This document shows, in pieces, positions 1 to 36,616 of a DNA stretch of 36,616 nt. This DNA is from Fibrobacterota bacterium (GTDB lineage: Bacteria > Fibrobacterota > Fibrobacteria > UBA11236): NCBI GenBank assembly GCA_023249635.1, contig JAHFCH010000003.1, positions 1-36,616 of the forward strand, written 5' to 3'. Positions within the stretch are counted from its first letter, which is position 1; each line of letters begins with the position of its first letter. Position numbers and translations under genes: made by a program. Under the pieces are notes generated by a model that saw nothing but the letters and a program-made list of their open reading frames with translations, searched no databases and had not been told where the DNA came from.

Positions 1-438
1 AAGGGCAAGAAGGCCGCGATGGAATTCCACCGCGAGCTGGGTAAGGTGATGTGGGACAAATGCGGCATGGCCCGCACCGAAAAGAGCCTCAAGGAGGCCC
101 TGGTCGAGATTCCCCGCATCCGCGAAGACTTCTGGAAGAACGTGAACGTGACCGGCACCGGCGCAGCGCTCAACCAATCCCTGGAAGAGGCCGGCCGCGT
201 GGCCGACTTCCTCGAGTTCGGCGAACTATTGGTCCGCGACGCCCTGCACCGCAAGGAAAGCTGCGGCGGCCATTTCCGCGAAGAGTCCCAGACCCCGGAA
301 GGCGAGGCCCAGCGCGACGACGAGAACTTCTGTTACGCCGCGGCGTGGGAGTTCAAGGGCGTAGGCAAAGAGCCGGAGCTGCATAAGGATGTGCTGACCT
401 TCGAAGAGGTCCATTTGACGCAGCGGAGTTACAAGTGA
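1..438 (+). CDS. sdhA: Succinate dehydrogenase/fumarate reductase flavoprotein subunit, C-terminal part
   Basis: Only the last 145 or so residues are present; the reading frame is open from base 1, so the gene begins outside the window. The sequence fits the C-terminal helical domain of SdhA/FrdA: a run of paired helices ([16 protein letters not shown]), then the [17 protein letters not shown] stretch, which matches the family's conserved R-x-E-S-R/C-G-x-H-x-R-x-D/E segment near the end. The protein oxidises succinate or reduces fumarate using covalently bound FAD, at the cytoplasmic face of the membrane. The next gene encodes the iron-sulfur partner, which supports the call. The sequence cannot tell dehydrogenase from fumarate reductase. 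A palindromic heptamer repeat begins a few bases after the stop. Confidence 0.93.
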
Positions 439-449
439 GGAAGGAAGAA

Positions 450-527
450 AGGTTTAAGGTTTAAGGGGCGTAAGATTTTACGAATCCCAAGTGACCGGCC
501 CCACCTTAAACCTTGAACCTTAAACCT
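450..527. repeat. Heptamer palindrome E1 (TTTAAGG arms)
   Basis: The left arm (450-466) has two TTTAAGG units. The right arm (504-527) has the complement, three units with one variant (CCTTGAA). About 37 bases of unrelated sequence separate the arms. A purine tract (437-448) precedes the element and a short pyrimidine tract follows. It sits between sdhA and sdhB. Two similar elements occur at 15973-16062 and 21850-21930. As RNA it would fold into a long stem; it may act as a 3-prime mRNA stabiliser, a partial terminator or a mobile REP-like repeat. Confidence 0.8.
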
Positions 528-564
528 CCCGAAAGAATCGCAGCATGAGATCAGGAGCAAATCG

Positions 565-1326
565 ATGAACTTTACTCTTCGCGTCTGGAGACAAAAGGAC
601 GCCAACGACAAAGGCGCCTTCCAAAAGTACTCCGCCCACAATGTCCTCTCCGACATGTCCTTCCTCGAGATGCTCGACGAGGTCAACAACGAACTGATCG
701 CCAAGAACGAAGAACCCATCGCCTTCGAGAGCGATTGCCGCGAAGGCATTTGCGGCACCTGCTGCCAGATGATCGACGGCGAGGCCCATGGTCCCGAGTC
801 CGGGACCACGGTGTGCCAGCTGTTCATGCGCAGCTTCAAGGACGGCGATACCATCGTCATCGAACCGTGGCGCGCCTCCGCGTTCCCGATCCTGAAGGAC
901 CTGGTGGTGGACCGCTCCGCCTTCGACTCCATCATCGCGGCCGGAGGTTTCATCTCGGCCAACGTGGGCGGGGCCAAGGACGCGAACACCATGCTGGTGC
1001 CGAAGCCCGAATCGGATACCGCCATGGACGCGGCCCAGTGCATCGGTTGCGGCGCCTGCGTGGCCGCTTGCCCCAATGCCTCGGCCATGCTTTTCGTAGC
1101 GGCAAAGGTCTCGCACCTGGCGCACCTGCCCCAGGGACAGCCTGAGAAGGCCAAGCGGGCCCTTGCCATGGTCTCCAAGATGGACGAAGCCGGGTTCGGC
1201 AATTGCCGTAATTTCTACGAATGCGAAGCAGCCTGTCCCAAGGAAATCTCCGTGGAGCATATCGCGAGGCTTAATCGCGAATACGGCGCCGCCGCCTTGC
1301 TCAGCAAGCAAAATCCCCCCGCCTAG
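565..1326 (+). CDS. sdhB: Succinate dehydrogenase/fumarate reductase iron-sulfur subunit
   Basis: The 253-residue protein passes electrons between the flavin subunit and the membrane quinone site. Cys58, Cys63, Cys66 and Cys84 (CREGICGTC and a later Cys) fit the N-terminal [2Fe-2S] ferredoxin domain. Cys159, 162, 165 and 169 ([12 protein letters not shown]), together with Cys214, 220 and 224 ([12 protein letters not shown]), fit the [4Fe-4S] and [3Fe-4S] sites of the C-terminal domain. The ATG has an AGGAG sequence 8-9 bases upstream. It follows sdhA in the same direction after 126 bases that hold a palindromic repeat. The membrane cytochrome b subunit is not in the window and, by analogy, should lie upstream of sdhA. 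The form of the second half resembles the SdhB of Bacteroidetes-type enzymes; that comparison is from memory. Confidence 0.95.
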
Positions 1327-1421
1327 GGGGTCTTACGCCATAACGAGGACGGCCGGAGGAATAAAAGCTAGATCCGGAACGGACGTCACAGGTTTCACAT
1401 TTGGAACCCGGAGGAAGGGCG

Positions 1422-3416
1422 TTGGAAGAAACCCTACTCGAAGCCCACTTGCGTTTGACCGGATTGATGGCCAAAGGCGCCGCCCTGGAAGAAGTGCTCG
1501 ATACGGCCATGCGTTTCTGCGAAACGCGTTCCCCGGAAATGCTGTGTTCCATCCTTCTGCTCAACCAGGATGGACGGACGCTCCGCCATGGCGCGGCGCC
1601 CAGCCTTCCCAAAGCCTACCTGGACGCCATCGACGGCGCCGCCATCGGCCCCAAGGCGGGTTCCTGCGGTACCGCGGCCTTCCTGGGTAAACCCGTAATC
1701 GTCGAAGACATCCTGATCGATCCCCTGTGGGCGGACTACCGTTCCCTGGCGGCGCCTCACGGCCTGCGCGCCTGCTGGTCAACGCCCATTTCCGATTCCG
1801 CCGGCAAGCTGCTGGGAACCTTCGCCATCTACTACCGCCGCCCCGGGATGCCCAGCGAAGAGCACATGCGCCTGATCCGCATCATCACGCATATTTCCGG
1901 TATCGCCATCTCGGCCTGTAAAGCGGAGCGGGAAAAACGCTTGGTCTTCGAGCGCATCTCCGATGCCTTCATCGCCCTCGACAAGCAATGGCGGTATACC
2001 TTCATAAACGCCAAGGCGGCCGCCATGTTCGGGAGCACGCCGGCGAAATTGATCGGCAAGAACATCTGGGAGGAATTCCCGGAAGGGCGCGGGCAGAAAT
2101 TCCACCTCGCATATGAACGCGCCATGGCCGAGCAGGTCTTCGTCTCCCTGGAGGAGTTCTACCCCCCGTACGGCAAATGGTTCGAGAACCGCATCTATCC
2201 CTCTCCCGACGGCATCACCATCTACTTCCATGACGTGAGCGAACGAAAGCGCGACGAAGAACGGCTGCGCCAAGCCGAGAAGCTTACCGCCATCGGCCAA
2301 TTGGCCGGCGGCGTCGCCCATGACTTCAACAACCAGTTGAGCGTCATCCTGGGTTACGCGGGCCTGCTGGAGAATCGGCTGGCCGATCCCGAAACCAAGC
2401 GCTTCGCCACGGCCATCCTGCGCGCCGCCAACCGCTCCGGCGACCTTACCCGCAACCTGCTCGCCTTTTCGCGACAGGGCCATTACGAGAACGTACCCGT
2501 GGATTTCCACGAACTGATCAGCGAGATATGCGAACTACTGGGCCACAGCCTGGAGAAGCAAATCGAACTTGTCCGCGATTTCCGCGCCGCGCGTTCCATC
2601 ATCATCGGCGATCCGGCCACGCTCCAGAACGCATTGCTCAACCTGGCCCTGAACGCGCGCGATGCCATGCCCGGGGGCGGGACCTTGGCCTTCCGCACCG
2701 AAACCGTCGATCTGCCCCAAGCCGGCGCCGGCACGGCCAATCTGCCCGCATGGCGCGAAGAGATGTCGGGACTGCCCGCGGGATCATACCTGCACATGGC
2801 CGTGGCCGATACCGGCACGGGGATGAGCGACGAGGTGCGGCGCCGCGTCTTCGAACCCTTCTTCACCACCAAACCCGTGGGCAAGGGCACCGGCCTGGGC
2901 CTGGCCTCGGTGTTCGGTACGGTAAAATCGCATCGGGGCCGCGTCGCGGTCGAAACCACCGCCGGCCTGGGTACCGCCTTCCACCTGTTCATGCCGCTCT
3001 CGGCACTCCCGGTGATGGAAGAGAAACCGTCCCCGCCCGCGTCCGCGGGAAAGGGGTTACGCGTACTGGTGGTGGACGACGACGCGCCCGTGCGCGAGAT
3101 CATGCGGGACATGCTCCGCGCCGGAGGGCATGAAGTACTGGAGGCCTCGGGAGGCCGCGCGGCCATGGAAATCTTCGGCGGCCACTGGCGCGAAATCGAC
3201 CTGGTGATCCTGGATTTGATGATGGCGGATATGGATGGTTCCGCGACCTACGCCGCCCTGCGCAAGGTCAACCCCGCGGCGCGGGTACTGCTTTCCACGG
3301 GATATCCCGGGGACGCCAAGATCCCGGCCCTTATGGATGCCGGCATCAAAGGGCTCTTGCAGAAGCCCTATGAGAAAACCCACCTCGATAAGATGATTGC
3401 GGCCGCGCTGGCCTGA
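1422..3416 (+). CDS. Hybrid sensor histidine kinase (GAF-PAS-HisKA-HATPase-REC)
   Basis: A cytoplasmic signalling kinase of 664 residues with no membrane segment. Domains in order: GAF (about 10-165), PAS (about 172-275), HisKA dimerisation domain with the phospho-acceptor His300 in GGVAHDFNN, HATPase_c (N box [11 protein letters not shown] near 405-418, DTGTGM near 461, GTGLGLAS near 487), and a C-terminal receiver domain with the acidic patch VVDDD and phospho-acceptor Asp598 in VILDLMM. The H-box type is that of NtrB-like kinases. I chose TTG at 1422 because GGAGGA lies 6 bases upstream; an earlier in-frame TTG at 1401 would add seven residues but has no ribosome binding site. No separate DNA-binding response regulator is adjacent, so its output is unknown. 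It could sense a small ligand through GAF, or redox or another signal through PAS. Confidence 0.93.
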
Positions 3417-3519
3417 TTCCCGCCCCCCGCAGTAACTTACGAGGTACTGGAGGGGCAGGGGAAGGACGACAGGTTCCGCCCGCACGCGGCTTGACCGTGG
3501 CGGGGCGATCCGGTCGGGA

Positions 3520-4038
3520 CTACGGAGCCTTGGTCAGGCCGATGGTAATGGTAGCGTGGCTGGTATAGGTTATCGGACCCTCGCTATTTGTTTCATCGTA
3601 CATCATGGTACCGGTCAGGGTGCTCCCGGAAATGGCGACATTCACCTTGCTGGTATCCTTGGTCGAGGAGATGGTGGTAAGTTCGGCGCCCGCGGCCGAC
3701 CAGGTGCCGGTTTCCGGGGCCTGGGCCGCCGAGCGCTTCGCAGAAGCCGGGCTCTCGGGGGAATTGGCGGTGTAAGTGTTATCCGCCTTGAACTCGATGT
3801 AATAATCCGCACCCGTATAGGTGTTTGAAGTATCGATGACGGTGGTGGTATCGATCGTCTGTCCCGCGTAGGTACCCTTGGTATGCACGCTGCCCTTGAT
3901 GGATTCGGAGCGGTACAGCCATTTGGCGATCAATTCGGCGGCGGAAACGGGCGCGGTGGAACCCCCGCTCGAGTTGCAAGCCGAGAGTACCAGGGCGAAT
4001 AACGCTGCCAATCCGATCAGTCCATGTTTCTTCTGCAT
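3520..4038 (-). CDS. Small secreted lipoprotein, unknown function
   Basis: A 172-residue protein with a type II signal peptide: a basic start, a hydrophobic core, and the lipobox LSAC with Cys21 as the lipidation site. The mature part is rich in Ser and Thr with alternating hydrophobic residues. It contains GTWSAAGAELTTIS and GSTLTGTMMYDE, a pattern typical of a small lipocalin-like beta barrel that binds a hydrophobic ligand; that fold is only a guess. The ATG at 4038 is set by a strong AAGGAG ribosome binding site 6-7 bases upstream; a longer open frame reaching 4128 has no such signal. It lies 49 bases behind the ompA-like gene in the same direction and may share its transcript. Confidence 0.82.
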   Translation of the reverse strand: MQKKHGLIGLAALFALVLSACNSSGGSTAPVSAAELIAKWLYRSESIKGSVHTKGTYAGQTIDTTTVIDTSNTYTGADYYIEFKADNTYTANSPESPASAKRSAAQAPETGTWSAAGAELTTISSTKDTSKVNVAISGSTLTGTMMYDETNSEGPITYTSHATITIGLTKAP

Positions 4039-4087
4039 ACCTACTCCTTGGGTGTTGTGAATGGAACGCGAGGAATTGCTTTTCGGA

Positions 4088-4996
4088 CTAAGGGGCCGGG
4101 GCCTTCTTGTCCATGATGACGAGATCAACGCGCCGGTTCTTCTGGCGGCCTTCCTTGGTTGCGTTATCCGCGATCGGCTTGCTGAAGCCGTAACCCATGG
4201 ACGTGAGGCGCGCGGCGGCGATGCCGCCCGGCCCCGCCAGGAAGTCCATCACGTTGCTGGCGCGCTTTTCCGAAAGCTTCTGGTTCAGGTCCCCGCCGCC
4301 CACGTTGTCGGTATGCCCCTCGACCTGCACGTTGGCGTCCTTGTAAATGGTGAGGATGCCGGCGATCTTGGCCAGATTGGTCTTGAGATCCTGGGTCAAG
4401 GTGGCTTTGCCCACGTCGAAGAGGATATCCGACATGGAGATGATGGTGCCGCGCGCATCCTTGGAAACCTGGATGAGAGCGCTGTTCAGCTCCCCGAAAC
4501 GCTTCTCGGCATCGTCCTTCTGTGCCGCGGCTTTTTTCTTCTGGTCCTCGAGATCGGCCTTGAGGCTGGAGGCGTAGCCGCGCTCCAGCTTGAAGATCTC
4601 GTCCTGGGTGGCGACCAGCTCGGCTTGGGTCTTGATGCGCTCGTCCTGCAGGCGCACCCGTTCGATATGCGCCAACTTACCGCGCACCTGGGTCACGGCC
4701 GCTTCGGTCATCAGGGAACAGGCCTGGATCCAGCCGGGCGCCTGCTCCGATTTGGGATCGTCCTTGAGCAGGGCGCGGGCCTCACGGATGCGGGCGCGGG
4801 CGACCGGCACCAGTTCCGGGGGCGCGACCATGGGATCGAGATCACGGGTGGCCGCGTCCAGGCGCGACTCCTGCGCTTCCAGCGGATCGATGGGCTTCTT
4901 CACTTCGGTGGCGGCGCGGGCGGTCCCGGCCAGGGCGAACGCGCAGACCAGCGCGGCCGAGGTAACAACGGCGTTACGGAAAATGGCGGTGTTCAT
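4088..4996 (-). CDS. OmpA-family peptidoglycan-associated protein
   Basis: A 302-residue periplasmic or outer-membrane protein. A cleavable signal peptide (about 1-28, ending in ARA) is followed by a helical region with a DUF4398-like Ala/Arg/Leu pattern (about 45-105). A coiled coil (about 110-175, EDQKKKAAAQKDDAEKR) leads to a C-terminal OmpA domain (about 185-295). The peptidoglycan-binding signature is clear: VEGHTDNVGG, LSEKRASNVMDFL and GRQKNRRVDLVI. There is no N-terminal eight-strand barrel, so it is a soluble or associated OmpA protein rather than a porin. Its start codon overlaps the stop of the upstream lipoprotein gene (ATGA), so the two are translationally coupled. Together they probably link the outer membrane to the cell wall. 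Confidence 0.92.
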   Translation of the reverse strand: MNTAIFRNAVVTSAALVCAFALAGTARAATEVKKPIDPLEAQESRLDAATRDLDPMVAPPELVPVARARIREARALLKDDPKSEQAPGWIQACSLMTEAAVTQVRGKLAHIERVRLQDERIKTQAELVATQDEIFKLERGYASSLKADLEDQKKKAAAQKDDAEKRFGELNSALIQVSKDARGTIISMSDILFDVGKATLTQDLKTNLAKIAGILTIYKDANVQVEGHTDNVGGGDLNQKLSEKRASNVMDFLAGPGGIAAARLTSMGYGFSKPIADNATKEGRQKNRRVDLVIMDKKAPAP

Positions 4997-5385
4997 GGCT
5001 TCCTCACGGATTTCATCTCACCCAGGATTTCCTGGGAGGTTTGCAATTGGTCCTTGTCCTTGGCCAAGCCCTGCTTGAGGGCCTCCACCTGGGCGGTGAC
5101 GTCGGCCAGTTCCTTGCGCGCGATTGCGAGGCGGAACAAGGTGATGGCCAGATCGGATTCGCTCGCCGAGACCTCTTCATCGCCGTCCTTGAGATGCTTG
5201 GAGGCGGATGCAAGCGCCTGTTCGGCCTTGATGGTTTCCGGATTATTGAGGCCGGCCTTGCGGCAATACGCCTGCAGTTCATCGGCTTCGGATTGGGTAC
5301 GTTGCGCCTGGAGCAGGGGCAGGTTGGAGCCGCAAGCGGCCAACAGCAAGGCTGCGGCCAAGGACAATACCATCGGCTTGAACAT
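4993..5385 (-). CDS. DUF4398-like lipoprotein
   Basis: A 130-residue lipoprotein with lipobox LAAC and Cys18 as the lipidation site. The mature protein is almost wholly alpha-helical: an Ala/Glu/Lys-rich repeat resembling DUF4398 (ALASASKHLKDGDEEVSASE), then a heptad-patterned tail (QVEALKQGLAKDKDQLQ) likely to form a coiled coil. DUF4398 lipoproteins are often found beside OmpA-family genes, as here. The ATG at 5385 has GGAGGA upstream; the open frame continues to 5511, but without a better start. It is the first gene of a minus-strand pair or trio and probably anchors the OmpA partner to the outer membrane. The exact role is unknown. Confidence 0.82.
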   Translation of the reverse strand: MFKPMVLSLAAALLLAACGSNLPLLQAQRTQSEADELQAYCRKAGLNNPETIKAEQALASASKHLKDGDEEVSASESDLAITLFRLAIARKELADVTAQVEALKQGLAKDKDQLQTSQEILGEMKSVRKP

Positions 5386-5425
5386 ATTCCTCCACGTTCT
5401 AAGACGGGTCAAAATGTAATGTTTT

Positions 5426-6583
5426 TCAAAGAAATTCGGTGAGCCGGAATAAGGGTATGGCTTCGATTTTCGGCGCGAGGGAGTATGCACGATCACCCGG
5501 ATGAACGACAAGCAGCCGTTTCAGGTGCAAATCGGCCATGGCGGAATGCATCGATTTCGTTACCGCAGGCGCCTGGGCGAATTTGAATTCAAACCCGAGG
5601 CGTTTTTCCCCGTCCCGGATGAGGAGATCCAATTCAGCGCCCCCGTGCGTACCCCAGAAAAACGCGTTCCGGTCGTTCCCCGTGGCTTTAAGGACCTCCT
5701 CCAGGGCAAAACCTTCCCAGGAGGCCCCCAACTTGGGATGCCTATCGAGTTCAACACCCGTTTTGACTCCCAACAAGGCATGGAACAGGCCTGCATCCCG
5801 CACGTAGAACTTCGGATTCTTCACCAACCGCTTCCCCGCGTTTTCGAACCAGGGTTGCAGCAGTCGCACCATGAAGGTTTGCTCCAGCACCTGCAGGTAG
5901 TGGAGCATGGTTTTGTCCGTCATCCCAAGGGATCGCCCGATCTCCGCCGAGTTCCATGTCTGCCCATGGTAATGCGCCGCCATGGTCCAGAACCGGCGCA
6001 ACTGCGGCGAAGGCAGCCTCAGCCCCAGACTGGGGATATCGCGTTCCAGGAACGTATCGATGAAAGCCGCGCGCCACGCATGGCTCTCCGCGTCGCTCTT
6101 TGCCAGGAAGGCTTTGGGATAACCCCCACGACGCCAAAGGCGCTCCCAATCGGCCGCCCCCACCTCTCCCAGCGACAGCGCCGGCAACTCATGGAAACGG
6201 ATGCGGCCCGCAAGCGATTCGGATCCCTGCCGCATCAGATCTCCCGAAGCGCTGCCCAGCACCAGGAATCGGGCCGGGAGCGGCTTACGATCCGCCAATA
6301 CGCGCAGGAGCGGAAAGAGGTCGGGAATCCGTTGGACTTCATCGATGATGACCAAGCCCTTTAACTTCGGCAGGGTAAGCCCCGACTCGGCGAGGGCCGC
6401 GACGTCGAGCGGATTTTCCAAATCGAAGCGATGGACATCGCCCTTCCATGACTTCGCAACCATCCCCGCCAATGTCGTCTTGCCGGATTGACGCGATCCG
6501 ACCAATGCGACGACGGGAAAGCGCTTGAGGGCGGATTGCACCTGCTGGAGGTGATGCATACGGGGAATGGATTTAGGTGACAT
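5426..6583 (-). CDS. AAA ATPase with C-terminal DUF4143 domain
   Basis: A 385-residue cytoplasmic protein of the ATPase/DUF4143 family, which is common in bacteria and archaea. Walker A is G29-SRQSGKTT, Walker B is LVIIDE with Asp81-Glu82, and a sensor-like VLGSASGDL follows. A winged-helix-like middle segment precedes DUF4143, whose end carries a PD-(D/E)xK-like signature (GGAELDLLI then GFEFKFA). The family is often proposed to be a toxin-like or defence-like nuclease ATPase, but its function is not settled. I chose ATG 6583 because AAGGAT lies 4 bases upstream. That site is inside the 3-prime arm of a perfect 15-bp inverted repeat (6590-6626), so translation or transcription is probably controlled there. 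The gene stands alone between an OmpA operon and a tRNA, which fits acquisition by transfer. Confidence 0.9.
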   Translation of the reverse strand: MSPKSIPRMHHLQQVQSALKRFPVVALVGSRQSGKTTLAGMVAKSWKGDVHRFDLENPLDVAALAESGLTLPKLKGLVIIDEVQRIPDLFPLLRVLADRKPLPARFLVLGSASGDLMRQGSESLAGRIRFHELPALSLGEVGAADWERLWRRGGYPKAFLAKSDAESHAWRAAFIDTFLERDIPSLGLRLPSPQLRRFWTMAAHYHGQTWNSAEIGRSLGMTDKTMLHYLQVLEQTFMVRLLQPWFENAGKRLVKNPKFYVRDAGLFHALLGVKTGVELDRHPKLGASWEGFALEEVLKATGNDRNAFFWGTHGGAELDLLIRDGEKRLGFEFKFAQAPAVTKSMHSAMADLHLKRLLVVHPGDRAYSLAPKIEAIPLFRLTEFL

Positions 6584-6589
6584 CGTTAT

Positions 6590-6626
6590 CCTTGAAATAT
6601 CGGACTTTAACTCCGATATTTCAAGG
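6590..6626 (-). promoter_or_regulatory. Perfect 15-bp inverted repeat over the ATPase ribosome binding site
   Basis: Arms 6590-6604 and 6612-6626 are exact reverse complements with a 7-base spacer. On the minus strand the 3-prime arm ends in AAGG, the start of the ribosome binding site of the DUF4143 ATPase, only a few bases before its ATG at 6583. It could be an RNA hairpin that hides the ribosome binding site, or a dyad operator for a repressor. There is no T-run, so a plain terminator is unlikely. Confidence 0.8.
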
Positions 6627-6756
6627 GAAAAAGTCAAAAGGATTTGTGGCGGGAAAGCGGAAAGAAGCCGGGGTAAAAGGGGAAAACCCCAACCGGGCAG
6701 CCAGGAGGCGCCTTGGGTCGGGAAATGGAAGGAACTAGGGAGGGAGAAAAGAGAAG

Positions 6757-6843
6757 TGGTGCCCGAGGGGAGAGTCGAACTCCCACGACCTTGCGATCAC
6801 AAGAACCTGAATCTTGCGTGTCTGCCAATTCCACCACCCGGGC
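6757..6843 (-). tRNA. tRNA-Leu (anticodon CAG)
   Basis: The minus strand folds as a class II tRNA with encoded CCA. The acceptor stem GCCCGGG pairs with CTCGGGC (one G-U). The D-arm contains GGTGG and AATTGGCAGA. The anticodon stem CAAGA/TCTTG encloses the loop TTCAGGT with anticodon CAG at 6807-6809. There is a long variable arm (GATC-GCAA-GGTC), and the T-arm is GGGAG-TTCGACT-CTCCC. It reads the Leu codon CUG, which is frequent in this GC-rich genome. A promoter with a consensus -35 box lies upstream. Confidence 0.97.
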
Positions 6844-6894
6844 ACGGGCGTTTATTTCGGCCAAAACCAAGGGTTTAAGCCGAGCAGGGGCATA

Positions 6895-6923
6895 AAGATG
6901 GGAAAGAATCGGGGCGCTGTCAA
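6895..6923 (-). promoter_or_regulatory. Sigma-70-type promoter of the tRNA-Leu gene
   Basis: On the minus strand TTGACA (6918-6923) is followed after 17 bases by CATCTT (6895-6900). Transcription would start near 6888, giving a 5-prime leader of about 45 bases for RNase P removal. The -10 box resembles the TATCTT hexamers seen before several genes here. Confidence 0.6.
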
Positions 6924-6937
6924 GCGGACGGGCCGTG

Positions 6938-7411
6938 TTACTGGATCAACTCCATGCAGCATTTCTTGAATTTCTTCCCGCTGCCGCACGGGCACGGGTC
7001 GTTGCGGCCGACGTCGGTGTAATTCTTCTTGAAGGTCGTCCCTTTTACGCTGCCATCCTCGCGCAGACCGGCGAGGTAGCGAGGCTTCACCACCTCTACG
7101 CACATGCGCCATGCTCCCGCGGGCGGGAAGCGACCGCTATCCTTGAGAAAGGCGAAGAAGGCTTCCAGGTGGTCGGGAACGGCGCGCTTGGCCTCGGAAG
7201 GCAGATTGAGTCGCGGCATGGATTCAAGCAGTACCGCCTCTACGTCCTTGGCCTTGAACTCGTCCAGGGACCGGTGTCCACGCGCGGCCGCTTCCCGGAA
7301 AAAGGCGGTGAGAACGCCTTCGACGTTCTCCTTGGCATGGGGATCTAGGAGCAGGAACTGCTCCGAACCCGCGTATTCGGCCACCAGGCTTTCGCCTTGA
7401 TCCTGGATCAT
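6938..7411 (-). CDS. SEC-C zinc-binding motif protein
   Basis: A 157-residue cytoplasmic protein. The last 22 residues carry a complete SEC-C motif ([18 protein letters not shown]), the zinc-binding module found at the C terminus of SecA and in many stand-alone proteins. The N-terminal 110 residues are helical ([13 protein letters not shown]) and I do not recognise a family. SEC-C modules generally mediate contacts with proteins or ribosomes; no specific partner is visible. The ATG has no Shine-Dalgarno sequence but has TATTTT 6 bases upstream (7418-7423), so the mRNA may be leaderless. It is divergent from the SUMF1-type gene. Confidence 0.85.
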
Positions 7412-7417
7412 GCCCGG

Positions 7418-7444
7418 AAAATAGAAAATGCGCTTTGCTATTTT
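7418..7444. promoter_or_regulatory. Divergent pair of -10-like boxes
   Basis: TATTTT occurs on both strands. On the minus strand it is at 7418-7423, 6 bases before the SEC-C start at 7411. On the plus strand it is at 7439-7444, 8 bases before the ATG at 7453. The two genes start only 41 bases apart, and neither start has a ribosome binding site. The -35 boxes would overlap the opposite promoter and are not recognisable. Confidence 0.45.
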
Positions 7445-7452
7445 ACCCAGCG

Positions 7453-8592
7453 ATGAATAGCGCGCCCCCTCCCAAGGACGCCGGAGCCACCGGCCAGCCG
7501 GAGGCTCCCGCCCCCACTCCCGCCCCGCCCCGCAGGCGCCGTTGGTTGCCGTACGCGGTCTTCTGCTTTACGCTGCTGCTCGCGCTTATCCTGCATCGCT
7601 GCCAGGTGGAACCGCCACCGCCGGATACCTCCATGGCGCCGCTGCCCTCCGGGACCGCCAGCCACCCCACCCTCAGACCTGCCACTCCCGCACCGGAGAC
7701 CCTCCCACCGACCGTGATCGTCAAACCTGCGCCTATCGATACGCCCAAGCCGCGCGCGTTGGTATTTGCCCCGGTGGACTCGGGCCCTTATCTGTGGGCC
7801 GATCCCTGGGGGGGACGGCATTTCGATTCGGTGCGCGTCAGCCTGCATTGCCGCCAGGGTTGCGTGGTGCTGTACTCGCTTAGCGACAGCATCAACTTCA
7901 AGACCTACGAAGATACCCTGGTATTCAAACGCAATAGCACGCTGTGGCTTTCCGGCATCGATTCGCTCAACCGCCAAGCGCCGGCCCTGCGCATCGATTA
8001 CGTCATCGAACGCAATCCCGGCGCGTGCCCGGGCAACAGCATGCCGCTGACGGCGGGCGGCAAAACCGTATGCATGGATCAGTACGAATGGCCCGACAGC
8101 GAAGGCGCCGTGCCGCGGGCTTTCGTCAATCGCAAGGAGGCGGAGGATTCCTGCCGCGGAGCGGGTAAGCGTTTGTGTACGGCGCCGGAATGGCGTGAAG
8201 CCTGCCAAGGACCCGATCATGAGCCCTTCCCGTACGGAGCCAAGTACCGCGAGAACGATTGCCCGGCCAAGGAAGTCGCGGCGTCGCGCTCGGGACGTTT
8301 TCCGGTTTGCCGATCCTACTATGGCGTTTATGATCTGGCCGGCAATCTGTGGGAATGGACTTCCACCCCTGCGCCGGATCCGGACTTCTATATGGTGGCC
8401 GGGGGGAATTGGACCACCGGCAACGAGGCGACTTGCTCCCTTTCCAAATTCAGCTTCTACCCTTCGGTGCGCTACCCCTTCGTGGGCTTCCGCTGTTGCG
8501 CCGATGCTCTATCCGAAAGCAAGACCAAAGGTACGACCCAAGGCACAACCCAAGGTAAAACCGACGCGAAAACCGGCGGACCGGGCCGGTAA
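7453..8592 (+). CDS. Membrane-anchored SUMF1/FGE-type protein with chitobiase-like domain
   Basis: A 379-residue protein. A Pro/Ala-rich cytoplasmic start and RRRR are followed by one transmembrane helix (about 33-50), then a Pro-rich linker. Next comes a beta-sandwich resembling the chitobiase/beta-hexosaminidase C-terminal module (about 105-190, with ADPWGG and VLYSLSDS). The C-terminal part (about 195-360) has the formylglycine-generating-enzyme/SUMF1 fold: [31 protein letters not shown] and FVGFRCC. Such proteins are often inactive lectin-like domains rather than sulfatase activators, and no sulfatase is nearby. A short low-complexity repeat ([11 protein letters not shown]) ends the protein. 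I preferred ATG 7453 to an in-frame TTG at 7435; neither has a ribosome binding site. Confidence 0.85.
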
Positions 8593-8608
8593 AACCGCGG
8601 GGGCGGGA

Positions 8609-8638
8609 TTGAGGCCAGGCCGCCGCATATATTATACT
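8609..8638 (+). promoter_or_regulatory. Probable leaderless promoter of the 8645 gene
   Basis: TTGAGG (8609-8614), an 18-base spacer, then TATACT (8633-8638). The ATG at 8645 follows after only 6 bases, so the transcript would start at or next to the start codon. No Shine-Dalgarno sequence is present. Confidence 0.55.
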
Positions 8639-8644
8639 CTGACC

Positions 8645-9490
8645 ATGCGAACCGATCCGGCACTGCCCCGCGGCGGCGATCGAACCTGGATAGGTCTCGT
8701 CGCCCTTCTGCTCCTGTTCGTGTTCTCCATGTTCCTCATCAATAAGGCGGACGACACCAAACCCTTCGACTGGAACGAGGAACGGCTTACCTTCCTGCCT
8801 TCCGGAAAATTGCTCAAGCCTTGCATGCTGGACCTGGACGAAGCCGCCGGGGACCTGCTCTGGATACAGGCCGTGATCTATTTCGCCGATTCCTACCTCG
8901 CGGGCAAGGGTTACGGGTGGCTGGGGCACATGCTCGATGTGGTCACGATCCTCAATCCGCATCTATACCAGGCGTATGAATTCGCAGGCGTGGTATTGAC
9001 CAAGGAAAAGAGCCAATTGCCCAAGACCTTGCGCCTGCTTGATCGGGGCATCGGGGAATACCCCAAGGATTGGAAGCTACGCTTGTATACGGCCATGGCC
9101 CAGGTGGCCCACGATTCCGACTACGCCAAAGCGGCCGAATACATCAAGCCAATAACCTTGGACGAGAAGGTACCGGACCATATCCGCACTTTATGCGCCA
9201 CGTTCCTGTCCAAGGGGGGAGGCCGCCGCGTGGCCCTGGCCTTCCTGGTCGATCGCTACGTGCACTCGACCAACACCATCAACAAGGAGATTTTCGTGCA
9301 AAAGATCCTGAAGCTGTACCCGGGGAATCCGGCCGTAGAGGCAGGGCGCAAGGAAACCGTTGCCAAAGTGCTATACGAGGTGCAACTGGAACCGATGGCC
9401 GAATTGATGGGACTGGGGCTTTTGCACGAGTACCTGACGGACAGCCTATCGACGGACTCGCGAAGACTGCTTGAATTGCTGCGCAGATGA
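8645..9490 (+). CDS. Membrane-anchored TPR-like protein, unknown function
   Basis: A 281-residue protein with one N-terminal membrane segment (about 15-33, LVALLLLFVFSMFL) and a helical remainder. The helices pair in a tetratricopeptide-like way (LLWIQAVIYFADSYLAG, YAKAAEYIKPITL), though the consensus is weak. The topology suggests an inner-membrane anchor with an extracytoplasmic helical domain. I cannot name the family. It follows the SUMF1-type gene by 52 bases but appears to have its own promoter. The pilin operon lies downstream, so a role in pilus assembly or cell-surface display is possible but unproven. Confidence 0.75.
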   Translation: MRTDPALPRGGDRTWIGLVALLLLFVFSMFLINKADDTKPFDWNEERLTFLPSGKLLKPCMLDLDEAAGDLLWIQAVIYFADSYLAGKGYGWLGHMLDVVTILNPHLYQAYEFAGVVLTKEKSQLPKTLRLLDRGIGEYPKDWKLRLYTAMAQVAHDSDYAKAAEYIKPITLDEKVPDHIRTLCATFLSKGGGRRVALAFLVDRYVHSTNTINKEIFVQKILKLYPGNPAVEAGRKETVAKVLYEVQLEPMAELMGLGLLHEYLTDSLSTDSRRLLELLRR

Positions 9491-9773
9491 TCCAAGGGGG
9501 AAACCTGCACATTACCCCCGTGGTCGCCGCAAAGTACTACCGCATCCCAAACCCCTCTTCGCATTCTTCCGGTTTACTTCGCGTTTTGCGAAAGGGTTTA
9601 CTGCAACTTTACCCGCGTTTTTAGGGGCAATCGGGGCTTTCGGGCGGAATCCCGAAGCCGGACGCGGCGAAAGCGGTTGGCATACCGCTTGCGCTTGTCA
9701 GGTCGGCGGGAAAAGCGTTAAGATCGTGAGCATGTCGAGAGCTTTTTTCGATTATCTGAAAAAGGAGATGGAA
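9491..9773 (+). promoter_or_regulatory. Pilin upstream region with sigma-54 promoter
   Basis: This 283-base region has no gene. A sigma-54-type promoter is at 9677-9692: TTGGCAT, 5 bases, TTGC, with GG (9679-9680) and GC (9691-9692) separated by 10 bases as the consensus requires. The start point would be near 9704, leaving a leader of about 70 bases. AAAGGAG at 9761-9766 is the pilin ribosome binding site. Pilin genes in several bacteria are sigma-54 dependent, so an NtrC-type activator is expected. Confidence 0.7.
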
Positions 9774-10187
9774 ATGAAGATGCAAAAAGGATTCACCCTC
9801 ATTGAGCTTATGGTCGTTATCGTCATCATCGGCATCTTGTCCGCGCTTGCGATTCCCAAGATGTTCGGAACCAGCGCCAAGGCCAAAGCGGCCGAAGCCC
9901 CGGGAGTGATCGCCAACTGGGAAACGCTGCAAAGCGCGTATGTACAGGAGAAGGGCGCGGCCGGCGACTGGAACGCGATTGGCTTCGCCGATCCCACCAC
10001 CCAGTCCAAGTGGTTCGGATATGCCAGCGCTGCTGACAATCAGATGACTGCCACCCCCCTGAACAACTTCGGCAATTGCCTGAACGACGGCACCGATAAC
10101 TTCGTGTCCGATTTCGATATCGTCGCGGACAATGCCAGCCATGGCGCCAGCGTTGGCGATTGCCATGACTATACCCCTAACTTCTAA
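9774..10187 (+). CDS. Type IV pilin or type II pseudopilin, copy 1
   Basis: A 137-residue prepilin. After a short leader (MKMQKG) comes the prepilin peptidase site and methylated Phe, then the conserved hydrophobic helix FTLIELMVVIVIIGILSALA with the invariant Glu at +5. The globular part has two Cys near the C terminus (GNCLNDG and GDCHDY), which would form the D-loop disulfide typical of type IVa pilins. AAAGGAG lies 7 bases before ATG 9774; ATGs at 9768 and 9780 are alternatives. It is followed by a paralogue after 84 bases with no terminator between, so the two are probably co-transcribed. Assembly genes (pilB, pilC, pilD) are not in the window. Confidence 0.93.
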   Translation: MKMQKGFTLIELMVVIVIIGILSALAIPKMFGTSAKAKAAEAPGVIANWETLQSAYVQEKGAAGDWNAIGFADPTTQSKWFGYASAADNQMTATPLNNFGNCLNDGTDNFVSDFDIVADNASHGASVGDCHDYTPNF

Positions 10188-10271
10188 TCGACTTGCCGGC
10201 ACGCATGACGGCGACTATCATATAACGGAAAGCAACTTGAAATGACCGTCAATAACCAGGAGAAAAGGAAA

Positions 10272-10706
10272 ATGCAAAAGGGATTTACACTTATCGAGCT
10301 TATGGTCGTTATCGTCATCATCGGCATCTTGTCCGCGCTCGCCATTCCGAAGATGTTCGGCGTGAGCGCGAAAGCCAAAGCGGCCGAGGCTCCCGGCGTA
10401 ACTGCCAACTGGGAAACGCTTAACAGCGCCTACTCGCAGGAAACCGGCGCCGCCGGAACCTTCGCTCAGATCGGTTTCCAGAAGCCGACCAGCGCTACGA
10501 ATGCCAACGGTTCGAAATGGTTTACCTACACGGACGGTACGACCACCCTTACCTCAACCGTGTTCACCACCTTCGGGGATTGCACCAAGACCACTGATGG
10601 TTTCCTCTCGACCTATGCGTTGGGTACGGACACCTTCAGCCATGCCGGTGGTGCGGGCGCAGGTGTCCCGGGCGGCAAGTGCCGGGCGTACATTCCGAAT
10701 TACTAA
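10272..10706 (+). CDS. Type IV pilin or type II pseudopilin, copy 2
   Basis: A 144-residue prepilin with the leader MQKG, then FTLIELMVVIVIIGILSALA and IPKMFG, nearly identical to copy 1 over the first 50 residues. A 44-base stretch is identical in both genes (9804-9847 and 10296-10339). The globular parts differ: here the C-terminal Cys pair is GDCTKT and GKCRAY. AGGAG is 9 bases before the ATG. A clear rho-independent terminator follows at 10734-10762. The second copy may be a minor pilin or an antigenic variant. The very similar 5-prime ends would allow recombination between the genes. Confidence 0.93.
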   Translation: MQKGFTLIELMVVIVIIGILSALAIPKMFGVSAKAKAAEAPGVTANWETLNSAYSQETGAAGTFAQIGFQKPTSATNANGSKWFTYTDGTTTLTSTVFTTFGDCTKTTDGFLSTYALGTDTFSHAGGAGAGVPGGKCRAYIPNY

Positions 10707-10733
10707 GCCAGTGAATCCATTGGTTAACCCAGA

Positions 10734-10762
10734 AGACCCGGAACCGTCCGGGTCTTTTTTTT
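10734..10762 (+). terminator. Rho-independent terminator of the pilin operon
   Basis: A perfect 9-bp stem (10734-10742 with 10747-10755), a 4-base loop and a run of eight T (10755-10762). It ends the pilin transcript 28 bases after the stop codon and only 8 bases before the next start. Confidence 0.93.
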
Positions 10763-10769
10763 CGTACCT

Positions 10770-12767
10770 ATGCCGACACAGCTGAAACGCATCCTCATCC
10801 TGCTCGCCTTGGCCCTGGTATGGGGCGGAGCGCTTTCCGTCTCGTCGTCCCTGGTCCGCGCCTCCGATCTCAAATCGCCCCTGATGACCGCCGGCCTCGC
10901 CGTGCTGGCCCTACTCTACCTTCCCCACCTGCGCGTATCCCGCGCCCTCATCCCCTTCCTGGGCTTCTGGCTGCTGGCTTATTTCCGCCTCTCCCGCCAC
11001 GCCGTGTTCCAGGAGGCGGCCGTGGCCGAGGTCGGCGTGCTCTTGGCTTTCTTACTGGGCTTCATGCGCGCGCCCCTGGCCCAGAAATGGCTCATGCCGC
11101 CGTTGGTGCTGCTATGCGTGATGCGGGGCCTGCTCGACCTGGTCACCCTTTCCCATCTCGGCGCGGCCTCGGGAGCGGCGCAGGCGGCCGGTGATATCGA
11201 TACCGCGGCAGCCTACTACGCGACCTCCTTTTTCGGCGACAAACACCTCTTCGGAAGCATGCTCATCCTGGGCGCGTTCCTGCACTTCTACCTGATGGAA
11301 AAGCATCGCGATCCGCATCGGCCCGTGCAGGTGCTGCTGTATTCTTCCAGCCTGCTGGTCCTGCTCAGTATCCTGCTGGTCGATTCGCGTATCGTGCAGG
11401 GCGTATTCTTCGTGTGCTTCCTTCCGCTGCTCTTCCTCTCGGTAAAGCTGGACGGGCGCGAGCCGCGCTTCGAACGCCTGGCCTGGATCACGGGCATCAC
11501 CCTGGCGCTGGGCCTCGCCTGGATCAACCTTCCTGAAATCCAATTGCACAAGATGGCTTCGGCGCTTTCGCCCGCGGCGCCCGGCTTCCGGCCGTGGGCC
11601 TGGGCTTCGGCTTGGCATACCTGGTTGTCGGCGCCATTCCTGGGCAGCGGCATCGGCGGCTTCCGGTTTTCGGTGGTGCCCTTCCAGGGCGTCTGGCCCG
11701 GACAGGGTTCGGGGGCGGATTTGCCTATCCTGTACCATGCCCAGAACCACTACCTCGAAGCCTTGGCAGAAGGCGGCGCGGTCTACCTGACCCTGGAATT
11801 GATGCTGCTGTTCGGCGCGGCCTACGGGTTGGCCCGCGTGTATTTCCAGGAATGGCGCGTAGAAGCCAAGTACGCGCTGTTCTCCCTGGCCGCCATGGCC
11901 ATGTTGGGCATGTTCTGCCCGGTGCTGGAGCAGGCCCCTGCGCGCATCGCCTACTGGGCGCTCATAGGGTACGGCTGGTCCTTCCTCTCAGTCGGCATTC
12001 CCACCAAACGATTCCCGTTGGCCGCCAAGACCGTGGCCGGCGGCGCATTGGCCGCCTTGGCCTGCTTGCACCTGTACCTGCGCATTCCCGAACTGCTTTC
12101 CGATCGTTACGCCATGAAGGCCATCGCCGCCGAGGACGATGAAAAGGAATACACCGATTACCTGGTGAAGGCGCTCAACCTGAACCCCGCCAATGAGGAC
12201 GCCAATTACGGCTACGTGCGGGTGCTTACCGGTTTCCGGCGCGAGAAGGAAGCGGTGGAGCGGGTGATGTTCGTGCAACACTTCGCGCCGGACGACAAAC
12301 GACGCGACGAATCGTTGGCGCGCATCTACGCCACGCTGGATCGGTACGATTCCAGCGCGAAATACGCGCGCGCCATGCTAACCTGGTACCCGAGCCATCT
12401 ACCCGCCATGGAAATCCTCATGGACGCCTATGCCCACCAAAACCGTTGCCGCGCGGTGGATTCCCTGCGGGAGGCCTCCCTGTCGCTGGAAGGCTCCTAC
12501 CCTCTGCCCCCGCCCCAGGATTATACCGTCTCGGGCCTGGATAGCCTGTTCAGCTCCAACCGCGAGGTGTTGTTCGTGCAACGCTGGTTCGGTGGCCAAT
12601 CCCTGCGCCGGCGCTTCGTGGAGAGCCGTTTGGCCTCTTATACCCGGCTGACCCGGGATCACGATCGCCTGAACTTCCTTAAGGAATCGCGCTGCGAGGC
12701 GGACCTCACCCGGGTCCGCAAGCCCACCCGCTCCCGCGCCCGCCATCTTTACCGCGGCTGGGGCTGA
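10770..12767 (+). CDS. O-antigen ligase-type membrane protein with C-terminal TPR domain
   Basis: A 665-residue polytopic protein. About ten to twelve hydrophobic helices fill residues 5-440. The Wzy_C/O-antigen-ligase signature is the periplasmic loop with H323-AQNH327-YLEALAEGG. The last 220 residues form helical TPR-like repeats outside the membrane (NPANEDANYGYVRVLTGF). Wzy_C enzymes move undecaprenyl-linked glycan to lipid A or to proteins; the PglL/PilO subgroup glycosylates pilins. Its position directly behind two pilins, and before a GT2 and a methyltransferase gene, suggests pilin or surface-protein glycosylation; this is inference. The ATG has no ribosome binding site. Confidence 0.87.
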   Translation: MPTQLKRILILLALALVWGGALSVSSSLVRASDLKSPLMTAGLAVLALLYLPHLRVSRALIPFLGFWLLAYFRLSRHAVFQEAAVAEVGVLLAFLLGFMRAPLAQKWLMPPLVLLCVMRGLLDLVTLSHLGAASGAAQAAGDIDTAAAYYATSFFGDKHLFGSMLILGAFLHFYLMEKHRDPHRPVQVLLYSSSLLVLLSILLVDSRIVQGVFFVCFLPLLFLSVKLDGREPRFERLAWITGITLALGLAWINLPEIQLHKMASALSPAAPGFRPWAWASAWHTWLSAPFLGSGIGGFRFSVVPFQGVWPGQGSGADLPILYHAQNHYLEALAEGGAVYLTLELMLLFGAAYGLARVYFQEWRVEAKYALFSLAAMAMLGMFCPVLEQAPARIAYWALIGYGWSFLSVGIPTKRFPLAAKTVAGGALAALACLHLYLRIPELLSDRYAMKAIAAEDDEKEYTDYLVKALNLNPANEDANYGYVRVLTGFRREKEAVERVMFVQHFAPDDKRRDESLARIYATLDRYDSSAKYARAMLTWYPSHLPAMEILMDAYAHQNRCRAVDSLREASLSLEGSYPLPPPQDYTVSGLDSLFSSNREVLFVQRWFGGQSLRRRFVESRLASYTRLTRDHDRLNFLKESRCEADLTRVRKPTRSRARHLYRGWG

Positions 12768-12818
12768 TCCGCAACCGGAATCAGGCATTTTCCCGCGATC
12801 GATGGGATAATATCGCCT

Positions 12819-13517
12819 ATGCGGACAACGGTAGTGATTCCGGTATACAACGAAGCCCCGACCGTGGCCACCCTGTTCGCCGCGGTCACCGCCACCGGCC
12901 TGGCCGATGAAATCATCCTCGTGAACGACGGCAGTACCGACGGGACCACCGAGATCCTCGACGGCTTGGCACGCAATGCGGGTAACATACGCGTTATCCA
13001 CCAGCCGAAGAACGCGGGCAAAGGGGCGGCGCTGCGGGCCGGTATCGCATCGGCCGGGGGGGATATCATCCTCATCCAGGACGCGGATCTCGAATATGAT
13101 CCGGCCAATTACCCCGTCCTGCTCAAACCCATCAAGGACGGCCGCGCCGACGTGGTTATCGGTTCCCGTTTCGTCGGGGATACGCGCCGCGTGCTTTTCT
13201 TCTGGCACGCCGTGGGCAATAACCTCCTGACCCTGCTCTCCAACATCTTCACCAACCTCAACCTCAGCGATATGGAAACCTGCTACAAGGTCTTCACGCG
13301 CAAGGCCCTCGAAGGTATCGTCATCCGCGAAAACCGCTTTGGCTTCGAGCCCGAAATCGTGGCCAAAATCGCGCGCAGGAAATTGCGCATCTACGAGGTA
13401 CCCATCGATTACCACGGGCGCACCTATGAAGAGGGCAAGAAAATCCGCATGAAGGACGGGTTCCGCGCCCTGTGGGTAATCATCAAGTACGGGATCCTGG
13501 TCCGGAAGCTGGACTGA
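12819..13517 (+). CDS. Family 2 glycosyltransferase, polyprenyl-phosphate sugar synthase type
   Basis: A 232-residue cytoplasmic enzyme of the dolichyl/polyprenyl-phosphate mannose or glucose synthase type. GT2 motifs are clear: VVIPVYNE at the start, NDGSTDG (36-42), the metal-binding D88-A-D90, GSRFVGD and the FGFEPEI segment near the acceptor site. It lacks C-terminal membrane helices, so it resembles the DPM1-like soluble form. It probably makes a lipid-linked sugar donor for the neighbouring O-antigen-ligase-type protein. GATAAT lies 7 bases before the ATG and no ribosome binding site is visible. The stop overlaps the start of the methyltransferase gene. Confidence 0.92.
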
Positions 13518-14128
13518 TGCCTGCGCGCGATGCGGGCGCGCGGCCTACGCGCGGAACCGGTATCCTGGAAGCCCTGCTGGCGCGCCTGCGCATACGCCGG
13601 GCCCTCGCCGCGCTCATCCCCCCACCCCGCGGCGATTCGATTCTGGATATCGGCTGCGGTTCCAACCCCTGGTTTCTGTTGCGCGCGCCCTTTACGCGCA
13701 AGATCGGGCTCGATCCGGAAGCCGCCTCCCCGGGCACGGAGGATTCCGGCGTAGAACGCATCCGCTTCGCATGGGAGCCCGGCGCGCGCCTGCCCTTTCC
13801 GGATGCGGACTTTGCCTGCGTTTCTTCCCTGGCCGTAATCGAGCATCTCGATCCAGCATCCCTTCCGGGACTCTTCGCCGAGATGAATCGCGTGTTGGCG
13901 CCCGGCGGCCGGCTAATCCTCACCACCCCCCATGCCGTCGCCGACCCCGTCCTGCGCGCGCTGGCCCGCCTGGGGCTGGTAAGCCGCGAAGAGATCGACG
14001 AACACAAGTCGTTGTTCCGGCACCAGGATCTGCGGGCTTTGCTGCAGGGCGCGGGATTCAAGCAAGAGGGAATCCGCGTGGCCGGTTTCCTGTTCGGTTG
14101 GAACATCGTGGCTCTGGCGGACAAGTAG
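13517..14128 (+). CDS. Class I SAM-dependent methyltransferase
   Basis: A 203-residue protein with the Rossmann-type methyltransferase fold of the Methyltransf_11 group. The SAM-binding loop is LDIGCGSNP (about 44-52). The acidic residue after the second strand is Asp69 in GLDPE. LAVIEHLDP and RVLAPGGRLILTTP are the typical post-motif segments. The substrate is unknown. Its start overlaps the stop of the GT2 gene by one base (TGATG), so coupled translation is likely and it may methylate the same glycan or lipid carrier. Confidence 0.9.
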   Translation: MPARDAGARPTRGTGILEALLARLRIRRALAALIPPPRGDSILDIGCGSNPWFLLRAPFTRKIGLDPEAASPGTEDSGVERIRFAWEPGARLPFPDADFACVSSLAVIEHLDPASLPGLFAEMNRVLAPGGRLILTTPHAVADPVLRALARLGLVSREEIDEHKSLFRHQDLRALLQGAGFKQEGIRVAGFLFGWNIVALADK

Positions 14129-14164
14129 GGTAAAATCAAGTGAGTTAAAACTATCTTGTTCTAC

Positions 14165-14368
14165 ATGGACGGAGGCGGCAACACGGCCTGGATGCGCGGC
14201 GGGGCTGCCTTGTCCATCGCGCTTTCCCTGCTTTTCCTGGTTCTCGGCTCCCGGCGCTTGGCGCGCTATTCCCTGGGTTTCGCGAACGCCTTCGCGGAGC
14301 GCTGGCGGGATGCGCATCTCTCGGCCCGCGTTGCCGCTCTCATGGCCCGGACCGGGGGTCAACTCTGA
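14165..14368 (+). CDS. Small single-pass membrane protein
   Basis: A 67-residue protein with one hydrophobic helix (about 12-28, ALSIALSLLFLVLG) followed by Arg-rich amphipathic helices. I do not recognise a family. TATCTT (14152-14157) ends 7 bases before the ATG, with no ribosome binding site. It overlaps the probable CTG start of the DUF4301 gene by 4 bases (CTGA), which supports its being translated. Evidence for expression is indirect. Confidence 0.55.
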   Translation: MDGGGNTAWMRGGAALSIALSLLFLVLGSRRLARYSLGFANAFAERWRDAHLSARVAALMARTGGQL

Positions 14369-15960
14369 ACCGGAACGGGACCCCTACCCCCGTCTTCAAT
14401 GATCCGGATCGCGAGCAGCTACGGTCCCGCGGGATCAGCGAGGAGCGGGCGTCGGCCCAACTCGAGCTGTTCCGGGCCGGGAGCAGGTACTCCCGCTTGG
14501 ATCGCGCCTGCTCCCCCAATGACGGCATCGTCAGACTCTCCGCCGCCGAATCCGAAGCCCTGGAGGCCGCCTATACCGTGGCCGCTGCTGCCGGGCGCGC
14601 TTCGGTATTCGTGCCTGCCTCAGGGGCCGCTACCCGCATGTTCAAGGGTTTATCAGCCATCCGCAAACGCGGGGAATCCCCCAGCTTCGCGCACTTGCGA
14701 ACGGAAGCCGCTAAGGATGCCGATGCGCGCGAAACCGTAGAGTGGTTTACGCGCATCCGCGAGTTCCCGTTCTACCCGGAACTGCGCGCAACGGTGGCGG
14801 CGGCGGGTCGGGACCCGGATGCTACCCTGGCCGCAGAAGACTATGGCCCATGGCTCGAAGCCTTGCTCTCCCCCACGGGCCTGGGATTTGCCGATCGCCC
14901 CAAGGCCCTCATCCCCTTCCACTCCGAAGCCTCCGCGCCGCGCACGCCGCTGCACGAGCATCTCGCCGAAGCTGTCGCCCTTATCCGCGATGCCGGTTCC
15001 CTATGCCGCCTGCATTTTACCGTATCCCCCGAGCATGAGCAGGCCATCCATCAAGCCTTGGACGATGCGCGCATCCCTTTCGAGGCGCGAGGCATCGTAT
15101 TCAACATCGATCTGTCCCGGCAAAAGCCCAACACCGATACCCTCGCCGCCGATGCGGACAACGCGCCCTTCCGCGATGCGGAAGGCAAGCTGGTGTTCCG
15201 ACCGGGGGGACACGGAGCCCTGCTGGAGAACCTGCAGAATACCGGCGGGGATCTCGTCTTCATCAAGAACATCGATAACGTAGGACCGGCGCGCGAGCGC
15301 CCCCTGGAGACCGCGTTCCGCCGCCGCCTGGCCGGCTACCTATTGCGGTTGCAGGATCGCAGCTTCGTCTACCAACGCGCACTGCGCGCAGGAGCGGCCG
15401 ATGCGCGCCTGGTCGAAGAGGCCGCCCATTTCGCCGCCCAGCGTCTGGGCGTCTCTGCGCCGAGGGCGCTCCTCGACCCACCCGCCGACGATTCCGCGGT
15501 GGCCAAGAAAGCGAAATGGCTGGCGGGCGTTTTCGCCCGGCCCCTCAGGGTCTGCGCCATGGTCAAGAACGTAGGCGAACCCGGCGGGGGCCCGTTCTGG
15601 GTGCGCCATGCCGACGGGAGCGTGCGGCCGCAGATCGTGGAGACGTCCCAAATCGATCTTAGCCAGGCGGATCAGCGGAAGATCCTCGAGTCCTCGACGC
15701 ATTTCAATCCCGTTGATCTCGTATGCGGCCTGCGCGATTGCGACGGTACCCTCTACAAGCTACAGGACTTCACGGACAGCGACGCATGCTTCATCTCCGA
15801 AAAATCCAAGGACGGGAAACCGCTGAAGGCGCTGGAGCTGCCGGGTCTATGGAACGGTTCCATGGCGTTCTGGAACACCGCGTTCGTGGAAGCGCCGCTG
15901 GAGACTTTCAATCCGGTTAAGACGGTGAATGACTTATTGCGGGAGAATCACAGGGAGTGA
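14365..15960 (+). CDS. DUF4301 family protein with probable CTG start
   Basis: A protein of about 531 residues of the DUF4301 family, best known from Bacteroidetes; the function is unknown. Family-type segments visible are RACSPNDGI, FVPASGAATRMFK (nucleotidyltransferase-like Gly-rich loop), KALIPFH, FRPGGHGALLENL, FIKNIDNV and FWVRHADG. The first ATG is at 14497, but the frame upstream encodes a plausible family N terminus (REQLRSRGISEERASAQLEL) and stays open back to 14134 without any ATG, GTG or TTG. The CTG at 14365 overlaps the stop of the preceding ORF, so I infer it is the start. The loop pattern suggests a sugar-nucleotide transferase fold. The neighbours are the glycan genes upstream and a mannanase-like gene downstream. 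Confidence 0.82.
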   Translation: MNRNGTPTPVFNDPDREQLRSRGISEERASAQLELFRAGSRYSRLDRACSPNDGIVRLSAAESEALEAAYTVAAAAGRASVFVPASGAATRMFKGLSAIRKRGESPSFAHLRTEAAKDADARETVEWFTRIREFPFYPELRATVAAAGRDPDATLAAEDYGPWLEALLSPTGLGFADRPKALIPFHSEASAPRTPLHEHLAEAVALIRDAGSLCRLHFTVSPEHEQAIHQALDDARIPFEARGIVFNIDLSRQKPNTDTLAADADNAPFRDAEGKLVFRPGGHGALLENLQNTGGDLVFIKNIDNVGPARERPLETAFRRRLAGYLLRLQDRSFVYQRALRAGAADARLVEEAAHFAAQRLGVSAPRALLDPPADDSAVAKKAKWLAGVFARPLRVCAMVKNVGEPGGGPFWVRHADGSVRPQIVETSQIDLSQADQRKILESSTHFNPVDLVCGLRDCDGTLYKLQDFTDSDACFISEKSKDGKPLKALELPGLWNGSMAFWNTAFVEAPLETFNPVKTVNDLLRENHRE

Positions 15961-15972
15961 TCCGGAGAGGGG

Positions 15973-16062
15973 AGGGTTTAAGGTCTAAGGTTTAAGGGGG
16001 GCCGTCTCGTGGGCCCGGTCAAAAAATTCCTCATTAAACCATAGACCTTAGACCTTAAACCT
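15973..16062. repeat. Heptamer palindrome E2
   Basis: The left arm (15973-15997) carries TTTAAGG, TCTAAGG and TTTAAGG. The right arm (16034-16062) carries the complements with one variant unit (CATAGAC). A purine tract (15964-15972) precedes it and a pyrimidine tract (16063-16071) follows. It fills the gap between two convergent genes, DUF4301 (stop 15960) and GH26 (stop 16072), where a bidirectional terminator would be expected. Confidence 0.8.
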
Positions 16063-16071
16063 CTTCCCCCC

Positions 16072-17181
16072 TCACAACCGCACCGCCGCGTCATTCCCCA
16101 GCCCCGGCGCGAACTCCGCCGTAGTCTCTTCGCCCAGCGTCGGCAATGAGAACATCGTAATCGAATTATTGTAAATGGCCCAATTGCGGAAGCGCTCCGC
16201 CGAATCCTTGTCGCTGTCGAAGCGCCAGTTGGGTTCGCCGGCGTACTGCTTGTCCTCGTTGAACCACACGAACACGCGCACGTCCGGGTCGGCATTGAAA
16301 TGCGCGAAGAAGTCCCGGATCCATTCCGCCTTGCCGGGACCTTCGGCGCAGCCGATTTCCGTGATCCACAACGGCTTCGAGGGGAAGTGCTTCTTGAGCG
16401 CGTCCAGCGAGGTTTCGAAGACGTCCGTGTACGATTTCCAATGGTGGTTGCGCGAATGGTTGTCGCCGAAGTTGTAGCCGTCCAACCCGACCACGTCCAC
16501 GTACCTATCGCCGGGATAATAAGGCAGGATATCCGCCTTGACCGTACGATCGTCCCAAAGGACATTGGCGCTGAACACCCAGCGCACGTTATAGGCCTTC
16601 TCGTCGCGGAATATCTTCCACGCGCGCTTCCAGGCCTTGGTGTATTTTTCCGGCTGTTCGCCCCACGACATCCAATCGCCGTTCATTTCGTATCCGAAGC
16701 GATAATAGATCACGTCCCGCGAGCCGCGCGCGTCTTTGGCGAAGCGGCGGAAGTACCCGTCCCATCGGCCGGCCAGGATGGAATCGAGCACGTGGCTATT
16801 ACCGCGATCGGTATAGCTCTCCAGCTCTTGGCTCAACACGGTCTTGATGCCGCGTTGGGAATTGAAGCCCACGATATCCTTGGGGAAGCCCATATCCTTG
16901 TCGACGAAATACATCGCGTAGGTGGGGCTGGTGCCCAGCGCGTTGATCTCGCCTTCCAATCCGGCTTGGTAGGTGGAGTCTTTGTTCCACTGGTAGATAC
17001 CGAAAGCCTTCGTATCACCGCCAATGGGCTTACCGGTTTCGGCGGGCACCTCGGCCTTTTCGAGGGTACCGCGTCCCAGGCAACCCGTCAGCGCGGCCGC
17101 GGCGAGCAGCAATGAGCCGACCGCGGACACGGGCCTGCCGCCCCGGAAGGGGGAATCGGATGGGAGGAAAGGAAAGCGCAT
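16072..17181 (-). CDS. GH26 family glycoside hydrolase lipoprotein (beta-mannanase-like)
   Basis: A 369-residue lipoprotein with lipobox LTGC and Cys34. The catalytic domain (about 58-365) has the GH26 signatures: acid/base Glu165 in RFGYEMNGDW and nucleophile Glu275 in LWITEIGCAEG, with VVGLDGYNFG between them. The family mostly hydrolyses beta-1,4-mannan, with some lichenase and xylanase members; the substrate cannot be set by eye. It should act at the outer membrane in plant-polysaccharide breakdown, which fits a Fibrobacterota host. TATAAT ends 7 bases before ATG 17181 with no ribosome binding site, so that start is preferred over upstream ATGs (17205, 17313). Confidence 0.9.
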   Translation of the reverse strand: MRFPFLPSDSPFRGGRPVSAVGSLLLAAAALTGCLGRGTLEKAEVPAETGKPIGGDTKAFGIYQWNKDSTYQAGLEGEINALGTSPTYAMYFVDKDMGFPKDIVGFNSQRGIKTVLSQELESYTDRGNSHVLDSILAGRWDGYFRRFAKDARGSRDVIYYRFGYEMNGDWMSWGEQPEKYTKAWKRAWKIFRDEKAYNVRWVFSANVLWDDRTVKADILPYYPGDRYVDVVGLDGYNFGDNHSRNHHWKSYTDVFETSLDALKKHFPSKPLWITEIGCAEGPGKAEWIRDFFAHFNADPDVRVFVWFNEDKQYAGEPNWRFDSDKDSAERFRNWAIYNNSITMFSLPTLGEETTAEFAPGLGNDAAVRL

Positions 17182-17188
17182 TGATCTG

Positions 17189-17194
17189 ATTATA
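17189..17194 (-). promoter_or_regulatory. Consensus -10 box of the GH26 gene
   Basis: TATAAT on the minus strand ends 7 bases before the GH26 ATG (17181), so transcription would begin at or near the start codon. No good -35 box is visible. The 17182-17362 gap to the upstream nuclease gene shows nothing else recognisable. Confidence 0.55.
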
Positions 17195-17362
17195 GGGCCA
17201 TGCATCGGAAAAATTCCAGTTCGCCAAAGCCGCAAAAAGCCCAAGCGCATTCGGCGCGGAAGCCCGGGCCCTCGATTGCGCAAATTACCAAGGAAAGCCC
17301 GCCCGGCCCGCAACCGCGGGACTTCGGTGACCGTAGGGAAACCGGGATTTTACCGGAAGGGA

Positions 17363-18631
17363 TCAGGGGATGGGGCAGCCGTCGTGCAAAACCCTGTCCT
17401 CGGGCCGCTTGTCCGAGGTTTGCAGGTTTTTCCGCAGGATGCGGCGCACATCGGCGCAGATGGACAAATGATACACCTTGGAGTTAGTGCTCCAGGAATA
17501 ACGCTTGTAGGCGATGAGAGTGCGCCGCGAACCCGAGGCCCAGATGGGAACATGGGCCGTGTCCGCCCCATTGCCGCGCGGGGGCATTGCGATATCGCGG
17601 GCATGGGTCGCCGATCTTTCGTGAACCGATGTCGTCTCAGGAGCGGACGGGGCGGCCGCGGACGAGTGAGAGGGAGAGGGTTTGTTCCCGGCGGGCGCGT
17701 CGGCGGAATCGGATTCCACGCCGGCATCCGCCTGCGCGAACCAGGCGTCCTCCGCGGGTCGTCCGCCGGGGTGCGGCTGCAGAAAGGTACCGAAGCCGCC
17801 GGAATCCAGGGCCTGGTTGAGCACGAAGGCGAGATGGGCCCCGGCCAGCTTGAGTTGCGCCAAGGAGGTAAGCGTCGCGGCGTGGACATAATCCCGATCC
17901 AATTGCACCTTCGCGGCCTTGGGCAGCGGCTTGCCGTGGAGGAGATAGCAAGCCGGCGCCAGGGCATGCGTGGCCTTGACCCACTCCGCCGGGGTACCCT
18001 GGGCGTTACGGTCCAGCCAGCCGGGCTCGGCCGTGATTTCGCGTTCCAGCATGGCCGTGATACTGTCCGAGGGCAGATGGATTTTTTCGAGCAGTACGTA
18101 GTCCCACACGGCATGCAAGGCGTAGGCGCGCCGATTGACCCGCACCTGGGCCAGGTTCCCGCCCTTGTCATGATCCTCGCCGGCATGCAGCGGCTGATGC
18201 AAATCACCTACGAGATGGACGACCCATTTAAGCGCCTCTTCGCGGGCATAGCGGTCGGCGTCGCGGCGCGAAAGGATCGCGAGCTGCCGTTGCAGGCCCG
18301 TGACCACGTTGGGGGTATCGGCCCGGGCGGGATCCGGATGCGGATTATCGTTCTCGAGCGTGATGTAATGCCAGGGACGGGTATTGGGCCGCAAGGTGCG
18401 GACATCATCGGCCCAGCTGGCGACCGAGGCCAAGGTACCGGGAGCACCGGCGGGATCGAGAAGCGCGTGAACCTGCGCCTTCGCCTTGGCGGTAAGCATA
18501 TCCTCGGCCAACGCGGCCGCCACTTGATGCCCTTGCACGCCCCAGGCGGCGACGGATGCGGGCAGCAAGACCAAGACCGCCAGGGCAGCGGCCCCGACGT
18601 ATCCCCGAAACAAAGGCAAGCGAAGCGTCAT
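17363..18631 (-). CDS. S1/P1-type nuclease with unusual C-terminal metal-binding-like tail
   Basis: A 422-residue secreted enzyme. After a signal peptide (about 1-29, ending in VAA) the mature protein begins WGVQGHQ, whose Trp and His are zinc ligands in the S1/P1 family. Other ligands fit SWADD, RPWHYIT, LVGDLHQPLHAGEDHDKGGN and HAVWD. Family members are trinuclear-zinc nucleases that cut single-stranded DNA and RNA. A low-complexity Ser/Ala/Pro linker (about 285-335) leads to a tail (KVYHLSICADV, then GCP at the end) that resembles the Ada-type zinc-binding module. I know of no common fusion of this kind. The start ATG 18631 has AGGA upstream, a weak site. It faces away from rpiA. Confidence 0.88.
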   Translation of the reverse strand: MTLRLPLFRGYVGAAALAVLVLLPASVAAWGVQGHQVAAALAEDMLTAKAKAQVHALLDPAGAPGTLASVASWADDVRTLRPNTRPWHYITLENDNPHPDPARADTPNVVTGLQRQLAILSRRDADRYAREEALKWVVHLVGDLHQPLHAGEDHDKGGNLAQVRVNRRAYALHAVWDYVLLEKIHLPSDSITAMLEREITAEPGWLDRNAQGTPAEWVKATHALAPACYLLHGKPLPKAAKVQLDRDYVHAATLTSLAQLKLAGAHLAFVLNQALDSGGFGTFLQPHPGGRPAEDAWFAQADAGVESDSADAPAGNKPSPSHSSAAAPSAPETTSVHERSATHARDIAMPPRGNGADTAHVPIWASGSRRTLIAYKRYSWSTNSKVYHLSICADVRRILRKNLQTSDKRPEDRVLHDGCPIP

Positions 18632-18930
18632 GAAAGTAAATCCTGATTTCCGCAAGGCTTCCTGCAAGACTTCGGCCTGTTTCGAGGAGCCAGGGAGGCG
18701 GATCGAAATCCGCCTCCCTGGCCTGTTTGAATGGGCCGTTATTACCCGCGCAACGGACACCACTCGAGGGACCAATAAGATAAGATTTTGAATTCCGATT
18801 GCAAGCGAGGGGCCCTTTCCGTCGGGCTTTTTTCCCCTATTTTTACCCGATTTTCAGGATCCGTTACATTAGTCTAGATTTAGGCGCGCGGCAGGGACCG
18901 CAGCGAACCGTTCTTTAACCGAAAGTGTCC
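18632..18930. promoter_or_regulatory. Intergenic region with strong hairpin and terminator-like element
   Basis: No gene is seen between the divergent nuclease and rpiA starts. A perfect 15-bp GC-rich stem with a 4-base CGAA loop lies at 18689-18722. A terminator-like fold (18808-18831, stem with G-U pairs, T-run 18828-18833) comes about 100 bases before rpiA. Together they would suit a short plus-strand RNA, or leader attenuation of rpiA. No promoter with good boxes was identified. Confidence 0.4.
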
Positions 18931-19614
18931 ATGGACGCCAAACAGCGCGTGGGCCTCAAGGCCGCCGAATACGTCAAGGATGGGATGATCGTGGGTCTGG
19001 GCACCGGATCCACCGCCACCTGGTTCGTGCGCGAAGTCGCCCGCCGCATCCGTGAAGAGAAGATTACGGTTACGGGCGTATCCAGTTCCCTGGCCTGCTC
19101 GCTGCTCGCAAAAGCCGAAGGCATCCCCCTGGTTCCTCCCGATCAAATCGACAGCGTCGACCTCTACGTCGACGGCGCCGATGAAGTCGATCCCGACAAA
19201 GGCATGATCAAGGGCCGCGGGGCCGCCATGGTCGGCGAAAAACTGCTGGCCGAAGCCTGCGCTTCCTTCATCATCATCGCCGATGAGAGCAAGATTGTCC
19301 CCCGGCTGGGGGCGAAGTTCCCGGTGCCGGTCGAAGTCATGCCCTCCGCTTCGCGCCTGGTGGCGCGCGGCATCGAGGCCTTGGGCGGCAAGCCCACGCT
19401 GCGCATGGCCGCGGGCGGCAAGGACGGCCCCGTGGTTTCGGACAACGGCAACCTGATACTGGACGCGACCTTCGGTCCCGATCCCGATTGGCGCGCCCTG
19501 GACGCGGCCCTCAACGCCCTGCCCGGGGTGGTGGGCCATGGCTTGTTCCTGCGCTACGGCGCCAAGTCCACCTTATTGGTGGGATCCGCGACCGGCGTCA
19601 GAGTCGTGATTTGA
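18931..19614 (+). CDS. rpiA: Ribose-5-phosphate isomerase A
   Basis: A 227-residue cytoplasmic enzyme of the non-oxidative pentose phosphate pathway, converting ribose 5-phosphate to ribulose 5-phosphate. RpiA motifs are present: IVGLGTGSTATWFV near the N terminus (phosphate-binding loop), VDGADEVD with catalytic acidic residues, and KGRGAAMVGEKLL with the catalytic Lys-Gly. DNGNLILD closes the fold. Length agrees with the usual 220 or so residues. I start at ATG 18931; a GTG two codons earlier is in frame, and no clear ribosome binding site is visible for either. It is followed by DUF502 and htrA genes in the same direction. Confidence 0.97.
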   Translation: MDAKQRVGLKAAEYVKDGMIVGLGTGSTATWFVREVARRIREEKITVTGVSSSLACSLLAKAEGIPLVPPDQIDSVDLYVDGADEVDPDKGMIKGRGAAMVGEKLLAEACASFIIIADESKIVPRLGAKFPVPVEVMPSASRLVARGIEALGGKPTLRMAAGGKDGPVVSDNGNLILDATFGPDPDWRALDAALNALPGVVGHGLFLRYGAKSTLLVGSATGVRVVI

Positions 19615-19624
19615 GGACCGCGCC

Positions 19625-20218
19625 ATGATGAAGAAGATTTTCGGCAATTTCCTGAAGGGCATCCTGCTGCTGGCCCCGGTGATGGTCACCAGTTGGGTCA
19701 TCTTCAAAGTCTTCACCACCATCGACGGATGGTTGGGCATCCCCATCCCCGGCCTGGGATTCCTGTGCACGATTCTCTTCATCATCCTCGTAGGCGCGGT
19801 GGCCTCCAACATCTTCTTCACCCGCGTCTTCGACTATTTCGAAAAAGCCGTCACGCGCCTGCCGGTAGTCAAGCTCATGTATTTCTCCATCAAGGATCTG
19901 ATCAATTCCTTCGTGGGCGAGAAGAAGATGTTCAACCGTCCGGTGATGGTGGCAATGGGGCACTTGCCCCTGCTCACCGAAACCGCTCCGGCCCCGCCGG
20001 GATCCGATATCAAACTGCTCGGCTTCGTGACCGCCGATACCCTGGAGTTCCTGCCCGAGGCGGGCGATCGCGTCGCGGTGTATATGCCGCAATCCTATAA
20101 CATGGGCGGCTACATGATGCTGGTGCCGCGGGATCGCATCACGCCGCTGGCTTCGGTGGAAAGCGCCAAGATGCTGGCCTTCATCGTCTCGGGCGGGGTC
20201 GCCCGCGGAAACGCGTAA
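19625..20218 (+). CDS. DUF502 family membrane protein
   Basis: A 197-residue inner-membrane protein with two hydrophobic helices (about 9-29, ILLLAPVMVTSWVIF, and about 43-65, FLCTILFIILVGAVASNIFF). The family signature follows: PVVKLMYFSIKDL and GFVTADTLEF, then the soluble beta-rich C-terminal part with MLVPRDRITPL. DUF502 proteins are widespread and unassigned; some are annotated as transporters or LIAS-like, but no function is established. It starts 10 bases after rpiA, with GAGGA 7 bases before the ATG; the ATG at 19628 is an alternative. It likely shares a transcript with rpiA. Confidence 0.92.
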   Translation: MMKKIFGNFLKGILLLAPVMVTSWVIFKVFTTIDGWLGIPIPGLGFLCTILFIILVGAVASNIFFTRVFDYFEKAVTRLPVVKLMYFSIKDLINSFVGEKKMFNRPVMVAMGHLPLLTETAPAPPGSDIKLLGFVTADTLEFLPEAGDRVAVYMPQSYNMGGYMMLVPRDRITPLASVESAKMLAFIVSGGVARGNA

Positions 20219-20221
20219 TCC

Positions 20222-20227
20222 TATCTT
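20222..20227 (+). promoter_or_regulatory. -10-like box before the HtrA-type gene
   Basis: TATCTT ends 7 bases before the ATG at 20235, and no Shine-Dalgarno sequence is present. This suggests that the protease gene has its own leaderless transcript as well as read-through from DUF502. No -35 box is clear. Confidence 0.4.
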
Positions 20228-20234
20228 TTCCGGG

Positions 20235-21839
<1,605 letters not shown>

Positions 21840-21849
21840 GGGGGGAAGA

Positions 21850-21930
21850 AGGTTTAAGGTCTAAGGTCTAAGATTTAAGGTTCTGATTTTGTCCGATGCG
21901 GGGATCCCACCCACCTTAAACCTTAAACCT
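21850..21930. repeat. Heptamer palindrome E3
   Basis: The left arm (21850-21880) has TTTAAGG, TCTAAGG, TCTAAGA and TTTAAGG. The right arm (21914-21930) has two complementary units. A purine run (21840-21850) precedes it and a pyrimidine run follows. It lies immediately behind the stop codon of the HtrA-type gene. The same architecture is seen at 450-527 and 15973-16062, with different central sequences. Confidence 0.8.
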
Positions 21931-22112
21931 TCCCCTCCGTCATAATGTAATCTCTCCCTCCACACCTCCCCCCGTAACCCGCAAGCCACTCCCCCTCCCT
22001 CTCCGTCGCCGTACCGGCAATCCCCTCCCCCTCCCGGTAATTCCTTCCTCCATATCCCGCTACATCACTCTAACTTTTCCTCCAACCCGGCCCACTTGGG
22101 GCTTTTTCGCTG
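21931..22112. other. Pyrimidine-rich tract, GGA-rich on the minus strand
   Basis: No gene is seen. The plus strand is mostly C and T. Counting by eye, the minus strand has 17 GGA trinucleotides between 21931 and 22083, well above chance. One short hairpin with 6-bp arms (TACCGG and CCGGTA) around 22012-22038 has three of them in its loop. The region lies upstream of the sigma-54 flagellin promoter, so it could also hold activator binding sites. No promoter for a minus-strand RNA was recognised. Confidence 0.4.
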
Positions 22113-22129
22113 TTGGCACTTTCTTTGCT
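22113..22129 (+). promoter_or_regulatory. Sigma-54 promoter of the flagellin gene
   Basis: TTGGCAC, 5 bases, TTGCT, with GG (22115-22116) and GC (22127-22128) separated by exactly 10 bases. Transcription should start near 22140, giving a leader of about 54 bases. Sigma-54 control of flagellin is known in several bacteria and needs a flagellar NtrC-type activator. Confidence 0.85.
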
Positions 22130-22150
22130 TTTTGACACAGCGTTCGGGGA

Positions 22151-22188
22151 GGCCGGCCTGGGAGGGCCGGTCATAATCCCGACGGAGG
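22151..22188 (+). promoter_or_regulatory. Probable CsrA binding sites in the flagellin leader
   Basis: An 8-bp hairpin (arms 22151-22158 and 22165-22172, one G-U pair) presents a hexaloop TGGGAG with GGA at 22161-22163. The Shine-Dalgarno sequence ACGGAGG (22182-22188) holds the second GGA. This two-site layout matches CsrA control of the Bacillus subtilis flagellin (hag) leader. The neighbouring fliW and csrA genes make it plausible. Confidence 0.6.
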
Positions 22189-22193
22189 TCCGC

Positions 22194-23063
22194 ATGACCA
22201 GAATCAACCATAACATCACGGCGATGATAACGTCGGGATCGTTACAGAAAAACAACGACGGCCTCAATGCCTCGCTGCAAAAGCTTTCCACCGGCCTCCG
22301 CATCAACCGCGCCGCCGACGACGTCGCGGGCCTCTCCGTGTCCGAAAAGATCCGCACCCAGGTGCGCGGCACCAGCCAGGCGATCCGCAACGCCAATGAC
22401 GGTATTGCGCTGATGAACATCGCTGAAGGTGCCTGCAACGAAGTATCCGCCATATTGCAGCGCATGCGCGAATTGGCCATCCAGTCGGATAATGACACCT
22501 TTTCCACTACGGAACGCGGCTACCTGAACCAGGAATTCCAATCCCTGATGCAGGAAATCCAGCGTATCGCCCAAAGCACGCAGTATAACGGCATGACCCT
22601 GCTCGATGGCGAGGCCGGATCCTTCGGCGTATTAGGCGGCAACAACTCCATCCTGCATATCGGCGCCAATTTCAACGGCGGCAGCATTCTCGGCACCATC
22701 GACACCTTGCCCGTGAACATCCAGCCCATCACTCTGGGTGCCCTGGGCATGCAACAGACCGGTTCCTCGATCACCAGCCGTTCTGCCGCCTTCACATCCA
22801 TTGCACTGGTGGATGCGGCCATCAAATCGGTAAGCACGGTTCGTTCCAACCTCGGCGCCGTCATCAACCGTCTCGACCATGCCGTCAAGAACCTGGAAAT
22901 CCAGGAAACCAACATGACCTCGGCGGAATCCGCCATCCGCGACGTGGACTTCGCCAAGGAAATGACGGAATTCACCCGCAACCAGATCCTCACCCAGAGC
23001 GCGACCTCGATGTTGTCCCAGGCCAACCAGGCTCCCCAGCGCGTACTTGAGCTCTTGAAATAG
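22194..23063 (+). CDS. fliC: Flagellin
   Basis: A 289-residue short flagellin, about the size of the conserved D0/D1 core, without a large variable D2/D3 region. The N-terminal part holds INHNITAMITSGSLQKNN, LSTGLRINRAADD and AGLSVSEKIR. The C terminus ends with NLEIQETNMTSAESAIRD and QANQAPQRVLELL, which form the coiled-coil core of the filament. GGAGG lies 5 bases before the ATG; the longer open frame upstream has no start signal. A sigma-54 promoter precedes it and fliW-csrA follow. Other flagellar genes are not in the window, so whether it is the main filament protein is unknown. Confidence 0.96.
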   Translation: MTRINHNITAMITSGSLQKNNDGLNASLQKLSTGLRINRAADDVAGLSVSEKIRTQVRGTSQAIRNANDGIALMNIAEGACNEVSAILQRMRELAIQSDNDTFSTTERGYLNQEFQSLMQEIQRIAQSTQYNGMTLLDGEAGSFGVLGGNNSILHIGANFNGGSILGTIDTLPVNIQPITLGALGMQQTGSSITSRSAAFTSIALVDAAIKSVSTVRSNLGAVINRLDHAVKNLEIQETNMTSAESAIRDVDFAKEMTEFTRNQILTQSATSMLSQANQAPQRVLELLK

Positions 23064-23137
23064 CCCTAACCCATTTGGGATAATGGAAGCCGCCCCATTC
23101 CGGGCGGCCCGAAGACGTAGAAGGAAGCCCGATCAGG

Positions 23138-23566
23138 ATGGACACTACCCAGAAAATCACTTCCAGCGGCGTGCCCTGGACCGAGGAGCAGGTCATCCGC
23201 TTCCCGGCGGGCCTTCCCGGCTTCGAGAACGCGCGCAAATTCATCATCATGTCCGTGCCCGAGCATCAACCTTTCCATTGGATGGAATGCGTCGACGAGG
23301 GCAACAACATCCGCTTCGCCATCATCAACCCGCTCAGCTTCCGGCCCGATTACCAGCCCAAAATAAAGAAGGAAGAGCTGGCCTCGCTCGGCATCATGGA
23401 TTCCAAGGAACTCCTGCTCTACGTCATCGTCACCCTGCGCACCCCGCTGATGGAATCGACCGCCAACCTCATGGGGCCCCTGTTCATCAATATCCGCCAA
23501 AAGGTCGGGAAGCAGATCATCATCGAGAATGACGCGTACTCCCTGCGGGAACGGATCATACCGTAA
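23138..23566 (+). CDS. fliW: Flagellar assembly factor FliW
   Basis: A 142-residue cytoplasmic protein. FliW signatures are present: IRFPAGLPGFENARKF near the N terminus and TANLMGPLFINIRQK near the C terminus. FliW binds flagellin and, when flagellin is short, binds CsrA instead and relieves its block on flagellin mRNA. The order flagellin, fliW, csrA is that of a partner-switching unit. The stop codon overlaps the csrA start by one base (TAATG), consistent with coupled translation. Confidence 0.96.
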   Translation: MDTTQKITSSGVPWTEEQVIRFPAGLPGFENARKFIIMSVPEHQPFHWMECVDEGNNIRFAIINPLSFRPDYQPKIKKEELASLGIMDSKELLLYVIVTLRTPLMESTANLMGPLFINIRQKVGKQIIIENDAYSLRERIIP

Positions 23567-23802
23567 TGCTCATCCTGACACGCAAGGTGGGCGAATCCAT
23601 CCGCATCAACGAGAATATCTGCATCACCATCGTGGAAATGGACGGGAAGAACATCAAGATCGGCATCGACGCGCCGAAGGAGATCTCCATCCACCGCGAA
23701 GAGGTGTTCAAACGCATCAAGGAAGAGAACCAGAAGGCCGCCGGCGGCGGTGGCGGGGACACGGACTTGGGCGGGTTGGCGGATCTGTTTAAGAAGAAGT
23801 AA
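23566..23802 (+). CDS. csrA: Carbon storage regulator CsrA
   Basis: A 78-residue RNA-binding protein that blocks translation by binding GGA motifs. The core MLILTRKVGESIRIN, GKNIKIGIDAPKEISIHREEV is typical; Arg44-type contacts fall in SIHREE. Compared with the 61-residue E. coli protein it has a C-terminal extension with a Gly-rich stretch (AAGGGGG) and a Lys-rich end. In FliW-type bacteria the C-terminal extension of CsrA contacts FliW, and this extension fits that class. The gene starts at the base where fliW ends. Confidence 0.96.
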   Translation: MLILTRKVGESIRINENICITIVEMDGKNIKIGIDAPKEISIHREEVFKRIKEENQKAAGGGGGDTDLGGLADLFKKK

Positions 23803-24078
23803 GACCGCTCGCGCGAGTGCAGTTGGCGCTCTCACTTCAGCACGTTTAATCAACACACGGTCGGGCGTCGGGCGTACGGCGCTGCGCGCCTAGGCGTCGG
23901 GCGTTAAGAAAGAAGAATTTATTTCTCTTTCTTAACGCCCGACGCCCGACGCCAAGGGGCGTAGCAATAAAACCAGCGGGCAGCCCGTACGCCAAACGCT
24001 ATGCCGCTCCAAGCGGAACCGCGTCTTTCCAGCACTCTTTTTCTAATGGGATCTTCGCTCAGAGCCGCGAAGCAACGC
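23803..24078. repeat. Intergenic region with long perfect hairpin (E4, GGGCGTC heptamers)
   Basis: A perfect 21-bp stem (23893-23913 with 23926-23946) encloses a 12-base AT-rich loop. The arms are built from heptamers of the type GGGCGTC (left) and CGCCCGA (right), and more heptamers flank them (23861-23880 and 23941-23953). The stem ends in an A/T-rich segment next to the loop. It lies 90 bases behind csrA, between convergent genes. It may terminate transcription in both directions. No gene is seen in the rest of the region. Confidence 0.75.
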
Positions 24079-24528
24079 CTACTTCCCCGTATACACCAGC
24101 TTCTTCGTCATTTCCACCGGACCCGCGCGGACGACCACGTAGACGAAACCGGTTGTCAGGCCTTGCAGGGGGACGGTTTCCAACTCGCGTTGCGAATCCA
24201 TGCGGACAACCTGCTGGCCGCGGGAATTATAGACCGTGATGGCGGCGGGATGGTTGAGGTAGATGCGGAGCAGGCTCTGCGCGATGAACGCTTCCGCCAA
24301 CAACGGCTTGGCGGGAGCGGGTGGGGTAGCTTGTGGGTTACCCGATTCGGCGGCGGGCGCGTCGGCCGGGGCGGCCTGGGCGGCTTTATCTTCCGGAACC
24401 GTAATCGTCTTGGCTTTGGCGGGAACCATGGAAGCCGGTTTTGCGGGAAGGGAAGACCCGGGCCAAGCCAGGGCCGCCGCCAGCAAAGGCACGGAAGCCC
24501 AAATACGCAGGAAACGCGGATTCGCCAT
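24079..24528 (-). CDS. Small secreted protein with sorting-domain-like C terminus
   Basis: A 149-residue protein with a signal peptide (about 1-30) and an Ala/Pro-rich stretch (about 40-75). Its C-terminal 55 residues look like a beta-sandwich sorting domain of the T9SS type A kind: ITVYNSRGQQVVRMDS, LTTGFVYVVVRAGP and MTKKLVYTGK. The typical pattern is a Y-N-x-x-G-x-x-V strand followed by G-x-Y-x-x-x and a Lys-rich end. Such domains normally follow a large passenger; here the passenger is absent or degenerate. CATACT ends 6 bases before the ATG, without a ribosome binding site. Function unknown. Confidence 0.7.
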   Translation of the reverse strand: MANPRFLRIWASVPLLAAALAWPGSSLPAKPASMVPAKAKTITVPEDKAAQAAPADAPAAESGNPQATPPAPAKPLLAEAFIAQSLLRIYLNHPAAITVYNSRGQQVVRMDSQRELETVPLQGLTTGFVYVVVRAGPVEMTKKLVYTGK

Positions 24529-24560
24529 CGCCTAAGTATGCTTTTTTCGGCAAGCGAAGG

Positions 24561-25295
24561 CTAGGGGAAAAAGCCCATGAGCAGTTGGGGTTGGTTGGCG
24601 ACCCACCAGGAAAAATCATGCTCACCTTCGGGAAACCCGTGCAAATGGGCATTGGGATAGAGGGACGTGAAGCGCTGCAGGTACGGAAAGACCTGATCCG
24701 GAGGAAATAAACGATCGCGCCCGCCTTGCAGGAAATCCCAGCTACCCGAAGTGAAGCGCGTCTGGCCGGCGAGGCTCTCCAAGGGCAGAACAAGTTGCGG
24801 CGCGCTGGAAATGAGAACGCGCTTGCTTAAGGGGTGGCTGCCCTGGAGGCTGTAGGTGATTACGCCCAGGCTTCCGTCCGAAACGCCGATCATGTTGATG
24901 TCCTTGGCATCGATGGGATAGGTCTTCAGCATATAGGCGATCAAGGCTTCGGTATGCGCCAATCCCGCCGGGGTCGGCCACTCGGCGCCGGCGTAAGCCG
25001 AAGGGCTGCAGAGGTAGTAGCGCGTAGCGGGCGCGTACCCGATCCAGGCGCGATGCGCCTCATATCCCTTCTCCCGGTTCTGGCTGCGCATGCCGCCGTG
25101 GAGCCAAACGATCAACCCCGCCTTGCGACCCTTCGCGCGGACCCCTGCGGGCAAAGTAATGCCGCAGGCGTTGCTATCGGATCCGAGGCGCAGGTGGAGG
25201 GTGGGAGCGGATTCGCTTTTCGGAATTGCGGAAGCAGAGGCAGAGAATAGGGCACCGGTGAAAAAGAGCAAGCTCAAGGATATCAAGCGCGACAT
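24561..25295 (-). CDS. Secreted alpha/beta hydrolase, esterase type
   Basis: A 244-residue protein with a signal peptide (about 1-22, ending in SASA). Visible motifs are the oxyanion-hole segment VWLHGGMRS, the nucleophile elbow GVSDGSLG with Ser, an acidic residue in GGRDRLFPP and His in GEHDFSWW. That is a full alpha/beta-hydrolase triad. The group resembles secreted esterases or depolymerases of the PHB/feruloyl-esterase type; the substrate is unknown. I chose ATG 25295 because it begins a good signal peptide; TACCTT (25303-25308) lies 7 bases upstream. A longer frame reaching 25382 is possible. It is divergent from the operon at 25530. Confidence 0.82.
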   Translation of the reverse strand: MSRLISLSLLFFTGALFSASASAIPKSESAPTLHLRLGSDSNACGITLPAGVRAKGRKAGLIVWLHGGMRSQNREKGYEAHRAWIGYAPATRYYLCSPSAYAGAEWPTPAGLAHTEALIAYMLKTYPIDAKDINMIGVSDGSLGVITYSLQGSHPLSKRVLISSAPQLVLPLESLAGQTRFTSGSWDFLQGGRDRLFPPDQVFPYLQRFTSLYPNAHLHGFPEGEHDFSWWVANQPQLLMGFFP

Positions 25296-25382
25296 TTTGG
25301 ATAAGGTAGCATTGCCGATGCTGAATCTTTTCAGGGCAAAAAGGCGGCAAGCCAGCCCAATATTCACCGCAATACGAATCAT

Positions 25383-25529
25383 TTTTGATTCATATTAAAA
25401 TAATTATTGGGTTATTAAATCTTCTTATATGGTTGTTCTACAATAACTTATGAATATTTTACTGAATCATATTTATTTCGAATGTTCGCCAATGTTATTC
25501 GCCTAGCTACGAGTATTCTTTAAGACGTA
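25383..25529. promoter_or_regulatory. AT-rich divergent control region of the TIGR02147 operon
   Basis: About 120 bases of very AT-rich sequence in a GC-rich genome. It holds the near-identical repeats GATTCATATT (25387-25396) and GAATCATATT (25464-25473), 77 bases apart, which could be regulator sites. TATTCT at 25514-25519 is a candidate -10 box, 10 bases before the start at 25530. Such AT-rich patches are typical of promoters bound by nucleoid proteins. Confidence 0.5.
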
Positions 25530-26381
25530 ATGGCGTCCTCCAAACCGGATATCTTCAGCTACCTGGATTATCGGTCCTTCCTTAAGGACGCTATCGAAAG
25601 GATTCAAGCGGAGTCCCCCGTCATGACTTTCCGGAACTTCGCGCGCCTGGCCGGGTTCTCTTCACCCAATTTTCTGCAGCAGGTGATCCAGAGAAAAAGG
25701 AACCTGGGATCCGCGAACACGCTGGCTACCGCGAAAGCCTTCAAGCTCAATCGGCACGAAACGGATTTCTTCCAATCCCTCATCGGCTACGATCAGGCGC
25801 GAGACCTGGACGAGAAGAACCATTTCTACCAGAAGATCGCGAAGAACAAACGGTACTCCACCGTCAAGACACTGGATAAATCCCAATTCGAAGCCTTCTC
25901 CCATTGGTTCATCCCGGTAGTTAGGGAGCTGGTGACGCATAAGGATTACAATGGGAGCGACGCCTGGATAGCCGACCGGATTTCCCCATCCATTACCGCC
26001 ACCCAGGTCGCGCATGCCCTCGAAACGCTTGAACGGCTGGGACTGATCGCTAAAAATGCGGCGACGGGTAAATGGAACCCGACGGAAATGGTCATAAGCA
26101 CGGATTCCGAGGTCGCGGATCTCGCCTTCCGCAATTACCATATGGCCGCCATCCAATTGGCCCATCGTGCGGTGAAGAATATCCCCTCCCGTGCACGGGA
26201 CATCCGATCAGTCACCATCGGCCTTCCCAAAGGCGCGTACCTGGAGCTGAAGTCGCGACTGGAAGCGGTGTGGAAGGATTTACTCTCATTCGCTGGGCAA
26301 TACCGCGAATCCGAAATCGTGTACCAGGTGAACATGCAGGTATTCCCCCTTACCCGTGAGGGAAAGCAGCCGCGTGCGTAA
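25530..26381 (+). CDS. TIGR02147 family protein (HTH plus DUF4423)
   Basis: A 283-residue cytoplasmic protein of the TIGR02147 family, first described as a paralogous group in Fibrobacter succinogenes. The N terminus has DIFSYLDYRSFL and a helix-turn-helix-like segment (FARLAGFSSPNFLQQVIQ), then the DUF4423 domain (FRNYHMAAIQLAHRAVKNI, SVTIGLPKGAYLELKSRL). Members are thought to be transcription regulators with an effector domain; no ligand is known. It begins the eight-gene operon and ends 8 bases after the start of the next gene, so its product probably controls the operon. The AT-rich control region lies directly upstream. Confidence 0.9.
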   Translation: MASSKPDIFSYLDYRSFLKDAIERIQAESPVMTFRNFARLAGFSSPNFLQQVIQRKRNLGSANTLATAKAFKLNRHETDFFQSLIGYDQARDLDEKNHFYQKIAKNKRYSTVKTLDKSQFEAFSHWFIPVVRELVTHKDYNGSDAWIADRISPSITATQVAHALETLERLGLIAKNAATGKWNPTEMVISTDSEVADLAFRNYHMAAIQLAHRAVKNIPSRARDIRSVTIGLPKGAYLELKSRLEAVWKDLLSFAGQYRESEIVYQVNMQVFPLTREGKQPRA

Positions 26382-27177
26382 GCCAATCCCGAAATCCCTA
26401 ACACTGCCCCTGCTGATTGCCGCGTCCCTGTCGGGATGTTTCGATCGCGTCGCGGGGGGGGCCGGCGCCGGCAACCCACCCCTGGCCGAGGTAACCGTTG
26501 CGTTACAGGCCAAGGTCGCTCCCGGGGGGCCGAAAGCGAAAACGGCCGCGGCCGGAACCGGCGCGCTCGATAGCGCCCTGGCGGTAAAGGATTCGGCGGG
26601 TGGCATCCTGATCCTGTCCGCCATCGAGGTGCGCGTGGCGCGCATCGAATTCACCGCGCCGGACAGCGCCACGTGCGGCAAGTCCGAGGAGAATTGCCTG
26701 GAAAAGGAATTCGGATTGAAAGGCGAATTCGCAATGGATCTCATATCCGGACGCGCTACCCCGCCCATCGGGATCTTCAGACTACCCGCGGGAACGTACA
26801 CTCAAATAGGTCTGACCCCGGCCGCGACGGATCCGAATGCGAGTCCGGCCAAGCCCGGCTATAATTTCCTCGTCGCGGGGAAGACCGGCGGAACCGCACC
26901 GGATAGAGCCTTCACCATCGAGATTAGCCTGGAGGAAGGCTTGGACTTCCAGGATTCCGCCGGTATCCGTATCGCAAAAGACAGCGCGAACAATATCATC
27001 CTGGCGCTTAAGGTCGACGCCTGGTTCAAGGAAATGAACATGGGCGCCTGCCTGGACCGGTTGCTTCCGGACAGCTTGAGCGCCTACCGCCTTCGCGAGA
27101 ATGGCCCCTGCGCCGAGGGCTTGCGCGCATTCAAAGCGGGCATCGGTCAGTCGGAGGAGATCGATCATGAGGATTGA
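26374..27177 (+). CDS. Lipoprotein next to TIGR02147 regulator
   Basis: A 267-residue lipoprotein with lipobox LSGC and Cys22, then a Gly-rich segment GGAGAGNPP and a DUF4382-like beta-sandwich region (SAIEVRVARIEF, FRLPAGTYTQIGLTP). The GTG at 26374 overlaps the end of the TIGR02147 gene by 8 bases, with GAGGGA 10 bases upstream; an upstream GTG at 26356 is the alternative. The two-Cys pair (TCGKSEENC) and another near the end (ACL, PCAEG) suggest disulfides. It could be a surface sensor or adhesin working with the regulator; no function is known. Confidence 0.82.
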   Translation: MRKPIPKSLTLPLLIAASLSGCFDRVAGGAGAGNPPLAEVTVALQAKVAPGGPKAKTAAAGTGALDSALAVKDSAGGILILSAIEVRVARIEFTAPDSATCGKSEENCLEKEFGLKGEFAMDLISGRATPPIGIFRLPAGTYTQIGLTPAATDPNASPAKPGYNFLVAGKTGGTAPDRAFTIEISLEEGLDFQDSAGIRIAKDSANNIILALKVDAWFKEMNMGACLDRLLPDSLSAYRLRENGPCAEGLRAFKAGIGQSEEIDHED

Positions 27178-27207
27178 TGGATGACGAATTCAAAAGGAGA
27201 GCTACGC

Positions 27208-28278
27208 ATGAAAAATCCAGTATACAACGGGAGATGGGGAGGGTTATGCCTTTCCGCCATCCTGATAGGGACCTTGTCGGCCTGCACGGGCGGGGGAACC
27301 TCGCCCATGACCCCCGAAGAAAGCGGATATGCGCAAGTCTACTCGGCCTACACACTCGCGATCGCCTCGGGCCCGGGGCAACCAGCCGCGCTCGGGAAGG
27401 CGGATAGCGTGATAGATGGCTTCATCTCGACATACCCCGCAAGCCGAAAACTGGACGCGGTGATATTCTTCAAAGGGCACGTCCAGTACCTGGAAGGGAA
27501 TTTCGACAAGGCCAAGGAACGCCTGCGAAAGGTGATATCGGACTATCCCTCCAGCGTAAGGTTGGATAACGCCAGCTACTATTTGGGGCGTTCGCTTTTC
27601 CAGCAGGACAGCCTGGCGGCGGCACTGGCCCTTTTCGCGGGCTTCGAAACCGCATTCCCCAAGAGTATCTACGCCGCCGAAGCCGCCTATTACCAGGGCG
27701 CCTCACTCTACATACTGGGGAAAGGCGGCGAGGCCCAGGTGGTTTTCAAGCACGTGATGGATGCTTACCCCACCTCGATCAAGCGTGATGATGCCGCCTA
27801 TTATTACGGGCGTTGCCAATTCGATCAGAAAGCGTACGCCGCCGCGCTCGCGACATTCCAGGCCCTCGAAAAATCCGCGCCTTCGGGACCCCGGGCCGAC
27901 AACGCGGTCTACTACCAAGCCCTGATCCAGTATGATCTAAAGGATTATCCGGGCACCATCACCCTCATGCAGGCGCTGCTGGCGCGGTTCCCGGTCTCGG
28001 TTCTGCGTGACAACGCCGAGTTCTACATCGGCAAATGCCTGTATCACCAAGGCAAACCCGGTGAGGCCACCGCCCGTTTCAACGCGGTGCTGGCATTGAC
28101 GCCGCCGAGCAATGTTTCCGATTTCTGTTATTACTACCTCGCCCGCATCGATGCCGAGGCCAAGAATTGCCCGGCCGCCAATATTGATGTCCAGAACCTG
28201 AAGAACAAGTTCCCGACCTCGAGCCTTATCGCCTCGGTACAGAGCTATGCCGCAAGTTTAGGGTGCGTAATCCCATGA
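27208..28278 (+). CDS. TPR lipoprotein, BamD/YbgF-like
   Basis: A 356-residue lipoprotein (lipobox LSAC, Cys26). From about residue 45 to 330 it is made of tetratricopeptide repeats with the common YYLGRSLFQQDSLAAALALF pattern, similar to outer-membrane assembly proteins such as BamD and YbgF/CpoB. AAAGGAGA is 7-8 bases before the ATG. It is related to the protein encoded at 29888-31555, down to a shared C-terminal segment with two Cys (AKNC, GC). It probably anchors a protein complex at the outer membrane. Its stop overlaps the start of the 7TM gene (ATGA). Confidence 0.88.
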   Translation: MKNPVYNGRWGGLCLSAILIGTLSACTGGGTSPMTPEESGYAQVYSAYTLAIASGPGQPAALGKADSVIDGFISTYPASRKLDAVIFFKGHVQYLEGNFDKAKERLRKVISDYPSSVRLDNASYYLGRSLFQQDSLAAALALFAGFETAFPKSIYAAEAAYYQGASLYILGKGGEAQVVFKHVMDAYPTSIKRDDAAYYYGRCQFDQKAYAAALATFQALEKSAPSGPRADNAVYYQALIQYDLKDYPGTITLMQALLARFPVSVLRDNAEFYIGKCLYHQGKPGEATARFNAVLALTPPSNVSDFCYYYLARIDAEAKNCPAANIDVQNLKNKFPTSSLIASVQSYAASLGCVIP

Positions 28279-29888
28279 AAAAGGGTCCTCTCCTGGCGGC
28301 CCTGTTCTTCTTCCTGGCGGTTCCATCGGCCATTATCGCCTACAAGCTGCTGGCCCTGGGGTATACCCTGGACCATGTGGTGCCCTGGAAGGGATATGCG
28401 GTAACGCTGGAGATGAGCTTCGATGGGCATGGCGATTCGGTGGATATCTCCACCTTTCTGCCCCTCGCGGAAAAGCGCCAGCATTACTGGGAGGAAACCG
28501 TGGACGGCGGGCCCGCGGGGCATAAGGTAGCGCAGGATTCGAACGGCAACCGTGTGCTCAACCTTTCCACCTCCGATACCAAGGGAAGCCACCGCGCCGT
28601 CGTCGCGTTCAAGACCTTGGGCGAACGGACGCGTTTCGACCTGGATGCGGGATTGCCGCTGGAGACCGCCGTTTCCGAAGAAGCGGCCAGGAGTCTCGAC
28701 CCCACGCCGATGATCCAATCCCGGGATTCCGAAATCGTCGCGCTCGCGCGCCGGCTCGCCCCCGATCGATCCAAAGCCCTTCCGCTGCTAAAAGCGGTGT
28801 TCTCCTATGCGAGCGATAGCATCGCCTACCGGAGTTTCAGCGGGAGCACGGACGCCCTCACGACCTTGCGCCTGGGCGAAGCCAGCTGCAACGGGAAAAG
28901 CCGGTTGTTGGCCGCCCTCCTGCGCGCGTCCGGGGTCCCTTGCCGGTTAGTGGGCGGATTAATCCTCGAAAAGGGCGCCAAGCGCACCACGCACCAATGG
29001 GCCGAGGCGTACGTATCGGGCTTCTGGGTTCCCTTCTGCCCCACCAATCGGCACTTCGCCGAAGTCCCCGACAATTACCTGGCGCTTTACCATGGCGACG
29101 AGATCCTGTTCCGCCACAGCCCCAACATCAACTTCAAGTACCTGTTCAAGACCTCGCCTATTCTGGTGGGTAAGGAGGAGATCGGCCTGGGCCGCGAGCA
29201 ATTGGGATCGATCATGGGGATCTGGGAGGTGTTCAACCGCGTGGGCCTGAGCCTCGCGGTGCTTAAAGTGCTCTTGCTGGTGCCGGTCGGCGGTTTCATC
29301 ACCGTGATCTTCCGGAACATAATAGGGTTGGAGCCGTTCGGAACCTTTTTGCCCACCCTGATCGCCTCGGCCGCCCAAGAGACCGGGCTGGTATGGGGCA
29401 TCCTTTCCTTTTTCCTCGTGATCGGCGTTTGCGCCGTGGCCCGTGCGGTTTTCGAAAGTTTCAAGATCACGCGCACCCCCAAATTGGCCATCATCATGAT
29501 CTTCGTGGTGGGGACCATGCTCGCGCTGACGTACCTGGGCCTCACCTTCAATCTGCACAACCTGGTATTCGTATCGCTTTTCCCCGTGGTGGTCTTGACC
29601 ATGACAGTGGAACGCTTTTCGCGGACCGTGGTCGAAGACGGCATGCCGGCGGCCCTGCTGCGAAGCGTGGTAACCGGCTTCGCCATTCTCAGCTGCTACG
29701 CGATCATCTCCCTGAAATCCCTGTCCCTGGTTCTCATGACCTTTCCCGAAGCCTTGCTGTTCCTGGTCGCGCTCAACCTGTGGGTAGGCCGATGGGCCGG
29801 GGTCCGGGTCACAGAATATTGGCGCTTCCGCCATCTGCTCTTACACACCCCTTCCGCTTCCCCCGGATTCCCCAAGGAGCCATCCTGA
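28275..29888 (+). CDS. Transglutaminase-like domain fused to seven-transmembrane region
   Basis: A 537-residue protein of the inactive-transglutaminase/7TM type (Pfam Transglut_i_TM and 7TM_transglut). One N-terminal membrane segment (about 4-26) is followed by a periplasmic part. The transglutaminase core (about 160-270) has Cys205 (ASCNGKSRLL) and His240 (THQWAEAY), but the usual Asp in the WVPxDPT motif is Cys255 (WVPFCPTN). A C-terminal set of about seven helices (324-515) follows. Published comparative work pairs this family with ATP-grasp ligases, proposed to act in peptide modification. Here the ligase gene is two genes downstream. The ATGA overlap couples it to the TPR lipoprotein gene. 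Confidence 0.9.
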   Translation: MKKGPLLAALFFFLAVPSAIIAYKLLALGYTLDHVVPWKGYAVTLEMSFDGHGDSVDISTFLPLAEKRQHYWEETVDGGPAGHKVAQDSNGNRVLNLSTSDTKGSHRAVVAFKTLGERTRFDLDAGLPLETAVSEEAARSLDPTPMIQSRDSEIVALARRLAPDRSKALPLLKAVFSYASDSIAYRSFSGSTDALTTLRLGEASCNGKSRLLAALLRASGVPCRLVGGLILEKGAKRTTHQWAEAYVSGFWVPFCPTNRHFAEVPDNYLALYHGDEILFRHSPNINFKYLFKTSPILVGKEEIGLGREQLGSIMGIWEVFNRVGLSLAVLKVLLLVPVGGFITVIFRNIIGLEPFGTFLPTLIASAAQETGLVWGILSFFLVIGVCAVARAVFESFKITRTPKLAIIMIFVVGTMLALTYLGLTFNLHNLVFVSLFPVVVLTMTVERFSRTVVEDGMPAALLRSVVTGFAILSCYAIISLKSLSLVLMTFPEALLFLVALNLWVGRWAGVRVTEYWRFRHLLLHTPSASPGFPKEPS

Positions 29889-31555
29889 TGCCGATGCTAT
29901 CCCGAATGATTCCCGTTTTGATAATGCCCTTCCTCGCCGTCGCCCAGGTCAATGTGAGGGGGCGGGCCGTCGATCGCAAGCTGGTGCCCGTAGCGGCAGC
30001 CGAAATTTCCCTGGGCGGGTCTAACGCGCAGGCGCTCACCGATGCCACCGGCCGCTTCGTCCTGCAAGGCGCTATCGGCATCCATGCTTCGGGGCGGGCG
30101 ATTGAAAACGCGCCTCGACTGAGCATGGAGTCCCTTGCCGGGGGCCGCATACGCCTCACCTTTCTGGGCCTCCGCTCTCCCGCGCGGGCGGAGTTGCGCC
30201 GCGCCGACGGCGGTCTCGCCCGGTCGGGATCCGTGGGTCCGGGGCATGCGATATGGGAAAGCACGCGCGCCCCAGGTCCTATGTACGTAGTCCTCCGGGA
30301 AGCCGGCGACCAGCGGATGTGGAGCCTTTCGGCGGGCGCCGTGGGCGCCTCGGCGGCATCGGGAACTGCGGTTGCCAAGGCCACCGCCTTGCCTGACACG
30401 GTCTTTTTAACGGTGCGAGGAGTCCTGGCCCGCAAGCTCCCGATTACCGCCTATGACGTGGATGTGGGCGATGTCGTATTGCCCTTCACCATCGGCCCCG
30501 GGGACAGTCTCTTCCTGGAAGGGTACGAGCTGTTCTTGCGCATCAAGGACTACGTCAAGGCCGCGGCCGCATTCCAAAAGGTGCGCGCCGATTTCCCCGG
30601 AGGAGACAATGCCCTGGCGGCCCTCGCCTATCTTGGCAAAAGCCAATACTGGATGGGCCAATATGATCTCGCCAAGGCCAGCCTGGATCAATACCTTACC
30701 GCGGCCCCCAAGGGTCCCGATGCCAATGATGCCTATTACTATCGCGGCCGGGCCTTGTATCAGCTCGCGAAGTATCCCGAAGCGCGCCTGGATTTCGAAA
30801 AGGTGCTCGCCGATTTCGCTTCGGCCATCGAGGCCGATGGCGCGGCTTATTACCACGCACGCAGCTTCTACCAGGAGGGTGGTTATGCCCAGGCCTTGCT
30901 CGAACTGCAGAAATTCCCGGCCGCGTATCCCGCCAGCCAATACCTCGACAACGCGTACCTTTATTGGGGACGCAGCGAAGTCCATGGGCCCGCAACCGAT
31001 ACCGCCCGCTATCGCCGTGCCATTCCGGAATTCCAAAAAGTCCTCGCCTTGTTTCCGGCCTCTGCATCCGCGCCCGCGGCACAAGCCGAGCTGGGGATCA
31101 GCTATTACTTCCTGGCCGATTACGCGAACGCGCGCATGGAACTCGGCAAAGTCGAAACGCGTTATCCCGCCGCCCTGGAAGTCGCCGATGCCCTTTATTA
31201 CCTGGGCCGCACCGATGCGCAGCAAACCAAATACGATTCCGCCCTGGTGCGCTTCCGCCGCATAGTGAAGCAATATCCGGCTTCGGTACTTGTCGATAAC
31301 GCGCATTACCAGATCGGGAAAACCCTCTATGTTACCGCAAAATATCCCGAAGCGATCGCATCCTTGAAAGAAACCCTGGTTCTCTATCCCGCCACATCCC
31401 TGGGCGATAATGTCGAACTTTACCTGGTGCGGGCATACGTGAAAGCTAAGGATTGCGTAGCGGCCAAGGCCGAGCTGGCCACGATGCAAAAAAATTATCC
31501 CGCCAGCCCTTACCTGGCTTCCGCCAGGACAACCGCCACGGCGGCCTGCCCGTGA
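29888..31555 (+). CDS. Secreted protein with regulatory-like beta domain and TPR repeats
   Basis: A 555-residue protein with a signal peptide (about 1-20). Residues 20-65 resemble a carboxypeptidase-regulatory-like domain (VNVRGRAVDRKLVPVAAA, then TDATGRFVLQG). A middle beta-rich region without a recognised family precedes TPR repeats (about 195-540; YYYRGRALYQLAKYPEA, YYLGRTDAQQTKYDSA). The repeat part and Cys-containing end (AKDCVAAK, AACP) match the TPR lipoprotein at 27208-28278, so the two are paralogues. It starts by a TGATG overlap with the 7TM gene. It could bridge the periplasm to the outer-membrane partner. Confidence 0.87.
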   Translation: MPMLSRMIPVLIMPFLAVAQVNVRGRAVDRKLVPVAAAEISLGGSNAQALTDATGRFVLQGAIGIHASGRAIENAPRLSMESLAGGRIRLTFLGLRSPARAELRRADGGLARSGSVGPGHAIWESTRAPGPMYVVLREAGDQRMWSLSAGAVGASAASGTAVAKATALPDTVFLTVRGVLARKLPITAYDVDVGDVVLPFTIGPGDSLFLEGYELFLRIKDYVKAAAAFQKVRADFPGGDNALAALAYLGKSQYWMGQYDLAKASLDQYLTAAPKGPDANDAYYYRGRALYQLAKYPEARLDFEKVLADFASAIEADGAAYYHARSFYQEGGYAQALLELQKFPAAYPASQYLDNAYLYWGRSEVHGPATDTARYRRAIPEFQKVLALFPASASAPAAQAELGISYYFLADYANARMELGKVETRYPAALEVADALYYLGRTDAQQTKYDSALVRFRRIVKQYPASVLVDNAHYQIGKTLYVTAKYPEAIASLKETLVLYPATSLGDNVELYLVRAYVKAKDCVAAKAELATMQKNYPASPYLASARTTATAACP

Positions 31556-32445
31556 CCGTAAGTCCAAGGAACTGGGCTACCGCGTGGCGGGGATTCCTGC
31601 AACGGCGCGAAGCGCTGTTGGGGATGAACGCCCGTAATCTGGAAGTCATCTTCGAGTATAACCAGCGAAAAGACTTTCCCTTGGTCGACGACAAGGTGGT
31701 GACCAAAAGCCTCTTGTCAAACGCGGGAGTCGCGGTCCCCCGCACCTTGGCCGTGATCGAAGGTTTCCTGGAATTGGGGAAGCTGGATGGGGTGATGGAG
31801 GCCGAAGCGGAATTCGTCATCAAACCCGCTTGCGGATCCGGCGGCTCCGGCGTTTTCCTGGCCGCCGCGCGTGCGAACGGCGGCATCCAATCCCCTTCCG
31901 GCCGATTCGTTCCCGCGAAGGAAATCCGGAGGCATGTGGCGGAAATCCTCTACGGGAGCTTTTCCAATAACCGCAGCGACAAGGCGCTTCTGGAGGAACG
32001 GCTCCATCCCCACGACTTCTTCCGGGAATTCTATCCCATCGGGTTGGCCGATATCCGCGTGATCGTATTCAAAGGCGCCCCGGCGCTGTGCATGCTGCGC
32101 CTCCCGACGGCGGCTTCCAGGGGCACGGCCAATCTGCACCAAGGCGGCGTGGGCCTGGGAGTGGACTTGGCCACGGGAAAGACCACCAGCGCCGTATGCC
32201 GGGGGGTCGCCCTCGGCGAACATCCCGACTCCCGGAAAGCCTTGCTCGGCGCGCGGGTTCCCCATTGGGAAGAGGTCATCCGCACCGCGACCCAGGCGGC
32301 CAAGCAGGTTCCCCTCGGTTACGTAGGCGTAGATCTGGTGCTGATCCCGGGAGGCAGAGTCATGGTTCTGGAGTTGAATGCCCGTCCCGGATTGCAGATA
32401 CAGAACGCGGCCCGGGTAGGATTACGGGCGGTGCTCCACTTATGA
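31552..32445 (+). CDS. ATP-grasp ligase, alpha-L-glutamate ligase-like (RimK-related)
   Basis: A 297-residue cytoplasmic enzyme of the RimK-related ATP-grasp group (TIGR02291 type). The ATP-grasp features are FVIKPACGSGGSGVF (Lys and Gly-rich loop), ADIRVIVF, and the metal-binding VLELNARPGLQIQNA with Glu274 and Asn276. ATP-grasp ligases of this group join an amino acid, often glutamate, to a carboxylate by way of an acyl phosphate. The substrate here is unknown. The GTG start overlaps the upstream stop by 4 bases (GTGA). It belongs with the 7TM-transglutaminase gene in the known pairing. The usual third partner, a retropepsin-like aspartic protease (RimB-type), is not in this operon. Confidence 0.92.
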   Translation: MTVSPRNWATAWRGFLQRREALLGMNARNLEVIFEYNQRKDFPLVDDKVVTKSLLSNAGVAVPRTLAVIEGFLELGKLDGVMEAEAEFVIKPACGSGGSGVFLAAARANGGIQSPSGRFVPAKEIRRHVAEILYGSFSNNRSDKALLEERLHPHDFFREFYPIGLADIRVIVFKGAPALCMLRLPTAASRGTANLHQGGVGLGVDLATGKTTSAVCRGVALGEHPDSRKALLGARVPHWEEVIRTATQAAKQVPLGYVGVDLVLIPGGRVMVLELNARPGLQIQNAARVGLRAVLHL

Positions 32446-34106
32446 TACGCATCTTCTTCGGGCGTAACGGCTTTCTACCCTTTCTGGCGCTGTTTTCCGC
32501 CTTGGCGATTTTCCTGCTCAAGGTCGAGCACAGTGTCGATGGGCAGAATACGCGCATCTCCGTCATCCCTGTGCGCGGACCCACCCTGGTGGACAGCTCC
32601 TTGGCCGGCATCGTGGAATCCCCCGCATTGGCCGGAATACTCGCCTTGAGCAATCGTATGGAAAAGGCGGGCGAAGGCATGCAAGCCGCCCGCTTCCTTT
32701 CGGAGCAATCCGATTCGGTTACCGATTCGCTGCGCAGTTATCTCGCATATCGGTCGGGGCAGTTGTACCTGTCCATGAACGAAGATTCCCTGGCCGCGCT
32801 TGCCTTCCGGCGTTGCCTCAAATGGAAAGGCGCCCCCGCCGACGCGCGGCTCATGCTGGCCATCGCGCGTCCCGGCGCCGACACCGGATGGGATGCGCGC
32901 CTTGCGGCCATCCGGAGGTTACTGGCGGCGCATCCGGAATACGCTGCGGCCCATTTCCGCCTGGGTCTGCTGTACCAGAAACGGAAAATGCCCGAGCAGG
33001 CGCTGGAGGCCTATCAACGGGCGCTGGAGCTGTTCCCCAACTACAAGGAGGCGCGCGGCAACCTGGCCCTGGTCCTAGGCGCCCTGGGGCGCACGGCAGA
33101 GGCCATCACACATCTGGAAAAGCTGGTGGCGATGTTTCCGGGAAAGCCGGAGTACCATTTCAACCTGGCCCGCTTCCAATCCCGCTCCAACCACCGTGCC
33201 ATCGCCATCCGGGAGTATTTCAAAGCCATCTCGGTCAAAGGCGGGAACTACCCCGAAGCCTTCCTAAACCTGGCGCTGGCCTACAAGGAAACCGACAAGC
33301 CGGATAGCTCCGAACTTATGCTGGGCAAAGCGCTGGCCCTGAAAGCGGAGTATCCGGAGGCCTGGTATAATCTCGGCCTGCTGGACATGAATCGGAAAAT
33401 GTTCCCCCAGGCCTGCGCCCATTTCGCGAATGCGATCCGGTTCAATCCGGGGTACAAGGAAGCCCGCTATAATCGCGGCCTGGCGTTCGCCAAGTCGGGC
33501 GGGCTGGATAGCGCAGTGGCCGAATACGCGGCCGCCTTGGCCTTGGATTCGGCTTACGGAAAAGCGCGCATCGCATTGGCCATGCGGTTGCGCCAGCTCG
33601 ATCGCTATGGGGAGGCGGTGTCGATCTATCGCGAAGGCGTGCGCCTCGATCCCGAAAACGCCGAATTCTGGTTCGGATTGGGACTTACGTTACGGAAGAT
33701 GGATTCACTCACGCCGGCCATCGCGGCGTACCGCAAGGCCATCGAACTCGATCCCGAGGACAACAAATCCGTCAACAACCTGGGGCTCGCCCTGGCCGCG
33801 GATCATCGCCGGGAAGAAGCCATCACCCTCCTGAGAGGAGGAGTCAGCCAGTTCCCGGATAACGCGGCCCTGCGCGTGAGCCTGGCAGCGCAATACCTCG
33901 AGACCGGGGACACGGCCGCCGCCGTAACCGAACTGGGCAAGGCCGTACGCCTGGAACCCGATCGCGTGGATGCCCAGCTGCAGTTGGGCGGGATTCTTCT
34001 GGGCCAAGGGAAGAAGTCCGAAGCCTTGTTGGCTTACCAACGGGCCATTCAAGCCGAGCCCGACAATGTCCAGGCGAAGAACGCCCTCAAGACGTTGGAG
34101 CCCTAA
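32442..34106 (+). CDS. Membrane-anchored TPR protein
   Basis: A 554-residue protein with one N-terminal membrane helix (about 9-27, GFLPFLALFSALAIFLL) and a large extracytoplasmic part. TPR repeats fill about 155-550 with close consensus (AHFRLGLLYQKRKMPEQALE, EARYNRGLAFAKSGGLDSA, LGLALAADHRREEAI), at least ten units. It resembles O-GlcNAc-transferase-like or PilF-like TPR arrays but carries no catalytic domain. The start overlaps the ATP-grasp stop by 4 bases (ATGA). It is likely a periplasmic scaffold between inner membrane and the outer-membrane barrel encoded next. Confidence 0.88.
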   Translation: MIRIFFGRNGFLPFLALFSALAIFLLKVEHSVDGQNTRISVIPVRGPTLVDSSLAGIVESPALAGILALSNRMEKAGEGMQAARFLSEQSDSVTDSLRSYLAYRSGQLYLSMNEDSLAALAFRRCLKWKGAPADARLMLAIARPGADTGWDARLAAIRRLLAAHPEYAAAHFRLGLLYQKRKMPEQALEAYQRALELFPNYKEARGNLALVLGALGRTAEAITHLEKLVAMFPGKPEYHFNLARFQSRSNHRAIAIREYFKAISVKGGNYPEAFLNLALAYKETDKPDSSELMLGKALALKAEYPEAWYNLGLLDMNRKMFPQACAHFANAIRFNPGYKEARYNRGLAFAKSGGLDSAVAEYAAALALDSAYGKARIALAMRLRQLDRYGEAVSIYREGVRLDPENAEFWFGLGLTLRKMDSLTPAIAAYRKAIELDPEDNKSVNNLGLALAADHRREEAITLLRGGVSQFPDNAALRVSLAAQYLETGDTAAAVTELGKAVRLEPDRVDAQLQLGGILLGQGKKSEALLAYQRAIQAEPDNVQAKNALKTLEP

Positions 34107-35269
34107 TGGCCGGCCGCATACGCGCGATTAGCGGCATATTGCTCCTTGCCATGGGGTGCCCCGCACCGACTTGCGCCGGCGGGGACGATTCGGTCTCCGC
34201 GCCGCATTCCGGGGTGCGCCTGCAAGGCAAGGCTGCGCTGTTGGGAGGCTACTCCACCAACCCCGTCTTCGTATCGGATGCGGATAAATCCGCCCAAGCC
34301 TCCCCCCTTTGGGCCGCCGTCGCAGGGGGCGATTTGCGCATCGCCGATATCGGAGATTGGAGCTACCATACGGGGATCGACGGGGAGGCAGAGACGTATA
34401 CCGGAAACCCCCCGGGCAATGTGTTAGGCGGGCGCTGGCTTACCGAAGCTTTTTATTTCCCGGGTGGGAAACGGAAAGGCGCCAAGCGCAAGGCCGCATT
34501 CTTATCCGCCTCCTATAAGCTCGACGCCGACAAGAATACCATCCTCAGCAATCCCGATCGCTTTGATGAGCGGCTTCCCGAATTGGCCTGTCTGGTTCAA
34601 CGCGCAAGGCTCTCCGGCAACCTGCCCTTGGGAAGGTTCGGGGGCGCGCGGGCCAATGCCTCGGCGGCCTGGACGGATTTTTCCGAATCGACGCAGTTGC
34701 TTGCTTCGCTGGACAGCCGCTCCTTTGGCATGGAGTTGGGCTGGGTCTCTCCGCGCTTCCTGGGATGGGAACTGGAATCGGCAATCCGGATCGAAAAGAA
34801 GGATTACCTGGTATATCCTTCGCGCGATGTATTCGGGGATACGGTTTCCGGCGCCCCGAAAAGCTACCTCATGCGGGAATTCCGGTTCGGTCTGGAGTAT
34901 GCGGCGGGCCGCAAATTCGCGATCGGAGGGGAATATACGGGGGCTGACCAAACGGACAATTATGCCGGCTACTTCAACGCCTACTCGGCCATGCCGGGAT
35001 TCCACGTCAAGTGGCGCCCCAGCCGCGCCCTGGAGTTCGCCGCCCGCGGGGAGAAGACATTCAGGAACTATGCAAGGTACCGTTCCTATTACAATCCGCT
35101 TCGCCCGCTCAAGAAGATCGCGTATACCGCCTTGAAGGCCGATGCGCGCTACGAATTCGGGATTTGGAACCTGGAATCCGCCGTGGCGTACCGGAGCGAG
35201 GACAATCCCGTTTCCGTATACGCCTACGATGCCTGGAAATTCACGGCGGGAGCCGGCATCTCGTATTGA
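34106..35269 (+). CDS. Outer-membrane beta-barrel protein
   Basis: A 387-residue protein with a signal peptide (about 1-24) and a mature part of alternating hydrophobic and polar residues rich in Tyr, Phe, Gly and Asp. Many segments look like amphipathic beta strands: FRFGLEYAAGRKFAIGGEYT, ALKADARYEFGIWNLESAVA. The last residues are ISY, the aromatic C-terminal residue typical of outer-membrane barrels recognised by Bam. Repeated Tyr-rich strands suggest a barrel of roughly 14-16 strands; no porin or TonB-dependent signature is seen. It starts at the base that ends the TPR gene (TAATG). It is the last gene of the operon and probably its surface component. Confidence 0.85.
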   Translation: MAGRIRAISGILLLAMGCPAPTCAGGDDSVSAPHSGVRLQGKAALLGGYSTNPVFVSDADKSAQASPLWAAVAGGDLRIADIGDWSYHTGIDGEAETYTGNPPGNVLGGRWLTEAFYFPGGKRKGAKRKAAFLSASYKLDADKNTILSNPDRFDERLPELACLVQRARLSGNLPLGRFGGARANASAAWTDFSESTQLLASLDSRSFGMELGWVSPRFLGWELESAIRIEKKDYLVYPSRDVFGDTVSGAPKSYLMREFRFGLEYAAGRKFAIGGEYTGADQTDNYAGYFNAYSAMPGFHVKWRPSRALEFAARGEKTFRNYARYRSYYNPLRPLKKIAYTALKADARYEFGIWNLESAVAYRSEDNPVSVYAYDAWKFTAGAGISY

Positions 35270-35284
35270 GAGTCAGCGGGCGGT

Positions 35285-35857
35285 TTAATCGTCTTCGCCG
35301 CCGGGCCTTTTCCCCTCATGCCGCTCTCCCCCGCTATTGCGCATCTCATCGCGCCATGCCCGGCGCTTTTCCGACCATTCTTCTTGTACCTGTTGCAGCT
35401 TGGCATGCTGTTCCGCCGTCAATCCCCCCAAGAGCGTCGTCAGCATGTCGACCCGCATCACCGTCATGCGCTTTTCCACTTCGGCGATCTTCTCGGCCAA
35501 TTTCATGGCTTCAGGCTTGTTTATCGGATAGGTGGTCAAAATATTCTTGAGATCCAGTTCCAGGGTGGCCTTTTCGGCGAACAGCTGGATCTTTTTCTTT
35601 TGGCCCACCAGGCGTGTCTCTTTCAGTTTCTTCTCCTGATCGGCCGAAAGCTTCAGCTCCTTGAGCATATGCGGGTTTATCCTTTCGATCTCGCCGATTG
35701 GCCCGCGCCCTTCGTCCGGCGGGAATCCCTTCCCCTCGCCTCCCGGGCTACCGTGCGCGGTGGCGGCGACTAGCAGCAATGCCACCCCGATTACCGACAG
35801 GGCGGCGCGCATCCTTCTCGAGTCCGTTTGCCCGGTTTGCATCGAAATCGTATTCAC
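35285..35857 (-). CDS. Spy/CpxP-like periplasmic protein
   Basis: A 190-residue protein with a signal peptide (about 1-38) and a largely helical mature part. The LTAEQHAKLQ segment matches the LTxxQ motif of the Spy/CpxP/zinc-resistance family, which act as periplasmic chaperones or stress sensors. Two helical hairpins rich in Lys and Glu (EKKLKETRLVGQKKKIQ) fit that fold. The GTG at 35857 has AGGAGG 4-5 bases upstream and overlaps the preceding stop by 4 bases (GTGA). Downstream ATGs lack a ribosome binding site. It is the third gene of the sigma-factor cluster and may be under its control. Confidence 0.82.
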   Translation of the reverse strand: MNTISMQTGQTDSRRMRAALSVIGVALLLVAATAHGSPGGEGKGFPPDEGRGPIGEIERINPHMLKELKLSADQEKKLKETRLVGQKKKIQLFAEKATLELDLKNILTTYPINKPEAMKLAEKIAEVEKRMTVMRVDMLTTLLGGLTAEQHAKLQQVQEEWSEKRRAWRDEMRNSGGERHEGKRPGGEDD

Positions 35858-36225
35858 AATACCTCCTCGGCCGCCTCGGCCTCTAAATCGACTTCTCCCA
35901 AATCCGCTTGCCATCCCATCAATTCCGAATCGATGATCTCCGAATCACCCACGGCAGCCTGCGCGGGCGGCTTGGGGGTCGCTTTCGCGAGCTCCGCGCC
36001 CTGTTCCGCGCGGCCTTGGGAATGGAATCCCTTTACGGCCACGGCGATGAGGCCGGCGGCGAGCAATACCGCCGCGGCGGCCCGTAACCACGGGGTTTCC
36101 CATGGGCGGAACCCTTCCCTATGCGGACCCGACTCGAGGCCGGATGCGGCCGCGATGCGCCGCCACAGCGCCGGAGACGGCTGCAAGCGCTCGGCCTCCC
36201 GGAAAATCCTAAGCGACTTTTTCAA
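35854..36225 (-). CDS. Putative anti-sigma factor, single-pass membrane protein
   Basis: A 123-residue protein with a short cytoplasmic N terminus, a transmembrane helix (about 47-66, LRAAAAVLLAAGLIAVAVKG) and an Ala/Glu-rich extracytoplasmic tail. The gene sits between a sigma-factor gene and a Spy-like gene, the usual place for an anti-sigma factor. The zinc-type HxxxCxxC motif is absent, so it would be of a different type. The start is TTG with AAGGAG 7 bases upstream, and it overlaps the sigma gene by 17 bases. Function is inferred from position. Confidence 0.65.
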   Translation of the reverse strand: MKKSLRIFREAERLQPSPALWRRIAAASGLESGPHREGFRPWETPWLRAAAAVLLAAGLIAVAVKGFHSQGRAEQGAELAKATPKPPAQAAVGDSEIIDSELMGWQADLGEVDLEAEAAEEVL

Positions 36226-36616
36226 AGCTGGACTCCTTTTCCAGATATTCCTTTACCTTGTCGCGCGCCCGCGACAACCGCGACTTGAGCGTGCCTTCCG
36301 GCAGCTTGAAGATGACGGACAAATCCTTGAGGGGAACGCCCTCGCCTTCCTTCAGCCACAGCAGCGAACGCGTCTCGGCGTCCAGCACGGCCATGGCCTT
36401 GGATAAAAGCTCGGTAAGCTCCACCGATGCGTTCTGCCCCCTGGGCGCAAGCTCGTCCGCGTTCTCCCATTCCAGCTTGTTGCGGTTCTTCCCCTGCTGC
36501 AAACGGTTGAGGCACATATTGTGGGCCACCCGATACAACCAGGTCGCCAGCGAGCTTTCCCCGCGGAACTCCGCCACGATGGCCGGCAACCGCACGAAGA
36601 GATCCTGCACCACGTC
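36209..36616 (-). CDS. ECF-type RNA polymerase sigma factor (partial)
   Basis: The C-terminal 135 residues of an ECF sigma factor; the 5-prime part lies beyond the window. Sigma region 2 ends with SSLATWLYRVAHNMCLNRL. Sigma region 4 is clear: LDAETRSLLWLKEGEG, then the helix-turn-helix KDLSVIFKLPEGTLKSRLSRARDKVKEYL. ECF factors direct transcription of envelope-stress genes and are usually held by a membrane anti-sigma factor; a candidate follows with a 17-base overlap. The promoter and full length are not visible. Confidence 0.93.
   Translation of the reverse strand, partial: DVVQDLFVRLPAIVAEFRGESSLATWLYRVAHNMCLNRLQQGKNRNKLEWENADELAPRGQNASVELTELLSKAMAVLDAETRSLLWLKEGEGVPLKDLSVIFKLPEGTLKSRLSRARDKVKEYLEKESSFEKVA

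Follow-up and report, generated by a model that had tools for sequence, protein, structure and literature searches.

A candidate self-carried operator of 37 bp over the promoter of a PDC-S01 (AAA_14-DUF4143) ATPase gene

The question raised by this locus is what a long inverted repeat does immediately before the start codon of a solitary DUF4143 ATPase gene. In the window (the whole 36,616-nucleotide stretch of a Fibrobacterota contig that was analysed), positions 6590-6626 hold a perfect 15-bp inverted repeat with a 7-nt spacer (minus strand, 6626->6590: CCTTGAAATATCGGA-gttaaag-TCCGATATTTCAAGG), exactly as an earlier sequence-only reading had described it. A repeat-finding tool extends the arms to 18 nt at 94% identity, and the 3' edge lies 6 nt upstream of the ATPase ATG (6583-6581). 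The SD-like AAGG was found to form the outer end of the 3' arm, so that the earlier placement of this arm in the ribosome binding site agrees with the window sequence. As RNA, the dyad is predicted to fold with -21.7 kcal/mol. In its own 6.75-Mb genome this exact pattern has a single occurrence, and no copy was found in viral contigs; an Rfam scan returned only the tRNA, plus sub-threshold chance hits. Because two other strong dyads are present in the window (18689-18722 and 23893-23946), the repeat alone is unremarkable there, and it is its family-wide position that is remarkable. The features of the locus are collected in Table 1.

Table 1. Features of the ATPase locus and of the proposed operator (window coordinates).
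Feature	Position	Strand	Remarks
AAA_14-DUF4143 ATPase, 385 aa	5426..6583	-	AAA/STAND-like NTPase ~1-141, winged helix ~188-246, PD-(D/E)XK-like ~285-361; PADLOC PDC-S01 match
37-bp bipartite inverted repeat, proposed operator	6590..6626	-	half-sites CCTTGAAATAT (6626-6616) and ATATTTCAAGG (6600-6590), inner symmetric triplets GGA/TCC, spacer
3' arm TCCGATATTTCAAGG	6590..6604	-	includes -10-like GATATT (6601-6596), 17 bp from the -35-like box; SD-like AAGG (6593-6590)
Central spacer GTTAAAG	6605..6611	-	GTATATA in a 72%-identical relative, arms kept (one arm mismatch)
5' arm CCTTGAAATATCGGA	6612..6626	-	includes -35-like TTGAAA (6624-6619)
tRNA-Leu(CAG)	6757..6843	-	same-strand neighbour; syntenic in same-genus genomes without the ATPase here

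The encoded protein is a member of the PDC-S01 / AAA_14-DUF4143 family. It matches the Pfam models AAA_14 (1.2e-21, 77.5 bits; cut-off 27) and DUF4143 (1.1e-40, 139.5 bits; cut-off 28.1) as well as seven PADLOC PDC-S01 models (best 2.3e-82). The AlphaFold2 model (pLDDT 95) comprises an AAA/STAND-like domain, a winged helix and a PD-(D/E)XK-like domain. Among 58 sequences, G34 and K35, D81 and E82 (Walker A/B) as well as E290, E317, D319 and K334 of the PD-(D/E)XK motif are invariant, and E332 of the latter is nearly so. The fold matches were the archaeal PABY2304 (2qen), MalT, RuvB, Apaf-1 and Avs4, with only partial fold agreement; the best of them, MalT/STAND NTPases and PABY2304, differ from the window ATPase in their C-terminal domains and show a low identity of 14%. 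A sequence search of the PDB found no relative, and a search of IMG/VR no close viral relatives; 4 distant phage records were found. In one published account (PMC12988326), PDC-S01 ranks fourth in frequency among the defences of prokaryotes and is described as an ATPase fused to PD-(D/E)XK; most such candidates still await validation. The window ATPase shares both the models and this architecture, and we regard PDC-S01 as an abundant, candidate anti-phage defence gene. The genome of the window contains 25 DUF4143 matches, three of them on one 31-kb contig, and same-genus genomes contain 0-9 matches to the window ATPase, which suggests that the DUF4143 expansion is strain- or species-specific.

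Dyads at the start of the gene are a property of the family. Start-region dyads scoring at least 10 were found in 40 of 123 family genes, compared with 4 of 141 controls; these genes were taken from the same loci and are GC-richer than the family starts. Such dyads occurred in 0.7% of dinucleotide shuffles, which preserve composition, in 0% of coding stretches, in 2% of the stretches after the stop and in 6.7% of those further upstream; the start-region dyads of the family exceed chance. In the clade nearest to the window ATPase (about 38% identity and above, many phyla), inverted half-sites CC[T/A]TGnAAAT are placed nearly always exactly 37 bp end to end. The comparison of homologous upstream regions that the sequence-only reading had proposed returned the half-site pair (score above 15) in 43 of 51 nearest-clade starts, but with interrupted pairing; it was present in 0 of 51 coding stretches and in 2 of 50 stretches after the stop, and these two may be the starts of the next tandem ATPase genes. 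No recognisable site was seen in 8 of the 51 near relatives. With a leave-one-out half-site model, 22 of 28 non-redundant near-clade genes were significant, 17 at exactly 37 bp and 21 at 36-38 bp, whereas the best half-site pairs of shuffled sequences were distributed evenly over 30-45 bp. Held-out plasmid homologues (Rhizobiaceae, Rhodobacterales, Sphingomonadales, Thioflavicoccus, Thermus HB8) carried the site in 18 of 18 cases, mostly from related Alphaproteobacteria and hence not 18 independent events; 17 measured 37 bp and one 38 bp, ending 0-1 nt before the ATG. Two-fold symmetric half-sites at a fixed spacing, as expected of an operator, are therefore present.

Other DUF4143 paralogues of the same genome also carry long, AT-rich dyads, which differ in sequence and lie at the start codon or across it, and more distant DUF4143 genes have other dyads in the same place. 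Other DUF4143 clades carry start dyads of their own, for example TCCAAAAT...ATTTTGGA or TTTGGGAGTT...AATTCCCAAA, some of which lie just upstream of a -10-like box and not over it. A divergent DUF4143-like ATPase gene (G000:C319) is preceded directly by a near-perfect dyad with 26-nt arms, the sequence of which is unrelated to the window dyad.

The sequence-only reading had explained the repeat as an mRNA leader hairpin that holds back translation by occluding the Shine-Dalgarno sequence. The window itself favours this, since its perfect stem includes the AAGG 6 nt before the ATG, and good folds (-15.6 and -16.4 kcal/mol) are also predicted for the two closest relatives. Most relatives, however, form weak predicted hairpins (-4 to -11 kcal/mol) while the half-sites and the 37-bp spacing are kept. 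In a column profile of 35 exact 37-bp sites, the outer blocks (positions +-12 to 18) are conserved and complementary, positions +-7 to 11 are mostly A/T and complementary in only 46-71%, positions +-4 to 6 vary but are 83-86% complementary (GGA/TCC or TCC/GGA in most sites), and the central positions +-1 to 3 are complementary in 34-46%. The inner triplets were perfectly matched in 22 of 41 sites, against a mean of 5 and a maximum of 12 in 5000 shuffles. A selected RNA stem would not skip positions +-7 to 11, and mismatches show no excess of G-U (25) over A-C (33). Conserved pairing of the kind expected of an SD-sequestering hairpin was thus not found. Nor was an SD at functional spacing in the stem a general feature: the 6 nt of the window contrast with 0-1 nt in all 18 plasmid homologues. 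The position of the AAGG reads CATGG in several relatives and lies 0-1 nt from the ATG in others, too close for an SD role, and the SD-like AAGG is just the end of the half-site. The four symmetric blocks are centred near -15, -5, +5 and +15, about 10 bp apart, which would place them on one helical face. The dyad is probably a docking site on DNA, and we consider an RNA hairpin that represses translation by covering the ribosome site very improbable.

The promoter-like elements point in the same direction. By comparison with the consensus only, the window shows TTGAAA-17-GATATT with one box per dyad arm; GATATT is a weak -10-like box, and the promoter pattern is clearer in the relatives. With start codons of the family picked by a simple rule, -10-like hexamers ending 5-8 nt before the start were found in 43% of the family genes and 5% of the controls, whereas SD-like motifs were found in 9% of the family starts and 34% of those of the controls. 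Because the boxes are so close to the start and SD motifs are rare, the transcripts are probably leaderless or nearly so, beginning with the ATG or just ahead of it, where the dyad has its 3' edge. With relatives that look leaderless and half-sites resembling -35 and -10 boxes, a hairpin would scarcely enter the mRNA. A transcript start within or downstream of the dyad, which the sequence-only reading had named as evidence against its hairpin, is suggested here by the promoter boxes. The natural reading of such dyads as RNA hairpins is probably wrong and is corrected here.

The site is coupled to the protein. The more similar the proteins, the more similar are their sites (Mantel r=-0.37 between site similarity and protein distance; 0 of 5000 permutations as strong), and distant paralogues in one genome share 7.7 of 16 half-site letters, compared with 8.9 in near relatives from different genomes. 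Winged helices of STAND proteins are often structural and not DNA-binding, and the co-variation does not assign site specificity to the winged helix, its partial correlation being near zero. Site similarity followed the AAA domain as well or better, so that common descent by itself could account for some of the coupling. Residues separating GGA from TCC sites are confounded by one clade.

The site also accompanies the gene. In one same-genus genome the flanking gene and the tRNA-Leu are 185 bp apart and the ATPase is absent; no target duplication was seen at the insertion. The 72%-identical relative occupies another genomic place; there the arms are kept but for one mismatch and the spacer is changed. 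In a third genome, of the same genus, a decayed ATPase copy has retained its site, with an identical T->C change in both arms. Judged from these comparisons, gene and site move together between genomes, across unrelated bacteria. In five genomes the 37-bp pattern (at most 1 mismatch) was found at 16 places, 9 of them at ATPase starts. Of two orphan sites that were examined, one (G014:C253:5075-5111) precedes a uvrB-like ORF and has no ATPase in its vicinity; the other, a perfect match to the pattern (G014:C70:79049-79085) with A5/T5 flanks between convergent genes, is probably a bidirectional terminator.

We propose that the dyad is a self-carried operator over the PDC-S01 promoter which serves autoregulation, the ATPase itself being its most likely binder, and regard this as the probable reading. 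A two-fold symmetric protein-binding site of 37 bp would span the promoter, with the -35-like box in its 5' half and the -10-like box in its 3' half, and would reach the start codon or stop a few bases short of it. The binder, a symmetric dimer that most likely consists of the ATPase, would contact the four blocks from one face of the helix and block RNA polymerase, so that the gene is kept low. If the ATPase were drawn to another place, as by foreign DNA or a nucleotide or infection signal, the promoter would open and give a leaderless or nearly leaderless ATPase mRNA. The sequences show the site, its fixed geometry and position, its coupling to the family, its co-variation with the protein and its mobility with the gene. 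From these features we infer binding by a protein, the ATPase as the ligand, repression and an inducing signal. Of the earlier suggestion that a solitary DUF4143 ATPase is under tight control, the general idea is still plausible and the wording that a repressor leaves fits the proposed operator, but the route through hairpin opening does not.

The same operator might be bound by an unrelated host regulator instead. Its geometry would suit any symmetric dimer and the co-variation does not single out the winged helix; yet gene and site move together through different phyla with different neighbours, sites of distant paralogues in one genome differ while resembling those of near relatives elsewhere, and few other 37-bp sites exist in the genomes. 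We consider a host regulator unlikely. A role in recombination, transposition or cleavage, with the repeat as an end or attachment site aiding gene movement or as a target cut by the PD-(D/E)XK domain, is improbable in our view. Empty sites and plasmid copies indicate a mobile gene, some neighbours are recombinases and the ATPase has a nuclease-like domain, but a second copy at the 3' end is missing (2/50), by which transposon ends were rejected, no target duplication was seen at the insertion, and the constant position over the promoter, at the start codon, speaks for regulation. Hardly credible is an intrinsic terminator of the upstream tRNA-Leu transcript: a strong stem does follow the tRNA on its own strand, at a distance of about 130 nt, but no T run comes after it (ATAACGATG) and relatives without an upstream tRNA have the site as well.

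The proposed operator resembles the promoter-region palindrome of defence loci that is bound and repressed by homodimers of CapW/BrxR, the WYL repressors of CBASS and BREX (PMC9122588), the defence locus being a candidate here. CapW/BrxR are encoded by a separate dedicated gene, whereas no such regulator gene is evident at the window locus, where the candidate for binding is the effector itself. In autoregulated toxin-antitoxin operons, palindromes overlap the promoter and the product represses its own synthesis. Unlike these, the window copy is a single gene with no antitoxin partner seen next to it. In Thermus thermophilus, TT_P0211 (AAA_14/DUF4143) was 6.6-fold up with a plasmid in an Argonaute-encoding strain (PMC4406477), a rise that is compatible with an inducible promoter but suggestive only. 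In the literature searched (papers on DUF4143, and the opening abstracts of papers on COG1373), no description of the control of the PDC-S01 family or of a cis-regulatory site was found, and a search for AAA_14 with palindromes gave only unrelated papers. Relative to PDC-S01 as described there, the self-carried 37-bp site would be a new part.

A defined 37-bp site predicts a binder, clade-specific operator sequences, leaderless mRNAs and low basal expression, and may provide a first handle on the DNA recognised by a PDC-S01 ATPase. It is conceivable, though rather doubtful, that the site is part of the defence and does more than housekeeping control: an ATPase-nuclease would sit on its own promoter, infection would draw off or modify the protein and thereby both arm it and induce its gene, and the inner triplets would serve as self-addresses. 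If so, one protein and one 37-bp site would form a complete, self-contained sensor, repressor and effector, and clade-specific inner triplets would prevent cross-regulation among the many paralogues of one genome.

Further repeats were observed in the window. The perfect GC-rich 15-bp dyad at 18689-18722, with a 4-nt loop, is probably a terminator. A large hairpin at 23861-23965 has GGCGTCGGGCGTTAAGAAAGAAGAAT arms (26 nt, 92%) with CGTCGGGCG repeats flanking. A short word (AAGGTTTAAGGTTTAAGG ... CCTTAAACCTTGAACCTTAAACC) occurs in inverted intergenic arrays at two places, 449-527 and 21850-21931.
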